From NCBI RefSeq assembly GCF_003046545.1, contig NZ_QAAA01000006.1:62001-126000 (forward strand): DNA of 64,000 bases, in the 5' to 3' direction. The stretch's first letter is position 1. Every line of letters starts with the position of its first letter. The notes beneath the pieces were generated by a model, which was not told the origin of the DNA, did no database searches, and was given only the letters and a program-made list of their open reading frames with translations. The stretch comes from Rhodovulum imhoffii (GTDB lineage Bacteria; Pseudomonadota; Alphaproteobacteria; Rhodobacterales; Rhodobacteraceae). Below, piece by piece: positions 1-64,000 of this stretch. The translations under genes and the position numbers were made by a program.

Positions 1-655
1 TGGCGAAGGCCTCGCGGCACAGCCACAGGCCCAGCCCCACGGCGCTCCATTCGGCCAGGAAAGTGGCGAAAGCCACCCCTTGAACGCCCCAGCCCAGCCC
101 CAGAACGAACCACAGGTCCAGTGCAATGTTCAGCCCGTTCATCCACAATTGCAAAACCAGAACCGCGCGGGTGCGTTCCAGCGCGATGAGCCAGCCGGTC
201 AGGCCGAAGATGGCGATGGCCGCAGGGGCCGACCAGATGCGGATGGCCATGTAATCGTGCGCCAGCGCCTCGACTTCGGGCGACGCGGGAGAGACGACGA
301 ACGCCCCCGCGAACAACCCCCCGCGCATCAGGATCATCCCCACCCCGGCCAGCACGCCCAGAAACAGCGCGCGGGAGAGCATCGCACTCACCTCCGCGGC
401 GTCGCCCGCCCCCCTGGCCTGCGCTGTCAGACCCGTGGTCCCCATACGAAGAAAGCCCATGATCCAATAGATCGCGGCGAGGATGATCGCCCCGATTCCA
501 ACCGCCCCGATGGGTGCGGCCGCCCCCATCTGGCCAACCACGCCGGTATCCACCGCCCCAAGAATCGGCACCGAGGCGTTCGAAAGAACGATAGGCAGCG
601 CAATTTTCAGAACCCGGCGGTGACCAAGCGCGGCGCCGGGCCGGGGCTCAGGCAT
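1..655 (-). CDS. MATE family efflux transporter, N-terminal part (cut by window edge)
   Basis: Inner-membrane multidrug/toxin extrusion exporter, normally driven by a Na+ or H+ gradient. About 218 codons are present and the C-terminal half lies outside the window. The translation starts [21 protein letters not shown] and has the usual first MATE helix with the motif VDTGVVGQMG around residues 37-46, then further hydrophobic helices. The pattern fits the DinF-like branch. The ATG at 655 overlaps the end of the upstream thioesterase gene by 8 bp, so translation is probably coupled. The substrate cannot be told from sequence. Confidence 0.85.
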   Translation of the reverse strand, partial: MPEPRPGAALGHRRVLKIALPIVLSNASVPILGAVDTGVVGQMGAAAPIGAVGIGAIILAAIYWIMGFLRMGTTGLTAQARGAGDAAEVSAMLSRALFLGVLAGVGMILMRGGLFAGAFVVSPASPEVEALAHDYMAIRIWSAPAAIAIFGLTGWLIALERTRAVLVLQLWMNGLNIALDLWFVLGLGWGVQGVAFATFLAEWSAVGLGLWLCREAFA

Positions 656-1157
656 TTTGGGGGGGCATCAGGAAATGCCCGGTCGCCTGCGCGTAAAGAC
701 GGGCGCGGTTGTCCTGCCAGCCTTCCACATGGACGCTGGCATAGCGGCGGCCGGAGCGGTTGATCCGCGCCCGCGCATAAGCATCGCGCGGCAGACCGGA
801 GCGCAGATAATCGACGGTGAAGTCGATCGTCTTGGGCAGGCGCGGCAAGGTCTGCGGCGTCAGCGTCAGCGGGTCCAGATCGCCGCTTTCCATCTGGTCC
901 CAGATCAGCGTCCAGCTCAACCCGATAATCGCCGTCACCTCAAGAAACGCCGCCGTTACGCCACCATGCAAGGCCGGCAGCATCGGGTTGCCGATCAGCT
1001 TCTCGTCGAAAGGCAGAATGGCGGTCAGTTCGTCGCCGCGGCGATCGAACTCGATGCCGAGAAAGCCGATATAGGGCACCCCGTGGACCAGCGCGTTCAA
1101 CGCCGCGTCCCGGCGTTGCTTGATGACCTGTACGGGTTCGGGGGGGCGGCGGCTCAT
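648..1157 (-). CDS. PaaI-type hotdog thioesterase (second of two)
   Basis: Predicted cytosolic acyl-CoA thioesterase of the hotdog fold, 169 residues. The family signature [10 protein letters not shown] is present around residues 68-77; in this family the HGG segment sits at the active site. I chose the ATG at 1157 because it overlaps the stop of the preceding thioesterase gene as ATGA, a typical coupled start; a longer reading frame upstream runs inside that gene. It is a diverged paralogue of its neighbour. The two may work on different acyl-CoAs, but no substrate can be inferred. The MATE gene follows with an 8 bp overlap, so the three probably form one transcript. Confidence 0.85.
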
Positions 1158-1591
1158 TTCGCCTTCTCCTTCGGGCGTTCCACGGTAAAGGCGCCGGTGG
1201 CGGCGGCCACCGGACGGGACCGGTCCGCATCCATCGCGGTGGCCCGCACGAAAGCCACGCTGCGCGTGATATGGTAGCATTCCGCCCGGGCGGTAATACG
1301 CTGGCCGGGGGTGGCCGGGCGCATGTAGTCGATCCGCAAATCGATGGTAGCGGTCCCCGCGGGGGCGGACGGGTGGCTCATTACCGCTGCACCACCGCAG
1401 GTGTCCATCAGGGCCGATACCGCGCCCCCATGGATCACCCCGCTTTGCGGGTCACCGATCAGACGGGCATCGTAGGGCATGGAAATCTCGGCCAGCCCCT
1501 CCCCGATCTCATCTATTCGCATGTCCAGCGCCTGGGAATGGGGTATCATCCGGATAAACTCCCGGGCCAGTTCAGCCTTGCGGTCGCTCAT
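1154..1591 (-). CDS. PaaI-type hotdog thioesterase (first of two)
   Basis: Predicted acyl-CoA thioesterase of the PaaI hotdog family, 145 residues, cytosolic. It carries the family core [17 protein letters not shown] near residues 53-69 followed by the substrate-facing strand [12 protein letters not shown]. The ATG at 1591 is preceded by an AAGGATCAGG ribosome-binding stretch; an upstream in-frame extension of 30 codons has no family similarity. It is divergent from the MerR gene at 1734 and heads a run with a second thioesterase and a MATE exporter. Its position next to a beta-oxidation locus fits a role in releasing CoA from acyl-CoAs, but that is inference. Confidence 0.87.
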
Positions 1592-1733
1592 GCCTGATCC
1601 TTTCTGTATCCGGTTTCCTGCGCCTTTCCGACCCCTGCAAGGTCCGGCGTGCCGGGGTATACTTGCCCATCCGTCAAGCATGTGCGACTAAAACGCCTAC
1701 CGGCGGCCAACCCAACAAGACGTGAGGACGTGG

Positions 1734-2102
1734 ATGCCTGACAATCGCCTGACCTTCAAGGAAATGTGCGCGAAATTCGACGTGACGCCGCGCACTCTTC
1801 GTTATTACGAATATATTGAGCTTCTGAGTCCGGAAAAGGAAGGGCGCAGCCGCTTCTACACCCCGCGCGAGGTCGCGCGGATGACGCTGATTCTGCGCGG
1901 CCGCCGGTTCGGCTTCAGTCTTGAGGAAATCCGCCAGTGGCTTCTGGTCTACGAGGAAAAGGGAACCGAAGCCCAGATGGAGGCCTGGATCGAGATGGCA
2001 GACCGCCAGCTTGGCGTCCTGAGCGAACAGAAGGAGCAACTGGAAAACACCATCGACGAACTGCGCGAACTGCGTGAACGAGTCGCCAGCGGGCAGTTCT
2101 GA
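1734..2102 (+). CDS. MerR family transcriptional regulator (first of two)
   Basis: DNA-binding regulator of 122 residues. The N-terminal winged helix-turn-helix (about residues 7-75) contains the hallmark [17 protein letters not shown]; the C-terminal part (about 80-118) is a coiled coil rich in E, Q and L that would make the dimer. There is no cysteine-rich metal site, which argues against a metal sensor and fits the MerR group found beside fatty-acid and branched-chain acyl-CoA genes. The ATG at 1734 has GAGGACGTGG just upstream; a GTG at 1722 is an alternative. A close paralogue follows at 2228. Confidence 0.9.
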   Translation: MPDNRLTFKEMCAKFDVTPRTLRYYEYIELLSPEKEGRSRFYTPREVARMTLILRGRRFGFSLEEIRQWLLVYEEKGTEAQMEAWIEMADRQLGVLSEQKEQLENTIDELRELRERVASGQF

Positions 2103-2145
2103 CGCGCCGTCACGGGGAGACGACGCCCTGCCGTGACGCTGCGTT

Positions 2146-2179
2146 ACGTTTACGTAAACGTCAAATTTGCCTGTAAGAT
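2146..2179 (+). promoter_or_regulatory. Candidate MerR operator and promoter upstream of the second MerR gene
   Basis: Positions 2146-2161 form a perfect 16 bp palindrome, ACGTTTACGTAAACGT, built from three ACGT steps spaced 6 bp apart. It overlaps a possible -35 element TTTACG (2149-2154), followed 19 bp later by TAAGAT (2174-2179), which has TG directly in front. A 19 bp spacer is typical of promoters activated by MerR proteins through DNA untwisting. The palindrome resembles sites I recall for LiuR-type MerR regulators of acyl-CoA catabolism. It would drive merR2 and the fad genes. Operator assignment is inference; the palindrome is directly visible. Confidence 0.6.
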
Positions 2180-2227
2180 CGCCCCACCACACCTCGAAAG
2201 AGGCGCGTAACACGCTGGGAAAGGGCG

Positions 2228-2623
2228 ATGACGGACACATTCATGACCATACGGCAGATGTGCGAGGCGTATGACGTAACGCCCCGCACCCTGCGCTTCT
2301 ACGAAAGCAAGGAGCTTCTCTTTCCCCGCCGGGAGGGACAGAAGCGTCTGTATGCCCGCCGCGACCGGGGGCGGCTGGTGCTGATTTTGCGGGGCAAGCG
2401 CTTTGGCTTTTCTCTGGAACAGATCCGCCAGCTGCTGGAGCTGTACAACCCCGAAGAACGCAACATCACCCAGCTTCGCCAGACCTACACGGTCGCCCAG
2501 GAACGCCTGGCCGACATGGAACGCCAGCGCACGGACCTGGATGAGGCAATCACCGAGTTGAAGGCACAGCTTGCCTGTGCCGAGAAACAATTGCGCCGCC
2601 TGCCTGCCGAGGCCGCCGAGTAA
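2228..2623 (+). CDS. MerR family transcriptional regulator (second of two)
   Basis: Regulator of 131 residues with the same layout as the gene at 1734: HTH around [17 protein letters not shown] (about residues 15-31), a conserved [19 protein letters not shown] linker helix, and a long C-terminal coiled coil (about 85-125). No metal-binding cysteines cluster; the single Cys near residue 116 is in the coiled coil. It lies 20 bp before the acyl-CoA dehydrogenase and behind the palindromic promoter, so it most likely autoregulates the operon and senses an acyl-CoA or related compound. An alternative start is the Met at codon 6. Confidence 0.9.
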
Positions 2624-2643
2624 GACCACACTGGGAGGAAATC

Positions 2644-4422
2644 ATGCCGAATTACACCCCGCCTACCGCGGACATGCAGTACCTGTTGCATGACGTCATG
2701 CAGGTCAGCCTGTCCGGCACACCGGGCTATGACGAACTGACCCCGGACTTCACCGCTGCCGTTCTGGAAGAGGCCGGCAAGATTTCCGCCGAGGTTCTGG
2801 CCCCGCTCAACCCCGTAGGGGATGAGCAGGGATGCACGCTTAAGGATGGGACTGTCACCACGCCCAGGGGCTTCAAGGCCGCCTATGACCAGATGCGCGA
2901 AGGCGGCTGGATGGGGCTGGACGCCGACCCGGCCCATGGCGGCCAGGGCATGCCCTATCTGCTGGGCACCGCCGTGGGGGAGATGTTCGTCTCCGCCAAC
3001 ATGGCCTTCAACATGTACCAGGGGCTGACCCACGGCGCGATGTCCGCCATCCATGCCCACGGCACCGAAGAGCAGAAGGCGCTTTACCTGCCGAAGATGA
3101 TCGATGGAATCTGGTCGGGGACCATGAACCTGACCGAGCCCCATTGCGGCACCGATCTCGGCCTGATCCGCACAAAGGCCGAGCCGCAGGAAGACGGCAC
3201 CTACAAAATCTCCGGCACCAAGATCTGGATTTCCGCCGGCGAACATGACCTGAGCGAGAACATCATCCATCTGGTTCTGGCGAAGATCCCCGGCGGACCG
3301 GAGGGCGTAAAGGGCATCTCGCTGTTCATCGTGCCCAAATTCCTGCCCGATGGGGCCGGCAACCCCGGCACCCGCAACAGCCTTGTCTGCGCGGGGCTGG
3401 AACACAAGATGGGCATTCACGGCAACGCCACCTGCGTGATGAATTACGATGGCGCGACAGGCTTCCTGATCGGCGAGGCACACAAGGGCATGCGTGCCAT
3501 GTTCACCATGATGAACGAGGCGCGCATCGGGGTGGGGCTGCAAGGCTACGCGCAGGGCGTCGTCGCCTACCAGAACGCGCTGGACTTCGCCCGCGAACGC
3601 CTGCAAGGCCGCGCAGTGGCCGGCCCGGCCAATCCCGACGGTCCGGCGGACCCGATTCTCGTGCACCCGGATGTGCGCCGGAATCTGATGCACCAGAAAT
3701 CCTTTGTCGAAGGGGCCCGTGCCTTTGCCTTCTGGGGGGCCGAGATGATCGACCGCGCCCACCGCGCAAAGGACGCGGAGGCCGAGGCGATGATTTCGCT
3801 GCTGACGCCGGTCATCAAGGGGTTCCTCACCGACAAAGGGTTCGAAACCACGGTACTGGCCCAGCAAACCTATGGCGGTACCGGCTTCACCCGCCCTGCG
3901 GGAGCCGAGCAGTTCGTCCGCGATGCCCGTATCACGATGATCTACGAGGGCACCAACGGGATCCAGTCGCTCGACCTCGTCGGCCGCAAACTGGGGCAGA
4001 ACGGCGGCAAGACGGTGATGGCGTTCTTCGAGATGGTAAAGACCTTTCTGAAGGAAAACGAGAAAGACACCGCGCTGAAGGCCGACTTCCTGGACCCGCT
4101 CAAGGCTGCGTCCAAGGATCTTCAGGCCGCTGGCATGTACTTCATGGCGGAGGGGATGAAAAACCCCGCCAACGCACTGTCCGGCAGTTACGATTTCATG
4201 CACCTTTTCGGCCATGTCTGCCTTGGGCTGATGTGGGCGAAAATGGCCAGGGTATCGTCGGACGCGCTGGCACAAGGCTGCGGCGACCCCGCCTTCCACG
4301 AGACCAAGCTGGCGACCGGACGCTACTACATGGCGCGCCAGTTGCCCGCAACGGCGCTGCACCTGTCACGGATCCAGAGCGGTGGCGATACCGTGATGGC
4401 TCTGGACGCCGACCGCTTCTGA
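2644..4422 (+). CDS. Acyl-CoA dehydrogenase, long (592 aa) form
   Basis: FAD-dependent first step of acyl-CoA beta-oxidation, cytosolic. At 592 residues it belongs to the long acyl-CoA dehydrogenase group with an extra C-terminal domain, the same group that includes FadE-like enzymes and DmdC (methylmercaptopropionyl-CoA dehydrogenase). Visible family marks are the flavin-binding segment [14 protein letters not shown] (about residues 162-175) and the catalytic-base loop IYEGTNGIQ with Glu at about residue 435. RBS GGGAGGAA precedes the ATG. It is followed by thiolase and FadJ genes, which supports general fatty-acid oxidation; a DMSP role cannot be excluded from sequence but has no local support. 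Confidence 0.92.
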
Positions 4423-4430
4423 CCCCCGGC

Positions 4431-4446
4431 CCGGCCTTCCGGCCGG
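4431..4446 (+). other. Short intercistronic stem-loop between acyl-CoA dehydrogenase and thiolase
   Basis: CCGGCC (4431-4436), TTCC loop, GGCCGG (4441-4446). It lies in the 52 bp gap of the operon and has no T tract on the + strand, so it is more likely an mRNA-stability or processing hairpin than a terminator. Confidence 0.4.
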
Positions 4447-4474
4447 CCAAGACCTGTTTTCAAAAGAGGCAGAC

Positions 4475-5686
4475 ATGACCGAAGCCTTCATCTACGACGC
4501 AATCCGCACCCCCCGCGGCAAGGGCCGCAAGGATGGCAGCCTGCACGAGGTCACCTCTCTGCGGCTGTCGGCGGGCGTGCTCGACGCGCTGAAAACCCGC
4601 AACAACCTTGAAGGGCACGTCGTCGAGGACGTGATCTGGGGCAACGCCACCCAAGTGGGCGAGCAGGGCGGGTGCCTGGCCCGCAGCGCGGTGCTGGCCT
4701 CTGCTCTGGACGAGGCCATTCCGGGACTGTCCATCAACCGTTTCTGCGCCTCGGGGCTGGAGGCCGTGAACCTCGCCGCCAATCAGGTAAAGGGCGGCGC
4801 CGGCGCGGCCTATATCGCCGGAGGCGTGGAAATGATGGGCCGCGTCGCCATGGGCAGCGACGGGGCCGCCATCGCCGTGGACCCTTCTCTGGCGATGGAG
4901 AAATACTTTGTCCCCCAGGGGATCTCCGCCGATATCATCGCCACCGAATATGGCCTCACCCGCGAACAGGCCGATGCGCTGGCCGTCGAAAGCCAGCGCC
5001 GCGCCGCGCTGGCCTGGGCCGAGGGCCGCTTCGACAAGTCCGTCGTCCCGGTCAGGGACCGCAACGGACTGACCATTCTGGACCGCGATGAATACATGCG
5101 CCCCGAAACCGACATGCAAAGCCTCGGCGCGCTGAAGGCGTCCTTCAGGGAAATGGGCGAGATCATGCCCGGCTTCGACCAGGTCGCGCAGATGAAATAT
5201 CCTCACCTGGAGCGGATCGAGCATATCCACCACGCGGGCAATTCCTCGGGCATCGTGGACGGTGCGGCGGGCGTGCTGATCGGCAATGCCGAATTCGGAA
5301 AGGCCCACGGGCTGCGCCCGCGCGCCCGCATCCGTGGCACCGCGAAGATCGGGACCGATCCGACGATCATGCTGACCGGCCCGGTCCCCGTGACCGAGAA
5401 GATTCTGAAAGACACCGGCATGTCGATTTCCGACATCGACCTGTTCGAGGTCAACGAGGCTTTCGCCGCCGTCGTGCTGCGCTTCATGCAGGCGTTTGAC
5501 GTCGCGCCAGACCGGGTCAACCCCAATGGCGGCTCCATCGCGCTGGGACACCCGCTGGGCGCGACCGGGGCGATCATTCTCGGCACCCTGCTGGACGAGC
5601 TGGAACGCACCGGCAAAGGCACCGGCCTTGCGACCCTCTGCGTCGCCAGCGGCATGGGCGCGGCCACCATCATAGAACGCGTGTAA
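4475..5686 (+). CDS. fadA: Acetyl-CoA C-acyltransferase (thiolase)
   Basis: Thiolytic cleavage of 3-ketoacyl-CoA to acetyl-CoA and a shortened acyl-CoA, the last beta-oxidation step. The 403-residue protein has the nucleophilic cysteine in NRFCASGLEAV (Cys91), the NEAFA loop, the histidine in GHPLGATGA (His359) and the second catalytic cysteine in CVASGMG (Cys389). Length and motifs are those of degradative FadA-like thiolases. It sits 52 bp after the dehydrogenase and 14 bp before the FadJ-type gene, so the two oxidation proteins probably act together. The symbol fadA is by function; orthology to E. coli FadA is not tested. Confidence 0.93.
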   Translation: MTEAFIYDAIRTPRGKGRKDGSLHEVTSLRLSAGVLDALKTRNNLEGHVVEDVIWGNATQVGEQGGCLARSAVLASALDEAIPGLSINRFCASGLEAVNLAANQVKGGAGAAYIAGGVEMMGRVAMGSDGAAIAVDPSLAMEKYFVPQGISADIIATEYGLTREQADALAVESQRRAALAWAEGRFDKSVVPVRDRNGLTILDRDEYMRPETDMQSLGALKASFREMGEIMPGFDQVAQMKYPHLERIEHIHHAGNSSGIVDGAAGVLIGNAEFGKAHGLRPRARIRGTAKIGTDPTIMLTGPVPVTEKILKDTGMSISDIDLFEVNEAFAAVVLRFMQAFDVAPDRVNPNGGSIALGHPLGATGAIILGTLLDELERTGKGTGLATLCVASGMGAATIIERV

Positions 5687-5700
5687 GGGAGGCACGACAA

Positions 5701-7887
5701 ATGGCAGAATTCACTTATTCCGTTGACGCCGACGGCGTGGCCACCATCACCTGGGACGTGCCCGGCAAGTCGATGAACGTGATGTCCCTGCAAGGGTTCG
5801 ACGAACTGGAAACCCATATCGACGCCGCGCTGGCCGACGAGGCGGTGAAAGGCATCGTCCTGACCTCGGGCAAGAAAGACTTCGCGGGGGGGATGGACCT
5901 CAACATCATCGCCCGGATGAAAGAAGACGCGGGCGACGACCCGGCGCGCGGCCTGTTCGGCGGAATCATGAAAATCCACGCCCTGCTGCGCAAGATCGAA
6001 CGCGCGGGCATGGACGACAAGAACAAGGGCGGCAAACCTATCGCCGCCGCCCTGCCCGGTACGGCGCTGGGCATCGGGCTGGAGATCCCGCTGGCCTGCC
6101 ATCGCATCTTTGCCGCCGACAACCCGAAGGCCAGGATCGGCCTGCCGGAAATCATGGTCGGCATCTTCCCCGGCGCGGGCGGCACCACGCGACTGGTGCG
6201 CAAGCTGGGCGCGATGGGGGCCTCCCCCTTTCTTCTGGAGGGCAGGCTTTCCGCCCCCGCGAAGGCCAGGGCCGCAGGCCTGATCGACGAGGTCTGCGAC
6301 GATCCGGCGGCCGCGGCGCGGGACTGGGTTCTGTCGGGGCCGAACATCGTGAAACCGTGGGACGAGAAGGGCTACAAGATGCCCGGAGGTGCCCCCTACC
6401 ACCCGGCCGGGTTCATGACCTTCGTTGGCGCCAGCGCCATGGTCAACGGCAAGACCAAGGGCGTTTACCCGGCGGCGAAGGCGCTGCTCTCGGCGGTTTA
6501 CGAAGGGGCCCTGGTCCCCTTCGACACGGCGCTGAAGGTCGAGGCCCGCTGGTTCACCAACGTGTTGATGAACCCGTCCTCCAGCGCGATGATCCGCTCC
6601 CTTTTCATCAACAAGGAGGCACTGGAGAAAGGCGCGGTCCGCCCTGCCGACATCCCGGACCTGAAGGTACAGAAGTTGGGGGTGATCGGCGCGGGCATGA
6701 TGGGCGCGGGCATTGCGCTGGTTTCGGCGCAGGCGGGGATGGAGGTCGTGCTGCTTGACCAGTCCCAGGACGCCGCCGAAAAGGGCCGCGCCTATACCGC
6801 CGATTATTTCGACAAGGGCATCAAGCGCGGTAAGGCCACCCCCGAAAAGAAGCAGGAGGTGCTCTCCCGCATCACGGCAACGACCGACTATGGCGCGCTG
6901 TCGGGGGTGGATCTGGTGATCGAGGCGGTGTTCGAAGATCCCGCCATCAAGGCCGAGGTGACGAAGAAGATCGAGGCCGAGGTCGGACCGGACTGCATCA
7001 TCGCCACCAACACCTCGACCCTGCCGATCAGCGGCCTGGCCACGGCCAGCGAACGTCCCGGCCAGTTCATCGGAATCCACTTCTTCAGCCCGGTGGAAAA
7101 GATGCTCCTGGTCGAGATCATCAAGGGCAAAGCGACCGGCGACCGGGCGGTGGCCAAGGCACTGGATTATGTGCGCCAGATTCGCAAGACCCCCATCGTG
7201 GTCAACGACGCGCGCTTTTTCTACGCCAACCGCTGTATCATCCCCTACATCAACGAGGGCATCCGCATGGTCGGCGAAGGCGTGGCCCCGGCGCTGGTGG
7301 AAAACGCTGCAAAGCTCGTGGGAATGCCCCTGGGACCGCTTCAGCTGGTCGATGAGACCTCGATCGACCTTGGGGTGAAGATTGCCAAGGCCACCCGCGC
7401 TGCGATGGGCGATGCCTATCCCGACGACGCGGTGGACGATGTCATCTTCTGGCTGGCCGGAGAAGGCCGCATGGGCCGCAAGTCCAAGGCCGGGTTCTAC
7501 ACCTATGACGCGGCGGGCAAGCGCACCGGCCTGTGGGAAGGTCTGGCGGCGAAATACCCCCCCGCCACGAGCCAGCCCGAGGTGAGCGAGGTTCAGCACC
7601 GCCTGCTGTTCGCACAGGTTCTGGAGGCCGTGCGCGCACTGGAGGATGGCGTGTTGATGGATATCCGCGAAGGCGATGTCGGCGCCATCCTGGGCTGGGG
7701 CTTCGCGCCGTGGTCGGGCGGCCCGCTGAGCTGGCTGGACATGATCGGCGCAGCCCGCGCCGTGGACCTGTGCGATGCGCTGACCAAGCGTCACGGCCCG
7801 CGCTTTACCACCCCCCCCCTTCTGCGGGAAATGGCGGAAAAGGGCGAAACCTTCTACGGGCGCTTCGCCCCTGACAAGGCCGCCTGA
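5701..7887 (+). CDS. fadJ: Multifunctional enoyl-CoA hydratase / 3-hydroxyacyl-CoA dehydrogenase
   Basis: Fusion enzyme of 728 residues that hydrates enoyl-CoA and oxidises 3-hydroxyacyl-CoA with NAD+. The N-terminal crotonase domain (about 1-290) shows the oxyanion-hole segment near GGMDLN and the two active-site glutamates in GLEIPLAC and GLPEIMVGIFPGAGG. The Rossmann domain starts at about residue 322 with GVIGAGMMGAGIA and includes the catalytic histidine in IGIHFFSPVEKM; C-terminal dehydrogenase domains follow. RBS GGGAGG lies in the 14 bp gap after fadA. Its last 34 bp overlap the convergent sulfotransferase gene. Confidence 0.93.
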   Translation: MAEFTYSVDADGVATITWDVPGKSMNVMSLQGFDELETHIDAALADEAVKGIVLTSGKKDFAGGMDLNIIARMKEDAGDDPARGLFGGIMKIHALLRKIERAGMDDKNKGGKPIAAALPGTALGIGLEIPLACHRIFAADNPKARIGLPEIMVGIFPGAGGTTRLVRKLGAMGASPFLLEGRLSAPAKARAAGLIDEVCDDPAAAARDWVLSGPNIVKPWDEKGYKMPGGAPYHPAGFMTFVGASAMVNGKTKGVYPAAKALLSAVYEGALVPFDTALKVEARWFTNVLMNPSSSAMIRSLFINKEALEKGAVRPADIPDLKVQKLGVIGAGMMGAGIALVSAQAGMEVVLLDQSQDAAEKGRAYTADYFDKGIKRGKATPEKKQEVLSRITATTDYGALSGVDLVIEAVFEDPAIKAEVTKKIEAEVGPDCIIATNTSTLPISGLATASERPGQFIGIHFFSPVEKMLLVEIIKGKATGDRAVAKALDYVRQIRKTPIVVNDARFFYANRCIIPYINEGIRMVGEGVAPALVENAAKLVGMPLGPLQLVDETSIDLGVKIAKATRAAMGDAYPDDAVDDVIFWLAGEGRMGRKSKAGFYTYDAAGKRTGLWEGLAAKYPPATSQPEVSEVQHRLLFAQVLEAVRALEDGVLMDIREGDVGAILGWGFAPWSGGPLSWLDMIGAARAVDLCDALTKRHGPRFTTPPLLREMAEKGETFYGRFAPDKAA

Positions 7888-8570
7888 GGCGGCTCAAGGG
7901 ACGGGGTGTCCTGCGCCCCGTCCTCAAACCCGTAGCCGAAGCGCGCGATGTCCTCGGCGCAGGTTTCGGCCACGATCTCGGCCAGCGAATCGGTGTAGTA
8001 GCGGCGGTAATCGCGCGATCTTTGCGATTCGTTCACCCGCTTCAGCGGGCGCAGGGCAAAACCCAGGTGCCCCTCCAGCAGCGGCAGGTCGTCTTCCAGA
8101 CGTTCCAGGCGCGCGTAAAGTCGGCAATGTTCCACCCCTGCACCATCGCGCATGTAACGTGCATAAGGGGCTGCCCGCAACGAGGCACGGGTATGCGGAT
8201 GGCTGGCAAAGGACGCGAAATCAAGACTTTGTGCCAACTTTACCGCCGTATGGTCAAAGGCCTGAACCCGCAGCCAGTGGTAATAGCTCACCATCCTGTC
8301 CCATGGGTTGCGCACCAGCGTGAACGTGAAGAATTCCGCCATCTCGGCACGGGTGATCAGGCCCTCGGCCTCGGTCAGTGACGAATGTTTCCACAACCGC
8401 CCGGCGGTTTTCACCCCCTTCAGCCGTCCCTTGCGCCGCTTGGCCTTGGGCGTGTCGCCGACCAGAATATCATCGGCCATCGCCCGCGCCTCCAGCGCCA
8501 GAGCAAGGGAAGTACCGCCGGTTTTGGGAATGTGAACAAAGATATAGTGGCGCCCGCGTGATACGATCAT
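7854..8570 (-). CDS. Sulfotransferase family 2-like protein
   Basis: Predicted PAPS-dependent sulfotransferase, 238 residues. The PAPS 5'-phosphosulfate loop is visible near the N terminus as VHIPKTGGTSLALAL (about residues 12-26), and the 3'-phosphate motif as LVRNPWDRMVSYYHWL (about 83-98). There is no signal peptide; bacterial members modify carbohydrates or other cell-surface molecules, but the acceptor is unknown here. The gene converges on fadJ with a 34 bp overlap of coding ends and diverges from the acyl-CoA synthetase at 8668. Such single sulfotransferases are scattered in Rhodobacteraceae; nothing here ties it to the lipid genes. Confidence 0.8.
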   Translation of the reverse strand: MIVSRGRHYIFVHIPKTGGTSLALALEARAMADDILVGDTPKAKRRKGRLKGVKTAGRLWKHSSLTEAEGLITRAEMAEFFTFTLVRNPWDRMVSYYHWLRVQAFDHTAVKLAQSLDFASFASHPHTRASLRAAPYARYMRDGAGVEHCRLYARLERLEDDLPLLEGHLGFALRPLKRVNESQRSRDYRRYYTDSLAEIVAETCAEDIARFGYGFEDGAQDTPSLEPPQAALSGAKRP

Positions 8571-8667
8571 GAACCTAGCGTAACTTTTCGCCCCCCCTTT
8601 TCAATCCTTGCGGCCCGCGCCATGGTCTGCCGCGACATATTCGCCACTTTTGAGGAGGAGGAAAAGC

Positions 8668-10299
8668 ATGGGCTGGCTGGCTGATGAAACCGGTCTGGAA
8701 AAATGCGCGGCAAACTACGTGCCGCTGACGCCGCTGTCAAACCTCAACCGCGCCGCTGCGGTCTATCCGGATCGTGAGGCCCTCGTATACGGAAAACGCC
8801 GCTATACCTACCGCCAATACCGGGAACGGGTCACGCGACTGGCTTCGGCGCTGAGCGGCATGGGTGTCAGGCCCGGCGATGTGGTTGCGACACTCCTGCC
8901 CAACATCCCCGCACAGGCGGAAGCGCATTTCGGCGTCCCGGCCTGCGGGGCGGTTCTGAATACCATCAACGTCCGCCTGGACGTGGCCACGGTCAGCTAT
9001 ATCCTGGACCACGCAGGTGCCAAAGTCGTGCTGGTCGACCCGCAATTCCTGCCGCTTCTGGTCGAGGCCCTGGAAGATATGGAAGGCGATACACCCCGGA
9101 TCATAGAGGTCGCAGACGACCCCGAGGGCGTGCACGCCAGCGGCGCCTATCCCGAATACGAAGACGTACTGGCCAACGCCGACCCCGATTTTGCCTGGGT
9201 CATGCCCAAGGACGAATGGGAAAGTATCTCCCTCAACTACACCTCGGGCACCACGGGGCGCCCCAAGGGCGTGGTCTATTCCCATCGCGGCGCCTATCTG
9301 AACGCGATGGGTCAGATTCTGAGCTGGCAGATGCCGCGCTATGCCCGCTACCTGACGATCGTCCCGCTGTTTCACTGCAACGGCTGGGCCCATGCGTGGA
9401 TGATGCCGCTGCTGGGCGGCACCGCCGTCTGCTGCCGGGACATCGAGGCAAGCGCCATCTACAACGCGATCGCGGATGAGAATGTCACCCATTTCGCAGG
9501 GGCGCCCATCGTGCTGAACATGATCGTCAACGCCCGCGCGGAAGATCGGCGCCCCTTCGATCACACGGTCGAGGTTTTCACCGCCGGCGCGCCACCAGCC
9601 GCCGCGACACTGGCCGCAATCGAAAAGATCGGCTTCAACGTCACGCAGGTTTACGGCCTGACGGAAACCTATGGTCCGGTCACGGAATGCGTGTGGAAAG
9701 AGGAAGAGTGGGGCCCCCTGCCCGGGGAAAAGCGCGCCGCGATGAAGGCCCGCCAGGGCGTCGGCATGCCGATGATGGAGCACGTCACCGTCATGCAGGC
9801 CGAAGAGATGCAGCAAGTGCCGATGGACAGCACCACCCAGGGCGAGATCATGATGCGCGGCAATGCGGTAATGAAAGGCTACCTGAAGAACCCCCGCGCC
9901 ACGCGAGAGCATTTCGAAGGCGGTTATTTCCACACCGGCGATATCGCCGTACAGCATCCCGACACCTACCTTGAGATTGCGGACCGCGCGAAGGATATCA
10001 TCATCTCCGGCGGCGAGAACGTCAGTTCCGTCGAAGTCGAAGGCGTGCTGATGCATCACCACGATGTGCTGCTTTGTGCGGTAGTGGCCCAACCTCACGA
10101 GAAATGGGGTGAGGTTCCCTGCGCTTTCGTCGAACTCAAGGACGGCCACAGCGTCACCGAGGCCGAACTGATCGCCTTCGCCCGTGAACGGCTGGCCGGG
10201 TTCAAGACACCCAAGAAAGTAATCTTTCAGGAGTTGCCCAAAACCTCCACCGGCAAGATTCAGAAGTTCGAACTGCGCAAGATCGCCAAAACCCTGTGA
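8668..10299 (+). CDS. Acyl-CoA synthetase (AMP-binding)
   Basis: ATP-dependent activation of a fatty or short/medium-chain acid to acyl-CoA, cytosolic, 543 residues. The P-loop signature YTSGTTGRPKG, the VYGLTETYGP motif, YFHTGDIA and the final PKTSTGKIQK lysine (about Lys530) are all present, so the enzyme looks complete. The N-terminal segment NYVPLTPLSNLNRAAAV is typical of the acyl-activating group related to plant AAE proteins rather than classical long-chain FadD. The ATG at 8668 follows GAGGAGGAGGAAAA; an upstream 20-codon extension is unlikely. Placement near the fad operon fits fatty-acid feeding into beta-oxidation. Confidence 0.9.
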   Translation: MGWLADETGLEKCAANYVPLTPLSNLNRAAAVYPDREALVYGKRRYTYRQYRERVTRLASALSGMGVRPGDVVATLLPNIPAQAEAHFGVPACGAVLNTINVRLDVATVSYILDHAGAKVVLVDPQFLPLLVEALEDMEGDTPRIIEVADDPEGVHASGAYPEYEDVLANADPDFAWVMPKDEWESISLNYTSGTTGRPKGVVYSHRGAYLNAMGQILSWQMPRYARYLTIVPLFHCNGWAHAWMMPLLGGTAVCCRDIEASAIYNAIADENVTHFAGAPIVLNMIVNARAEDRRPFDHTVEVFTAGAPPAAATLAAIEKIGFNVTQVYGLTETYGPVTECVWKEEEWGPLPGEKRAAMKARQGVGMPMMEHVTVMQAEEMQQVPMDSTTQGEIMMRGNAVMKGYLKNPRATREHFEGGYFHTGDIAVQHPDTYLEIADRAKDIIISGGENVSSVEVEGVLMHHHDVLLCAVVAQPHEKWGEVPCAFVELKDGHSVTEAELIAFARERLAGFKTPKKVIFQELPKTSTGKIQKFELRKIAKTL

Positions 10300-10361
10300 C
10301 GATTGTAAGGGCCGCCCCTGCGGGCTATGGTTTGCCAAATCAATAAGATGCAGGCAGACCC

Positions 10362-11366
10362 GTGCCGATGACGGCCCTTCACAAATTCCAGCGGCTCGAA
10401 AGCCCCGGCCTGTGGCGCGATACGCCACAGGCCCAGCGTCGCGACGTGATCGTGTCATTCGGTGAAAACTCCCTGGTCATTTCAGATTTTAACGAAATCG
10501 CCCTGACTCACTGGTCATTGGCCGCGGTAAGCCGGCTCAATCCCGGACGCATGCCCGCGCTCTACAGCCCCGGAGAAGACGCCACCGAAACGCTGGAAAT
10601 CGACGACGCCACCATGGTCGGTGCGATCGAGAAAATCCGCGCTGCCCTTGGCCGGGGGCGTCCGCGCTCCGGCCGGCTGCGGCAGGGGACGGCGGCGGCG
10701 GCGGCTCTGCTGGTCCTGGGGCTGGCGGTGTTCTGGCTGCCGGGCGCGCTGGTCCGGCATGCGGTCGGTGTCGTGCCGCCCGAAATCCGGGCCGAGATCG
10801 GGCAGGATCTTCTGCGCAGGGTCACCGTCCTGCACGGCCCCCCCTGCGTCAGCACCGGCAGCAGCCGGGCCTTGACGGACCTCTCGGCACGGCTGTTGCC
10901 CGGCAAGAACACGCGGCTTGTAGTCCTGCCCTCAGGGGGAGTGTCAGCACATTTGCCAGGGGGCATGATCCTGCTGAACCGGGCCCTGATCGAGGAGCAT
11001 GAAGATGCCAGCGCCCTGGCCGCGCATACCCTGGCAGAGGATCTGCGCATCACCCGTCAGGATCCGCTCTCGCGGGTGCTGCGTCACGCGGGCGTTCTGG
11101 CGACCTTCCGTTTCCTGACCACCGGCGCCCTACCCGAAAGCGCCCTCGACGCATACGCCAGGGATATCTTCACCGCGCCGGCCCAACTGCCCGCGAACCA
11201 ATTGCTGGACCGCTTCGCCGTGGCGGGCGTGTCCCCCGGCCCTTATGCGCGCAGCCTTGGCCGGAAAGGGGCCGCGCTGCTGTCGCAAGCCGCGCCGCCG
11301 GCCAATGCGCCGGTGCCCCTCATGCCCGATGGGGAATGGGTTCGCCTTCAGGCCATGTGCAACTGA
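10362..11366 (+). CDS. Membrane-anchored protein of unknown function, weakly M48-like
   Basis: 334 residues, function not recognised. An N-terminal cytosolic part of about 100 residues precedes one hydrophobic segment (about 111-130, AAAALLVLGLAVFWLPGALV), and the rest would be periplasmic. Around residues 195-232 the segment GGMILLNRALIEEHEDASALAAHTLAED has the layout of M48 metallopeptidases, where a helix HExxH should follow, but the zinc-binding HExxH is absent (HTLAED instead), so it is probably not an active zinc protease. Start may be GTG 10362 or ATG 10368. It converges on upp with no gap. Confidence 0.7.
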   Translation: MPMTALHKFQRLESPGLWRDTPQAQRRDVIVSFGENSLVISDFNEIALTHWSLAAVSRLNPGRMPALYSPGEDATETLEIDDATMVGAIEKIRAALGRGRPRSGRLRQGTAAAAALLVLGLAVFWLPGALVRHAVGVVPPEIRAEIGQDLLRRVTVLHGPPCVSTGSSRALTDLSARLLPGKNTRLVVLPSGGVSAHLPGGMILLNRALIEEHEDASALAAHTLAEDLRITRQDPLSRVLRHAGVLATFRFLTTGALPESALDAYARDIFTAPAQLPANQLLDRFAVAGVSPGPYARSLGRKGAALLSQAAPPANAPVPLMPDGEWVRLQAMCN

Positions 11367-11999
11367 TCACTTGGTTCCGAACATCCGGTCCCCGGCATCT
11401 CCCAGACCGGGCACGATATAACCGTGCTCGTTCAACCGCTCATCCAGCGCGGCCGTGATGACAGGCACATCCGGATGCGCCTCTTTCATCCGGGCAACGC
11501 CTTCAGGCGCGGCCAGCAGGCACATGAAACGAATATCCGTCGCCCCTGCCTCTTTCAGCAGGTCGATCGCCGCAACCGCGGAATTGCCCGTCGCCAGCAT
11601 CGGGTCGACCGCCACGACAAGCCGGCCCGCCAGATCCTGCGGCAGCTTGACGTAATACTGTACCGGGCGCAGGGTCACCTCATCCCGGTAGAGGCCCACA
11701 AACCCCACCCGCGCCGAGGGGATCAGTTCCAGAACACCGTCGAGCAGCCCGTTCCCCGCCCGCAAGATCGATATGAGCGCCAGCTTCTTGCCGGCCAGAA
11801 CCGGGGCCTGCATCGCACAAACCGGCGTGTCGATGGGCCTGGTGGTCAGTTCCAGATCGCGGGTGACCTCGTAAGCCAGAAGCTGGCTGATCTCACGCAA
11901 CAGGCGGCGGAACTCCGCGGTCGAGGCCCCTGCCTCACGCATGAGGGTCAGCTTGTGCTGGACCAGCGGGTGCCGGACAATGGTCAGATACTCAGACAT
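11367..11999 (-). CDS. upp: Uracil phosphoribosyltransferase
   Basis: Makes UMP from uracil and PRPP. The 210-residue protein has the PRPP-binding loop [14 protein letters not shown] (about 127-140) and the uracil-binding C terminus [15 protein letters not shown], both diagnostic for Upp. Length matches the family (about 208). It is the last gene of the salvage operon: its ATG overlaps the add stop by 8 bp and has CTGGAGG upstream. It recycles the uracil that can arise from nucleoside breakdown. Its stop directly abuts that of the unknown gene at 10362. Confidence 0.95.
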
Positions 12000-12957
12000 C
12001 GGGGGCCTCCAGATGTTTCAGCAAACGCGCGCGGGTCAGGTCATCGCAGAAGGCCGCGCGGGCCGCAACCCGGTTCAATGCCGTGAAATCGGCCTCTGCC
12101 CAACCAAAGGTTTCCGCCAGCATGGTATATTCCCGCTCCATCGTGGTGGCGAAAAACGCCGGATCGTCGGTTGAGACAGTCACCGCCACCCCCGCCCGGC
12201 GTAACCGGTCGATCGGGTGTGCGGCCCAGCCCGCCACCGCCCGCAAAGCAACGTTCGACCCCGGGCAGACCTCCAGCACAACGCCGGTCCCGGCAAGCTG
12301 CGCCACCAAGGCCGGATCCTGTGCCGCACCGATGCCATGCCCGATACGCGAGACGCCCAGCGTCAGAACATCGCGCACCGAAGCCGGGCCGCCCCATTCC
12401 CCCGCATGGGCCGTCAGGCCCAACCCCGCCTCGCGCGCCATGTCGAAGGCATAGGCGAAATCGGCTGCGCGCCCCGCCCCTTCCTCACCGGCCATGCCGA
12501 ACCCGACGATGAAATCTCCCGCTGTTTCCGCCGCACACAATGCCGAGCGTCGGGCCGGGATCCCGCCGAAATGGCGGATGCAGGTGACGACGCCGCGCAG
12601 TTCGATTCCCGGCACGCGCACCTCCGCGATGGCATGCAGATAGTCGCGCCACGCGGCAACATCGCCCCCGCCGCAGAAATCCGGCGAAAGAAATGTCTCA
12701 AGGTAGATCACACCCGCCTGCGCGGCGTTCTCCAGGACAGTGCGGGTCAGGCGGGCATAATCCTCAGGCTGGCGCAAAACCGAGGTCACGGCCTCGTATA
12801 CCTTCAGGAACCGTGCAAAATCACGATACAGATAGCCGCCTTCGGGCGCGAAGATGCCCGAGATATCCTCCCCATGACGACGCGCAAGCTCGCGGATCAG
12901 CTCCGGTGGCGCGCCCCCTTCCAGATGATAATGCAACTCTATCTTTGGCAGGCTCAA
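11992..12957 (-). CDS. add: Adenosine deaminase
   Basis: Deaminates (deoxy)adenosine to (deoxy)inosine, 321 residues. The metal-binding HYHLEGG near the N terminus, [15 protein letters not shown] and STDDPAFF are the classical zinc and catalytic motifs. No ATG fits. The best start is TTG at 12957, directly after GGAGGAG with about 5 nt spacing, overlapping the deoB stop as TTGA; this gives the expected N terminus [15 protein letters not shown]. The product can enter the same phosphorolytic route as the other operon enzymes. The rare TTG start may keep expression low or strictly coupled to deoB. Confidence 0.92.
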
Positions 12958-14165
12958 AGAAAGCTCCTCCCCGGCCCGGCCGCAGGCACGTCCAGATGGG
13001 CCGCAACGCTTGCGGCGACATCCGCGAAGGCCCGCAGACCGACTGACCGTCTCCCTGCACCTGCGCCCAGAACGGGCACCCGCTCCCGCGTATGGTCGGT
13101 GCCGGGCCATGTGGGATCATTCCCATGATCTGCGGTCAGCAGAACCAGATCGCCGGGGCGGCGCACCGCCAGAATGCGCCCCAGCCCGGCGTCGAACCGT
13201 TCCAACGCACAGGCATAACCCGAAATATCGCGGCGATGGCCATGATGGCTGTCGAACTCCACGAAATTGGCAAAGGTCAGGCTGCCATCGGGCGCCTCCC
13301 GCATGAGGTCGTGCCAGTGGTTCATCAGGGTGGCATCGGTCCCCTTGCGGACCTCGTCTATCCCGCACATCGAGAAGATATCCCCGATCTTGCCGACAGC
13401 CTGCACCCGCCGCCCCGCATCCTGCACCCAGTCGCACAGCGTCGGAGCCGGAGGCGCGATGGCATAGTCATGCCGGTTCGCCGTGCGGGTAAAGCCCCGT
13501 TCGGCATCCCCCACGAAGGGCCGCGCGATCACCCGGCCCACTTTCATCGCATGCACCTCCGGGGCGATGGCGGCACACAGATCCAGCAGACGTCGCAAAC
13601 CGAAGGTTTCTTCATGCGCCGCAATCTGAACCACGCTGTCGGCGGATGTGTAGCAGATCGGCCAGCCGGTCCGCATATGCCCGGCCCCGAGGCGGGCGAT
13701 GATTTCCGTCCCCGAGGCGTGGCAATCACCAAGAACGCCGCCCGTCCCGGCCACCGCGGCGATCTGCGCGCTCAGCTCCGGGGGGAAGGCGGGCACCCGG
13801 TCGGGAAAATAACGCCAGTTCCATGGCACCGGCACACCCGCCAGTTCCCAATGTCCCGACGGCGTGTCCTTGCCGGGGGAGGTTTCTTCCAGAACCCCCC
13901 AAAGACCCTGCGGTGCAGCCCCCAGCCCAGGCCCCTGCGCGCCGCTGGCCAGGATCAGCGCCGCCCCCAGGCCCAGCGCATCGAGATTGGGCAGACGCAA
14001 TGGGCCGGAACGCCCCTCTTCCGCCCGGCCTTCGGCGCAGGCCCGGGCAATATGGGCCAGCGTATTCGCCCCGGTGTCAGGGACATCGCCATTGAAGAAC
14101 TCCCCCGCATCCGGGGCGCCGCCGACCCCGACCGAATCCATCACCACAAGAAACGCGCGCGGCAT
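12954..14165 (-). CDS. deoB: Phosphopentomutase
   Basis: Interconverts (deoxy)ribose-1-phosphate and the 5-phosphate, linking nucleoside phosphorolysis to central metabolism. The 403-residue protein opens with the alkaline-phosphatase-superfamily metal site AFLVVMDSVGVGGAPDA and ends with the metal-binding LLTADHGNDPTWPGTDHTRE, with the mutase-specific middle domain between. Length matches DeoB. The start ATG at 14165 overlaps the deoA stop by one base (TGATG) and the end overlaps add by 4 bp, so the order deoA-deoB-add is translationally coupled. No deoC aldolase is in this operon; it must lie elsewhere or be absent. Confidence 0.95.
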   Translation of the reverse strand: MPRAFLVVMDSVGVGGAPDAGEFFNGDVPDTGANTLAHIARACAEGRAEEGRSGPLRLPNLDALGLGAALILASGAQGPGLGAAPQGLWGVLEETSPGKDTPSGHWELAGVPVPWNWRYFPDRVPAFPPELSAQIAAVAGTGGVLGDCHASGTEIIARLGAGHMRTGWPICYTSADSVVQIAAHEETFGLRRLLDLCAAIAPEVHAMKVGRVIARPFVGDAERGFTRTANRHDYAIAPPAPTLCDWVQDAGRRVQAVGKIGDIFSMCGIDEVRKGTDATLMNHWHDLMREAPDGSLTFANFVEFDSHHGHRRDISGYACALERFDAGLGRILAVRRPGDLVLLTADHGNDPTWPGTDHTRERVPVLGAGAGRRSVGLRAFADVAASVAAHLDVPAAGPGRSFL

Positions 14166-15472
14166 CAGCCGATCCTTTCATAGATCAGGGGTGCCGGCCG
14201 GGGCGCGGCATCGCCCAACGTGAAGGCCCCACGCAGGATACGGGCCGCATCCTCGGCCTCATCCGCGTTGGCGGCGTGGATCAGCGCCAGCGTCATGCCC
14301 GGCATGATGGCCTCCCCCAGCATCACGATTTCCGACACTCCGACGGAAACATCGATCCGGTCGCCTTCGCGGTGCCGCCCGCCGCCCAACGCAATGACTC
14401 CCCGGCCTAGCATCCGCCCGTCGATCGCCTGCACGATCCCCGTGCGATCTGCCCGCACCGGGCGAACCACCGGCGCGGCGGGCAACCGGTCGCGCCAGCG
14501 TTCGACGAAATCCAGCGGGCCGCCAAGCTCGGCCACCATCTCCCCAAAGCGCAGAGCGGCCTCACCGGATTCCAGAACCTGCGCAATGCGCCCCGCGCCA
14601 TCGGCGGCGTCTTCCGCCAGCCCGACCAACGCCAACGCCTCCCCCCCCAGGGTACAGGTCAGATCCCACAAGGCCGGGGTGACGCCAGTGCCGGTAAGCG
14701 TTTCCATCACCTCGATCACTTCCAGCGCATTTCCACAACTGCCCACCAGCGGCTGGTTCATGTCGGTAATCAGCGCCGAGGCCATGCACCCCGCCCCCTG
14801 TGCCGTCCGTACGAGCGCATGCGCCAGATCCCGCGCCGCTTCGATATCGGTCATGAACGCCCCGGAGCCAGTCTTCACATCCAGCACCAGCCCCTCCAGC
14901 CCGGCGGCCAGCTTTTTCGACAGGATCGAGGCCGTGATGAGATCGCGGCTTTCGACCGTACCGCTGACATCGCGAATGGCGTAAAGCCGTTTGTCCGCCG
15001 GAGCGATGTTTCTGGAAGCCCCCACGACAGCACAACCGACCTGCGCGGTCACAGCCTTGAGCTCCGACAGGCCGACCTCGGTGCGGTACCCCGGAATCGC
15101 GGCAAGCTTGTCCAGCGTACCGCCGGTATGACCCAACCCCCGACCGGAGATCATCGGCACGAAAGCCCCACAGGCGGCCAGCGCCGGGGCAAGCAGCAGA
15201 CTGACACAATCGCCCAGCCCGCCAGTGGAGTGCTTGTCCACGACCGGGCCGGGAAGATCCCAGTTCAGCACCTTTCCGCTGTCGCGCATGGCACAGGTCA
15301 GGGCCGTGCGGTCCTCTGGCGAAAGCCCCCGAAGACAGACCGCCATCGCGAAGGCGCCGGCCTGCGCATCGCTCACCGCGCCAGAAGCCAGCCCCTGTGC
15401 AAACCATTCCAACGCCGACACCCCGAGCGGTTCACCGCGCCGCAATTGCGCAATAATGTCGCGGGCGTCCAT
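14165..15472 (-). CDS. deoA: Thymidine phosphorylase
   Basis: Phosphorolysis of thymidine/deoxyuridine to base and deoxyribose-1-phosphate. 435 residues, the standard length. Motifs seen: VDKHSTGGLGDCVSLLLAP (phosphate and nucleoside site, about 79-97), ISGRGLGHTGGTLDKL (about 108-123) and the C-terminal PYNP domain. The ATG at 15472 shares its last base with the cdd stop (TAATG). Its deoxyribose-1-phosphate product is the substrate of the next enzyme, DeoB. With tdk also in the window (58997), thymidine can be either degraded or salvaged. Confidence 0.95.
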   Translation of the reverse strand: MDARDIIAQLRRGEPLGVSALEWFAQGLASGAVSDAQAGAFAMAVCLRGLSPEDRTALTCAMRDSGKVLNWDLPGPVVDKHSTGGLGDCVSLLLAPALAACGAFVPMISGRGLGHTGGTLDKLAAIPGYRTEVGLSELKAVTAQVGCAVVGASRNIAPADKRLYAIRDVSGTVESRDLITASILSKKLAAGLEGLVLDVKTGSGAFMTDIEAARDLAHALVRTAQGAGCMASALITDMNQPLVGSCGNALEVIEVMETLTGTGVTPALWDLTCTLGGEALALVGLAEDAADGAGRIAQVLESGEAALRFGEMVAELGGPLDFVERWRDRLPAAPVVRPVRADRTGIVQAIDGRMLGRGVIALGGGRHREGDRIDVSVGVSEIVMLGEAIMPGMTLALIHAANADEAEDAARILRGAFTLGDAAPRPAPLIYERIG

Positions 15473-15864
15473 TATCCCCGCCCCATATGGAGGCCTGAAA
15501 ACGCCCCGGGCAGCAACGCCCCCACCGTCGTGGTCAGCGTCTCGCCCGTAAGGGTCGCCAGTGTCACCGGCACATCCGGGCCGGCAAACTCGGCCAGTTT
15601 TTGACGGCAGCCTCCGCAGGGCGGCACCGGGGCGGGACTATCCGCGATCACGGCGACCTCTGCGATTTCCCGCTGACCGGCGGCGACCATTGCGGCGATT
15701 GCCCCGGCTTCGGCACAGGTTCCCTGGGGAAAAGCTACATTTTCAACATTGCATCCGGTGAAAACCGCACCGCTCCCGCTGCGAATGGCAGCCCCGACCC
15801 TGAAGCCGGAATAAGGGGCATGGGCGTTTTCGCGCACGGCACGTGCAGCGGACAAAAGCGGCAT
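15472..15864 (-). CDS. cdd: Cytidine deaminase
   Basis: Zinc hydrolase converting (deoxy)cytidine to (deoxy)uridine, 130 residues, the short homotetrameric form. The zinc/catalytic motif CAEAGAIAAM and the second half PCGGCRQKLAEF with two zinc cysteines are present. In the first motif the usual CAE is intact. I chose the ATG at 15864, which follows GGGAGACAATC and gives the expected N terminus MPLLSAARAVRENAHAPYS; a frame extension of 23 codons upstream is not conserved in style. It is the promoter-proximal gene of cdd-deoA-deoB-add-upp. Confidence 0.94.
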   Translation of the reverse strand: MPLLSAARAVRENAHAPYSGFRVGAAIRSGSGAVFTGCNVENVAFPQGTCAEAGAIAAMVAAGQREIAEVAVIADSPAPVPPCGGCRQKLAEFAGPDVPVTLATLTGETLTTTVGALLPGAFSGLHMGRG

Positions 15865-16023
15865 GATTGTCTCCCGTGTTCCCTTTCCGCAATCTGCGGC
15901 GCAGTCCGGCCGGTTGCAAGGCTGCATCTTCACGCCGCGGGCGAGTCATATTCACAAAATGGTTGCATGCCATTGTGTGCCGTTATAGGCGATGCGCCAT
16001 CAACCCCATTGGTTTCTATCTTG

Positions 16024-16043
16024 CGCAGAGAGCCCTCTCTGCG
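16024..16043 (+). promoter_or_regulatory. Inverted repeat upstream of prpE
   Basis: CGCAGAGAG-CC-CTCTCTGCG: two perfect 9 bp arms around a 2 bp centre, ending 38 bp before the prpE ATG. The 217 bp gap between the divergent cdd and prpE genes also holds the AT-richer stretch near 15950-15985 where promoters are likely (for example TATAGG near 15984). The repeat may be an operator for a propionate- or acyl-CoA-responsive repressor, or a 5' leader hairpin. Function is inferred from position only. Confidence 0.45.
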
Positions 16044-16081
16044 TAACAGAATTTCCAAAATGCACAGGAGGGACACCTAAA

Positions 16082-17977
16082 ATGAGCTATGCCGAGATTT
16101 ACGAAGGCTGGAAGGCTGATCCCGAAGCTTTCTGGATGCAGGCCGCAGACGGGATCGAATGGACCAGGAAGCCCTCCAGGGCGCTTTTTGACGACAAGGC
16201 CCCGATATACGAATGGTTTTCGGACGGGTTGGTCAATACCTGCTGGAACGCGGTGGACCGGCATGTGGAGAATGGCCGCGGCGACCAGCCCGCCATCATC
16301 TATGACAGCCCCGTCAGCGAAACCCGCCGGGTGATTTCCTATGTCAAGCTGCGCAACGCGGTGGCAACGCTTGCGGGGGCGCTGCGTGCCAAGGGCGTGG
16401 GCAAGGGCGACCGGGTTATCATCTATATGCCGATGATTCCCGAAGCCCTGGAGGCGATGCTGGCCTGTGCCCGGCTTGGCGCGGTGCATTCGGTGGTGTT
16501 CGGCGGCTTCGCCAGCCATGAACTGGCCGTGCGCATCGACGACTGCAAACCCAAGTGCATCATCGCCGCGTCCTGCGGAATCGAGCCGGGCCGCATCGTC
16601 CACTACAAGCCGTTGCTGGACGACGCGCTGGCGCAATCCGGGCACCAGCCCGATTTCTGTGTCATTTTGCAGCGCGAACAGGAAGTCGCCCATCTCGAAG
16701 AGGGGCGCGACTACAACTGGCACGGCTTTCAGTACGGTGTCGAACCGGCCGAATGCGTGCCTGTCGAAGGCAACCATCCCGCCTATATCCTGTATACGTC
16801 CGGCACGACGGGCCAGCCCAAGGGGGTTGTGCGATCGACCGCGGGGCATCTGGTGGCCCTGAACTGGTCGATGAAAAACGTCTACGGTGTCGATCCGGGC
16901 GACACGTTCTGGGCGGCATCCGACGTCGGGTGGGTCGTCGGACACAGCTATATCTGCTACGCACCGCTGATCCACGGCAACACCACCATCGTCTTTGAGG
17001 GCAAGCCCATCGGGACCCCCGATGCGGGCACATTCTGGCGCATCATCCGCGACTACAACGTGAAGGTGCTGTTCACCGCGCCCACGGCCTTTCGCGCCAT
17101 CAAGCGCGAGGATCCGCTGGGCGAATTCATCCGCAAATATGACACCTCCTGCCTGAAGACCCTGTTTCTTGCCGGCGAACGCGCCGACCCGGATACCATC
17201 AAGTGGGCGCAAAATCACCTGAACGTCCCGGTGATCGACAACTGGTGGCAAACCGAAACCGGGTGGGCCATAGCCGCAAACCCGATGGGAATCGAGCCGC
17301 TTCCTGTCAAGCTGGGCTCTCCTTCCGTCGCAATGCCGGGCTATGACATCCGCATCCTTGACGAGGGCGGGCACGAGGTCGGGCCAAACACACTGGGGGC
17401 GATCGGGATCAAGCTTCCACTGCCGCCGGGGACCTTGCAGACCCTGTGGAACGCCGAAGAGCGGTATCTCAAGTCCTACCTGTCCCATTTCCCCGGTTAC
17501 TACGAAACCGGCGACGCAGGCTATAAGGACGAGGACGGGTACGTCTACATCATGGCCCGCACCGACGATGTGATCAACGTGGCCGGCCACCGTCTTTCCA
17601 CGGGCGCGATGGAAGAAGTCCTGGCCAGCCATCCGGACGTGGCCGAATGTGCCGTCATCGGTGTTTCGGACGATCTGAAGGGCCAGGTACCGATGGGCTT
17701 TTTGTGCCTGACGTCGGGCGTGGAGCGCGACCACGGCGCAATCGTCCGGGAATGCGTGAAGCTGGTGCGCGACCAGATCGGCCCGGTCGCGGCCTTCAAA
17801 CTGGCCTGCGTGGTGGACCGCCTGCCCAAGACGCGATCGGGCAAGATCCTCCGCGGAACAATGGTCAAAATCGCCGACGGGCAGGATTTCAGGATGCCGG
17901 CCACGATAGACGATCCGGCCATCCTCGACGAAATTGCCGAAGCCCTGAAGGGGCTTGGCTACCCAAAGGCAGCCTGA
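16082..17977 (+). CDS. prpE: Propionyl-CoA synthetase
   Basis: AMP-forming ligase that activates propionate (and related short acids), 631 residues. Compared with acetyl-CoA synthetase (about 650), the length and the N terminus MSYAEIYEGWKADPEAFW fit PrpE. Motifs: YTSGTTGQPKGVVRS (P-loop), DNWWQTETGW (acyl pocket, PrpE/Acs type), YETGDAGYKDEDGYVYIMARTDDVINVAGHRL, and the acylation-regulated lysine in PKTRSGKILR near the C terminus. RBS CAGGAGGG precedes the ATG. Products would enter the methylmalonyl-CoA route served by mce and meaB elsewhere in the window. The CobB-type sirtuin at 31250 could reactivate its acylated lysine, as known for the family. Confidence 0.92.
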   Translation: MSYAEIYEGWKADPEAFWMQAADGIEWTRKPSRALFDDKAPIYEWFSDGLVNTCWNAVDRHVENGRGDQPAIIYDSPVSETRRVISYVKLRNAVATLAGALRAKGVGKGDRVIIYMPMIPEALEAMLACARLGAVHSVVFGGFASHELAVRIDDCKPKCIIAASCGIEPGRIVHYKPLLDDALAQSGHQPDFCVILQREQEVAHLEEGRDYNWHGFQYGVEPAECVPVEGNHPAYILYTSGTTGQPKGVVRSTAGHLVALNWSMKNVYGVDPGDTFWAASDVGWVVGHSYICYAPLIHGNTTIVFEGKPIGTPDAGTFWRIIRDYNVKVLFTAPTAFRAIKREDPLGEFIRKYDTSCLKTLFLAGERADPDTIKWAQNHLNVPVIDNWWQTETGWAIAANPMGIEPLPVKLGSPSVAMPGYDIRILDEGGHEVGPNTLGAIGIKLPLPPGTLQTLWNAEERYLKSYLSHFPGYYETGDAGYKDEDGYVYIMARTDDVINVAGHRLSTGAMEEVLASHPDVAECAVIGVSDDLKGQVPMGFLCLTSGVERDHGAIVRECVKLVRDQIGPVAAFKLACVVDRLPKTRSGKILRGTMVKIADGQDFRMPATIDDPAILDEIAEALKGLGYPKAA

Positions 17978-17984
17978 TCCCCCG

Positions 17985-18013
17985 GTGCGCGGGCGCCTTG
18001 GGCGCCTGCGCAC
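17985..18013 (+). terminator. Strong hairpin after prpE
   Basis: Arms GTGCGC/GCGCAC (17985-17990, 18008-18013) and GGCGCC/GGCGCC (17992-17997, 18001-18006) give a nearly continuous 13 bp stem with one G-T wobble and a TTG loop. It starts 8 bp after the prpE stop. There is no T run directly after it, so it may stop transcription weakly or protect the mRNA end. Confidence 0.5.
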
Positions 18014-18072
18014 TGGATAACCGGATCAAAAAAGGCTAATTGGAATAGACGCAATCTTTGCGGGTGTTCCGA

Positions 18073-19617
18073 ATGAGCCAGATCGCCCCACATCCCGCCG
18101 CGGCGCGGCAGGGCTTCAACACCGACAGTGACCTGCATCGCAAGCGGGCCTCACTTCTGGGGCATGACATCCGTACGGCAGTCTCCGACATCGTCGGCGG
18201 CCTGTCCCTGATGGATCTCTCCGACCTCGATGACCCCTCCCGCCTTCAGGGAGAGCGCATACGATCCGCCGCCGCGCAGCTTGTCCGCCTGACCGACGAG
18301 GTTCTCGCCCTTTACACCGGCGAGGCCGTTCAGGCGACGCGCGTCCCTGCTTACCCCTTACGCACGCTCCTGGATTCCGTCGCGATGCGCTGGCGGGCCA
18401 ATGCGCTTGAACGCGGCGTACGCTTCGTGTCCAGAAGGGATGCGGACCTTCCCGCAGAGATCGGCACCGAACAGGGTGCCCTGGAACGCATTCTTTCCAA
18501 CCTTCTGGGAAATGCCATCAAGTACAGCGAAGGTGGCACCGTCTACATGAAAACGACGATGGGAAGTCACGAAACGCTTTGCTTCGAGATTCGCGACAGC
18601 GGGCCGGGGTTTTCCAGTGGCGCGATAGCACGACTTTTCGAATATCGCGGGCGCTGCCCCGAAAACACCAAACCGGGGGACGGGCTGGGGCTGCATATCG
18701 TGCGAGACCTCACCGATCGGATCAATGCCCGGATGCATGTCTCAAACCACCCCGAGGGCGGCGCGCAGGTATCCATCATCTTGCCGCGCACGACATGGGC
18801 TCCGGGGCTGACCGGTCCCGGCGGGGGAAACGGCCTTCCGGACCTTTCGGGGTGGCGGATACTTGTCGCCGAGGATAACGCCACCAATCAACTCATGCTC
18901 CGGCAGATGCTGGAAACACTCGGCGCCCAGTGTGAAATCGCCGCGGACGGCCACGCTGCGCAGGAAGCCCTGCGGCGAGAGAATTTCGACCTTGCCCTGA
19001 TCGACATCGAAATGCCCCGCCGATCAGGCATCGACGTCATCGCCGACCTGCGGGGCAGGGCGGGGCGCAACAGCGACATTCCCGTTCTGGCGGTGACGGC
19101 CTTCGTGCTCAGCGCATCCCGGGAAGAGATCTATACCGCCGGGGCCGACGGCATCCTGCCCAAACCGATTCTCAGCCTCGAGGCCTTTGGCGAAGCGATC
19201 GGACTGGTCCTGAAAAAGCGTGATCCGCAGCAGGATTTGTACCCCAATCTGCCGTCACCCGCTGCGTACTGTGCCCTCAGTCTCGACCGGCTGCTGGCGC
19301 TCTCCCCCGATGGGGGGCACGAATTGCTGCGCCACTTGCAGGACGATTTCTCCGACACTGAAAACGACCTGCGCAAGGGGTTTGCCGCGCGGGATTGTGG
19401 CGCGCTGCGCGCCCGGTCCCATGTTCTGATCTCGCTGGCCGGGGCGATCGGGGCAAAGCGGATGCAGGCCCGCGCCGAGGCCCTGAACCAGGCTGCCCAT
19501 GAAAACGACTGGGAAAACATCTCCGCGATCCTCCCCGGCCTGACAGACGACATCGAGGGTCTGGTGACCCGTCTCTCGAAAGAGACCGCCCGCCGCTTTT
19601 ACGGGCATGCACGATGA
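18073..19617 (+). CDS. Cytosolic hybrid histidine kinase with receiver and Hpt domains
   Basis: 514 residues, no membrane segment and no obvious sensor domain. Order: kinase H-box LLGHDIRTAVSDIVGG with His31; ATPase with N-box NLLGNAIKYSEGG (about 144-154), DSGPGF (175-180) and GDGLGLHIV; receiver about 262-375 with phospho-acceptor Asp311 in ALIDIEMP; C-terminal Hpt about 395-505 with His450 in ARSHVLISLAGAIGA. A full internal phosphorelay is thus possible. The Hpt segment resembles LuxU-type modules. Its stop overlaps the LuxO-like regulator start (ATGA), so that is the likely output. A TTG at 18058 is an alternative start. Confidence 0.88.
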   Translation: MSQIAPHPAAARQGFNTDSDLHRKRASLLGHDIRTAVSDIVGGLSLMDLSDLDDPSRLQGERIRSAAAQLVRLTDEVLALYTGEAVQATRVPAYPLRTLLDSVAMRWRANALERGVRFVSRRDADLPAEIGTEQGALERILSNLLGNAIKYSEGGTVYMKTTMGSHETLCFEIRDSGPGFSSGAIARLFEYRGRCPENTKPGDGLGLHIVRDLTDRINARMHVSNHPEGGAQVSIILPRTTWAPGLTGPGGGNGLPDLSGWRILVAEDNATNQLMLRQMLETLGAQCEIAADGHAAQEALRRENFDLALIDIEMPRRSGIDVIADLRGRAGRNSDIPVLAVTAFVLSASREEIYTAGADGILPKPILSLEAFGEAIGLVLKKRDPQQDLYPNLPSPAAYCALSLDRLLALSPDGGHELLRHLQDDFSDTENDLRKGFAARDCGALRARSHVLISLAGAIGAKRMQARAEALNQAAHENDWENISAILPGLTDDIEGLVTRLSKETARRFYGHAR

Positions 19618-20966
19618 ACGTGCCAGTCCTTCTGGTCGAGGATACGCCTTCGTTACAGGTGGTGTACAAATCCATCCTTCAGAACGCCGGATACACGGTC
19701 GTCTGCGCCGGCAATGCCCGTGAAGGACTGACCGCCTTTCGGGAAAACAACCCCGATGTCGTGTTACTGGACCTGATGCTGCCGGACCGCCCCGGCCAGG
19801 ATCTCATGACCGAGTTTCTCCACCAGCGCCCCACGACACGGGTCATTGTCATCACCGCGAACGGGTCCATCAACCGGGCGGTGGACGCGATGCGGGCCGG
19901 GGCCTACGAATTCCTGCTCAAGCCGTTCACCGAACAACGTCTGTTGCACGCGGTGGAAACCGCCCGCGCCGAGCGCGTGGAGCCCGCTTCCACCCCCCCG
20001 CACCCAGCGGGATTCCTGGGCAGTTCTCCCACGATGAAGAAGGTTTACAGCCGCATCGCATCGGTCGGAAAATCCATGGCAACGGTCTTCATCACCGGCG
20101 AAAGCGGCACCGGCAAGGAAATCTGCGCACAGGCGGTCCATGAAGCCTCCAACCGGGCGCGGGGACCGTTCGTGCCGCTCAACTGCGGGGCCATACCTGC
20201 GGACTTGCTGGAATCGGAGGTTTTCGGCCACCTCAAGGGGTCCTTCACCGGCGCACTTTCCGACAAGCCCGGCGCCGCGGCGGTAGCCGATGGCGGCACC
20301 TTGTTCCTTGACGAAATCTGTGAGATGGACCTGAACCTGCAAACCAAGCTGTTGCGGTTCTTGCAAACGTCGACGATCCAGCCGGTCGGGGCGTCACAAC
20401 CGCGCAAGGTGAATGTGCGAATCATCTGCGCCACCAACCGCGACCCGCTGGCGGAGGTTCGTGCCCGCCGGTTTCGTGAGGACCTTTACTATCGCCTGCA
20501 TGTGGTTCCAATCCACCTGCCCCCCCTGCGGGACCGGGGCGGCGACGTGATCGATATCGCCGAAGGCGCGCTGACACGGATGGCGGCGGAAGAAAACCAG
20601 AGTTTTACCCGGCTGTCCAACGAGGTGAAGACCCTGTTTTGCCAGCTACCCTGGCCGGGTAACGTGCGCCAGCTGCTCAACGTGCTGCGCCACGCAGTGG
20701 TGCTTTTCGATGGCCCGGAGGTGACACTTGACATGCTGCCGGTCGAGCTTTTGCACGAACGCGACACGGTCGTTACCTCCACCGTGACTTCCGGGCTGGC
20801 GACAAGCGGACTTCTGGGGAAATCGCTCGCGGAAATCGAACAGATGGTGATAGAGGAAACCATCGCCCATGCCGGGGGCTCCGTACCGCGTGCCGCGCGT
20901 ATTCTCGATGTTGCGCCTTCCACGATCTACCGCAAGCGCGGCCAGTGGAACCGCCCCGAATCTTAG
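19614..20966 (+). CDS. LuxO-like sigma-54-dependent response regulator
   Basis: 450-residue NtrC-class activator. Receiver (1-120) with Asp53 in VLLDLMLPD; AAA+ domain with Walker A GESGTGKE (162-169), Walker B TLFLDEICEMDLNLQTK and the sigma-54 contact loop, here GSFTGA (209-214) instead of the usual GAFTGA; Fis-type HTH at the end, RAARILDVAPSTIYRK. The central region and the HTH match what I recall of Vibrio LuxO unusually well, better than NtrC or DctD. Vibrio LuxO activates small regulatory RNA genes; no such target is recognisable here. Converges on nadK with a 4 bp overlap. Confidence 0.9.
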   Translation: MNVPVLLVEDTPSLQVVYKSILQNAGYTVVCAGNAREGLTAFRENNPDVVLLDLMLPDRPGQDLMTEFLHQRPTTRVIVITANGSINRAVDAMRAGAYEFLLKPFTEQRLLHAVETARAERVEPASTPPHPAGFLGSSPTMKKVYSRIASVGKSMATVFITGESGTGKEICAQAVHEASNRARGPFVPLNCGAIPADLLESEVFGHLKGSFTGALSDKPGAAAVADGGTLFLDEICEMDLNLQTKLLRFLQTSTIQPVGASQPRKVNVRIICATNRDPLAEVRARRFREDLYYRLHVVPIHLPPLRDRGGDVIDIAEGALTRMAAEENQSFTRLSNEVKTLFCQLPWPGNVRQLLNVLRHAVVLFDGPEVTLDMLPVELLHERDTVVTSTVTSGLATSGLLGKSLAEIEQMVIEETIAHAGGSVPRAARILDVAPSTIYRKRGQWNRPES

Positions 20967-21730
20967 AAGAACTGCTCCCGGATCAGGCGCTCTTCCAGCC
21001 CGTGATCGGGATCGAACAGGATGCGATGCGTGATCGCCGGCTCGGACATGATCTCCACGCTGGTCACGATGCCCACCCCGCGGCTGTCGCCTTCGGCCAT
21101 GACCGGGCGCTTTTCCGGATTGATGGCCTCCAGGCGTACCGTCGAGGTGGTGGGAACCAGCGCCCCGCGCCAGCGCCGGGGCCGGTAGGCCGCCACCGCC
21201 GTCAGCGCCAGCACATCGGCCCCGATCGGCAGGATCGGCCCATGGGCGGAATAGTTGTAGGCGGTGGACCCGGCCGGGGTCGCCACCAACGCCCCATCGC
21301 ACACCAGTTCCTCCAGCCGCACCTTGCCATCGACGCTGATGCGCAGCTTTGCCGCCTGTGGCCCCGCACGCAGCAAGCTCACTTCGTTGATCGCCAGTGC
21401 CTCGGCCGTAGAACCGTCGGGGCGGGTCGCGCGCATGCGCAGGGGGTTGAGATAGACCTCTTCCGCCTCCTCCAGCCGGTCGGTCAGGGCTTCGGACTGG
21501 AACTCATTCATCAGGAACCCCACGGTTCCGCAATTCATGCCGTAGATCGGGCGCCCCAGGCTCTGATGGCCGTGAAGCGTCTCCAGCATGAACCCATCGC
21601 CGCCCAGCGCCACGATCACATCGGCACCGACGGGGGGCACATGACCATAGCGCGCCTCCAACGCGGCAAGGTTTCGTTGCGCGGCCTCCGTCTGGCTGGC
21701 AAGAAATGCAATTTTCCGAAACCGTGCCAT
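20963..21730 (-). CDS. nadK: NAD kinase
   Basis: Phosphorylates NAD+ to NADP+, cytosolic, 255 residues. The NAD kinase signature GGDGFMLETLH (about 47-57) with its catalytic Asp, the NxGTxGFL-type segment MNCGTVGFLMNEF, the conserved NEV in AINEVSLLR, and the substrate loop LVATPAGSTAYNYSAHGPI are all present. The ATG at 21730 follows AAAGGACAGGA; an upstream frame extension of 47 codons lacks similarity. Short length (about 255) is normal for alphaproteobacterial NadK. Confidence 0.94.
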   Translation of the reverse strand: MARFRKIAFLASQTEAAQRNLAALEARYGHVPPVGADVIVALGGDGFMLETLHGHQSLGRPIYGMNCGTVGFLMNEFQSEALTDRLEEAEEVYLNPLRMRATRPDGSTAEALAINEVSLLRAGPQAAKLRISVDGKVRLEELVCDGALVATPAGSTAYNYSAHGPILPIGADVLALTAVAAYRPRRWRGALVPTTSTVRLEAINPEKRPVMAEGDSRGVGIVTSVEIMSEPAITHRILFDPDHGLEERLIREQFF

Positions 21731-21885
21731 TCCTGTCCTTTCGCGCGTTTCTGAAAATGTCATCGCGCGCCCGGATCGGAAACACAAGGGCCGGTTAACA
21801 CAGCCTGCGGGTCGCAAACGCCCTTTTGCCGCCGGGGAAGTTTGGATAAAAACGCCGCACAGTCGGCCCACCAGGAGATGCCAAG

Positions 21886-23181
21886 ATGACAGATACCCCC
21901 CGCGACAGCGACTTCTTCACCGAAGACCTGAGCACCCGCGACCCGGAAATCGCTGCCGCCGTGGCGCAGGAGCTTGGCCGCCAACGTGACGAGATCGAAC
22001 TGATCGCCAGCGAGAACATCGTCTCCGCCGCCGTGATGCAGGCGCAGGGTTCGGTGCTGACCAACAAATACGCCGAAGGATATCCTGGGCGGCGCTATTA
22101 CGGGGGCTGTCACTTCGTGGATATCGCCGAAAACCTGGCCACCGCCCGCGCCTGCAAACTGTTCGACTGCGGCTTTGCCAACGTACAGCCCAACTCCGGC
22201 AGCCAGGCCAATCAGGGGGTCTTCACCGCACTGCTGAAGCCGGGCGACACGATCCTGGGCATGTCGCTGGACGCGGGCGGTCACCTCACCCACGGGGCGG
22301 CACCGAACCAGTCTGGCAAGTGGTTCAATGCGGTGCAATACGGCGTGCGTGAAAGCGACCTGCTGCCCGATTACGATCAGATCGAGGCCCTGGCCAAGGA
22401 ACACCAGCCGAAGATGATCATCGCCGGCGGCTCCGCCATTCCGCGCGTTCTGGATTTCAAACGCTTCCGCGAGATCGCCGACATGGTCGGGGCCTGGCTG
22501 ATGGTGGATATGGCACATTTTGCCGGGCTGGTCGCGGCGGGGCTGTACCCTTCCCCCTTCCCGCACGCCCATGTCGCCACCACCACCACCCACAAAACCC
22601 TGCGCGGCCCGCGCGGCGGCATGATCCTGACCAATGACGAGACTCTGGCCAAGAAGTTCAACTCTGCCATCTTCCCCGGCATTCAGGGGGGGCCGCTGAT
22701 GCATGTGATCGCGGGCAAGGCGGTTGCCTTCGGTGAAGCCTTGCGCCCCGAGTTCAAGACCTACCAGAAACAGGTCATCGCGAACGCGCAGGCGCTGTCT
22801 GCCGCACTGATCGCGGGTGGGCTGGACATCGTCACCGGCGGCACCGACAGCCATGTCCTGCTGGTAGACCTGCGGCCCAAAGGCGTAAAAGGAAACGCGA
22901 CCGAAAGGGCGCTTGGCCGGGCGCATATCACCTGCAACAAGAACGGCATCCCCTTCGACACCGAGAAGCCGACGATCACCAGCGGTATTCGGCTTGGCTC
23001 TCCCGCCGGGACGACGCGCGGCTTCGGTGAGGCCGAGTTCACCCGGATCGGGACATGGATCACCGAGGTCGTCGACGGGCTGGCCGGCAGCGGCGAAGAG
23101 GGAAATGCCGCCGCCGAAGCCAAGGTCAAGGCCGAGGTAGAGGCGCTTTGCGCGCGCTTTCCTATCTATCCGAACCTGTAA
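21886..23181 (+). CDS. glyA: Serine hydroxymethyltransferase
   Basis: PLP enzyme converting serine and tetrahydrofolate to glycine and methylene-tetrahydrofolate, 431 residues, standard length. Signatures: [19 protein letters not shown] near the N terminus, [14 protein letters not shown], and the PLP lysine motif [16 protein letters not shown]-like segment (here [15 protein letters not shown], about 225-239). RBS CAGGAGATGCCAAG lies before the ATG. The 155 bp gap to nadK has no riboswitch that I can recognise. The alpha/beta hydrolase gene follows after a stable hairpin. Confidence 0.96.
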
Positions 23182-23187
23182 CGAAAG

Positions 23188-23205
23188 GGGGCCCTTCGGG
23201 GCCCC
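23188..23205 (+). other. C(UUCG)G-capped hairpin between glyA and the hydrolase gene
   Basis: GGGGCCC (23188-23194), TTCG loop, GGGCCCC (23199-23205). The stem of seven G-C pairs closed by a cUUCGg tetraloop should be extremely stable. It lacks a T tract and ends 6 bp before the ATG of the next gene, so it may limit read-through translation as well as transcription. Confidence 0.6.
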
Positions 23206-23211
23206 GAACAC

Positions 23212-23970
23212 ATGCTCAACACGGTCTCTCTTGGCTCTGGCGGCACACCGCTTCTGATCGCACACGGTCTTTTCGGCTCGGCGCGCAACTGGGGCGTCAT
23301 CGCCAGGAGGCTGTCGGATACGCGCCGGGTGCTTGCCGTGGATATGCGCAACCACGGGGAAAGCTTTCGCGCGCCCGCCCATCGTTACCCGGACCTGGCC
23401 GCCGACCTGGCCGAGGTCATCGAAAAACAGGGCGGCCAGATCGATGTTCTGGGGCATTCGATGGGGGGCAAGGCGGCAATGATGCTCGCGCTCTCCCGGC
23501 CCGGGCTGGTGAGGCGGCTGGTGGTGGCCGATATCGCCCCGGTCGCCTATGGGCACAGCCAGTCGCACCTGATCCGGGCGATGCGCGGGCTGGACATCGC
23601 CCCCATGACCCGGCGCAGCGAAGCGGATGGCGCGCTGGCGCAGGAGGTGGAAACCCCTTCCGTACGGGCCTTCCTGTTGCAATCTCTGGACCTGAAGGTC
23701 CGCCCACCCCGCTGGCGGCTGAACCTTGATGTGCTGGAAGCCGAAATGGCGCACATCACCGGATGGCCAGAGGGCGTTGCGGGGGCCTTCACCGGCCCCG
23801 CGCTGTTCTTGTCGGGCGATCTGTCAGACTATGTTGAGCCCCGGCACCGCCCCCGGATCAAGGCCTTGTTCCCGGCGGCCCGGTTCGCAAGGATTCCCGG
23901 CGCGGGCCACTGGCTGCACGCCGAAAAACCGCGCGAGTTCGAAGCTGCCGTGCGCGCGTTCCTCGATTAA
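23212..23970 (+). CDS. Alpha/beta-fold hydrolase (YbfF-like esterase)
   Basis: 252 residues, cytosolic. The oxyanion HG appears in LLIAHGLFGSARNWG (about 14-28), the nucleophile serine in VLGHSMGGKAAM (Ser about 84), a catalytic Asp probably in the SGDLSDYV region and the histidine in GAGHWLHAEKP (about 231-241). The layout matches YbfF-type thioesterase/esterases that act on short acyl esters; the physiological substrate is unknown. No good Shine-Dalgarno is visible: the space before the ATG is occupied by the hairpin at 23188-23205, so translation may depend on coupling or be weak. Ends overlap the convergent cytochrome gene by 4 bp. Confidence 0.85.
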   Translation: MLNTVSLGSGGTPLLIAHGLFGSARNWGVIARRLSDTRRVLAVDMRNHGESFRAPAHRYPDLAADLAEVIEKQGGQIDVLGHSMGGKAAMMLALSRPGLVRRLVVADIAPVAYGHSQSHLIRAMRGLDIAPMTRRSEADGALAQEVETPSVRAFLLQSLDLKVRPPRWRLNLDVLEAEMAHITGWPEGVAGAFTGPALFLSGDLSDYVEPRHRPRIKALFPAARFARIPGAGHWLHAEKPREFEAAVRAFLD

Positions 23971-24455
23971 TCCTGCGGCACCCTCATCCGGGTCATCGTG
24001 CCATCCTTGCGCAGAAAATGCCCGGCAAGCGCCGCCGCCACATGCAAAATGACAAGCAGCAAGAGCAGCGTCGTCAAAAGTCCGTGGATTGCGCCCGCCG
24101 TCGCAGAGGTTTGCGACCATGCCACCATCCCCGATACGGGCAACAGGATCAAAAGCGCGTAAAACGCCCCGAAAAGCCCCTTTGACACCTTGACCTGTGC
24201 CGCCGAGTGGGAGGAAACCGGCGCCGGCACCCCGCGCTGCACCCGCAGGATAAGACGCCAGAAACTCAGGACAAGCACCAGGATTCCCAACGCGATATGG
24301 CCGCCCGCCAAAGGCGTCATCGCCGTTGCGCCACGTTCCAGCCCATCGCGGAAGGCTGCCGAAACCCACCCGTTGAACAGAAACTGAAGCGCAACAAGGG
24401 CCACGATGACCCAGTGCAGGCGGATTTGTATCCGTGAGTACCCCGAAACCGACAT
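23967..24455 (-). CDS. Cytochrome b561 family protein
   Basis: Di-haem b-type membrane protein of 162 residues with four predicted helices. Histidines in the right places for haem ligation are in IRLHWVIVALVALQF (helix 1), GGHIALGILVLVLSFWRL (helix 2) and HGLLTTLLLLLVILHVAAALAGHF (helix 4), with LLPVSGMVAW forming helix 3. Members shuttle electrons from quinol or superoxide in the inner membrane. It lies downstream of a small membrane protein gene and of a TTG-N8-CAA motif, so an oxygen-regulated unit is possible. Confidence 0.88.
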   Translation of the reverse strand: MSVSGYSRIQIRLHWVIVALVALQFLFNGWVSAAFRDGLERGATAMTPLAGGHIALGILVLVLSFWRLILRVQRGVPAPVSSHSAAQVKVSKGLFGAFYALLILLPVSGMVAWSQTSATAGAIHGLLTTLLLLLVILHVAAALAGHFLRKDGTMTRMRVPQD

Positions 24456-24507
24456 GATCCAGTTCTCCGTTTGTCAGGATGTCATCTGATCGGCGCAGAC
24501 GCGCCGG

Positions 24508-24684
24508 TCAGTACAGTGTGCGGGCCACCGCCCAGGACAGCGGCAAGGACAAGATCAACCCGACGGCCGCCGCCACGATGGGGCCCGGCGTGCCGAACCC
24601 TGCCATAAGAAAACCCAGGATCCCCACCCCCATGAGAGTGGGGAGTATCAGGGAAAACAAAAGCGTCGCCAACCGTGCCACCAC
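24508..24684 (-). CDS. Small two-helix membrane protein
   Basis: About 58 residues, MVARLATLLFSLILPTLMGV onwards, with two hydrophobic helices separated by a short GFGTPGP turn. No function recognised. Similar tiny Rhodobacteraceae proteins are, to my recollection, often mislabelled as CTP synthetase in databases; nothing here supports that enzyme. Two adjacent GTG codons (24684 and 24681) are the candidate starts, preceded by GAGGGGATC. It lies 52 bp upstream of the cytochrome b561 gene on the same strand and about 55 bp downstream of the FNR-like motif at 24740. Confidence 0.65.
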   Translation of the reverse strand: MVARLATLLFSLILPTLMGVGILGFLMAGFGTPGPIVAAAVGLILSLPLSWAVARTLY

Positions 24685-24739
24685 AGATCCCCTCGTCACA
24701 AAACAAATGTTGGAAAAGCGCCTTTTATGGTGGATGTCC

Positions 24740-24753
24740 TTGACATGGCGCAA
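24740..24753 (-). promoter_or_regulatory. Possible FNR/FnrL-type half-conserved site
   Basis: TTGACATGGCGCAA fits TTG-N8-CAA. The left arm TTGAC is good and the right arm CGCAA deviates from ATCAA/GTCAA. It lies about 55 bp before the GTG start of the small membrane protein, a sensible activator position. Weak on its own; raised by the two better sites of the same type in this window. Confidence 0.35.
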
Positions 24754-24754
24754 G

Positions 24755-25189
24755 TCAAAACGACCAGACGCGTGCCTTGCTGTCCAAAAGTGTCCTTGCC
24801 ATCGCCGGGGGCGCAGCCGGGTTCACCCCATCGATCAAGGCCTCCGGCGACAGGCCCTTGCCGGGAAGGTAGAGGGCGCAAACCTCAACCCGCACGCCGC
24901 CGTCCAACGCGGATTTCAACAGGCCTTGCGGGCTTGCCCCCTGTGGCGGTTGACCTGCGGTTGCCGTTCCGGGGGCCTCACGCAGGGCTATATCCGCTGC
25001 CGGACCGCACAACAGGATACGGGTCGCCACCCCGCGCTGCACAGCCTGAAGTGTCAACACCATGCTCATCGCCTGCACTTGCGGTTCCGGAGAGGTCACG
25101 ACTGTCACCAGGCGTTCGGCGTCGCGTGCATTTGCGGGTGTCGCAGCCAGGAGCGCGACAAGAACAACGGCCTTAAGGGCATTTTGCAT
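24755..25189 (-). CDS. Exported DsrE-like protein
   Basis: 144 residues with a clear signal peptide MQNALKAVVLVALLAATPANA, so periplasmic. The mature part has the alternating beta-alpha layout of DsrE/DsrF proteins: LVTVVTSPEPQVQAMSMVLTLQAV, then RILLCGPAADIAL, and the strand VEVCALYLPG, where the Cys matches the position of the sulfur-carrying cysteine in DsrE/TusD relatives. A role in sulfur or persulfide handling is an inference. The ATG at 25189 follows GAGGAGGAC; the upstream frame extension is discarded. An AT-rich inverted repeat lies just before it. Confidence 0.75.
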   Translation of the reverse strand: MQNALKAVVLVALLAATPANARDAERLVTVVTSPEPQVQAMSMVLTLQAVQRGVATRILLCGPAADIALREAPGTATAGQPPQGASPQGLLKSALDGGVRVEVCALYLPGKGLSPEALIDGVNPAAPPAMARTLLDSKARVWSF

Positions 25190-25221
25190 GAAGTCCTCCT
25201 CGGTGATACCGGGAAAGATAA

Positions 25222-25247
25222 ACATATATCTGAAAATAAGAATATGT
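25222..25247 (-). promoter_or_regulatory. AT-rich inverted repeat upstream of the DsrE-like gene
   Basis: ACATAT (25222-25227) and ATATGT (25242-25247) flank a 14 bp AT-rich centre, 33 bp upstream of the start codon. Its look (ATAT-TC type half sites in a GC-rich genome) recalls operators of ArsR-type persulfide sensors such as BigR/SqrR. That would suit a DsrE-like product. Regulator identity is a guess. Confidence 0.4.
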
Positions 25248-25296
25248 CGGGATGTCGCAGCCACCCAGTACATCCGCCTCCCGACCGGTTCTCTCC

Positions 25297-26598
25297 TCAG
25301 GCGCTGGTGCAGATTGGCTTTGCATTGTGCAGATGCCGCTCCGCCAAAGTCCTGGCTCGCCTTACGGTTGCCAGAGGGCGAACCGGATCGGGATGGATCG
25401 TACGCAAATCGGGGAAAAGTTCCTGAATTTCCCGCCGCGCTTCCCGCCCAACGGACTCTAGCGCAGTTTCCCCAAGGTAAAGAGATTCAGTTTCCGCCCC
25501 GTTCGCAAAAATAATCTCATGCTGATCGAACAGCAGGTGGAAATAGGAAACCTCTGCGCCATCATCGACGACCTCAACACCCTCAAGCGGCAAGAGCGCC
25601 TTCGCGGGGACGAGAACCTCTGTCGCCGTGAACATGCGCTCGGCGATGCGGGAACGCACAAGCACGCGATGCTGGGGTGAGACGGTCAAATCCTGTCCAG
25701 GCATCCCCGCCCCCAGCGCCCCGGCCCGGATTCGGATGGCTCGAAGGTGCGGGTTGGCGGACAGCCGCCCCGCTGACAGCCGCGTCGCCCCCGACCAGCG
25801 CAGCGGCTGATAACCCCGATCTTTCGTCAGGACCATGTCGCCCGGCGAAAGATCCTCCACCGCGACCGGGCCGGATCGGGTCTGGATCATCGTGCCTTCC
25901 GTAAAGCAGACAATCTTGACGGCGCCGGACCCCACCATCAGGGCGGAGTCGAACTTACGGTCGACAATGTCCGCAACGACGATTTTCAGCGTATAGGTTT
26001 GCCCCTCAACCACGTTGAAACTGGCCACACCGGAACGGAAGGCATTGAAATCTGTACCGTATGTGTTCGTATCGCCGGTTTCGCCATTGTCGAAAAACGA
26101 CCCGCCGCTTTCCATATCGTTCACGGCATAGTAACCATTCACCGTATCGGTGATGGGGACCAGTGCCCCATTGACAAAAACGCCGGCGACGTCGTTGAAC
26201 CTTGACCCGAAGTAATCCGGATATTCGTCGCTGAGGAAGGTCAGGGAAAGATCGATCGTTCCCGTCTTGTCCGCCGTAAAGGTTATCACGATGCCGGAAG
26301 CGTCCCGTGTCGTCGAGCCAACCTCATTGGAGAGGTCGCTATCGCCACCGGATCCGATGAAGCTGTCGAGTTCATCATTGGTCGTATCGTCGTCGTTGAA
26401 CGATTCGGCCAGGCCTGTGGAAAAGATCAGCCCCGTGTCGGTAGGCGTCACGGTGGGGGACTGCGCGTCACCGTCGGTGTAGATGCGTGACTGGCTCGTG
26501 GACCCGATCAATGAGGCCGAGACAAGCGTGATCCCCTTACCCAGCAACGCATTGGCATAGTCGGTTGCCGACCCTGACGTATAGGTTAAATCTGCCAT
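25297..26598 (-). CDS. Choice-of-anchor L / Hint domain protein
   Basis: 433 residues. The N-terminal part (about 10-225) is a choice-of-anchor L type beta domain: YANALLGKGITLVSASLIGS, GLIFSTGLAES and FLSDEYPDYFGSRFNDVAGVFVNG are typical. Residue 231 on is a Hint (hedgehog/intein) module: catalytic Cys231 in VCFTEGTMIQT, VEDLSPGDMVLTKDRG, and TVSPQHRVLV with His310. No N-terminal signal is seen; relatives in Rhodobacteraceae are thought to be exported by type I systems. The Hint part could cut at its N terminus and release or attach the anchor domain. GC content is lower than that of the neighbours. Confidence 0.88.
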   Translation of the reverse strand: MADLTYTSGSATDYANALLGKGITLVSASLIGSTSQSRIYTDGDAQSPTVTPTDTGLIFSTGLAESFNDDDTTNDELDSFIGSGGDSDLSNEVGSTTRDASGIVITFTADKTGTIDLSLTFLSDEYPDYFGSRFNDVAGVFVNGALVPITDTVNGYYAVNDMESGGSFFDNGETGDTNTYGTDFNAFRSGVASFNVVEGQTYTLKIVVADIVDRKFDSALMVGSGAVKIVCFTEGTMIQTRSGPVAVEDLSPGDMVLTKDRGYQPLRWSGATRLSAGRLSANPHLRAIRIRAGALGAGMPGQDLTVSPQHRVLVRSRIAERMFTATEVLVPAKALLPLEGVEVVDDGAEVSYFHLLFDQHEIIFANGAETESLYLGETALESVGREARREIQELFPDLRTIHPDPVRPLATVRRARTLAERHLHNAKPICTSA

Positions 26599-26747
26599 TA
26601 TTCATTACCCAGAACAAAACATCGCTGGGCAACGTAATCCCGACTTTAGATTCGCCACAAGTTCTTTTTATCAAAAAAATACTATTTTAGGTTGTTATAC
26701 GTCCAGGTTGCATAAATATCGCTGGCAGCACCCTCAGGGGATCCGGT
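26599..26747. other. AT-rich intergenic region between lepA and the Hint gene
   Basis: About 150 bp, with an unusually AT-rich core near 26665-26705 including a run of seven A and several TATT/ATTT steps. It must hold the promoter of the Hint-domain gene on the minus strand. No clear -35/-10 pair, terminator or small gene is visible. Confidence 0.5.
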
Positions 26748-28550
26748 CTAGTCATCCATTTTCAGCGCGTTGATGAAGGCCGCCTGCGGGATTTCCACCT
26801 TTCCGAACTGGCGCATCTTCTTCTTGCCCGCCTTTTGCTTTTCCAGAAGTTTCTTCTTGCGGGTCACATCGCCGCCGTAACACTTGGCAGTCACGTCCTT
26901 GCGCAGGGCCGCCAGCGTTTCACGGGCAATGATCCGCCCGCCGATCGCCGCCTGGATCGGAATCTTGAACATGTGACGGGGAATCAGCTCCTTGAGCTTT
27001 TCACACATGGCGCGCCCGCGGGCTTCGGCCCGGTCACGATGGACCATGACGGATAGCGCATCCACCGGCTCATCGTTGACGAGAATCTGCATCTTCACAA
27101 GATGGTCCTGACGGTAGCCGATCAACTGATAGTCGAAAGAGGCATAGCCCTTGGTGACGGATTTAAGCCGGTCGTAGAAGTCGAACACGACCTCGTTCAG
27201 CGGCAGGTCGTAAACCACCATGGCGCGGGAACCGGCATAGGTCAGATCCAGTTGTTCCCCCCGGCGGTCCTGGCACAACTTCAGCACATCGCCAAGATAT
27301 TCGTCCGGGACAAGGATGGTCGCCTTGATGCGCGGTTCCTCAAGGTGGTCGACATGGGTCAGGTCCGGCATGTCGGCGGGATTGTGCAACTCTATCATCT
27401 CGCCATCGCGCATGTAGACATGATAGATCACCGAGGGCGCGGTGGTGATCAGGTCGATGCCATACTCCCGCTCGATCCGGTCCCGGATGACCTCAAGGTG
27501 CAAAAGCCCCAGAAAACCGCAACGGAAACCAAAGCCCAGCGCAGCCGAGGTTTCCATCTCATAGCTGAAGCTGGCATCGTTGAGGGCGAGCTTTTCGATC
27601 GAATCGCGCAGATCCTCGAATTCCGAGGTATCCACCGGGAACAGGCCGCAAAACACCACCGGCTGGGCCGGCTTGAACCCGGGCAGCGGTGTCTCACACC
27701 CTTTCCTTTCGGTGGTGATCGTGTCCCCCACGCGGGTATCGCGCACCTGCTTGATCGAAGCGGTCAGAAACCCGATCTCCCCCGGACCGAGTTCTGCGAC
27801 ATCCGTCATCTTGGGGCGGAATACACCGATGCGGTCCACCCCGTAGGTGCCGCCGGTCTTCATCATACGCACGCGATCGCCCTTTTTGAGCACGCCGTCG
27901 ATAATGCGCACAAGGACCACGACACCCAGATACGGGTCGTAATAACTGTCCACCAGCATCGCCTTGAGCGGCGCGTGCCGATCGCCCTCATGGGGCGGCG
28001 GCAGGCGGGTGACGATGGCCTCCAGCACATCGGGAATCCCAAGGCCGGTCTTGGCGCTGATCTGCACGGCGTCCGTCGCATCGATACCGATCACGTCCTC
28101 GATCTGCTCGGCCACGCGGTCGCAATCGGCGGCGGGCAAATCGATCTTGTTGAGAACCGGGACGATCTCATGGTCGGCTTCGATGGCGGTGTACACGTTG
28201 GCCAGCGTCTGCGCCTCGACCCCTTGCGTCGCATCCACGACCAGCAAGGAGCCCTCCACCGCGCGCATGCTGCGGGAGACCTCATAGGCGAAGTCCACGT
28301 GACCGGGCGTATCAATCAGGTTCAGCACGTAAGTCTTGCCGTCCTGCGCCGGGTAATCGATTCGGACGGTGTTGGCCTTGATGGTGATGCCCCGCTCCCG
28401 CTCAATGTCCATCGCGTCGAGCAGCTGCTCTTTCATGTCGCGTTCGGACACGGTCCCCGTCAATTGAATCAGACGGTCCGCAAGGGTGGATTTGCCGTGG
28501 TCGATATGGGCCACGATGGAAAAATTGCGAATAAGGCCAAGCTCGGTCAT
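26748..28550 (-). CDS. lepA: Elongation factor 4
   Basis: Ribosome back-translocating GTPase, 600 residues, standard length. G1 [15 protein letters not shown]2/G3 [14 protein letters not shown] and [16 protein letters not shown]4 NKIDLPAAD are present, and the LepA-specific C-terminal domain ends in [24 protein letters not shown]. The correct start is the ATG at 28550 ([19 protein letters not shown]); a long open frame extends upstream only because of the high GC content. The gene is divergent from the BCCT transporter gene with a 201 bp gap. Confidence 0.97.
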
Positions 28551-28751
28551 GCAGAGCGATATGCTGCGGAAACCACGGGCGGTCAATGGCTGTTGCGCCG
28601 TGTAAAGCGTTGCATGGCTACATCGGTCGGGTGAATTTCCGCAGGTTTTCAGAAAAGGCCTTTCGGGCCCCTGCACGACTCTGGCAGACCCCCACCCCAC
28701 AAAGCCCGGCGCAAAGCGCCCTGAAAACGGACAAGAGGACCGTTCCTTCCC

Positions 28752-30299
28752 ATGAAAACAACCGCATCGCCGGATATGGGCGCCCACGCCCATGTCAACA
28801 AACCGCTTTTCGCCATCACCGGCGGGTTCATCGCGCTTTTCTGCCTGACGGCGCTGATCGACCTGGACGCCCTGTCTCAGGCCGTGGACACCGGCTTTGC
28901 CTTCGCGGCGCGGTATTTCGGCCTCTACTGGCAGGCTCTGCTGTTGGGAACGTTCCTGATCGGCATGGTCCTGGTCGTTCTCCCCGGCGGGCGCGCCGTG
29001 ATGGGCGGGCGCGACACGCCCGAATTCACCCTGTTCCAATGGGCGGCGATGGTCATGTGTACCCTGCTGGCCGGCGGCGGCGTGTTCTGGGCCGCGGGCG
29101 AACCGATGGCGCATTTTCTCTCGCCCCCGCCCTATTTCGCCGATAAGGCCACGCCCGGCCTTCAGGCCGCGCTGGCACAATCTTTCCTGCATTGGGGATT
29201 CCTCGGCTGGGCGATCCTGGGGGCACTGACCACCGTGATGCTGATGTTCTACCATTATGAGAAAGGCCTGCCGCTCGCGCCGCGCACATTGCTTTACCCG
29301 CTGTTCGGACGGCATGCCCTGCATGGCCCCATCGGGCTGCTCGCCGATGCCAGCTGCATCATCGCCGTGGTTGCGGGAACCGTCGGCCCGATCGGGTTTC
29401 TCGGCCTGCAGGTCAGCTACGGTCTGCACGAACTGTTCGGCCTGCCCGAAGGGCTTGCCACCCAGGCCAGCGTCATCGCCGGGCTTGTCCTTCTTTACAC
29501 CGTTTCCGCGATGACGGGCCTGTCCCGGGGGATCCAGATTCTCAGCCGCTTCAACGTGATACTGGCTGCGCTTTTACTGGCCTTTATCCTGGTGGCGGGG
29601 CCGACTGGCTTCGTCTTCGAAGCCTTTGCCACCAGCTTTGTCACCTACCTGAAAAACTTCTTCGGCATGGCGCTGCACCGCGGGTCAGCGGATTTCTTCT
29701 CTGCGCCCGGCTGGCTGGGGTGGTGGACGGTCTTCTTCTGGGGCTGGTTTCTTGGCTATGGTCCGCTGATGGCCATCTTCATCGCGCGCATCTCGCGCGG
29801 GCGCTCGATCCGCGCCATCGTCCTGATGCTGGCCATCGTCGCACCGGTCGCGACCAATTTCTGGTTCACCATCCTGGGCGGCACCGGGCTGGCCTTCGAA
29901 CAGGCCAACCCCGGCTCGATCTCTGCCGCGTTCGAGGGCTTCAACCTGCCTGCCGCGCTGCTGGCCATCACCCAGCACCTGCCGCTGGGGTTTCTTGTCT
30001 CCGTTCTGTTCCTGGTCCTGACCACCGTGTTCGTCGCCACGACAGGAGATTCGATGACCTACGTCATCGCCGTGACCCTGTCCGACGAAGACCGCCCGGC
30101 AATGGCCGTACGGGTGTTCTGGGGGCTGGCAATGGGGCTTATGGCGCTTATCCTGGTGACGCTCGGTTCGGGGGGCGTGGACAAGCTGCAAAGCTTCATC
30201 GTGGTCACCGCAGCACCCGTTTCGCTGGTGCTGTTGCCCTCATTGTGGGATGCGCTGCGGATCACACTGGAAAAAGGACGGACACGCGCAAAAGGGTAG
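28752..30299 (+). CDS. BCCT family transporter
   Basis: Secondary transporter for a quaternary ammonium or sulfonium compound (choline, betaine, carnitine or DMSP are the known substrates), 515 residues with about 12 helices. The family signature region is [31 protein letters not shown] (about 323-353; shown in part), including the tryptophan-rich helix that lines the substrate site in BetP. The N terminus lacks the long osmosensing extension and the C terminus is short, so regulation by osmotic stress as in BetP is not obvious. No betaine or choline catabolic genes are next to it, so the substrate stays open. Confidence 0.9.
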
Positions 30300-30402
30300 T
30301 TGTTGAAAAAATCATCTTTTCAGTCATACTACCATTTCCATGCTGGACCAAGAAGCGGGCAGCCGCCACCCCATCACGCAGGTAGGAACCATAGGCAGAT
30401 CA

Positions 30403-30699
30403 ATGAAAAACATCGTACTCGTGGCCGCTCTGGCCGTACTTTCTACTACGACCGCGCAGGCGGGACCCATCGAACGGGCCTGCCTCCAATCCGACCGAGG
30501 CCCCTCGCGCAGCCTGTGCGGCTGCATTCAGGACGTGGCAGACATGACGCTTTCCGGCAGCGACCAGCGCCGGGCGATCAAGTTCTTCCGCGATCCCCAC
30601 CAGGCACAGGTCGTCCGCCAGTCGGACCGCCGGGATGACGAAGCCTTCTGGAAACGCTACAAGCGTTTTGGCCAGGCTGCCGCCTCTTATTGCGGCTGA
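30403..30699 (+). CDS. Small exported protein, conserved in Rhodobacteraceae
   Basis: 98 residues with a signal peptide MKNIVLVAALAVLSTTTAQA. The mature protein has four cysteines (in RACLQ, SLCGCIQ and SYCG) that could make two disulfides, and charged helices such as RRAIKFFRDPHQAQVVRQSD. Function unknown; I recall close relatives across roseobacters with the same AGPIERACL start of the mature chain. The ATG at 30403 is chosen because the signal peptide begins there; an upstream in-frame ATG at 30340 gives an implausible leader. It overlaps the convergent phosphatase gene by 13 bp. Confidence 0.75.
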   Translation: MKNIVLVAALAVLSTTTAQAGPIERACLQSDRGPSRSLCGCIQDVADMTLSGSDQRRAIKFFRDPHQAQVVRQSDRRDDEAFWKRYKRFGQAAASYCG

Positions 30700-31142
30700 G
30701 ACACCTGCCGCAGAACGCCGCGTGAGGCGGCTTCGATCAGGTCCAGCACCCGATCGAATCCGCCCTCATAATAAGGATCGGGAACCTCCCGCTGCGAACC
30801 GCCGGCATAGTCCAGAAACAGGCGCACCGGCGTGGTATTCCCCGCCGGGCGCAGACGTTCGAGATCCGCCCGATTCGAACGATCCATCGCAAGGATCAGG
30901 TCGAACCGGTCGAAATCCTCCGGGCACACCTGCCGGGCGCGCAGGCCGGAAAGGTCATAGCTCCGCGCCGCTGCGGCGGCCTGGGCGCGCCGATCCGGCG
31001 GGTTTCCTACATGCCAGCCGCCGGTTCCCGCACTGTCCACCTGTACCGCGACCCCGGCGGCCTCGGCCAGCCCCCGGAACACGCCCTCCGCCGTAGGCGA
31101 CCGGCAGATATTCCCAAGACAGACAAAAAGGATACGGGTCAT
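30687..31142 (-). CDS. Low molecular weight protein-tyrosine phosphatase
   Basis: 151 residues, standard length. The phosphate-binding loop is FVCLGNICRSPTAEG near the N terminus (C-x5-R-S), and the general-acid aspartate is in VPDPYYEGG near residue 118. The ATG at 31142 gives the usual N terminus MTRILFVCLGNIC; the longer frame upstream is not used. Alphaproteobacterial relatives act on protein tyrosines or in polysaccharide export control, but there is no capsule locus here. It diverges from the sirtuin gene. Confidence 0.93.
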   Translation of the reverse strand: MTRILFVCLGNICRSPTAEGVFRGLAEAAGVAVQVDSAGTGGWHVGNPPDRRAQAAAAARSYDLSGLRARQVCPEDFDRFDLILAMDRSNRADLERLRPAGNTTPVRLFLDYAGGSQREVPDPYYEGGFDRVLDLIEAASRGVLRQVSQPQ

Positions 31143-31249
31143 CACGGTCCCCCCCTGTGGATTCCCTCCCACCAAAGCGCAATCCGCCCGGTCCGGCAAG
31201 CTTGCGCAAAGTACTTGGCCGGCCCGGCAGGCATGATTACCATATCTCC

Positions 31250-31948
31250 ATGGCACGTTTCGTCATTCTTACGGGGGCGGGAATCTCCGCCGAAAGCGGG
31301 CTGGGAACTTTCCGCGACAAAGACGGATTATGGACCCGCTACGATCTGAGGGAGATCGCCACCCCCGAAGGTTTCGCCGCCAACCCCAGGCTGGTACACG
31401 ATTTCTACAATGCCCGCCGCAAGAACGCCGCCGAGGCCCTCCCGAATGCCGCCCACGCAGCCCTTGCCCGGCTGGAAAAGGCGCTGCCCGGCGAAGTTTT
31501 GATCATCACGCAGAATATCGACAACCTGCATGAACGCGCCGGGTCCAGAACGGTACTGCACATGCATGGGGACTTGTTCCGCGCCCGCTGCACCGCCTGC
31601 GGACACGCCTGGGATGCCCCGGCGGAAATGGCCCCCGGCGATCCATGCCCGGCCTGCGCGCACCCCGGAACCCGGCCCGATATCGTCTGGTTCGGGGAAT
31701 TTCCCTATTTCATGGAAGAAATCTGGGACGCCCTGCGCAGGGCAAAGACATTCGCCGCCATTGGAACCTCGGGCAGTGTCTATCCGGCAGCGGCCTTCGT
31801 CCAGGATGCCGCCCGCGCGGGGGCTCACACGCTGGAAATCAATCTCGAGCCATCGGAAACCGTAAACGATTTCGCCGAAGCCCGGCACGGCCGCGCCAGC
31901 GACCTCGTCCCCGAATGGGTCAACGAGGTGCTGGCACGCACGGGCTAA
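31250..31948 (+). CDS. cobB: NAD-dependent protein deacylase (CobB-type sirtuin)
   Basis: 232 residues. NAD-binding ILTGAGISAESGLGTFRDKDGLW (shown in part; starts at residue 5), ITQNIDNLHERAG, the catalytic His in LHMHGDLF, and a zinc site made of CTACGHAW and CPACAHPG. The segment FYNARR carries the Tyr-x-x-Arg pair that in class III sirtuins binds acidic acyl groups, so desuccinylase/demalonylase activity as well as deacetylation is likely. In many bacteria CobB reactivates acylated acyl-CoA synthetases such as PrpE. Start chosen at 31250. Ends overlap the copper chaperone gene by 4 bp. Confidence 0.92.
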   Translation: MARFVILTGAGISAESGLGTFRDKDGLWTRYDLREIATPEGFAANPRLVHDFYNARRKNAAEALPNAAHAALARLEKALPGEVLIITQNIDNLHERAGSRTVLHMHGDLFRARCTACGHAWDAPAEMAPGDPCPACAHPGTRPDIVWFGEFPYFMEEIWDALRRAKTFAAIGTSGSVYPAAAFVQDAARAGAHTLEINLEPSETVNDFAEARHGRASDLVPEWVNEVLARTG

Positions 31949-32421
31949 TTACCCATCTTCATACCCATCGGCTTCATGCCCATGGGTTGGCGTTTCAGAT
32001 CGACGGGGATGTCCACGCTGATATCGCCCGCATTTTCGAATGACAGGGTGACGGTTACGGTATCGCCTTGCTCCAGAGGCCGGTTCAGCCCCAGAAACAT
32101 CACATGGTCGCCGCCGCGCTCCAACACATGGCGTCCCTGCGCGGGGATAACGAACCCCTCTTCGACCTCGACCATCTGCATCACCCCGCCCTTTCCGGCG
32201 ACATGGGTGTGCAACTCCACCCGCTTGGCCACATCCGAACTGGCCGAAACCAGCCGGTCATCGGCCTCAGCAGAATTGGCAATGGTCATGAACGCTGCAC
32301 CCGACTGCGACATCATCGTGGAGGCGCGGGCATAGGCGTCTTCGATGGTGATACCCTGGGCGAGCACAGGTACTGCAAAAGAAGCGGCGCAAACCGCAAA
32401 AAAAGTAGTTCTGAAAGACAT
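31945..32421 (-). CDS. Periplasmic copper chaperone PCu(A)C
   Basis: 158 residues with signal peptide MSFRTTFFAVCAASFAVPVLA. PCu(A)C proteins deliver Cu(I) to the CuA/CuB sites of cytochrome oxidase. The copper site is near canonical: His71, Met83, His106 and Met108, in ELHTHVAGKGGVMQM and GGDHVMFLG, with one residue more than usual between the first His and Met. The C terminus is a Met-rich tail, QPMGMKPMGMKMGN, that may add copper-binding capacity. It lies 24 bp behind a small Cys-rich exported protein gene; both are probably one copper-related unit. Confidence 0.9.
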   Translation of the reverse strand: MSFRTTFFAVCAASFAVPVLAQGITIEDAYARASTMMSQSGAAFMTIANSAEADDRLVSASSDVAKRVELHTHVAGKGGVMQMVEVEEGFVIPAQGRHVLERGGDHVMFLGLNRPLEQGDTVTVTLSFENAGDISVDIPVDLKRQPMGMKPMGMKMGN

Positions 32422-32445
32422 CTCGGTTTCCTTGTCAGGTCGGTT

Positions 32446-32802
32446 TCAGCGGAAAACCGGCCCTGCGGGCGGGTCGCGCGCCTGCGGGAAGGGGCACGCT
32501 GTCCCGGTTCCGCCCAGAACACGCGGCAGGCACAACGATTCGCCATCGGCGCAGCCATCCACACCAGAGGGCAGAACCGGCAACGCCACCGCGGCAATCG
32601 CGCTGACCCCGTCAGGGCAAACATGGGCGTTCCCCGCCGGCTTGCCCTCCGCATCGACGGGGACGGCCTGCACACCCATCCCGGTGCAGATCTGAACCTG
32701 GCCCGCCGCTGGCGCCTGCCCGCGTGCAGCCGCCAGGCTAAGCGAGGCCAGCACCAGCGACACGGCCAAAGCGAACGCAACAAGGAACCGGGGGCGCATC
32801 AT
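32446..32802 (-). CDS. Small exported Cys-rich protein, possibly copper-related
   Basis: 118 residues with an N-terminal hydrophobic segment MMRPRFLVAFALAVSLVLASLSLAAA (first 26 residues), so exported or membrane-tethered. The mature part has five cysteines (VQICTG, HVCPDG, DGCADG, SLCLP, TACPF) and is Gly/Pro rich. The layout resembles small DUF2946-type proteins found with copper genes, but I am not certain of the family. It precedes the PCu(A)C gene by 24 bp on the same strand, which is the main hint of a copper role. Confidence 0.65.
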   Translation of the reverse strand: MMRPRFLVAFALAVSLVLASLSLAAARGQAPAAGQVQICTGMGVQAVPVDAEGKPAGNAHVCPDGVSAIAAVALPVLPSGVDGCADGESLCLPRVLGGTGTACPFPQARDPPAGPVFR

Positions 32803-32855
32803 GACGTTTTTCTAAGACCAGACGCGCATATCGCCAAGCGATTAATGCCAAAACG

Positions 32856-32879
32856 AAAAAACCCCGCCAAAGCGGGGCC
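32856..32879 (-). terminator. Rho-independent terminator of rpmB
   Basis: On the minus strand the stem GCCCCGC/GCGGGG with a TTTG loop is followed by six T (complement of 32856-32861). It lies 23 bp after the rpmB stop, a textbook intrinsic terminator. Confidence 0.85.
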
Positions 32880-32901
32880 TTCGAATGGCAGGGTGCGAAA
32901 T

Positions 32902-33189
32902 TCAGGCGGTGGCCTGCGCCTTGACGATATCTTTCTTGATCTTGAGCGCCTTTTCGGAAAGCTCCGCATCCTTGGCGCGGGCGAGGAACGCATCAAGCCC
33001 CCCGCGATGATCGACCGTACGCAGCGCCGAAGTCGAAACGCGCAGCTTGAAAGACCGGCCGAGCGTGTCAGAGATCAGCGTCACGTCGTTCAGGTTCGGC
33101 AGGAACCGGCGCTTGGTCTTGTTGTTGGCGTGGCTGACATTGTTGCCAACCATGGGGCCTTTTCCGGTCAGTTCGCAAACGCGCGACAT
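32902..33189 (-). CDS. rpmB: 50S ribosomal protein L28
   Basis: 95 residues, the alphaproteobacterial length. It begins [20 protein letters not shown], the diagnostic L28 start, followed by the basic [12 protein letters not shown] rRNA-binding segment, and ends with the alphaproteobacterial extension [19 protein letters not shown]. It is a single-gene transcription unit: its own promoter (33257-33285) and terminator (32856-32879) are visible. Confidence 0.97.
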
Positions 33190-33256
33190 GGCTTTTTCCT
33201 TGTCTCGATAACAAAGCAGGCGCCGCCAACAGCAGCGCCGCGAATTCCGTTGCGGG

Positions 33257-33285
33257 TGTTTATGCGCAAAGACGTGGGCCGTCAA
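33257..33285 (-). promoter_or_regulatory. Sigma-70-type promoter of rpmB
   Basis: Minus strand: TTGACG (33285-33280), 17 bp spacer, TAAACA (33262-33257). The transcript would start about 60 bp before the rpmB ATG. It sits right after the stop of the DUF2238 gene, separating the two units. Confidence 0.65.
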
Positions 33286-33289
33286 GAAG

Positions 33290-33886
33290 TCAGGTCGAAG
33301 TTTTTGCCCCGGACAGGTGGATTGCCGCCACCGTAATGCACGCCCCGAAAGCATTGAAAACAAGATCCAACGCCGTGTTGACATAGCCGCCTACATTGGT
33401 TTCCGGAACCGCAAGAACAGCAATGAATTCAACGATTTCATTGACTGCCCCCAGCCCCATCGCCCCAAGGGCGGGAAAGGCCAGCGCACTGAGACTGCCG
33501 CGGGCGGGCGGGTAATGACGCACCAGAAGGTGGTGCAGCAGCCATGCCGTTACCCCGAAACCATAGGCATGTACGGCCTGATCGTATTTCAGAATCGTCA
33601 TCTCCGCGTTTTCGACCACAGGCACCAGAACCGCGGCATACAGGACCGAATCCCCCACCGGCACACCCCCGCCCGCCATATGCGCCAGCCCCCACAGGCT
33701 CAGCGCCCAAAGGATCGGCAAGGGATAATCGCCCTTGCGCCAGCTCAGCGCGACCAGCGCAATCAGGACCAGCATTGTGACGACATAAAACAGAAATTCC
33801 GTATTGCCGGTGCCCAGGAACCAGGCCGAGAAAACGGCCACATACCCCAATGTAAACAGCAAAACTGCCCAATGCGCACGCGTCAT
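33290..33886 (-). CDS. DUF2238/YjdF-like membrane protein
   Basis: 198 residues with about six helices, starting [20 protein letters not shown]. The segment [22 protein letters not shown] and the later [15 protein letters not shown] are typical of the YjdF (DUF2238) family, whose biochemical role is not established. The ATG at 33886 overlaps the stop of meaB (ATGA), so the two are co-translated; a long upstream frame inside meaB is ignored. Acidic and histidine residues in helices suggest a metal or proton function, but this is speculation. Confidence 0.8.
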
Positions 33887-34866
33887 CCACCGGCCCCCAG
33901 TTCGGCCAGCATCGCCTGAGACGCCACCGCCACCGTCATCCCGCCGCGCGCCACCTCTTCCCCCAGGGCGCGCATCCGGGCACGCATCTGCGGATCTTCG
34001 TCCAACCGCGCCAGCAGGCCGCGGCGGACCTCCTCTCCGAACCAGAATCGCGCCTGTTCGGCCCGGCGAATGTCGAAATGGCCGTTTTCCCGCCGCCAGG
34101 CGTCCAGTATGCGCATTTCTTCCCATGCGGTCTGTAACCCGTCCTCAGCCAGCGCAGAGACGCACATCGCCTTGGGAAACGCCTTCGGGTCCTGCGGACG
34201 GCGACGCAACAGGCGCAGCGCCCCGGCATATTCGGCGCGGGTCCGTTCCGCCGCCGGCTTGAGATCGCCATCCGCCTTGTTGACAAGAATGATATCCGCC
34301 ATCTCCATGATGCCGCGCTTGACGCCCTGCAACTCATCCCCACCGGCGGGGGCCAGCAGCAGGATAAACAGGTCCGCCATTTCAGCGACCATGGTTTCCG
34401 ACTGCCCCACACCGACGGTTTCGATCAGCACCACATCGAAATCCGCCGCCTCACACAGGGCGACGGCCTCACGCGTGCGCCGCGCCACACCCCCCAGCGC
34501 CGACTGGCTGGGAGAGGGCCGGATAAAGGCGTTCCGCTCCCGGCTGAGACGCTCCATCCGGGTTTTGTCGCCCAGGATCGACCCCCCCGAGCGGGCCGAA
34601 CTGGGATCCACCGCCAGCACCGCCACGCGCAACCCCTGCCCCGTCAGCATCATTCCGAAGGATTCGATGAAGGTCGATTTGCCCACCCCCGGCGTCCCCG
34701 AAAGCCCGATGCGCAGCGCCTGCCGCCCGGTGCCCCGCAACGCCTCCAAAAGCGCGCGAGTCTGTTCCCGATGGTCAGGCCGGGTGCTCTCGATCAGGGT
34801 GATCGCACGGGCCAGCGCCCGGCGTTCGCCCCCGACGATCCGCTGGGCAAGGTCGGCAATATCCAT
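33883..34866 (-). CDS. meaB: Methylmalonyl-CoA mutase-associated GTPase
   Basis: G3E-type GTPase of 327 residues that protects and loads B12-dependent methylmalonyl-CoA mutase. P-loop GLSGTPGVGKSTFIE (about 54-68), the DPSSARSGGSILGDKTRM switch region, ETVGVGQSE, and NKADGD for guanine recognition are all present. The mutase gene itself is not in the window. Together with prpE and mce it points to propionyl-CoA assimilation through methylmalonyl-CoA (also needed in the ethylmalonyl-CoA pathway). Start at 34866 fits MDIADLAQRIVGGERRALAR. Confidence 0.94.
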   Translation of the reverse strand: MDIADLAQRIVGGERRALARAITLIESTRPDHREQTRALLEALRGTGRQALRIGLSGTPGVGKSTFIESFGMMLTGQGLRVAVLAVDPSSARSGGSILGDKTRMERLSRERNAFIRPSPSQSALGGVARRTREAVALCEAADFDVVLIETVGVGQSETMVAEMADLFILLLAPAGGDELQGVKRGIMEMADIILVNKADGDLKPAAERTRAEYAGALRLLRRRPQDPKAFPKAMCVSALAEDGLQTAWEEMRILDAWRRENGHFDIRRAEQARFWFGEEVRRGLLARLDEDPQMRARMRALGEEVARGGMTVAVASQAMLAELGAGG

Positions 34867-34964
34867 GGCGTTCCTCCGGTCTGTGGCGCAACACTCTTGC
34901 CGCGTGGGGACGTGGCTGTCCAGCCCTCTGGCCCCGGACGGCCAAATCCCCCATAACGCATCCC

Positions 34965-37376
34965 ATGACCCTGCCGATCGACGCCGCTCTGCCCGATCTT
35001 CTTGCCGCCCTGCGCCGCGCCGGGTGCGCAGTTCTGCAAGCCCCCCCCGGCGCGGGCAAGACAACCCGCGTGCCGCTGGCCCTGCGCGACATCGCCAAGG
35101 GCCGGATCGTGATGCTCGAACCCCGTCGCCTTGCCGCCCGTGCCGCCGCCGAACGCATGGCCGAAACCCTCGACGAACCCGTCGGCCAGACCGTCGGCTA
35201 CCGCATCCGGGGTGAGGCCAAGACCACCGCCCGCACCCGCATCGAGGTCGTCACCGAGGGAATCCTGACCCGGATGCTGCAATCCGACCCCTCGCTTGAG
35301 GGCATAGGCGCGGTGATTTTCGACGAATTTCACGAACGCTCCCTGAACGCGGATCTCGGTCTTGCCCTGACATGGGAAGCGCGCACCGCCCTGCGGGAGG
35401 ATCTGATCCTGCTGGTCATGTCCGCCACGCTGGATGCCGCACCGGTCGCCGCGCTGCTGAACGATGCACCGGTCGTCACCGCGCATGGACGCAGCTTTGC
35501 GGTAGAGACACACTGGCTGGACGCCCCCCTGCCCAGGACCGCGCGCTTGCCCGAAGCCACGGCGGATCTCGTAACGCGCGCCGTTCGCGAAACCGACGGC
35601 GGGGTTCTGGTCTTCCTGCCCGGAGAGGGAGAGATCCGCCGCACCGCCGCCGTGCTGGAGGGCCGGCTGCCGGGTTGTGACGTCCGCCCCCTTTACGGCG
35701 CGCTGCCCTTCGCCGCACAGCGCGCGGCCATCGTCCCCGCCACGGGCAGACGCAAGGTGGTTCTGGCAACCTCGATCGCGGAAACCTCCCTGACGATTCA
35801 GGATATCCGCGTGGTGGTGGACGCGGGACGGGCGCGGCGGGCGCGATTCGACCCGAATTCCGGCATGTCACGGCTGGTGACGGAGCGCGTCACCCGCGCC
35901 GAAGCCGAACAGCGCCGGGGCCGCGCGGGACGGGTCGCGCCGGGGGTGTGTTATCGGCTCTGGACACGGGGGGCGGAGGGGGCGCTGGCCTCCTACCCCC
36001 CGGCCGAGATCGAAGCCGCCGACCTGAGCGCGCTGGCGCTGGAACTCGCGCTTTGGGGTGCGGAGCCTCAGGACCTGGCCTTCCTGACCCCGCCCAACCC
36101 CGGCCCGTTCGCCGAAGCGCGCGCCTTGCTGGGCCAGCTTGGGGCGCTGGATGAACAGGGGCGCATTACCGCACATGGGCGGGACCTGGCCGCGCTGCCG
36201 GTGCATCCGCGCCTTGGACATATGCTGATACGGGCCGGGAAACAGGCCGCGCCCCTCGCCGCGCTTCTGTCCGACCGCGACCCCCTGCGCGGGACCGGCA
36301 GCGACCTGACCCCGCGTCTGCGTGCCCTGCAAGACCCGCAGGGCGCGCCCCCCGCCGCCCGTCCCGGACTGGCCCGCATCCGTGCCGAGGCCGGGCGCCT
36401 TGCCCGCGCCGCCTCTGACGCTCCGCCGGTTTCCGCGGCGGAGGCGGCCGCGCTCGCCTATCCCGACCGGATCGCCCTGCGCCGCCCCGGTGAGGCCCCG
36501 CGCTACGTGCTTTCGGGCGGCAAGGGCGCGATTCTGGAGGAAGGCGACCCGCTGGCCGGGCAGCGCCTTCTGGTGGCGCTGGACCTCGATGGCGACGCGC
36601 GGGAGGCAAGGATCCGCCTTGCCGCCCCCCTGGCGGAAAGTGAACTGCGCGCGGTGCATGCCAACCTGATCGGGTGGCACGACCTTTGCCACTGGTCCCG
36701 GAGGGAGCGCAGGGTACTTGCCCGGCGGCAGGAACATCTTGGCGCCCTGGTGCTGGAGGATCGCATCTGGAAGGACGCCCCTCCGGAGGCCATTGCCCAC
36801 GCCATGCTGGACGGCGTGCGTGACCTTGGCCTGCCATGGAACGAGGCCGCCCGCCGCTTCCGTGCCCGGGTGAACCTGGTGCGCCGGAACGGCGCCGACC
36901 TGCCTGAAATGACCGACCCCGCGTTGATGGAGAGTCTTGAGGCCTGGCTGTTGCCCCACCTGACCGGTATACGCACCGCCGCCGACTGGAAGCGGTTCGA
37001 CCTGCTGCCCGCCCTGCGCGCCATGCTGGACTGGCCGCAGACGCAAACCCTGGACAGTGCCGCGCCAGCCTGGTTTCTCAGCCCGCTGGGGCGCAAGGTG
37101 CCCATTGATTACAGCGGGGCGACCCCTGAAATCGCCCTGCGCCTGCAGGAGATGTTCGGCCAGACCACCCACCCCACCGTGGCCGGCGTTCCACTGCGCG
37201 TCACGCTGTTGTCGCCTGCGGGGCGGCCAGTGCAGGTGACGATGGATCTGCCCGGATTCTGGGCCAATTCCTACGCCGACGTCCGCAAGGACATGCGGGG
37301 CCAATATCCCCGGCACCCCTGGCCCGAAGATCCGACACAGGCCACCCCGACGCTCCGGGCCAAACCCCGCCGTTAG
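34965..37376 (+). CDS. hrpB: ATP-dependent helicase HrpB
   Basis: DExH-box helicase of 803 residues, usual length for HrpB (about 800-820). Walker A PPGAGKTTRVPLAL at about 27-40, DEFHERS (motif II) near 118, SATLD (III), TSIAETSLTIQ (V) and QRRGRAGR (VI), then the HrpB-specific C-terminal domain. Its role in bacteria is poorly known; it is not essential in E. coli. Divergent from meaB with a 98 bp gap. GC content is very high, as for the neighbours. Confidence 0.95.
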   Translation: MTLPIDAALPDLLAALRRAGCAVLQAPPGAGKTTRVPLALRDIAKGRIVMLEPRRLAARAAAERMAETLDEPVGQTVGYRIRGEAKTTARTRIEVVTEGILTRMLQSDPSLEGIGAVIFDEFHERSLNADLGLALTWEARTALREDLILLVMSATLDAAPVAALLNDAPVVTAHGRSFAVETHWLDAPLPRTARLPEATADLVTRAVRETDGGVLVFLPGEGEIRRTAAVLEGRLPGCDVRPLYGALPFAAQRAAIVPATGRRKVVLATSIAETSLTIQDIRVVVDAGRARRARFDPNSGMSRLVTERVTRAEAEQRRGRAGRVAPGVCYRLWTRGAEGALASYPPAEIEAADLSALALELALWGAEPQDLAFLTPPNPGPFAEARALLGQLGALDEQGRITAHGRDLAALPVHPRLGHMLIRAGKQAAPLAALLSDRDPLRGTGSDLTPRLRALQDPQGAPPAARPGLARIRAEAGRLARAASDAPPVSAAEAAALAYPDRIALRRPGEAPRYVLSGGKGAILEEGDPLAGQRLLVALDLDGDAREARIRLAAPLAESELRAVHANLIGWHDLCHWSRRERRVLARRQEHLGALVLEDRIWKDAPPEAIAHAMLDGVRDLGLPWNEAARRFRARVNLVRRNGADLPEMTDPALMESLEAWLLPHLTGIRTAADWKRFDLLPALRAMLDWPQTQTLDSAAPAWFLSPLGRKVPIDYSGATPEIALRLQEMFGQTTHPTVAGVPLRVTLLSPAGRPVQVTMDLPGFWANSYADVRKDMRGQYPRHPWPEDPTQATPTLRAKPRR

Positions 37377-37397
37377 ACCCAGGGGGCGACGGCGCGG

Positions 37398-37782
37398 ATG
37401 AAACACATCAAGCCTGCCGCAGGCCTGCTGTCCGCCTTGCCTGCCATCGCGGGCCCGACGACAGGATGCTTACAAAATGGCAACAGCCAGATTGAAATCG
37501 ACGACTGTGCCGCCGATGCGAAGAGGGTCGTGGACACAGCGCAGAAAACCACGCGCGGCTTTTCCATGAACGCGGCACGAGAACTGGACGGGATGACCGG
37601 CCGCGCCGCAGCAGACCCGGCGCTGGAGGCCGGCACGCGGTATGGGGGGCCTGCCGCACCGCCCAGTGCGATTATGCCGGCAGAATGTGGGGCGCAGCGG
37701 GGCACGGGAATTCGCCTTCTCGACCCGCCGGGTCCGGCTGGGACGCGCCCGGGTGGACACGCTGATGGACCACACCCACTGA
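37398..37782 (+). pseudogene. Frameshifted remnant of an LprI-like (DUF1311) exported protein
   Basis: No intact gene fits this 420 bp gap, but three frames in turn give pieces of one family. Frame 1 from ATG 37398: a signal-like start, then CLQNGNSQIEIDDCAADAKR and MNAARELDGMTGR. A second frame then reads WGACRTAQCDYAGRMWGA (about 37640-37693), which matches the W-x-x-R-D-A-x-C core of DUF1311. A third frame ends RVRLGRARVDTLMDHTH before a TGA at 37780-37782. At least two frameshifts (about 37570-37640 and 37695-37715) are needed. LprI-type proteins are periplasmic or envelope proteins. Sequencing error is possible but two shifts favour decay. Confidence 0.6.
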
Positions 37783-37796
37783 GCTCGGAGCGATCC

Positions 37797-38723
37797 TCAC
37801 ACGCCGAGACAGTAGCGCATCACTGCCTTTTGCGCGTGCAGGCGGTTTTCAGCCTCATCGAAAATGACGGAGTTCGGACCGTCCATGACCCTGCTGGTCA
37901 CTTCCTCGTCCCGATGGGCAGGGAGGCAGTGCATGAACAACGCATCGGGCTTGGCCCGGGCCATCATCGCATCATTCACCTGGTAGGGGCGCAACTGGTT
38001 GTGGCGACGTTCACGGGCCGATTGCGGATCGTGCATCGAAACCCAGGTGTCGGTCACGATCAGGTCCGCACCTTCGGCCGCCTTGTGCGCGTCCCGCTCA
38101 ATCCGCACATCCGCCCCCCCGGCACGCGCGCCCTCGATGAAGTCCTGCTCCGGGTCCAGCGTGGCGGGGCCGGTGAAGGTCAGGTCGAACCCGAACTGCC
38201 CGGCGGCATGGATGAAAGAGGCACACACATTGTTCCCATCCCCCGCCCAGACGACCTTTTTGCCCGCGATCGGACCGCGATGTTCCTCATAGGTCAGAAT
38301 GTCGGCCATGATCTGACAGGGGTGGGTACGGTTCGTCAGTCCGTTGATGACCGGCACGCTGGCGAACTCGGCCATTTCCTGAAGCGTCGCCTCCTCGAAG
38401 GTGCGGATCATGATCAGATCCACATACCGCGAAAGTACCCGTGCCGTATCGGCGATGGTTTCCCCGTGGCCCAACTGCATATCGGCCCCCGAGAGCACCA
38501 TCGTCTGGCCGCCCATCTGGCGCACCCCCACGTCAAAGGACACCCGCGTACGGGTAGAGGGCTTTTCGAAGATCAGCGCCACCATGCGCCCCGCCAGCGG
38601 AAGCGTGTCATCGGGCGTGCCACGGGGACGGCCCGCGCGGGCCTCCTTCATTGTACGGGCCTGGTCGATGATCGCGCGCAGATCGGCCGGGGGGGTGGTG
38701 TGAATGTCCAGGAAATGGGTCAC
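37797..38723 (-). CDS. argF: Ornithine carbamoyltransferase
   Basis: Makes citrulline from ornithine and carbamoyl phosphate, 308 residues. Carbamoyl-phosphate loop [13 protein letters not shown] (about 54-66), ATP-independent family motif [15 protein letters not shown], ornithine loop with DTWVSMHD, and [11 protein letters not shown] near 270 with the catalytic cysteine. The start overlaps the argD stop by 4 bp. carB at 54355 supplies carbamoyl phosphate to the same pathway. Confidence 0.96.
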
Positions 38724-39907
38724 GCGTCGGACTCCTTGGTCAGCGCCGCAGCGGCGGCATCCAGCCGGGCAACGGCCTCGGCGATTTCATCGTCGGAGAT
38801 GGTCAGGGCGGGCAGCAGCCGCACGACATTATCGGCCGCCGGAACGATCAGCAGTTTCTGCGCATACCCCGCCTGAACCACCCCGGTATTCGCCACCCGA
38901 CATTTCAGGCCAAGCATCAGGCCAAGGCCACGCACCTCCTCGAACACGTCCGGGTGGGCGGCAACCAGCCCTTCCAGCCTTTGCCGCATCAGCGCGGCCT
39001 TGCGGGTCACCTCATCCAGGAAACCTTCTTCGGCCACGATCTCCATCACGCGCTTGCCCACCGCGCAGGCCAGCGGATTGCCCCCGTAAGTGGAGCCGTG
39101 GCTGCCCACGACCATACCGCTGGCGGCATCCTCCGTGGCCAATACCGCGCCCAGCGGGAATCCCCCTCCGATTCCCTTGGCAACCATCATGATGTCGGGC
39201 ATGGCGCCGGCCCATTCATGGGCGAAAAGGCGCCCGGTGCGCCCCATGCCGCACTGGACCTCGTCATAAATCAACAGCGCGCCGGTTTCATCGCAGAGCT
39301 GGCGCAACCCTTTCAGGCAGGCATCGGGCAGCGGGCGGATTCCGCCCTCGCCCTGGATCGGCTCCACCATGATGGCGGCCACGGTTTCGTCGACGGCATT
39401 CGACAGAACGCTGCCATGGGTGGCAAAAGGCAGGTGAATGAAACCGGGCAGAAGCGGCGCGAAACCGTCGATCATCTTCCCGGATCCGGCGGCGGCAATC
39501 CCGGCGGACGAGCGGCCATGGAACGCCCCGGAAAATGTCACGATGTTGACCCGCCCGGGCTGGCCTTTGTCGTGCCAGTACTTGCGGGCCATCTTTACCG
39601 CCAGTTCGCACGCCTCGGTGCCGGAGTTGGTAAAGAACACCGTATCGGCAAAGGTCTTTTCCACCAGCGCGTCGGCAAGCGCCTGCTGCTGCGGGATCTC
39701 GTAAAGGTTCGACACGTGCCACAACCGCCCGGCCTGATCGGTCAGTGCCTCGACCAGCGCCGGGTGGGCATGGCCCAGCGCGTTGACGGCAATCCCCGCG
39801 CCAAGATCGAGGTATCGGGTGCCGTCCCCCGTCATCAGCCAGCTTCCTTCGCCTTGGACAAAGCTGAGCGGTGCCCGGCTATAGGTCGGCAAAACGGTGG
39901 GGATCAT
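38720..39907 (-). CDS. argD: Acetylornithine aminotransferase
   Basis: PLP-dependent class III aminotransferase, 395 residues. Segments typical of Arg[18 protein letters not shown] near 30-46, [27 protein letters not shown], and the PLP lysine in [15 protein letters not shown] (about 245-259). Genomic coupling with argF supports arginine biosynthesis over the catabolic variant. The 228 bp upstream region to the next gene holds a hairpin at 40105-40132; no operator for ArgR is recognised. Confidence 0.95.
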
Positions 39908-40104
39908 GGAAATATCCTTTGTGGGAGGCCCTAGGGGTGCCTCAGGCGCAGGGTCAAGTCAACGGTGGGAAAATGACAGGGAAAACGCACGCGGTGCGTT
40001 CAGGCGCGGCGTCGGCGTCGCATCGGGGCGGTATGGAGTTCCCAAGTCATACTAGGGCTCTAGCGCGGACCCGCGGATTTGTCCAGATGGCACAGCCCCG
40101 AACG

Positions 40105-40132
40105 GGAAAAGACCCCGAACAGGGCCTTTTCC
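40105..40132 (-). terminator. Hairpin after the DUF4405-like gene
   Basis: GGAAAAG (40105-40111) and CTTTTCC (40126-40132) pair, with a CCC/GGG inner stem. It starts 4 bp after the stop of the gene at 40136-40642 and precedes argD on the same strand. The lack of a following T run makes termination likely but not certain. Confidence 0.5.
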
Positions 40133-40135
40133 AGA

Positions 40136-40642
40136 TCATCCATCCTGTGTGTCAAGGATCGCGGCAATCAGGTGCATCTTGCGGCCTCTTTCCGGACCGG
40201 ACAGCGCGGTGATGGTTGCCTCGGCATCCGCCTGTCCGTACCCGGCAGCGCGCAGCCGATCCGCCAGATCCTCCGGGTTTTCGTTCAGCAACGCGGCGAC
40301 GGTCCCCAGCGGTGCGGCCTCGACCCGCTCCAGCAAGGCAAAATCCGGGCGCGGCCCTTTGTTCTTTTCCACCACCGGCAAAAAACTGGCCGCCAGCACC
40401 ACCGCCCCCAAACCGATCGCGATGCGTCCCGGCCAGTGCTTCAGGTGTCCGCGCAAAGGGCGATTGTTGACGATCAGATGCAGAACGATCATCCCCACAA
40501 AGGCCAGCCCGATCCACTCATGGACAAGCTCGGCAAGGGGGGGCTCGGCGTGAAGGAACATCAAAACGCCGGTGATCCCGACAACGATGGAAGTGCCGAT
40601 GGTCAGCGGCGTGGCGATCTTGCGAAGAACGGACATTCTCAT
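40136..40642 (-). CDS. DUF4405-like cytochrome b membrane protein
   Basis: 168 residues. Two or three N-terminal helices carry histidines suited to haem b: FLHAEPPLAELVHEWIGL and GMIVLHLIVNNRPLRGHLKHW, then a third helix IAIGLGAVVLAASFLPVV. The soluble C-terminal part of about 80 residues includes an HTH-like segment (ENPEDLADRLRAAGYG) seen in other DUF4405 proteins, where an adjacent haem-oxidase role is suspected. Starts at 40642 (MRMSV) or 40636 (MSV) are both possible. No neighbour explains the role. Confidence 0.75.
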   Translation of the reverse strand: MRMSVLRKIATPLTIGTSIVVGITGVLMFLHAEPPLAELVHEWIGLAFVGMIVLHLIVNNRPLRGHLKHWPGRIAIGLGAVVLAASFLPVVEKNKGPRPDFALLERVEAAPLGTVAALLNENPEDLADRLRAAGYGQADAEATITALSGPERGRKMHLIAAILDTQDG

Positions 40643-40712
40643 CCCCGGTTTGATTTGCTTTCGGGAATGAAACGGATCCGGGGGTGGCATCCGCCGCGGG
40701 TGCGTCAGTCTG

Positions 40713-41021
40713 TCATGGCGCGGTTTCCTGCGACAGCCAGCCCGTACAGTCGGATGTCGTCTCTGCCGTCTCCCATGCGATGACCGGCAGATCATAGGGG
40801 TGGCGATCCCCGATCAGATCCACAAGACCGGGGCGACAGACCTCGGTGGTCTTGAAAGTGATCTGTACCTCGGCGTCTTCCTCGACCCGGCCCTGCCAGT
40901 GAAACAGGCTGACGACGCCGGGCAGGATATTCGCACAGGCCGCCAGCCGGGCCTCCAGCGCGGCGCGGGCCAGGGCGCGGGCCGTCTCAAGATCGGCGCA
41001 GGTCGTGGTAACGTGGATCAT
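40713..41021 (-). CDS. cutA: Divalent cation tolerance protein CutA
   Basis: 102 residues, a trimeric PII-like fold. Signatures: TTCADLETARALARAALEARLAACANI near the N terminus, the core LFHWQGRVEEDAEVQITFKTT and the C-terminal HPYDLPVIAW, all as in CutA1. Historically linked to copper tolerance; its true role is unsettled. The ATG at 41021 gives MIHVTTTCADL; a 24-codon upstream extension is not used. Two strong dyads lie 44-78 bp upstream. Confidence 0.93.
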   Translation of the reverse strand: MIHVTTTCADLETARALARAALEARLAACANILPGVVSLFHWQGRVEEDAEVQITFKTTEVCRPGLVDLIGDRHPYDLPVIAWETAETTSDCTGWLSQETAP

Positions 41022-41064
41022 GGAGCCTCCGGCTTTTCCGGTACAATAGCTTATGCAGGTCCGC

Positions 41065-41099
41065 TTCGCACGCATGCGAACGTGATTTGCCATGGCAAA
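41065..41099 (-). promoter_or_regulatory. Two adjacent dyads upstream of cutA
   Basis: TTCGCA-CGCA-TGCGAA (41065-41080) and a perfect 14 bp palindrome TTTGCCATGGCAAA (41086-41099), 44 and 65 bp upstream of the cutA ATG. Both would lie around the promoter and may be operators of one or two regulators. Binding protein unknown. Confidence 0.45.
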
Positions 41100-41236
41100 A
41101 ACCCTGCCCGCACCACAGGCGCATGGGCCGGGGCCACCCCAAGGACCGAAGGGGGCCCCGCCGCGCGCGGCAGGCTGGCGCGTATCCGGACGCCCCGCAA
41201 AACCCGTCCTTCACGAAAGCCAGAGGCCCGATCCGC

Positions 41237-41273
41237 CACACCCCCTCGCAACACACACCCCCTCGCAACACAC
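41237..41273. repeat. Short tandem repeat, 17 bp period
   Basis: About 2.2 copies of a CA- and C-rich 17 bp unit containing CCCCCTCGCAACACA. It is a minor microsatellite-like feature in the non-coding gap before cutA; no function is apparent. Confidence 0.6.
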
Positions 41274-41339
41274 CCCACCGCGCACGGGCACGTAACCGCG
41301 CGGGGGGCCACGGATACTCCATTTGGGGTCTGCGCATGC

Positions 41340-42713
41340 CTAAATCCGTCGTCCCCACAGATCGTACTCCCCGGCCTCGTCCACTTCGACAGTGACGAGA
41401 TCGCCGGGCGCCAAACCCCCGGTACCCTCGTCGATGAACAGACAACCGTCGATCTCCGGAGCATCGGCCTTGGTCCGGCAGGTGGCGATACCGTCTTCGT
41501 CCACATCGTCCACCAGCACCTCCAGACGCTGCCCCACCCTGGCCGTCAGCTTGGCCTCGGAAATCGCCTGCGCCTTTTCCATGAACCGGTCCCAGCGCTC
41601 CTGCTTGACCTCAGAGGGCACATGGCCGGGCAAATCGTTCGATTGCGCCCCGGCGACATTTTCGTACTGAAAACAGCCGACACGGTCCAGTTGCGCCTCC
41701 TCCAGCCAATCCAGAAGGGTCTGGAACTCCGCCTCCGTCTCACCGGGATAGCCGACGATAAAGGTGGAACGCAGGGCGATCTCCGGGCAATCGCGCCGCC
41801 ACGCGGCGATTTCCTCCAGCGTCTTCGCCGCCGCGGCCGGGCGGGCCATACGCCGGAGCGTTTCCGGATGGGCATGTTGAAAGGGGATATCCAGATAAGG
41901 CAGGATCAGCCCCTCCGCCATCAGGGGGATCAGATCGCGCACATGGGGGTACGGGTACACGTAATGCAGCCGCACCCAGACCCCCAGCCGGCCCAGATCC
42001 CGCGCAAGGTCGGTGATATGCGCCCGGTGCCCTTTGTCACTGACGTGGCGCAGATCCAGCCCGTAGGCACTGGTGTCCTGGCTGATGACCAGCAACTCCC
42101 GCACCCCGGCCTCGACCAGCTTCGCGGCCTCCCGGATCACCGCATGGGCGGGGCGGGAAACCAGCCGCCCGCGCATGTCGGGAATGATGCAAAAGCGGCA
42201 CTTGTGATTACACCCCTCGGAAATCTTCAGGTAACTGTAGTGGCGCGGGGTCAGGCGTACGCCACTTCCGGGCAGCAGATCAACGAACGGGTCCGGGTCC
42301 GGCGGCACGGCGGCATGCACGGCATCTAGAACCTGCTCATACTGGTGCGGCCCCGTCACGGCCAGAACCGACGGGTGCGCCCCGGTGACAAACTCCGGCT
42401 CCGCCCCGAGGCACCCGGTAACGATAACCCGCCCGTTTTCCGACAGCGCCTCACCGATGGCTTCGAGGCTCTCGGCCTTGGCACTGTCGAGAAACCCGCA
42501 GGTGTTCACGATCACCGCATCCGCCCCGGCATAATCGGGACTGATCGCGTAGCCCTCGGCGCGCAGGCGTGTCAGGATGCGTTCGCTGTCCACCAGCGCC
42601 TTGGGACAGCCGAGGCTGACCATGCCAATGGTCGGCTGGCCGGGCCGGGGCGCGGCATCGATCCGGGGGCGGGGCGCGATATCGGGGCGCAGGTCGGGCG
42701 GGTTCTGGCTCAT
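41340..42713 (-). CDS. rimO: Ribosomal protein S12 methylthiotransferase
   Basis: Radical-SAM enzyme that adds a methylthio group to an aspartate of S12, 457 residues. The N-terminal UPF0004 domain holds three cluster cysteines ([28 protein letters not shown]); the SAM cluster is [12 protein letters not shown] (about 157-168); a TRAM domain forms the C terminus. [16 protein letters not shown] separates RimO from MiaB. It faces the AsmA gene divergently with a 112 bp gap. Confidence 0.95.
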
Positions 42714-42825
42714 GGCGGGGTGGATAAACCGGAAGGCGTGTCATGAGAAGGCGCAATCACACATCCCTTGAGACACCGCCGCACGGCGCATAAAGTCCGG
42801 GCAACGTTCATTCCCACCGGAGGCG

Positions 42826-44817
42826 ATGATGCGCTGGCTGCTTCGGATCGTGTTGTCCTTGATCTTGCTGATCGGTCTGCTTGTCGGAACCTTGTTCCTG
42901 TTACCTGCCGACAAGGTCGCCGGGCTGGCCTCGGACAAGCTGCGCGAAGCCACGGGGCGTGAGGTCACGCTCTCGGGTCGGCTGTCGCCCTCGCTGTGGC
43001 CACAGATCGGGGTGGCAACAGGGCCCATCTCCATCTCCAACGCCGGGTGGGCAGATCAGACGCCGATTCTGGCCGCCGACGGCATGTCTGTCGGGCTGGA
43101 CCTGATGGCACTTCTGGGGGGCGATATCCGCGTGGATGAGATCGCCCTGCGCCGCCCGCGCATCCTGCTGGAAAAGGCCGTCGACGGACGGGTCAACTGG
43201 GCGCTGGCCAAAACCGAAAGCACCGGCGCGGGCAACGGCGGAGATTCCGCGGCACCGGATACCCCGCGCCCTTTCGCCCTGGAAAAGGCAACCATCGCCG
43301 ACGCCAGCCTCACTTATATCGACCACGCCACCGGCACCCGCCAGCAGATAGAGGGGCTGAACCTGACCGCGCGCCTCCCCGAGTATCACGGCCCGGCGGA
43401 TCTGGCACTCTCCGCGCGGCTGAACGGGCAAGATCTGGAGGCCACCGCGCGGGTCGCCGCCTTCGGGCCGTTCCTCGCGGGCGAAACCGCCGGGCTGACG
43501 GCCGAAATATCGCTGGCCGGGGCACGGGGACGGTTCGACGGGCAGGCCGGCCTTGCACCTTCCGCTTCGGGCCGGGTCGAGGCCGAAGCCAGGGATATTG
43601 CCGCGCTTTTTTCGGCGCTTGGGCAACCGGCGCCGGATCTGCCCAAGGGCATGGACCGGCGCATGGCCGCCGAAGGCCAAATCAGTTTTGCAGGCTCCAA
43701 GTTGTCGCTGCGCAACGCAACGGTCCAGGCCGCGGGAAACACCGTGACCGGGCAGGCCGATCTGGACCTCGCTGCAAAACCGCGCGTGACCGCGGCGCTG
43801 GCCGCCAGTTCCCTTGATTTCACGACGCTTTCCGACAAAACGGCGGGCGGCGGGTCCGGGGCTGGCGGGCGCAAGACCTCAGGCGCAGGCTGGCCTGAAA
43901 CCCCATTCGACCTTGGCACACTGGGGGCGTTGGACGCGGACGTGACCCTGACCACCGACAGCCTGTCAGCCGGCGGGCTGCATCTGGGCGCGACCGATCT
44001 GCGTGCGCAACTGGTGGACAGAAGGCTGGCGATAACCCTGAACCGTGTCGCGGCCTATGACGGCGCGGTCTCAGGAACCCTGGTGCTGAACGGGCGCGGC
44101 GACGGATCCGTCGGGGCGGACCTGACGATCGCTCGCGTGGGCATGCAGGCGTTGCTGCGCGACCTTGCCGGCTATGACCGGCTGCTGGGGGCGGCCGACT
44201 TGCGGCTGAATCTGCTTGGGGCCGGGCGCAGCATGGCGGCGGTCATGGGCAGCCTTTCAGGAGAGGGGGCGGTCTCCTTCGGCAAGGGGGAACTGCGTGG
44301 ACTGGACCTTGCGGGAATGCTGCGCAACCTTGACCTGTCTTACATGGGGGAGGGGTCCAAGACGATCTTCGACGCGATCTCTGCCAGTTTCACCATCCGC
44401 AATGGCGTGCTGCACAATGACGACCTGACCTTTTCCGCCCCGCTGATGGCCGCCGAGGGGCACGGGGCTGTGGATCTGGGCCGCCAGCGGCTGGATTATC
44501 GCCTGCGCCCCACCGCCCTGCCGGGCAGCGACGGCAAAGGTCTGAGGGTGCCCCTGATGATCACCGGTCCGTGGGAGGACCCGAAGTTCAACCTCGACCT
44601 GGAGGCGCTGGCCCGCGAGGAACTGGAACTCGAGCAAAAGCGCAAGGACCTGGAAGAGCGCGCCCGCGCCGAAACCGACAAGGCACGAGAGAAAGCCGAG
44701 CAGCGCGCCGCCGAGGAACTGGGCCGGAAGGAAGGCGAAAGCCTTGAAGACGCCCTAAGACGCAAGGTCGAGGAAGAGGCCGTGCGCGGCCTTCGAAACC
44801 TGTTCGGCGGGAACTGA
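42826..44817 (+). CDS. AsmA family protein
   Basis: 663 residues, inner-membrane anchored by one N-terminal helix (LLRIVLSLILLIGLLVGTLFLLP), with the large remainder periplasmic. The AsmA N-terminal motif GREVTLSGRLSPSLWPQIGVATGPISISNAGWA (shown in part) and the C-terminal AsmA domain around residues 450-580 are present. AsmA-like proteins are implicated in lipid transport to and assembly of the outer membrane. The last 60 residues are a highly charged coiled coil rich in E, K and R, which is not part of the core family and may mediate partner binding. Two ATGs (42826, 42829) follow ACCGGAGGCG. Confidence 0.88.
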   Translation: MMRWLLRIVLSLILLIGLLVGTLFLLPADKVAGLASDKLREATGREVTLSGRLSPSLWPQIGVATGPISISNAGWADQTPILAADGMSVGLDLMALLGGDIRVDEIALRRPRILLEKAVDGRVNWALAKTESTGAGNGGDSAAPDTPRPFALEKATIADASLTYIDHATGTRQQIEGLNLTARLPEYHGPADLALSARLNGQDLEATARVAAFGPFLAGETAGLTAEISLAGARGRFDGQAGLAPSASGRVEAEARDIAALFSALGQPAPDLPKGMDRRMAAEGQISFAGSKLSLRNATVQAAGNTVTGQADLDLAAKPRVTAALAASSLDFTTLSDKTAGGGSGAGGRKTSGAGWPETPFDLGTLGALDADVTLTTDSLSAGGLHLGATDLRAQLVDRRLAITLNRVAAYDGAVSGTLVLNGRGDGSVGADLTIARVGMQALLRDLAGYDRLLGAADLRLNLLGAGRSMAAVMGSLSGEGAVSFGKGELRGLDLAGMLRNLDLSYMGEGSKTIFDAISASFTIRNGVLHNDDLTFSAPLMAAEGHGAVDLGRQRLDYRLRPTALPGSDGKGLRVPLMITGPWEDPKFNLDLEALAREELELEQKRKDLEERARAETDKAREKAEQRAAEELGRKEGESLEDALRRKVEEEAVRGLRNLFGGN

Positions 44818-44826
44818 ACCGCCCGT

Positions 44827-45396
44827 TCAACGTTTGCGGTCGCGGCGGGAACTCATTGGCTGGAAGGCGACGCCGACATGGGCCTCACAATAGGGTTTGC
44901 CGGGTTGAACCGGCAGGCCGCAAAACCAGAAATCTTCAGTGGCCGGATCACCGATGGGCCATTTGCAGGTGCGCTCGGTCAATTCCATCAGGGTCAGCTT
45001 CTTCGCGGTTTTCTCTACCTCACGAACCGAGGCAAGTGCCTCCGGGCTGATCTCGTTCGCCGAGGGCTGGGGCGGCAAAGGGCGGCCGGCCGGAATAATC
45101 TGGCGGCGCGGCGTGCTGTGGACAGGGGTCTCGGCCACGGGTTCGGGCCTGGGGGCGGGTTTCTCCCGAACGGGGGGTTTTTCTGCTGCCGGTTCGGGCT
45201 TGGGGGCGGTTTTTTCCCTGGTCGCAGCGGCGGGCTTACCGTTGCTGCCCGCGCGGTTCGAAAGCCCCAACCGGTGCACCTTTCCGATCACGGCATTGCG
45301 CGTCACGCCACCCAGTTCCTTGGCGATCTGGCTGGCGGATTGTCCTTCCGCCCACATGCGCTTCAACGTCTCAACACGTTCTTCAGTCCAGGACAT
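44827..45396 (-). CDS. gcrA: GcrA cell-cycle regulator
   Basis: 189 residues. The N-terminal DNA-binding part MSWTEERVETLKRMWAEG and SASQIAKELGG..TRNAVIGKVHRLGL is the GcrA signature; a long Pro/Ala/Lys linker (about 65-115) follows, and the C-terminal sigma-70 binding domain has CKWPIGDPATEDFWFCG and YCEAH. In Caulobacter GcrA recognises GANTC sites methylated by CcrM and activates with sigma-70. Presence of gcrA supports the alphaproteobacterial assignment. Start at 45396; convergent with the AsmA gene with 9 bp between stops. Confidence 0.95.
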   Translation of the reverse strand: MSWTEERVETLKRMWAEGQSASQIAKELGGVTRNAVIGKVHRLGLSNRAGSNGKPAAATREKTAPKPEPAAEKPPVREKPAPRPEPVAETPVHSTPRRQIIPAGRPLPPQPSANEISPEALASVREVEKTAKKLTLMELTERTCKWPIGDPATEDFWFCGLPVQPGKPYCEAHVGVAFQPMSSRRDRKR

Positions 45397-45526
45397 GGGT
45401 GTTTCCTTGCGTTCCGGCCGATCAGATGTCGCCTGCGGCAGGCCCATCTGGCAAATTCGCTTGAGGCCCTATTTAATCGTTCCCGCGACCGGGTTACAAG
45501 CGCATCGGAAAAGATTGAGGGCCGGG

Positions 45527-46330
45527 ATGAGCGAAACAACGAAAATGGGCGTGCGGCGCTTCGGCCGGGTGAACTGGCTGGGGCTTTACACCCTCGCGGG
45601 GCGCGAAATGCAACGGTTCCTTGCCGTCTGGACCCAGACACTGGCCGCACCGCTGGTGACGGCGGCCCTCTTTCTGGGGGTTTTTTCGCTGGCGATCGGC
45701 CCGTCGCGGGGGGAGGTCATGGGCGTTCCCTTCGTCGAGTTTCTCGCCCCCGGCATCCTGATGATGACCGTGATCCAGAACGCCTTTGCCAACACCTCGT
45801 CCTCGATCGTGATTTCCAAGGTCCAGGGAAATATCGTCGATACCCTCATGCCGCCGCTTTCGGGCGCCGAACTGGTGCTGGGCTATACTGCGGGGGGCGT
45901 GGCACGGGGGGTGATCGTTGCACTCGCGGTTGGGTTCCTGATGGTTTCGGTTCTGGGGATGGGGGTCGCGCATCCGCTTTGGGCGCTGATATTCGTCGTT
46001 CTGGGCGCGGCATTCCTGGCCGGGCTGGGCATCGTTGCGGCAATTTTCGCCAACAAGTTCGACCAGATGGCCGCCATCACCAACTTCATCGTCACACCGC
46101 TGAGTTTTCTCTCCGGTACGTTCTACTCGATCGAACGCCTGCCCCCCGCGATGCAGACGATCACCCATTTCAACCCGGTCTTTTACCTGATCGACGGGGT
46201 GCGCTACGGAATCATCGGGCGTTCGGACAGTTCGCCCTGGCTGGGGCTTGCGGTCTGCGCGGGGGCCACGACCGCCGTGCTGGGTCTGTGCTGGTACTGG
46301 TTCGCGCGCGGCTACCGGATGAAGCCCTGA
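45527..46330 (+). CDS. ABC-2 type transporter permease
   Basis: 267 residues, six predicted helices, starting MSETTKMGVRRFGRVNWLGL. The ABC-2 signature is visible as ITNFIVTPLSFLSGTFYSIERLPPAMQ (about 184-210) and NPVFYLIDGVRYGIIG; this is the drug/polysaccharide exporter type (NodJ/YadH-like). The matching ATPase is not adjacent: the neighbours are gcrA (divergent) and DUF6455 genes (convergent). It must pair with an ATPase encoded elsewhere. Substrate unknown. Confidence 0.9.
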   Translation: MSETTKMGVRRFGRVNWLGLYTLAGREMQRFLAVWTQTLAAPLVTAALFLGVFSLAIGPSRGEVMGVPFVEFLAPGILMMTVIQNAFANTSSSIVISKVQGNIVDTLMPPLSGAELVLGYTAGGVARGVIVALAVGFLMVSVLGMGVAHPLWALIFVVLGAAFLAGLGIVAAIFANKFDQMAAITNFIVTPLSFLSGTFYSIERLPPAMQTITHFNPVFYLIDGVRYGIIGRSDSSPWLGLAVCAGATTAVLGLCWYWFARGYRMKP

Positions 46331-46333
46331 CAC

Positions 46334-46594
46334 TCAGGCCGGTTCGCGCAAAGGGGCAAGCCGGGGCCTGAGAATACACCACGCCGGCAAATCCTCCGCG
46401 CCTGCGCCTTGCGACGCCATCCAGGCGACGCACTGGCTCGAGAGCTTGCACTGACAGCACTCCGCCACCATCAGCGCAAAGTCGTCACGCAGCAAATCGC
46501 CGACACGCATCGCCTCCGGCAGGTTGACGCCAATGGTCCGGGCCATTCCCAGCGTCAGCCAGTAGTGCCTGGTAAATTTGCCCGTATGCTCCAT
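46334..46594 (-). CDS. DUF6455 family protein (second of two)
   Basis: 86 residues, cytosolic, no recognised function. The family pattern is seen: a helical start HYWLTLGMARTIGVNLPEAM, the cysteine run ECCQCKLSSQCVAWM and a later Cys in PAWCILRPRL. The four or five cysteines could bind a metal or a small Fe-S cluster, but no such evidence is known to me. It lies 3 bp downstream of its paralogue, so both are co-transcribed, probably from the promoter near the FNR-type site at 46924. Confidence 0.75.
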   Translation of the reverse strand: MEHTGKFTRHYWLTLGMARTIGVNLPEAMRVGDLLRDDFALMVAECCQCKLSSQCVAWMASQGAGAEDLPAWCILRPRLAPLREPA

Positions 46595-46597
46595 CGC

Positions 46598-46861
46598 TCA
46601 CTCTTCGACGAGACGCTCACGCATCTTCTCGAGCAGGTCCTTGTTCCGGCAGTAGCCCGGCGTATGGGTGGCCCCCTTGGCGTGATCTTCCATCCAGTGG
46701 CGGCATTGCTCGGGGTCGGTACAGCCAAGGCAGCGCGAAACCGTGCCCTGCATATCCTCCGGCGTCCAGCGACCGGCCATCATTTCCTCCGTCAGGTCGA
46801 TCCCAAGCGTATCGGCCATCTTTTGGACGAGCTCGCCATGATCGTCATATCGGTTGGACAT
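46598..46861 (-). CDS. DUF6455 family protein (first of two)
   Basis: 87 residues with the same layout as the next gene: MADTLGIDLTEEMMAG, the cysteine run SRCLGCTDPEQCRHWMEDH, and a terminal Cys in GYCRNKDLLEKM. The spacing C-x2-C-x5-C-x(17-18)-C is shared between the pair, which suggests a bound metal or redox switch. DUF6455 proteins are common in Rhodobacteraceae. A perfect FNR consensus lies 62 bp upstream, so expression under oxygen limitation is plausible. Confidence 0.77.
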   Translation of the reverse strand: MSNRYDDHGELVQKMADTLGIDLTEEMMAGRWTPEDMQGTVSRCLGCTDPEQCRHWMEDHAKGATHTPGYCRNKDLLEKMRERLVEE

Positions 46862-46923
46862 GGTGTCCTCCTGGGGTTGGGCAGCTTTCCAAAAGGTCTA
46901 GACGACCGGCCCCCACTGGCGCC

Positions 46924-46937
46924 TTGATGCGTATCAA
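46924..46937 (-). promoter_or_regulatory. Perfect FNR/FnrL consensus site upstream of the DUF6455 pair
   Basis: TTGATGCGTATCAA matches TTGAT-N4-ATCAA exactly. Its centre is about 70 bp before the ATG of the first DUF6455 gene, compatible with a -41.5 activator position and a short leader. The divergent gene at 46985 starts 47 bp away on the other side and could also be affected. Confidence 0.7.
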
Positions 46938-46984
46938 ATACCGGAATGCTTCACAAAACCGCCCAACCGGGCTAGCCTTGACCC

Positions 46985-47221
46985 ATGTTCACAATCGAGC
47001 ACGATTTCGACGCAACAGTCGTCACCCTTGTCGACGAAGGCCCTGCCCCCTTGCAGGAAGACGTGATCCTGACCGCGTTCGAGGATTGCATCACTGTCGA
47101 ACAACTGGACCCCCGTTCCGACAAGGTGGCCAAGATCACGCTGTCGGTCGCGCAGGTACGGGAACTGGCCGCGGCGCTGGACCTGCCCGAAGGCGTTTAC
47201 CGGCTGCGCGATCAGCCCTGA
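46985..47221 (+). CDS. Conserved small protein of unknown function
   Basis: 78 residues, acidic (many D and E), starting MFTIEHDFDATVVTLVDEGP. It is predicted to be a small mixed alpha/beta protein with a C-terminal helix VAQVRELAAALDLPEGVYRL. I recall near-identical small proteins in many alphaproteobacteria without assigned function. It has neither signal peptide nor cysteine clusters apart from one Cys in FEDCITVEQ. Its end overlaps the convergent DUF167 gene by 10 bp. Confidence 0.75.
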   Translation: MFTIEHDFDATVVTLVDEGPAPLQEDVILTAFEDCITVEQLDPRSDKVAKITLSVAQVRELAAALDLPEGVYRLRDQP

Positions 47222-47469
47222 ATACGGAAGGTCTTGTCCCGCGCCGTCTGCCCCTGAACAAGCTCCAGCCGCGATTTCGGCACGCCCAGCGCCTTGGCCA
47301 GCATCTTCGCCACCGCCGCATTGGCTTTCCCCCCCTCGGGGACGGCGGTGACGTAAGCGCGCAAATGTCCTCCTTCCCCGGCGATACGGTTGCGCGACGC
47401 CTTTGGCGTGACGCGCAGGCTGATCCGCGCGCCGGGTAAGGCAAGATGGGAAAGATCGGGGATATCCAT
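47212..47469 (-). CDS. DUF167 (YggU) family protein
   Basis: 85 residues. The family core ISLRVTPKASRNRIAG, LRAYVTAVPEGGKANAAVAKMLAKALGVPKSRLELVQG (shown in part) is clear. The role of YggU proteins is unknown; the fold is small alpha/beta. The ATG at 47469 gives MDIPDLSHLALPGAR; a 27-codon upstream frame is discarded. It diverges from the nitroreductase gene. Confidence 0.88.
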   Translation of the reverse strand: MDIPDLSHLALPGARISLRVTPKASRNRIAGEGGHLRAYVTAVPEGGKANAAVAKMLAKALGVPKSRLELVQGQTARDKTFRIQG

Positions 47470-47560
47470 GCAACCGGGGTGCCCTTGTGCGCTCCCGCCG
47501 TCAAGGCTGCCCCTTGAACCACGCCCGCGAATGTTCGACATCATGTGCACAGGAGGTCAC

Positions 47561-48133
47561 ATGCCCAAGTATCCCGAAGCCCTCTCTTTTCTTCTGAACC
47601 GCAGGTCGCGCCCGGCCAAAACGCTGGCCGCGCCCTATCCCACCCGTGACGATCTGCGCCCGATCCTGACCGCCGCGGCGCGCACGCCCGATCACGGGAA
47701 GCTGGTTCCGTGGCGTTTTCTGGTCCTGGAGCGCGCGGCGCTGCTCCGGCTGGGCGCGCAGGTCCAGAAGCGGGGCGAAGCCCTGGGGCTGGAGACAGCC
47801 CTGACCGAAAAGGCCGCCGCGGCCTTTTCCGGCAGCGGCCTGGCGGTGGCGGTGGTGTTTTCGCCAAAGATCTCAGACAAGGTACCGGAACTGGATCAGC
47901 TGTTCTCCGCCGGGGCGGCGTGCCTGCAATTGCTCAACGCGGCATTGGCGGCGGGCTGGGGGGCGAACTGGCTCAGCGGCTGGCCCGCACAGGATCGCCC
48001 CTTTCTTGACGACCTGGGCCTCTCCCCGCAGGAGCAACTGGCCGGCTTCATTCACATCGGGAGCGAAACCCGCACCCCGCCCGAGCGCCCGCGCCCGGAT
48101 ATCGACGACATTACCACCTGGATTTACGAATGA
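47561..48133 (+). CDS. Nitroreductase family protein
   Basis: FMN-dependent NAD(P)H oxidoreductase of 190 residues. The N-terminal FMN-binding arginines are in LNRRSRPAKTLAAPYP, the PDHGKLVPWRF motif matches the YdjA-like subgroup, and GAACLQLLNAALAAGWGANWLSG is the helix lining the cofactor. YdjA-like enzymes are the minimal form of the family; the natural substrate is unknown. AGGAGG lies 8 bp before the ATG at 47561. Its end overlaps the EI24 gene (ATGA). Confidence 0.92.
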   Translation: MPKYPEALSFLLNRRSRPAKTLAAPYPTRDDLRPILTAAARTPDHGKLVPWRFLVLERAALLRLGAQVQKRGEALGLETALTEKAAAAFSGSGLAVAVVFSPKISDKVPELDQLFSAGAACLQLLNAALAAGWGANWLSGWPAQDRPFLDDLGLSPQEQLAGFIHIGSETRTPPERPRPDIDDITTWIYE

Positions 48134-48822
48134 TCTTCTCTGCCTTCCTGAAATCGATCGCGCAGTTTTCCGACCCGCGCTTCCGCCGCGTGTTATGGAT
48201 GGGGCTGGGGCTGACGATATTGCTGCTGGCCGCCGTCTACGGGCTAACCTTCCTTGCCATTGGAGTGTTCGTACCCGAAAGCATTTCCCTGCCATGGCTG
48301 GGTGAGGTGACATGGGTGGACAACATCCTGTCCGGGGCCTCGCTGGCCCTGATGCTGGTGATGTCGGCCTTCCTGATGGTGCCGGTGGCCTCGGCCTTCA
48401 CGGGCCTGTTCCTCGATGACGTGGCGGAGGCGGTCGAGGCGCGCCACCACCCCGACCTGCCCGCCCCGCCCCGCATCGCGGTCCTGTCACAGATTCGCGA
48501 CGCCGTGGGATTTTTCGGAATCGTGGTCGGCGTGAACATCGCCGCCCTGGTTCTGTATTTGCCTGCCGGTCCTTTCGCTCCACTTTTGTTCTGGGCCGTA
48601 AACGGGTACCTGCTGGGGCGAGAGTATTTTCAGATGGCGGCCATGCGGCGGATCGGTCGCGCCCCGGCACAGGCCTTGCGCAAGCGCCACTGGGTCACGA
48701 TATTCATGGCCGGGCTTTTGATGGCCGTTCCGCTGTCCTTGCCGCTGATAAATCTTTTCATCCCGATCCTGGGGGCGGCGGTGTTCACACACCTGTTTCA
48801 CCGTCTTGAGAAGGGGGCGTAG
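48130..48822 (+). CDS. EI24 domain (CysZ-like) membrane protein
   Basis: 230 residues with about four to five helices. The EI24 pattern is visible as AFLKSIAQFSDPRFRRVLWMGLG at the start, then VASAFTGLFLDDVAEAVEARHHPDLP and the helix pair ending LINLFIPILGAAVFTHLFHRL. CysZ, the best-known member, moves sulfate; whether this protein does is unknown since no cysteine biosynthesis genes are near. It is coupled to the nitroreductase gene by a 4 bp overlap and ends 10 bp from the stop of mce. Confidence 0.87.
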   Translation: MIFSAFLKSIAQFSDPRFRRVLWMGLGLTILLLAAVYGLTFLAIGVFVPESISLPWLGEVTWVDNILSGASLALMLVMSAFLMVPVASAFTGLFLDDVAEAVEARHHPDLPAPPRIAVLSQIRDAVGFFGIVVGVNIAALVLYLPAGPFAPLLFWAVNGYLLGREYFQMAAMRRIGRAPAQALRKRHWVTIFMAGLLMAVPLSLPLINLFIPILGAAVFTHLFHRLEKGA

Positions 48823-48832
48823 CCTCCGTCCC

Positions 48833-49237
48833 TCAAACCTGTTCCAGCTCGATCAATGTGCCGTTGAAATCTTTCGGGTGCAAGAACAGCACGGGCTTGC
48901 CATGGGCACCTATCTTCGGATTTCCCGAACCAAGAACCCGTGCGCCCTGCGCCTTCAGGCGGTCCCGGGCGGCAAGGATATCTTCAACCTCATAGCAAAG
49001 ATGGTGGATGCCGCCGGACGGATTCTTTTCAAGAAACCCGGCAATGGGGCTGTTTTCTCCCAAGGGATAGAGAAGCTCGATCTTGGTGTTCGGCAATTCG
49101 ATGAACACAACGGTCACGCCGTGGTCCGGCTCATCCTGCGGGGCGCCGACCTTCGCGCCCAGCGTGTCGGCATATTGGGCGGCAGCAGCCTGAAGGTCAG
49201 GAACGGCAATGGCAACATGGTTAAGTCGACCGATCAT
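48833..49237 (-). CDS. mce: Methylmalonyl-CoA epimerase
   Basis: VOC-fold metalloenzyme of 134 residues converting (S)- to (R)-methylmalonyl-CoA. Metal ligands expected in this family lie in RLNHVAIAVPDL, KIELLYPL with Glu, GIHHLCYEV and GTLIELEQV, all present. Length is standard (about 134). It complements meaB (33883) and prpE (16082) in propionyl-CoA use. The ATG at 49237 (MIGRLNHVAI) is chosen. It is 80 bp downstream of aspS on the same strand. Confidence 0.94.
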   Translation of the reverse strand: MIGRLNHVAIAVPDLQAAAAQYADTLGAKVGAPQDEPDHGVTVVFIELPNTKIELLYPLGENSPIAGFLEKNPSGGIHHLCYEVEDILAARDRLKAQGARVLGSGNPKIGAHGKPVLFLHPKDFNGTLIELEQV

Positions 49238-49317
49238 CGGGCTCTCCTTATAGTGGTTTTCCCGGTTATGGGACCGCCTGCACAGCGGTTCAAGGGGCGC
49301 ACCGCCCGAGTGCGCCT

Positions 49318-51093
49318 TCATTCCTGCGGGATCACGCGCAAAGACAACTCCCGCAGCTGGTCATTGGTCGGCACGCTCGGAGCGCCCATCATCAGGTCTT
49401 CGGCCCGTTGATTCATCGGGAACATGATGACCTCGCGGATGTTCGCCTCATCGGCCAGCAGCATGACCATACGGTCGATTCCGGCGGCACAGCCCCCGTG
49501 CGGCGGCGCGCCGTACCGGAACGCGTTCACCATGCCACCAAAGCGGGCGCGCACCTGATCCTCGGAATACCCGGCCAGCGCGAATGCCTTGAACATGATA
49601 TCCGGCTGGTGGTTGCGGATCGCGCCGGAGACAAGCTCATACCCGTTACAGGCAAGATCATACTGATAGCCCAACACCTCCAGCGGGTCGCCCTCCAGCG
49701 CCGCCATCCCACCCTGGGGCATCGAGAAGGGGTTATGGCTGAAATCGATTTTCCCGGTCTCGGCATCTTTCTCATACATCGGAAAATCGACAATCCAGCA
49801 AAAGGCAAAGCGGTCTTTCTCGGTCAGGCCCAACTCTTCGCCGATGACGTTGCGTGCCTTGCCCGCGACGGTCTCGAACGCCTGAGGCTTGCCCCCCAAA
49901 AAGAACGCCGCATCGCCCACGCCCAGATCCAGTTGTTGCCGGATGGCCTCGGTCCGTTCGGGGCCGATGTTCTTGGCCAGCGGGCCCGCGGCTTCCATCC
50001 CGCCGTCCTTTTCGCGCCAGAAGATGTAGCCCATCCCCGGCAGCCCCTCTTTCTGGGCGAAGCTGTTCATGCGGTCGCAGAACTTGCGGGAACCGCCCGT
50101 GGGCGCGGGAATGGCGCGGATCTCGGTGCCGTCCTGCTCCAGCAGCCTGGCAAAGATGGCAAACCCCGACCCGCGGAAATGCTCCGACACATCCTGCATC
50201 CTGATGGGATTGCGCAGGTCGGGCTTGTCGGTGCCGTACCAACGCATCGCATCGGCAAAGCTGATCTGCGGCCACTCGGCATCGACTTTACGGCCGCCGC
50301 CGAACTCCTCGAACACACCCTGCATCACCGGTTGGATGGTGTCGAACACATCCTGCTGGGTGACGAAGGACATCTCCATATCCAACTGGTAGAAATCGGT
50401 GGGTGAGCGATCGGCACGCGGGTCTTCGTCCCGGAAGCACGGTGCGATTTGAAAATACTTGTCAAACCCCGACACCATGATCAGCTGCTTGAACTGCTGC
50501 GGCGCCTGCGGCAGCGCGTAGAACTTGCCCGGATGCAGGCGCGAGGGTACCAGAAAGTCGCGCGCGCCCTCGGGTGAGGACGCCGTGATGATCGGCGTCT
50601 GGTATTCGCGGAAACGCGCATCCCACATGCGGCGGCGCAGGCTGGCCACCACATCGGAGCGCAGCGTGATATTGCGCTGCATCTCTTCCCGCCGCAGGTC
50701 GAGATAACGATAGCGCAACCGGGTTTCCTCGGGGTAGTCCTGATCGCCAAACACCATCAGCGGCAGTTCCTGCGCCGCGCCCAGCACCTCGATATCCCGG
50801 ATATAGACCTCGATCTCTCCGGTGGGCAGTTTGGGGTTGACCAGGCTTTCGTCACGCGCCTTCACCACACCATCGATGCGCACACACCACTCGGAGCGCA
50901 GCTTTTCCACCCCGGCAAAAACAGGGCTGTCGGAATCGGCCAGCACCTGCGTCAGCCCGTAATGGTCGCGCAAGTCGATGAACAACACACCGCCATGGTC
51001 GCGGACGCGGTGCACCCAGCCCGAAAGGCGGACGGTCTGCCCTACGTGGGTTTTGTTCAACTCGGCGCAGGTATGGCTGCGGAAGGCGTGCAT
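49318..51093 (-). CDS. aspS: Aspartyl-tRNA synthetase
   Basis: Class II synthetase of 591 residues, bacterial type with the GAD insertion. N-terminal OB-fold [23 protein letters not shown], motif 2 [24 protein letters not shown] (shown in part) and motif 3 [15 protein letters not shown] near the end are present. Many alphaproteobacterial AspRS also charge tRNA-Asn; discrimination cannot be read off here. Start at 51093 gives [13 protein letters not shown]. Confidence 0.97.
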
Positions 51094-51201
51094 CGGGGGT
51101 CCCCTCTGGCGCAAATGACAAGTTCGCGCCGATACACCCCCGATGGCCCCCGAAGTCAAGGGAGAGGGCGCGTTTCGGCGCGTATTACAGGATGTACCGC
51201 C

Positions 51202-51798
51202 TTAATGGCGGACGATTTCGAACCGGCAGACAGTCGCCCCGCTGGCGGCACAGGCGGTTTCGCGGGTGCTCAGGCGCTTGTCCACCAGCGTCCGGAACAG
51301 GGTATCGAATACGGCCTCATGCCAGATACAAAGCGGCGCGGGCGCGCTTTCGCCCCGGATCAGAGGATTGTCAGTCAGTTCGAATACCATCGGGCGGGTG
51401 GAAACCACGCGAAATGTACCGGAACCTGCGAAGGTCCAACTGTGTCTGGCGATGGCCTTGGCCAGCATCGGCCCTGACAGCGCGGCGGGCAGTGCCTTCA
51501 GCACCTTCTGCGCCAGCGGCGGAATACGGTGGGCAAGAATATACGCCCCCGTCCTGCACCCGGCTTCGCGCAAAAGGCCTGGCGCCGTATCGGGAAGACG
51601 GCGGCGCAACGCACGGTGCATCGTCCCGGCCGGGGCCTCATCCATCAGGCCGGAATCGGAGGGCGCGCCCCCCAGCCCGGAAGCGGCGAGCATCTCATCG
51701 CGCAGGCCCGCCCCCCCGGCCGCCTCCAGTACAGGGAGAAGCTGGAGAACGGCATTGGGGCCGATCCGGCCCGAGGGGCCGGAAGGCGTATCGAACAT
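51202..51798 (-). CDS. bchJ: Bacteriochlorophyll biosynthesis protein BchJ
   Basis: 198 residues with a V4R (4-vinyl reductase-like) domain in the C-terminal half: HSWTFAGSGTFRVVSTRP, then LCIWHEAVFDTLFRTLV and the cysteine-containing ETACAASGATVCRFEI. BchJ was first described as a 4-vinyl reductase; later work points to a helper or substrate-handling role in bacteriochlorophyll synthesis. The ATG shares one base with the bchE stop (TGATG). The N terminus ...RIGPNAVLQLLPVLE is also typical. Confidence 0.92.
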   Translation of the reverse strand: MFDTPSGPSGRIGPNAVLQLLPVLEAAGGAGLRDEMLAASGLGGAPSDSGLMDEAPAGTMHRALRRRLPDTAPGLLREAGCRTGAYILAHRIPPLAQKVLKALPAALSGPMLAKAIARHSWTFAGSGTFRVVSTRPMVFELTDNPLIRGESAPAPLCIWHEAVFDTLFRTLVDKRLSTRETACAASGATVCRFEIVRH

Positions 51799-53432
51799 CA
51801 GGCGTCTTCCATCTGCTGATCACCCCCGCCGCACACGCGGACATCGGCGGCATTATCCGGCATCTTGAAGCTGTCGTCCTGCGACTTGCGCTTGGCCTTG
51901 GCGCGCGCGGCACGATCGGCAGCGGCTTCCCAGTCTTCCACCTGGGCCTTGGCGGGCTTGCGGGACATGTCGAAGTCGAACTTGACCTTGCCCTTCGATT
52001 GCGGCCCCCAGTAATTGTTCTTGCCAAGATCGTAGAAGGTCCGCCCGACCCCGGCCTTGAGGAACGCCTTCAGGCATCCCAGCAGGTAACGGCGGCGGAA
52101 TCCCGTCCCGCGCCAGGGATAATGAAACAGCGCCTTGCGCATGTAGAACCGCCGGTAGTTGTGCATCACGCGGTCCAGAAGCTGGGCGCGGTCCATCGCT
52201 TCGGGTTTCATGATCGGGTTCACGAAGTTGTAACGGCTGTAATCGAAAACCTCGACCTTGTTGTGAAGCTCCTGGAACAGCGGCGTGAAGGGCCAGGGCG
52301 TGTACATGGCCCAGTTGGCAAGGTCCGGCTGCCAGTCCCAGCAGAGCTTGAAGGTTTCCTCAAGCGTCTCTTCTGTCTCGTTGTCGAGCCCGACGATGAA
52401 CTGCGCCTCGGTCAGGATGTCGGCCTCACGCAGCAACTGGATGGCACGCTTGTTGTCCTCGACCTTGGTTTCCTTGTTGAACTGGTCCAGTTTCATCTGG
52501 GCCGCAGCCTCGGTCCCCAGGCTGATATGCACCAGCCCGGCCTTGCGGTAGAAAGGCAGCAGTTCCTCATCCCGCAAGATGTCGGTCACCCGTGTGTTGA
52601 TGCCCCATTTGACCTTGTCCGGCAGGCCCCGGTCGATCAGTTCCTGACAGAACGCGATGAATTTCTTGCGGTTGATGGTCGGCTCCTCGTCCGCGAGGAT
52701 AAAGAAGCCGACATTGTGCTTTTCAACCAGTTCCTCGATCTCGTCGACAACGGCTTTCGGGTCACGAATGCGGTAGTCGCGCCAGAACTTCCACTGGGAA
52801 CAGAACGAACAGGTGAACGGGCAGCCCCGCGCCATGTTCGGAATCGCCACCCGGCAGTTGAGCGGTTCATAAATATACTTGTCCCAGTCGAGGATGTCCC
52901 AGTCGGGCTTGATCCCGTCGAGATCCTTGATCGTGGGCGCCGCGGCGGTCGCCACGATCTCCTCGCCATCGAGAAAGGCAAGCCCCTTGATGTCACGGCG
53001 GCATTCCGGCCAGGCACCGTCCCGAATGGCGTTCATCAGTTCGACAATGATTTCCTCGCCCTCGCCGCGGACGATCGCGTCGATCCACGGGGCTTCGGAA
53101 AGAACCTGCTTGAACATGAAGGTGGCATGAATGCCACCCATGACCCGCACCGCATCGGGGACTTCCTCCCAGGCGACTTCCATCACGCGTTCTGCGGCGT
53201 AGATCGACGGCGTGATCGAGGTTGTGGCCACCACCCGCGGGTTCAGCGCCTTGAGTTGCGCGCGCAAATCGTCTTCGGACAGATTGTCCGTCATCGCATC
53301 GATGAAGTGGATGTCATCATATCCCGCCTGCCGCAACGCCCCGGTCAGATAAGCGACCCAGGCCGGGGGCCATGTTCCGGCGATCTCGGCCCCGCCGGAG
53401 CGATAGTTGGGATGGACAAAGCAAATTCGCAT
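51798..53432 (-). CDS. bchE: Anaerobic Mg-protoporphyrin IX monomethyl ester cyclase
   Basis: Oxygen-independent formation of the fifth ring of bacteriochlorophyll; a B12-binding radical-SAM enzyme. 544 residues. The N-terminal cobalamin-type domain begins [19 protein letters not shown]; the SAM cluster is [14 protein letters not shown] with Cys204, Cys208 and Cys211. The C-terminal extension (DUF4070-like region) carries [19 protein letters not shown]. Start at 53432 fits the family; an upstream in-frame extension is not used. Overlapping PpsR- and FNR-type sites lie upstream, as expected for a gene used at low oxygen. No other photosynthesis genes are in the window. Confidence 0.96.
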
Positions 53433-53474
53433 GGATCGACTCCCCGTGTTTCGCGGCGAACATCGCACATGTCC

Positions 53475-53500
53475 TGTCAACCCAACTTGACACATGTCAA
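53475..53500 (-). promoter_or_regulatory. Overlapping PpsR/CrtJ and FnrL-type sites upstream of bchE
   Basis: TGT-N12-ACA (53475-53492), the PpsR/CrtJ pattern, overlaps TTGACACATGTCAA (53487-53500), which fits TTGAC-N4-GTCAA of FNR/FnrL. The pair lies 43-68 bp before the bchE ATG. Known biology: in Rhodobacter PpsR represses bch genes under oxygen and FnrL activates bchE without oxygen. The overlap means the two could compete. Confidence 0.7.
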
Positions 53501-53540
53501 ATTGATGTCGCCTCCGGGAAGGACAACCGGACGCAGGCCA

Positions 53541-54200
53541 AAACGGCCGGGTAACGTTGCCGGAATAGAAAAGACCCCCAAGCCCACAACGAAGACGATC
53601 CAACCGGAGACGCTGTGCTTGACCACGCCCATCGGGAAATTCTGACGCGCCTCATAAGCCCAGCCGAACACCAGGCCGCCCGTGAAGGTCATGGCGGCGA
53701 CGATCCAGTTCCAACATATCAGATACGCAAAAGAAAGAGGCCCGCATTCAGCACGATCGCGGACCACAAGCCCGGCAACAACACCCCGTAGCGGCGAAAG
53801 AACAACGGGCGGTACAGCACCTTCTGCGGCAGGGCGGAAAGCGGCGGAGAAAGCACGAGCACTGCCGCCAGCAGCCCAGGATTCGTCCACGGCAGCGCAA
53901 AGGCTTTTCCCGGTGCCGTCAGCGCCATGACCGTCATCGCCACCGCCAGCGTCAGCGCCGCGAAGATCGCGACGGCCCGCCAGCCGATTCGCCCGGCCCC
54001 CCGCGCAAGCCGGCCCCACCGGAACCCCGGTGTCAGGTGCAGCAGCCCGATGCCCACCGGCGCCGCAAGGAACAATGCCGCAAACAGCGTCTCGGGCGGC
54101 AGCAGAACTGCGGCCGCCACAGGCGAAATTATGTATAACGCAAAAATTCCACCCAAAGCTGCCGCCGCGACGGCCCCGCTCCCCGATACTGAAACGTCAT
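53541..54200 (-). pseudogene. Decayed CPBP-type intramembrane protease gene
   Basis: Three frames together give one CPBP (CAAX/Abi) membrane protein. From ATG 54200: MTFQYRGAGPSRRQLWVEFL, then a shift near 54130-54145 into ISPVAAAVLLPPETLFAALF and LPQKVLYRPLFFRRYGVLLP, a shift near 53728-53738 (one T short in CTCTTTCTTTTG) into SFAYLICWNWIVAAMTFTGG and [12 protein letters not shown], and a third near 53566-53572 into [10 protein letters not shown]. The family glutamates (EExxxR) are QKVLYR here and the FxxxH histidine is probably Tyr, so the active site is lost too. That argues for real decay rather than sequencing error alone. Confidence 0.7.
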
Positions 54201-54294
54201 GCCCTGCCTCCTGAAAACGCACGATGGCGCACCGTCGCGCCACCCCCAGTCACATCCCCGAAAGCCCACGGGCCAGAAAACCCCACGCAAGCCC

Positions 54295-54322
54295 TTGCGC
54301 GCCAAGGTGTCTGCTCTATAAC
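54295..54322 (+). promoter_or_regulatory. Putative carB promoter
   Basis: TTGCGC (54295-54300), 16 bp spacer, TATAAC (54317-54322), about 27 bp before the RBS GGGGGACAGG and the carB ATG. No attenuator or operator is evident. Confidence 0.45.
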
Positions 54323-54354
54323 CCCCAACAATTTGCCAATCCGGGGGACAGGTC

Positions 54355-57300
54355 ATGCCGAAGAGAACCGATATCAACTCCATCATGATCATCGGCGCGG
54401 GTCCCATCATCATCGGGCAGGCTTGCGAATTCGACTACTCCGGAGCCCAGGCCTGCAAAGCCCTGCGCGAGGAAGGGTACCGGGTGATTCTGGTCAACTC
54501 GAATCCCGCGACGATCATGACCGATCCGGGCCTGGCCGACGCGACCTATATCGAACCCATCACGCCCGAAGTCGTCGCGCGCATCATCGAAAAAGAACGG
54601 CCCGACGCACTGCTGCCGACGATGGGCGGCCAGACCGGGCTGAACACGTCGCTGAAACTGGCGGATATGGGCGTGCTTGAAAAGTTCGGGGTGGAGCTGA
54701 TCGGCGCCAACCGCACCGCCATCGAGATGGCGGAGGACCGGAAGCTGTTCCGGGAGGCGATGGACCGCATCGGGCTGGAAAATCCCAGGGCCACGATCGC
54801 CAACAACATGGATGAGTGCATGGCCGCGCTGGAACATGTCGGTCTGCCGGCCATCATCCGCCCGGCTTTCACCCTTGGCGGGACCGGCGGCGGCATCGCC
54901 TATAACCGTGACGATTTCGAACATTACTGCAAGAGCGGGCTGGATGCCTCCCCCGTCAGCCAGATCCTGATCGACGAAAGCCTGCTGGGCTGGAAGGAAT
55001 ACGAGATGGAGGTCGTCCGCGACAAGGCGGACAACGCGATCATCGTCTGCTCCATCGAAAACGTGGACCCGATGGGCGTGCACACGGGCGATTCGGTCAC
55101 CGTTGCCCCGGCTCTGACCCTGACCGACAAGGAATACCAGATCATGCGCAACGGCTCCATCGCGGTGCTGCGCGAGATCGGGGTGGAAACGGGCGGGTCC
55201 AACGTGCAATGGGCCGTCAACCCAGAAGACGGCCGCATGGTCGTGATCGAGATGAACCCGCGGGTGTCGCGATCCTCGGCGCTGGCCTCCAAGGCCACGG
55301 GATTCCCGATCGCCAAGATCGCCGCGAAACTGGCCGTCGGCTACACGCTGGATGAGTTGGACAATGACATCACCAGGGTCACCACCGCCAGTTTCGAACC
55401 CACCATCGACTATATCGTGACCAAGATCCCGCGCTTCGCCTTCGAAAAGTTCCCCGGCTCCAAACCGGAACTGACCACGGCAATGAAATCCGTCGGCGAA
55501 GCCATGGCCATCGGCCGGACCATCCACGAATCGCTGCAAAAGGCCTTGGCGTCTCTGGAAACCGGCCTGACCGGTTTCGACGAAATCGAGATCGACGGCG
55601 CCCCCGACAAAGCCGCCATTATCGCCGCGCTGTCTAAACAGACGCCCGACCGCCTGCGCCTCATCGCCCAGGCCATGCGAGACGGGCTCAGCGACGGCGA
55701 AATCCAGACCGCCACGAAATTCGACCCGTGGTTTCTTGCCCGTATCCGCGAAATCGTGGAAACCGAAGCCGGGATACGCAAGGACGGCCTGCCCCTGAAC
55801 GAGGAAGGCCTGCGCCGACTCAAGATGCTGGGATTCACCGATGCCCGCCTGGCCACCCTGACCGGCCGGGATGAAGCCAACATCCGCCGTGCGCGCCAGA
55901 ATCTGGGCGTTACCGCGGTATTCAAGCGCATCGACACCTGCGCCGCCGAGTTCGAGGCCCAGACGCCCTACATGTATTCCACCTACGAATGCCCGGCGAT
56001 GGGCGATGTCGAATGCGAAGCCCGCCCAAGCGCGCGCAGGAAAGTCGTCATCCTGGGGGGTGGCCCCAACCGCATCGGCCAGGGGATCGAGTTCGACTAC
56101 TGCTGCTGCCACGCCTGCTTTGCCCTGACGGATGCGGGCTATGAAACGATCATGATCAACTGCAACCCGGAAACCGTCTCGACCGACTATGACACCAGCG
56201 ACCGGTTGTACTTCGAGCCGCTGACCTTCGAACATGTCATGGAAATCCTGCGTGTCGAACAACAGAACGGCACCCTGCACGGGGTCATCGTGCAGTTCGG
56301 TGGCCAGACCCCGCTGAAACTGGCCAACGCGCTGGAGGGCGAGGGGATCCCGATCCTCGGCACCACGCCTGACGCGATCGACCTGGCCGAAGACCGGGAA
56401 CGGTTCCAGGACCTTGTCAACCGGCTGGGCCTGAAACAGCCGAAAAACGCCATCGCGGCCTCGGCCGAATCTGCGCTGGCCGCCGCCAAAGATATCGGCT
56501 ACCCGCTGGTGATCCGCCCCTCCTATGTGCTGGGCGGGCGGGCGATGGAAATCGTGCGCGATACCGCGCATCTGGAGCGTTACATCAGCGAAGCCGTCGT
56601 CGTCTCGGGCAAGAGTCCCGTGTTGCTGGACAGCTATCTTTCCGGCGCGACGGAGGTGGACGTGGATGCCATCTGCGACGGAACCGACGTCCATGTTGCC
56701 GGCATCATGCAACATATCGAAGAGGCCGGTGTCCACTCGGGCGATTCCGCCTGTTCCCTTCCACCCTACTCGCTGTCCGGCGACATCGTGGCGGAGTTGA
56801 AACGTCAGACCCGCGCGCTGGCGCTGGAACTGGGGGTCGTCGGGCTGATGAACGTGCAGTTCGCCATCAAGGACGGCGTGGTTTACCTGATTGAGGTAAA
56901 CCCCCGGGCCTCCCGCACCGTCCCATTCGTGGCCAAGGCGGTGAATTCGCCCATCGCCTCGATCGCGGCACGGGTCATGGCCGGAGCCCCTCTGTCAGAG
57001 TTCGACCTGGCCGATCCGCAGATCGAGGGCTTCGCCGTAAAAGAGGCCGTGCTGCCCTTTGCCCGGTTCCCCGGCGTCGACACGCTGCTCGGCCCCGAGA
57101 TGCGTTCCACAGGTGAGGTCATGGGCTATGACCGCACCTTCCCGCGCGCCTTTCTCAAGGCCCAGATGGGCGCCGGCAGCGACCTGCCCCGCAAAGGCCG
57201 GGTCTTTTTCTCCATCAAGGATGCAGACAAGACACCGCATCTCGTGGAAACCGCCCAGGTTCTGCGCGGTCTCGGTTTCGATCTTGTCGCCACACGCGGC

Positions 57301-57585
57301 ACTGCCGCCTTCCTGACCGAAAGCGGTATCTCCTGCGATGTCGTGAACAAGGTCTACGAAGGCCGTCCCAACATCGTGGACTTGATGAAGGACGGGCAGA
57401 TCACGCTGGTGATGAATACCACCGAGGGGGCGCAGGCGGTCGAAGACAGCCGCGAGATCCGCTCGGTCGCGCTTTACGACCGCATCCCGTATTTCACCAC
57501 CGCCGCAGCCAGCCATGCCGCCGCCATGGCGATGAAATCGCGTGAGGACGGCGAGATCGACGTCTACCGCCTCCAGGAGGGCTAA
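54355..57585 (+). CDS. carB: Carbamoyl-phosphate synthase large subunit
   Basis: 1076 residues, standard length. Two ATP-grasp halves: the first (about 1-400) starts [30 protein letters not shown]; the second begins near residue 562 with the matching [20 protein letters not shown]. Then comes the C-terminal MGS-type allosteric domain (about 930-1076), which in the family binds UMP/ornithine. It feeds both arginine (argF here) and pyrimidine synthesis. The small subunit carA is not in the window, so the two are not clustered here. Confidence 0.97.
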
Positions 57586-58901
57586 GCCCCCAGCAGGCGC
57601 GCGCATTTGAGCGCGTAGCGATCGGTCATACCGGAAATGAAATCCGTCAACGCGTGCAGCGCGGTATAGGCATCGCAGACGCCACGCAGATCAAACCCGC
57701 CGACCTGAACCAGCTTGCGCAGGTACGGGGCCTGTGCAAGCGCCGCCTCTGCATCCCAGCCCGTGCCGCGCACCGCATCCAGAAATTCGAAACAGGCATC
57801 GAGCAGGCGGAAGATCACGTTACGCCCGATGACCTCCAGTTCCGCCTTGCGGCCCGAAGGAAAGATCCGCGATCGCGCCACCTGAGCAATTTGAGCAAAC
57901 GGTATGCGCAGGGCAAAAACATCGCTGAGCGATTGGGAAAACCGCCCCGACAGGATCGCTTCGTGATGGTCCCTGAAGGCCTGCGCACTGGCACGAATGG
58001 CGCTACCGACCGCCAATGCCCGCAAATGGGCGATGTGCTCCCCCTCGGTCTGGTCAGGCTGGCGGGGAGGCTCCATCGTGGGGATGAGGGCACGCAACAG
58101 GGCCTCGACCTCGGCAAAGGGCAGGTCGCCGGCAATGAAGGCATCCTCCAGATCGAGGATGGTGTAACAGAGATCGTCCGCCGCCTCGACAAGGAAGGCC
58201 AGCGGGTGGCGCGCCCAGCCCCCGCCACGCCGGGGCAGACCGGTTACCGTCGCCATTTCTTCCAGATACCCGGCTTCCGCCCGGAACGCCCCGTATTTCT
58301 TTTCCCCGATATAAGCGGCTTGCGACCCAAGGCATCCTGCCTCGGCAAGGCAGGGATACTTGGTGAACGCCCCCAGCACCGCATGGGTCAGGCGCATGCC
58401 GCCCGCCTGCCGATACATCTCCAGCCGGGTCAGGATACGAAATCCCTGCGCGTTCCCTTCGAAATGCTCGAATTCCTTGCGCACCTCTGGCGGCAGGGCA
58501 TCGCCAAAGGGCCGGCGGGTGCGGAACCACTCCGATATCGCGTCCTCACCGGCATGCCCGAATGGCGGGTTGCCAATGTCATGGGCCGCACAGGCCGCCT
58601 GAAGGATATAGGACAGGTCATTCGGCGCCCCGACCGGCAGCAGCCCCGCATCGACCAGCCAAAGCCCTGCTTCGACCCCCAGCGACCGGCCCACGCTGGC
58701 GGTTTCAAGACTGTGAATCATCCGGTGATGCAGATGGTCATTGTCGTAAAGCGGATGGACCTGCGTCTTGTTTGCCAGCCTCCGGAACGGCTGGGAAAAC
58801 AGCACCCTGTCAAGATCCGTCAGGAAGGCGGGGCGTTCCACCCGGTTGAAAACATCCCCCACGGTCAGTCGGCTGGCGGCAAGAAGCGTCGTCCAGTCCA
58901 T
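57582..58901 (-). CDS. dgt: Deoxyguanosinetriphosphate triphosphohydrolase-like protein
   Basis: HD-domain dNTPase of 439 residues that removes triphosphate from dGTP and often other dNTPs. N-terminal [17 protein letters not shown], first metal His in [19 protein letters not shown] pair in [18 protein letters not shown], and later Asp in [17 protein letters not shown]. The length fits the type 1/2 Dgt group in alphaproteobacteria. The ATG at 58901 gives [12 protein letters not shown]. It overlaps carB by 4 bp (convergent) and diverges from tdk; both act in deoxynucleotide balance. Confidence 0.93.
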
Positions 58902-58996
58902 CGTCACTCCTTTTTCTGCCCCTCTGCCGGGTACGCCCGCGTATTGTGGAACGCAATAGCACTTGTGGCCCGCCCGCGCCCTGCCTATTCGAAAGC

Positions 58997-59581
58997 ATGG
59001 CCAAGCTGTATTTTCATTATTCCACGATGAATGCGGGAAAATCGACGATCCTGCTTCAGGCAGCGCACAACTACCGTGAACGGGGCATGGAAACGCTGCT
59101 GCTGACCGCCCGGCTGGACGACCGCGCGGGCCGGGGGCGTATCGCCTCGCGCATCGGGCTAAGCGCCTCGGCACAGACTTTCACCGCCGAAACCGATCTG
59201 TTCGCACGGCTGGCCACCCGGCTGGAGGAAGGTCCCTGCGCCTGCGTTTTCGTGGACGAGGCGCAGTTCCTCACCCCCGATCAGGTCTGGCAACTGGCCC
59301 GCGCGGTGGATGATCTGGCCCTGCCGGTGATGTGTTACGGACTTCGGGTGGATTTTCGGGGCACATTGTTTCCCGGCTCCGCCACGCTCCTGGCCCTGGC
59401 CGACGAAATGCGGGAATTGCGCACCATCTGTCATTGCGGCCGGAAAGCAACGATGGTGGTCCGCCTCGACCCGGACGGGCGCGCCCTGTGTGAAGGCGCG
59501 CAGGTCCAGATCGGCGGCAACGAAACCTACGTCCCCCTGTGCCGTCGGCACTGGCGGGAGGAAACCGGCGACGGTCAGTAA
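58997..59581 (+). CDS. tdk: Thymidine kinase
   Basis: Type II (zinc-dependent) thymidine kinase, 194 residues. P-loop LYFHYSTMNAGKSTILLQ (about 4-21), the acidic FVDEAQFLT, the lasso region around VDFRGTLFPGS, and zinc cysteines in ICHCGRKAT and PLCRRHW. Start at 58997. Divergent from dgt; an inverted repeat TATTG-N7-CAATA (58942-58958) lies in the 95 bp gap and may be an operator. Because deoA is also present, the cell can both save and degrade thymidine. Confidence 0.95.
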   Translation: MAKLYFHYSTMNAGKSTILLQAAHNYRERGMETLLLTARLDDRAGRGRIASRIGLSASAQTFTAETDLFARLATRLEEGPCACVFVDEAQFLTPDQVWQLARAVDDLALPVMCYGLRVDFRGTLFPGSATLLALADEMRELRTICHCGRKATMVVRLDPDGRALCEGAQVQIGGNETYVPLCRRHWREETGDGQ

Positions 59582-59904
59582 AGCCGCGCGCCGGGCGGGA
59601 CCTCTGCGTCGGGCGTGGCCAGCACCACATTGCCATCCGCATCGGGAAACCCCAGAACCAGAACCTCCGACATGAACTTGCCGATCTGGCGGGGCGGGAA
59701 ATTCACCACCGCCATGACCATCTTGCCGGGCAGGTCTTCGGGGCGGTAACGGGCGGTTATCTGGGCGGAGGATTTCCTTTCCCCCAACGCCCCGAAATCG
59801 ACCCACAGACGAATCGCGGGTTTGCGCGCCTCGGGGAAGGGCTCCGCACGGGTGATGCGGCCCGCACGGATCTCTACTTTCTGAAAATCCTCGAAGGCGA
59901 TCAT
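59575..59904 (-). CDS. csaA: tRNA-binding domain protein (CsaA-like)
   Basis: 109 residues, essentially one OB-fold tRNA-binding domain: FQKVEIRAGRITRAEPFPEARKPAIRLWVDFG (shown in part) and VVNFPPRQIGKFMSEVLVLGF. CsaA of Bacillus is an export-related chaperone dimer; in alphaproteobacteria a general tRNA- or substrate-binding role is assumed. It overlaps the end of tdk by 7 bp (convergent) and the end of proC by 4 bp on the same strand, so it is co-transcribed with proC. Confidence 0.88.
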   Translation of the reverse strand: MIAFEDFQKVEIRAGRITRAEPFPEARKPAIRLWVDFGALGERKSSAQITARYRPEDLPGKMVMAVVNFPPRQIGKFMSEVLVLGFPDADGNVVLATPDAEVPPGARLY

Positions 59905-60737
59905 CGCCCCAATTCCCGGCCCCGGTCGGTGGCCGCGGCCACGGCCCGGCGCAAAAGCGGCGCAAAGCCGGTTTCCGCATCCATCAGAACCTCCAGCGCG
60001 GCAGCGGTCGTGCCCCCCGGAGAGGTGACGTTCACCCGCAGTTGCGCCGGATCTTCGCTGGCCTGTTCCGCCAGATGACCTGCCCCGGCGACAGTCGCCC
60101 TGGCAAGCTTCAGCGCCATCGCGGGCGGCAACCCCTGGGCCTCGCCCGCGGCGGCCAGCGCCTCGATCAGGTAAAAAACGTAGGCCGGGCCGGAGCCGGA
60201 CACGGCGGTCACCGCATCCATCTGCGATTCATCGTCAAGCCGCACGGATTGCCCGATCGAGGACAGCAGCGTTTCAGCCAGCCGGAGGTGGGATTCGCGG
60301 ACCTCTCCGTTGCCGATCAGGCCGGTGATGCCGCGCCCGACCGCCGCAGGGGTGTTGGGGATGGAACGGATGATCGGCGTCCCCCGCCCCAGGCGCCCGG
60401 CAAAATAGGCCAGCGTTTTTCCCGCAGCGATGGAAATAAACAGCGTCCCCCCCCCGCCGAACCGGGCGACCTGCGGCAGGGCATCCTCCATCAGTTGCGG
60501 CTTGACAGCCAGAAGCACAATGGCCGGATTCTCGGGGAAATCGTCATTCAGATGCACCCCGTCTCCGGCACGGGAACACAGCCATTCGGACGGGTGCGGA
60601 TCGACGACCCAGACGGACCCGGCCGGCAACCCGCCTGCCATCCAGCCTTCCAGCATGGCCGACCCCATCTTTCCGCAGCCCAGCAGAACAAGGCCGCGAC
60701 GGTACAGATCTTCCAATGTCATCTTTGCCCCCGTCAT
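59901..60737 (-). CDS. proC: Pyrroline-5-carboxylate reductase
   Basis: Last step of proline synthesis, NAD(P)H dependent. About 278 residues. Rossmann start LVLLGCGKMGSAMLEGW, the substrate motif RSIPNTPAAVGRGITG, and the signature near the end AVTAVSGSGPAYVFYLIEAL followed by GHLAEQASEDPAQLRVNVTSPGGTT (shown in part). Starts at 60737 or 60722 (MTLEDLY, preceded by GGGGGC) are possible; the second has the better RBS. Downstream overlap with csaA indicates an operon. Confidence 0.95.
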   Translation of the reverse strand: MTGAKMTLEDLYRRGLVLLGCGKMGSAMLEGWMAGGLPAGSVWVVDPHPSEWLCSRAGDGVHLNDDFPENPAIVLLAVKPQLMEDALPQVARFGGGGTLFISIAAGKTLAYFAGRLGRGTPIIRSIPNTPAAVGRGITGLIGNGEVRESHLRLAETLLSSIGQSVRLDDESQMDAVTAVSGSGPAYVFYLIEALAAAGEAQGLPPAMALKLARATVAGAGHLAEQASEDPAQLRVNVTSPGGTTAAALEVLMDAETGFAPLLRRAVAAATDRGRELGR

Positions 60738-60755
60738 CGGTTTCGGGGGCGCAGG

Positions 60756-61259
60756 TTAGGCCCGCCCGTACGCTTCGGCAATGGCGACCTGCATGGCCTC
60801 CTTGGGCGGCGTGTTCGCCCAGCCGACAAGCTGAAATGCCGGGTAGAAACGTTCACAGGCCCCCAGCGCGGTTTCGATCATACGGTCGATCTGTTCCGGC
60901 CCGGCCATCTGCCCGCCCGCCAGCACCAGGCCATAACGCCAGACCATCAGCTTTTGTTCGTCCCAATAGCTGAACGCCCCCGACCAGCACATGTCATTGG
61001 CCAGGTTCAGCGCCTCGTAGATCAGCGGCAAACTGTCCTCGGGCGGGACCATGTCGAACGTACAAATCAACCTCAGGGTCTCATCCGCATCCGACCACGC
61101 CAGCGTGATGGAATAGGTCCGCCACTGCCCCTCTACCGCCATGGCAATCTGGTTGTCGGCCACGCGGTCGAATTCCCACTCCCGGAATTCGGCAAGGTTT
61201 TCGACAATGTCGATAGGGTGCAGATCGTCGGTCTGAAGGATGTCTTCGGAAAGCGTCAT
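60756..61259 (-). CDS. YbjN domain-containing protein
   Basis: 167 residues of the YbjN/type III chaperone-like fold. Family segments: [30 protein letters not shown] (shown in part), [13 protein letters not shown] and [21 protein letters not shown]. YbjN proteins modulate stress and motility in E. coli, but the molecular action is not known. It is 18 bp upstream of proC on the same strand. A promoter with a strong -10 and a -35 that overlaps a DnaA-like box lies 125 bp upstream. Confidence 0.87.
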
Positions 61260-61383
61260 GGCCGCCTCTTCGCTTGCGCCCGAACCGGGCGATTCCCCCA
61301 GGCTTTTGGGGCCTGCTCAAGGGCGGGCGTAAGATGCCTGCGCCCTTACCAGATATGGTGGGGGCAAAGGGGGCGGGCTGTAA

Positions 61384-61433
61384 AGTATATTTTTTGCGGG
61401 ATCTGGGGATAAACCGCAATATATTGTGGATAA
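61384..61433 (-). promoter_or_regulatory. Promoter with two DnaA-like boxes upstream of the YbjN gene
   Basis: Minus strand: TTATCC (61412-61407), 17 bp spacer, TATACT (61389-61384). The -35 is part of TTATCCCCA (61404-61412), one mismatch from the DnaA box; a perfect TTATCCACA lies 21 bp further (61425-61433). The stretch 61380-61450 is AT-rich. DnaA control of the downstream gene, or a minor DnaA-binding locus, is possible. Confidence 0.45.
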
Positions 61434-61484
61434 GACAACTTATATGGGCCAAGGCCCAACCCCGCGCCACGAAATGCATCCGCC

Positions 61485-61511
61485 AAAAACCAAAACGCCC
61501 CCGAAGGGGCG
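61485..61511 (-). terminator. Rho-independent terminator of ubiK
   Basis: Minus strand: CGCCCC/GGGGCG stem (61496-61501, 61506-61511) with a TTCG loop, followed by TTTTGGTTTTT. It lies 23 bp after the ubiK stop. Confidence 0.8.
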
Positions 61512-61534
61512 CCCCGATATGCGGTCGGCAGTAT

Positions 61535-61774
61535 TTACCTGGATTCGAGCGCCTCGATCCGGGCTTTGAGGGTCTCGTTTTCCTCACGCGCTTTCTGTGC
61601 CATGGCGCGTACGGCATCGAATTCCTCACGCGTGACGAAGTCACGCTCCGCCAGCCAACGGTCGAGGATGCTCTTGATCGCGGTCTCGGCTTCGTCCCTG
61701 GCCCCCTGGGCCACGCCCATGGCGTTGGTCATCAACTGGGACATATCGTCAAGAAACTTGTTGCGGGTCTGCAT
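61535..61774 (-). CDS. ubiK: Ubiquinone biosynthesis accessory factor UbiK family protein
   Basis: 79 residues, starting [20 protein letters not shown], with a C-terminal coiled coil (about 40-78, [20 protein letters not shown] onwards). This is the UbiK/BMFP family, which in E. coli supports aerobic ubiquinone synthesis, and in others binds membranes. The ATG at 61774 is chosen over a longer upstream frame. It has its own terminator and is divergent from lgt. Confidence 0.85.
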
Positions 61775-61870
61775 TTGCGGCCTCTGGCATTTACATTTGC
61801 GCCTTATATGGGCTGCATGGCGCCAAAGCTCAAGCTTGACTTCGCCGCCTGCCGCCACTCAAGAGAACCC

Positions 61871-62758
61871 ATGCACGCCATTCTGACCTTCCCCGACATC
61901 AGCCCCGAAGTTTTCTCCATCTCTCTTTTCGGGATCGAGTTCGCCCTGCGCTGGTACGCACTGGCCTATATCGCCGGTATCCTGCTTGGCTGGCGGCTTA
62001 TCATCGCGATGGTGCGAACAAACCATTTGTGGGCCGACGATTCGCCCCCGATGACGGTCGAACAGGTCGAGGACCTGCTGACCTGGATCATCCTTGGCGT
62101 CGTCCTGGGGGGGCGGCTGGGGTTCGTGCTGTTCTACCAGCCGGGATGGTATTTCGCGCATCCCGAACAGATTCCGATGATCTGGCAGGGGGGCATGTCC
62201 TTCCATGGCGGGCTGCTGGGCGTGATGTTCGCCGTCACGCTGTTCGCCCGGCGCCGGGGGGTGCCGCTCCTGTCACTTGCCGATACACTGGCGGTGGCGA
62301 CCCCGCCGGGGCTTTTCTTCGGGCGCATCGCCAATTTCGTGAACGCGGAATTGTGGGGCCGCCCCTCCGACATCCCCTGGGCGGTCGTCTTCCCCGGCGA
62401 GGCCGCGCAAACCTGCCCGCCGGGCTGGGAAGGCCCCTGTGCCCGCCATCCCAGCCAGCTGTACGAAGCCGGGCTGGAAGGGGTGCTTCTGGGCAGCGTT
62501 CTGCTTTGGCTGGCGTGGCGGCGCGGCTGGCTGAAACGACCGGGGCACCTGACCGGGGCGTTTTTCACCGGGTACGGTCTGGCCCGTTTTACGGTGGAAC
62601 ATTTCCGCCAGCCCGATCCGCAATTCACCACAGCCGAAAACCCCGCCGGTTATGTTCTGGCATGGCAGGATGCGGGCCTTACCATGGGCCAGCTTCTGTC
62701 CTTACCGATGATCGCCATGGGGTTGGTCTTCCTGCTGATCGCACGGCGGCGGGCATGA
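61871..62758 (+). CDS. lgt: Prolipoprotein diacylglyceryl transferase
   Basis: First step of lipoprotein maturation, inner membrane, 295 residues, about seven helices. Signature [17 protein letters not shown] (about 155-171) with the essential Arg and Asn; also [11 protein letters not shown] with the catalytic His-Gly-Gly region. The ATG at 61871 gives [21 protein letters not shown]. The stop overlaps the methyltransferase start (ATGA). In alphaproteobacteria lgt is typically followed by this methyltransferase and a PgeF-type gene, as here. Confidence 0.96.
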
Positions 62759-63819
62759 CGCCGCTTGCCGACCTGCTGACCCGCCGCATTGCCGCGACCG
62801 GCCCGATCGGCGTAGCCGACTTCATGGCCGAGTGCCTGCTCCACCCCGGGCATGGCTATTACACCACACGCGATCCCTTCGGCGTGGCGGGGGATTTCAC
62901 CACCGCGCCGGAGATCTCCCAGATGTTCGGAGAACTCCTGGGCCTTTGGCTCGCGCAGGTCTGGCTGGAGCAGGGGTCTTGCAGCCCTTTCACGTTGGCA
63001 GAACTCGGCCCCGGCCGGGGAACGCTGATGGCCGATGTCCTGCGCGCAACCCGGTCGGTCCCAAGGTTTCATGCAGCCCTGCGAGTGTACCTGGTGGAGG
63101 CTTCGCCCACCTTGCGCGCGGCACAACGACAGGCGCTGAACGGGTATGAGGCAACCTGGCTAACCGAAGTAACCGCCCTGCCCGAGGCGCCGCTGTTCCT
63201 GCTGGCCAACGAATTTTTCGATGCCCTGCCGATCCGTCAGTTTCAACGGGTGGACAACGGCTGGAGCGAACGCCAGATCGGGCTGGCGCGTGGCGCACTG
63301 GCCTTCGGCCTGTCCGCGCCAGCCCCGCTGGGGGCGCTGGAGCACCGGCTTTCCGACACCGCCCCCGGCGACATCGTGGAGACATGCCCCTCTGCGGGGG
63401 CCGTGGTGAAAACCATCTCCACCCGGATCGCCACCTACGGAGGGGCGGCGCTGATCGCGGATTACGGCAGCTGGCGGTCCTTGGGCGATACTTTGCAGGC
63501 CTTGCGCGGCCACACCCCCGAATCGCCCCTTGCGCATCCGGGCAAGGCCGACCTGACCGCCCATGTGGATTTCGAGGCGCTGGCCGGGGCTGCAACCGGG
63601 GTTCAGGTCAGCCCGATGATCTCCCAGGGTGTGCTGCTGGAACGGCTGGGCATCACCGCCCGTGCCCGTGCGCTTGCCCAAAACCTGGACGGCGCCGCAC
63701 TGGAAAGCCATATCGCCGCACATCGCCGCTTGACCCACCCGCAGGAAATGGGAACGCTCTTCAAGATGCTGGCCCTGTTCCCCGACGGGGCGCCCCTGCC
63801 GCCCGGATTTGGCCAATGA
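62755..63819 (+). CDS. MidA/NDUFAF7-like SAM-dependent methyltransferase
   Basis: 354 residues. The family N terminus [21 protein letters not shown], then [20 protein letters not shown], the SAM-binding [14 protein letters not shown], and [14 protein letters not shown] are diagnostic. The mitochondrial counterpart NDUFAF7 methylates an arginine in complex I subunit NDUFS2; the bacterial enzyme probably does the same for NuoD but that is inferred. Coupled to lgt by 4 bp and to the next gene by 4 bp. Confidence 0.9.
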
Positions 63820-64000
63820 CCCTGGAGATCGTGACGTCCGAAGACCTGCACCCCCTGCGCCACGGGTTCTTCACCCGGAGAGGCGGAGCATCGTCCGGGG
63901 TCTTCACGGGGCTCAATTGCGGGGGCGGATCATCGGACCTCTCGGAAGTGGTGCGAATCAACCGCAGCCGCGTGGCTCTGGCGATGGGGGTGGAGCCGGA
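63816..64000 (+). CDS. pgeF: Peptidoglycan editing factor / laccase-domain protein, N-terminal part
   Basis: 61 codons before the window ends. It begins [20 protein letters not shown], followed by RRGGASSGVFTGLNCGGGSS, the typical start of YfiH/PgeF proteins (FFTRxGGxSxGxYxxLNxG). PgeF proteins are purine nucleoside/multicopper-type enzymes that also prevent wrong amino acids in peptidoglycan. The ATG overlaps the methyltransferase stop (ATGA). The catalytic His and Cys residues lie outside the window. Confidence 0.88.
   Translation, partial: MTLEIVTSEDLHPLRHGFFTRRGGASSGVFTGLNCGGGSSDLSEVVRINRSRVALAMGVEP

Follow-up and report, generated by a model that had tools for sequence, protein, structure and literature searches.

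The bchE promoter of the alphaproteobacterium Rhodovulum imhoffii contains a predicted FNR/FnrL box and a predicted PpsR/CrtJ-type operator that have six bases in common, and comparison with related genera indicates that this overlap is a recurring promoter element of fixed register, that is, an FNR/PpsR promoter with an embedded repressor half-site. The window, by which we mean the whole analyzed stretch of DNA (64,000 nucleotides, positions 62,001-126,000 of contig NZ_QAAA01000006.1), had been the subject of a sequence-only reading in which overlapping PpsR and FnrL sites were proposed upstream of bchE, and this overlap of the two predicted sites is confirmed. A motif scan of the window identified the operator, denoted P1, as TGTCAACCCAACTTGACA (53475-53492); the FNR box is TTGACACATGTCAA (53487-53500), which matches TTGATNNNNATCAA with two mismatches and with the outer TTGA and TCAA intact. 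The bases common to the two sites are TGTCAA when read towards bchE. Given that bchE is encoded on the minus strand, from 53432 to 51798, the two sites together occupy positions 43-68 bp ahead of its start codon; the promoter read towards the gene is TTGACATGTGTCAAGTTGGGTTGACAGGACATGTGCGATGTTCGCCGCGAAACACGGGGAGTCGATCC-ATG, of which the FNR box makes up the first 14 letters. The features of the locus are as follows.

51202..51798, minus strand: bchJ, next after bchE (TIGR02019, 199.8 bits, cut-off 74.3)
51798..53432, minus strand: bchE, oxygen-independent Mg-protoporphyrin IX monomethyl ester cyclase (TIGR02026, 828.7 bits, cut-off 481.35)
53440..53445, minus strand: Shine-Dalgarno-like GGGGAG before the bchE ATG, read from the sequence
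53450..53467, minus strand: remnant of a second operator, P2, TGCGATGTTCGCCGCGAA, with 3 of 6 key bases left
53459..53464, minus strand: predicted -10 hexamer GATGTT, placed by the comparative register
53475..53492, minus strand: P1, predicted PpsR/CrtJ-type operator, TGTCAAGTTGGGTTGACA towards bchE, matching TGTCAN8TGACA at 10 of 10 positions
53487..53492, no strand assigned: six bases common to the FNR box and P1, from the motif positions
53487..53500, minus strand: predicted FNR/FnrL box, TTGACATGTGTCAA read towards bchE, an exact TTGAYNNNNRTCAA

The identification of the gene as bchE in the sequence-only reading holds (TIGR02026, 828.7 bits); its product contains the Pfam B12-binding and Radical_SAM domains and is 89% identical to BchE of R. 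adriaticum, and bchE and bchJ probably form one operon, bchEJ. Genes for both regulators named in that reading are present in the genome, namely PpsR (TIGR02040, 457.7 bits, cut-off 275.4) and a CRP-family protein that contains CAECPIRHRAVCARC near the N-terminus, including the expected cysteines, and that we call FnrL-like from this motif. The aerobic cyclase, AcsF, is encoded in the genome as well; acsF and ppsR are located on contig C7 and not on the bchEJ contig C6, so that bchEJ is apart from both in the assembly. The membrane-protein gene upstream of bchE (53541-54141, minus strand) is split over three reading frames, the last piece running on in the bchE frame with no stop, and is either a decaying gene or the product of assembly errors; in five Rhodovulum relatives (L002, L003, L006, L008 and L010), it is intact and ends 100-107 bp before bchE. 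The minus-strand open reading frame 53477-54019, which reads through the sites, was considered as a real gene end and rejected because the gene is in three frames here.

A chance origin of the overlap is rejected by the genome counts and by the ccoN control and register statistics given below. The short motif TGTN12ACA occurs 8 times in the window against 5.4 expected, which is weak evidence alone; apart from P1, there is none between P1 and the upstream end of the window, and the nearest one lies inside bchE, at 52262. P1 matches all 10 positions of the extended PpsR consensus given in PMC2654016, TGTCAN8TGACA, and no other place in the window matches more than 8. In the 2.9-Mb genome, TTGAYNNNNRTCAA occurs 17 times, compared to 0 with the reversed control, and the composite TTGAYNNNTGTCAAN9ACA has a single match, at the bchE site (control 0). 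A TGTN12ACA within 60 bp of an FNR box of the same genome was found at one of 15 loci, namely bchE; these loci cover 15 of the 17 boxes fully and a 16th in part.

To compare bchE promoters across the family, we used one genome per genus (295 genomes), among which the bchE model matched in 67, at 68 places; one of these (G147:C26) was excluded for want of an N-terminus. Seven of the remaining 67 places were put aside as likely paralogues; this decision was based on the N-termini and on scores of 503-530 bits and was taken while the promoter table could be seen. None of the seven has an FNR box within two mismatches or a P1 or P2 in register. An FNR box is present in 59 of the 60 bchE promoters that remain (56 exact, 3 with one mismatch; 59 of 67 if the paralogues were kept) and, in 56 of the 59, lies 65-79 bp upstream of bchE. 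A TGTN12ACA starting at the ninth base of the FNR box, in a register identical to that of P1 in the window, was detected in 34 of the 59, and a second one, P2, located 24-26 bp beyond the P1 start (offset 32-34 from the box), is exact in 36. Twenty-one genera have P1 only, 23 have P2 only, 13 have both and two have neither in exact form, these two showing CGT...ACA at P1. These two registers account for nearly all the motifs in the 400 bp upstream of the 59 promoters, where 76 TGTN12ACA were counted (34 P1, 36 P2 and 6 elsewhere). The two halves of P1 co-occur (both in 34 genera, TGT only in 9, ACA only in 5, neither in 11; p = 0.0013), and exact P1 is found in 21 of the 23 promoters without P2 versus 13 of the 36 with P2 (p = 3e-5). 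A comparison of the spacing in other bchE promoters had been suggested in the sequence-only reading as a check on the overlap; the register turns out to be fixed (34 of 59), but the overlap is not universal, P1 being absent in 25 of the 59 genera, including an R. sphaeroides-like promoter.

A second, partly overlapping sample consisted of the best 80 of 122 relatives and the window (81 promoters, 8 of which have no box within one mismatch and were excluded from the P1/P2 counts). Among the 73 with a box, P1 was found in 50, P2 in 36, both in 17 and neither in 4. On the BchE protein tree of this sample, at least 17 changes are required for P1 and at least 16 for P2, so that both have turned over often; after correction for kinship, the trade-off between P1 and P2 has the right direction and is not significant (3.5 opposite versus 0.4 same-way pairs, median p 0.25). 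An exact P2 is missing from the window and from nine named Rhodovulum loci (L002-L010), and P2 has decayed in the lineage of the window. All 16 genomes of the genus contain the composite (control 0), and its position at bchE was established for the window and these nine loci. Outside the family, exact P1 was detected in two of six other alphaproteobacterial bchE promoters (L236 and L238), with imperfect FNR boxes, and two of the six (L237 and L239) have neither an exact P1 nor an exact P2; exact P1 is also found in the gammaproteobacterial loci L027 and L066. In a myxococcal MAG (L055), two TGTN12ACA 25 bp apart precede bchE, along with TTGAC-N5-GTCAA, which is one base longer than the FNR box.

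FNR boxes of another gene, ccoN, served as a control (exact boxes only, in the best-scoring 30 of the 260 genomes with ccoN). Among 48 such boxes, TGT at the common place was found once, and ACA, as well as both together, not at all; the respective numbers for bchE are 43, 39 and 34 of 59 (Fisher p = 2e-15, 2e-14 and 4e-12). Among the R. capsulatus FnrL sites in the main-text list of PMC4634722, one of the 32 rows as printed, or two in either orientation, ends in TGTCAA. Together with the ccoN counts, this list implies that FNR boxes as such do not bring the operator along. G at position 10 of the FNR box (52 of 59 bchE boxes, 7 of 48 ccoN boxes) was considered as an imprint of PpsR by itself and rejected: within the genus, every one of the 16 ubiT promoters has an FNR box with this G, and only 3 have a P1-type site. 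The GTCAA half, likewise present in all 16 ubiT boxes, is by itself no PpsR imprint either, and the G was counted only together with the preceding T.

The composite is not confined to bchE: 62 exact matches were found in 54 of the 295 genomes, 32 at bchE and 30 elsewhere (reversed control 0), and 14 of the 16 genomes of the genus carry a second composite. In three of the 16 genomes (G675, G676 and G678; loci L247, L248 and L262), TGTN12ACA lies in the overlapping register upstream of ubiT, a gene of oxygen-independent ubiquinone synthesis (UbiT and UbiU were recognized by NCBIfam in L243); the ubiT locus of the R. imhoffii genome (L261) has AGT...ACA instead. All four examined among the 11 other second composites (L241, L242, L244 and L245) have a putative hemA, for 5-aminolevulinate synthase, nearby, with the composite about 290-370 bp upstream in the opposite orientation and a second TGTN12ACA adjoining. 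In two other genera, the composite precedes a putative bchC (L108) and crtE (L121). In eight further loci (L099, L100, L104, L112, L116, L119, L123 and L128), the composites resemble FNR promoters facing the opposite way, with A in the second position of the hexamer 36 bases on in the reverse reading (8 of 8), and these are probably not PpsR sites.

Class II FNR promoters of Escherichia coli have the box near -41.5, no good -35 element and a -10-like hexamer at a fixed spacing. In 19 of the 23 bchE promoters without P2, a hexamer with A in the second and T in the sixth position begins 36 bases on from the first base of the box, the next register reaching 7 of 23, and this fixed -10-like hexamer would put the center of the FNR box at about -41.5, that is, in the class II geometry. 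With this predicted geometry, the bchE promoter would resemble its E. coli counterparts, from which it differs in having a predicted repressor operator as part of the box. The predicted transcription start in the window is near 53452; relative to this start, P1 spans approximately -40 to -23 and P2 approximately -15 to +3, so that P1 would extend over the -35 region as well as half of the activator site, and P2 would cover the -10 element. The ubiT promoter was considered as confirmation of the -10 register and rejected: TA is present there in 16 of 16 promoters and the sixth T in 0 of 16, which is at best weak support.

We consider it probable that the site acts as a composite operator in a class II promoter activated by FnrL, with P1 competing with the FnrL box and P2 lost in the lineage of the window, and we infer that both proteins bind in R. 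imhoffii and that the promoter responds to oxygen in the following manner. Without oxygen, FnrL would occupy 53487-53500, about 41.5 bp before the start, and recruit RNA polymerase, the promoter offering a predicted -10 element but no good -35. In the presence of oxygen, FnrL would lose its iron-sulphur cluster, and oxidised PpsR would occupy P1 (53475-53492), which takes in the -35 region and half of the FnrL site, so that joint occupancy would be impossible. Since FnrL and PpsR need the same stretch of DNA, they are likely to be mutually exclusive at P1, and the recurring, interlocked layout suggests that two proteins take turns at one spot. In many relatives, PpsR bound to P2 would cover the -10 element and block the polymerase directly, and at least one of the two operators is nearly always kept (57 of 59 genera have an exact one); in the lineage of the window, where P2 is lost, repression would rely on the overlapping P1. 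In a toy model, the effective Hill number for exclusive versus independent binding was 3.98 versus 2.00 with tight binding and 2.73 versus 2.38 with weak binding, so that a sharp switch is possible but depends on the binding affinities. The interpretation in the sequence-only reading, an oxygen switch by mutual blocking, is supported in part: bchE, the genes for both regulators and the fixed register agree with it, as do the functional sites at R. sphaeroides bchE described below, but the lack of the overlap in 25 of 59 genera speaks against a plain either-or switch, as do the persistence of CrtJ at bchE in R. capsulatus and the higher bchEJGP RNA of the R. sphaeroides fnrL mutant (see below). 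More tentatively, and perhaps against the balance of probability, bchE may have two exchangeable PpsR operators that are often gained and lost, P1 as an anti-activator evicting FnrL and P2 as a -10 block, with PpsR acting in window-type lineages as a pure anti-activator from a single operator outside any tandem, and an equivalent arrangement may be emerging at ubiT in some members of the genus.

Both regulators of bchE are already known. Activation of bchE by FnrL is reported in the excerpted text of PMC4634722 and PMC5643017; FnrL of R. sphaeroides binds ahead of bchE, and about 90% of the FnrL-driven activity is lost when a single base of the FNR box is altered, as stated in excerpts of PMC4263372, which also report that bchEJGP transcripts go up, not down, in the fnrL mutant. 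Excerpts of PMC4344238 list a PpsR ChIP-seq site at bchEJ of R. sphaeroides, and those of PMC5362033 describe R. capsulatus CrtJ as still on the bchE promoter in anaerobic photosynthetic growth. The main-text table of direct FnrL targets in R. capsulatus does not include bchE (PMC4634722). The FNR box of the genome G051, TTGACATGCATCAA, has the T of its TCAA at a distance of 57 bases upstream of the ATG, and the P2 sequence there is TGTCAACTGAAATGGACA; the box fits the T mutated at -57 in the R. sphaeroides bchE promoter (PMC4263372, excerpt), and P2 fits the PpsR ChIP-seq motif of bchEJ (PMC4344238, excerpt), the second motif given for bchEJ being located in G051 about 555 bp ahead of codon 2. 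From these fits, G051 probably represents R. sphaeroides or a very close relative, in which the FnrL and PpsR sites do not overlap. The Rhodobacter (Cereibacter) sphaeroides bchEJ(GP) promoter resembles that of the window in the FnrL activation and PpsR repression of one gene and in an equal distance between ATG and box, but has no overlapping P1, its PpsR motif being P2 over the -10 element. Binding of PpsR/CrtJ is described as cooperative and involving two sites (PMC6199135, excerpt), which counts against the proposed mechanism, since the bchE promoter in the window has one exact PpsR-type operator and a second only as the P2 remnant. The pairs of P1 and P2 in 13 of 59 genera are similar to the paired TGTN12ACA 8 bp apart at R. 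capsulatus bchC (PMC6199135, excerpt) and to the paired operators over -35 and -10 at Dinoroseobacter shibae bchF (PMC10890935); in contrast to these tandems, the upstream operator in the window shares bases with an activator box and is the only intact one. A literature search in open-licence papers found no description of a FnrL/PpsR overlap at bchE. FnrL at bchE is reportedly treated by Oh, Eraso and Kaplan (2000) and by Ouchane et al. (2007).

It is also conceivable, albeit unlikely, that both sites work and their overlap is incidental, PpsR repressing only by covering the -35 and -10 elements; FnrL and PpsR would then never compete because their active forms exist under opposite oxygen conditions. 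The 23 of 59 promoters with P2 only, including the R. sphaeroides-like one in which P2 is the ChIP-seq motif, manage without the overlap, almost half of the composite matches (30 of 62) are found elsewhere, and sharing could evolve easily given that the FnrL and PpsR half-sites are alike (GTCA core). However, where P2 is lost, P1 is found in the exact overlapping register in 21 of 23 cases, and none of the 48 ccoN boxes shares bases in this way, which argues against an incidental overlap. We regard it as quite unlikely that a different CRP/FNR regulator (CrpK or RedB, for instance) and not FnrL is the main user of the FNR box. CrpK activates R. sphaeroides bchE via the same box as FnrL (PMC4263372, excerpt), and the R. 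imhoffii genome has 8 HTH_Crp_2 matches, four of them strong (52.8-66.7 bits); nevertheless, among these four, the cysteine-cluster motif near the N-terminus was recognized in the FnrL-like protein alone, although the others may use the box too.

Binding of P1 by a protein other than PpsR appears highly improbable. We know of no report of ubiT as a PpsR target, and three of the 16 genomes in the genus have a TGTN12ACA in the P1 register upstream of this gene, but P1 agrees with the long PpsR consensus at 10 of 10 positions, and in the R. sphaeroides-like promoter P2 corresponds to a PpsR ChIP-seq motif (PMC4344238, excerpt). Least credible of all is the possibility that TTGACA at 53475-53480 (towards bchE), a perfect consensus hexamer, serves as a regular sigma-70 -35 element instead of forming half of a PpsR operator; a similar TTGACA is located 16 bp before TAGACT in L108, ahead of the putative bchC. 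We rejected this assignment on the -10 register counts: there is no conserved -10-like hexamer 16-18 bp downstream (2, 0 and 1 of 23 promoters in registers 42-44), the conserved one being only 10 bp away, and a sigma-70 promoter scan of 53300-53800 yielded no site.

BchE works without oxygen, so that photosynthetic bacteria must turn bchE on at the right oxygen level. The conserved common half-site makes the combination of FnrL and PpsR at one promoter directly testable, and the natural promoters with P1 only, P2 only or both (21, 23 and 13 of 59 genera) are a ready set for distinguishing anti-activation from the blocking of polymerase.
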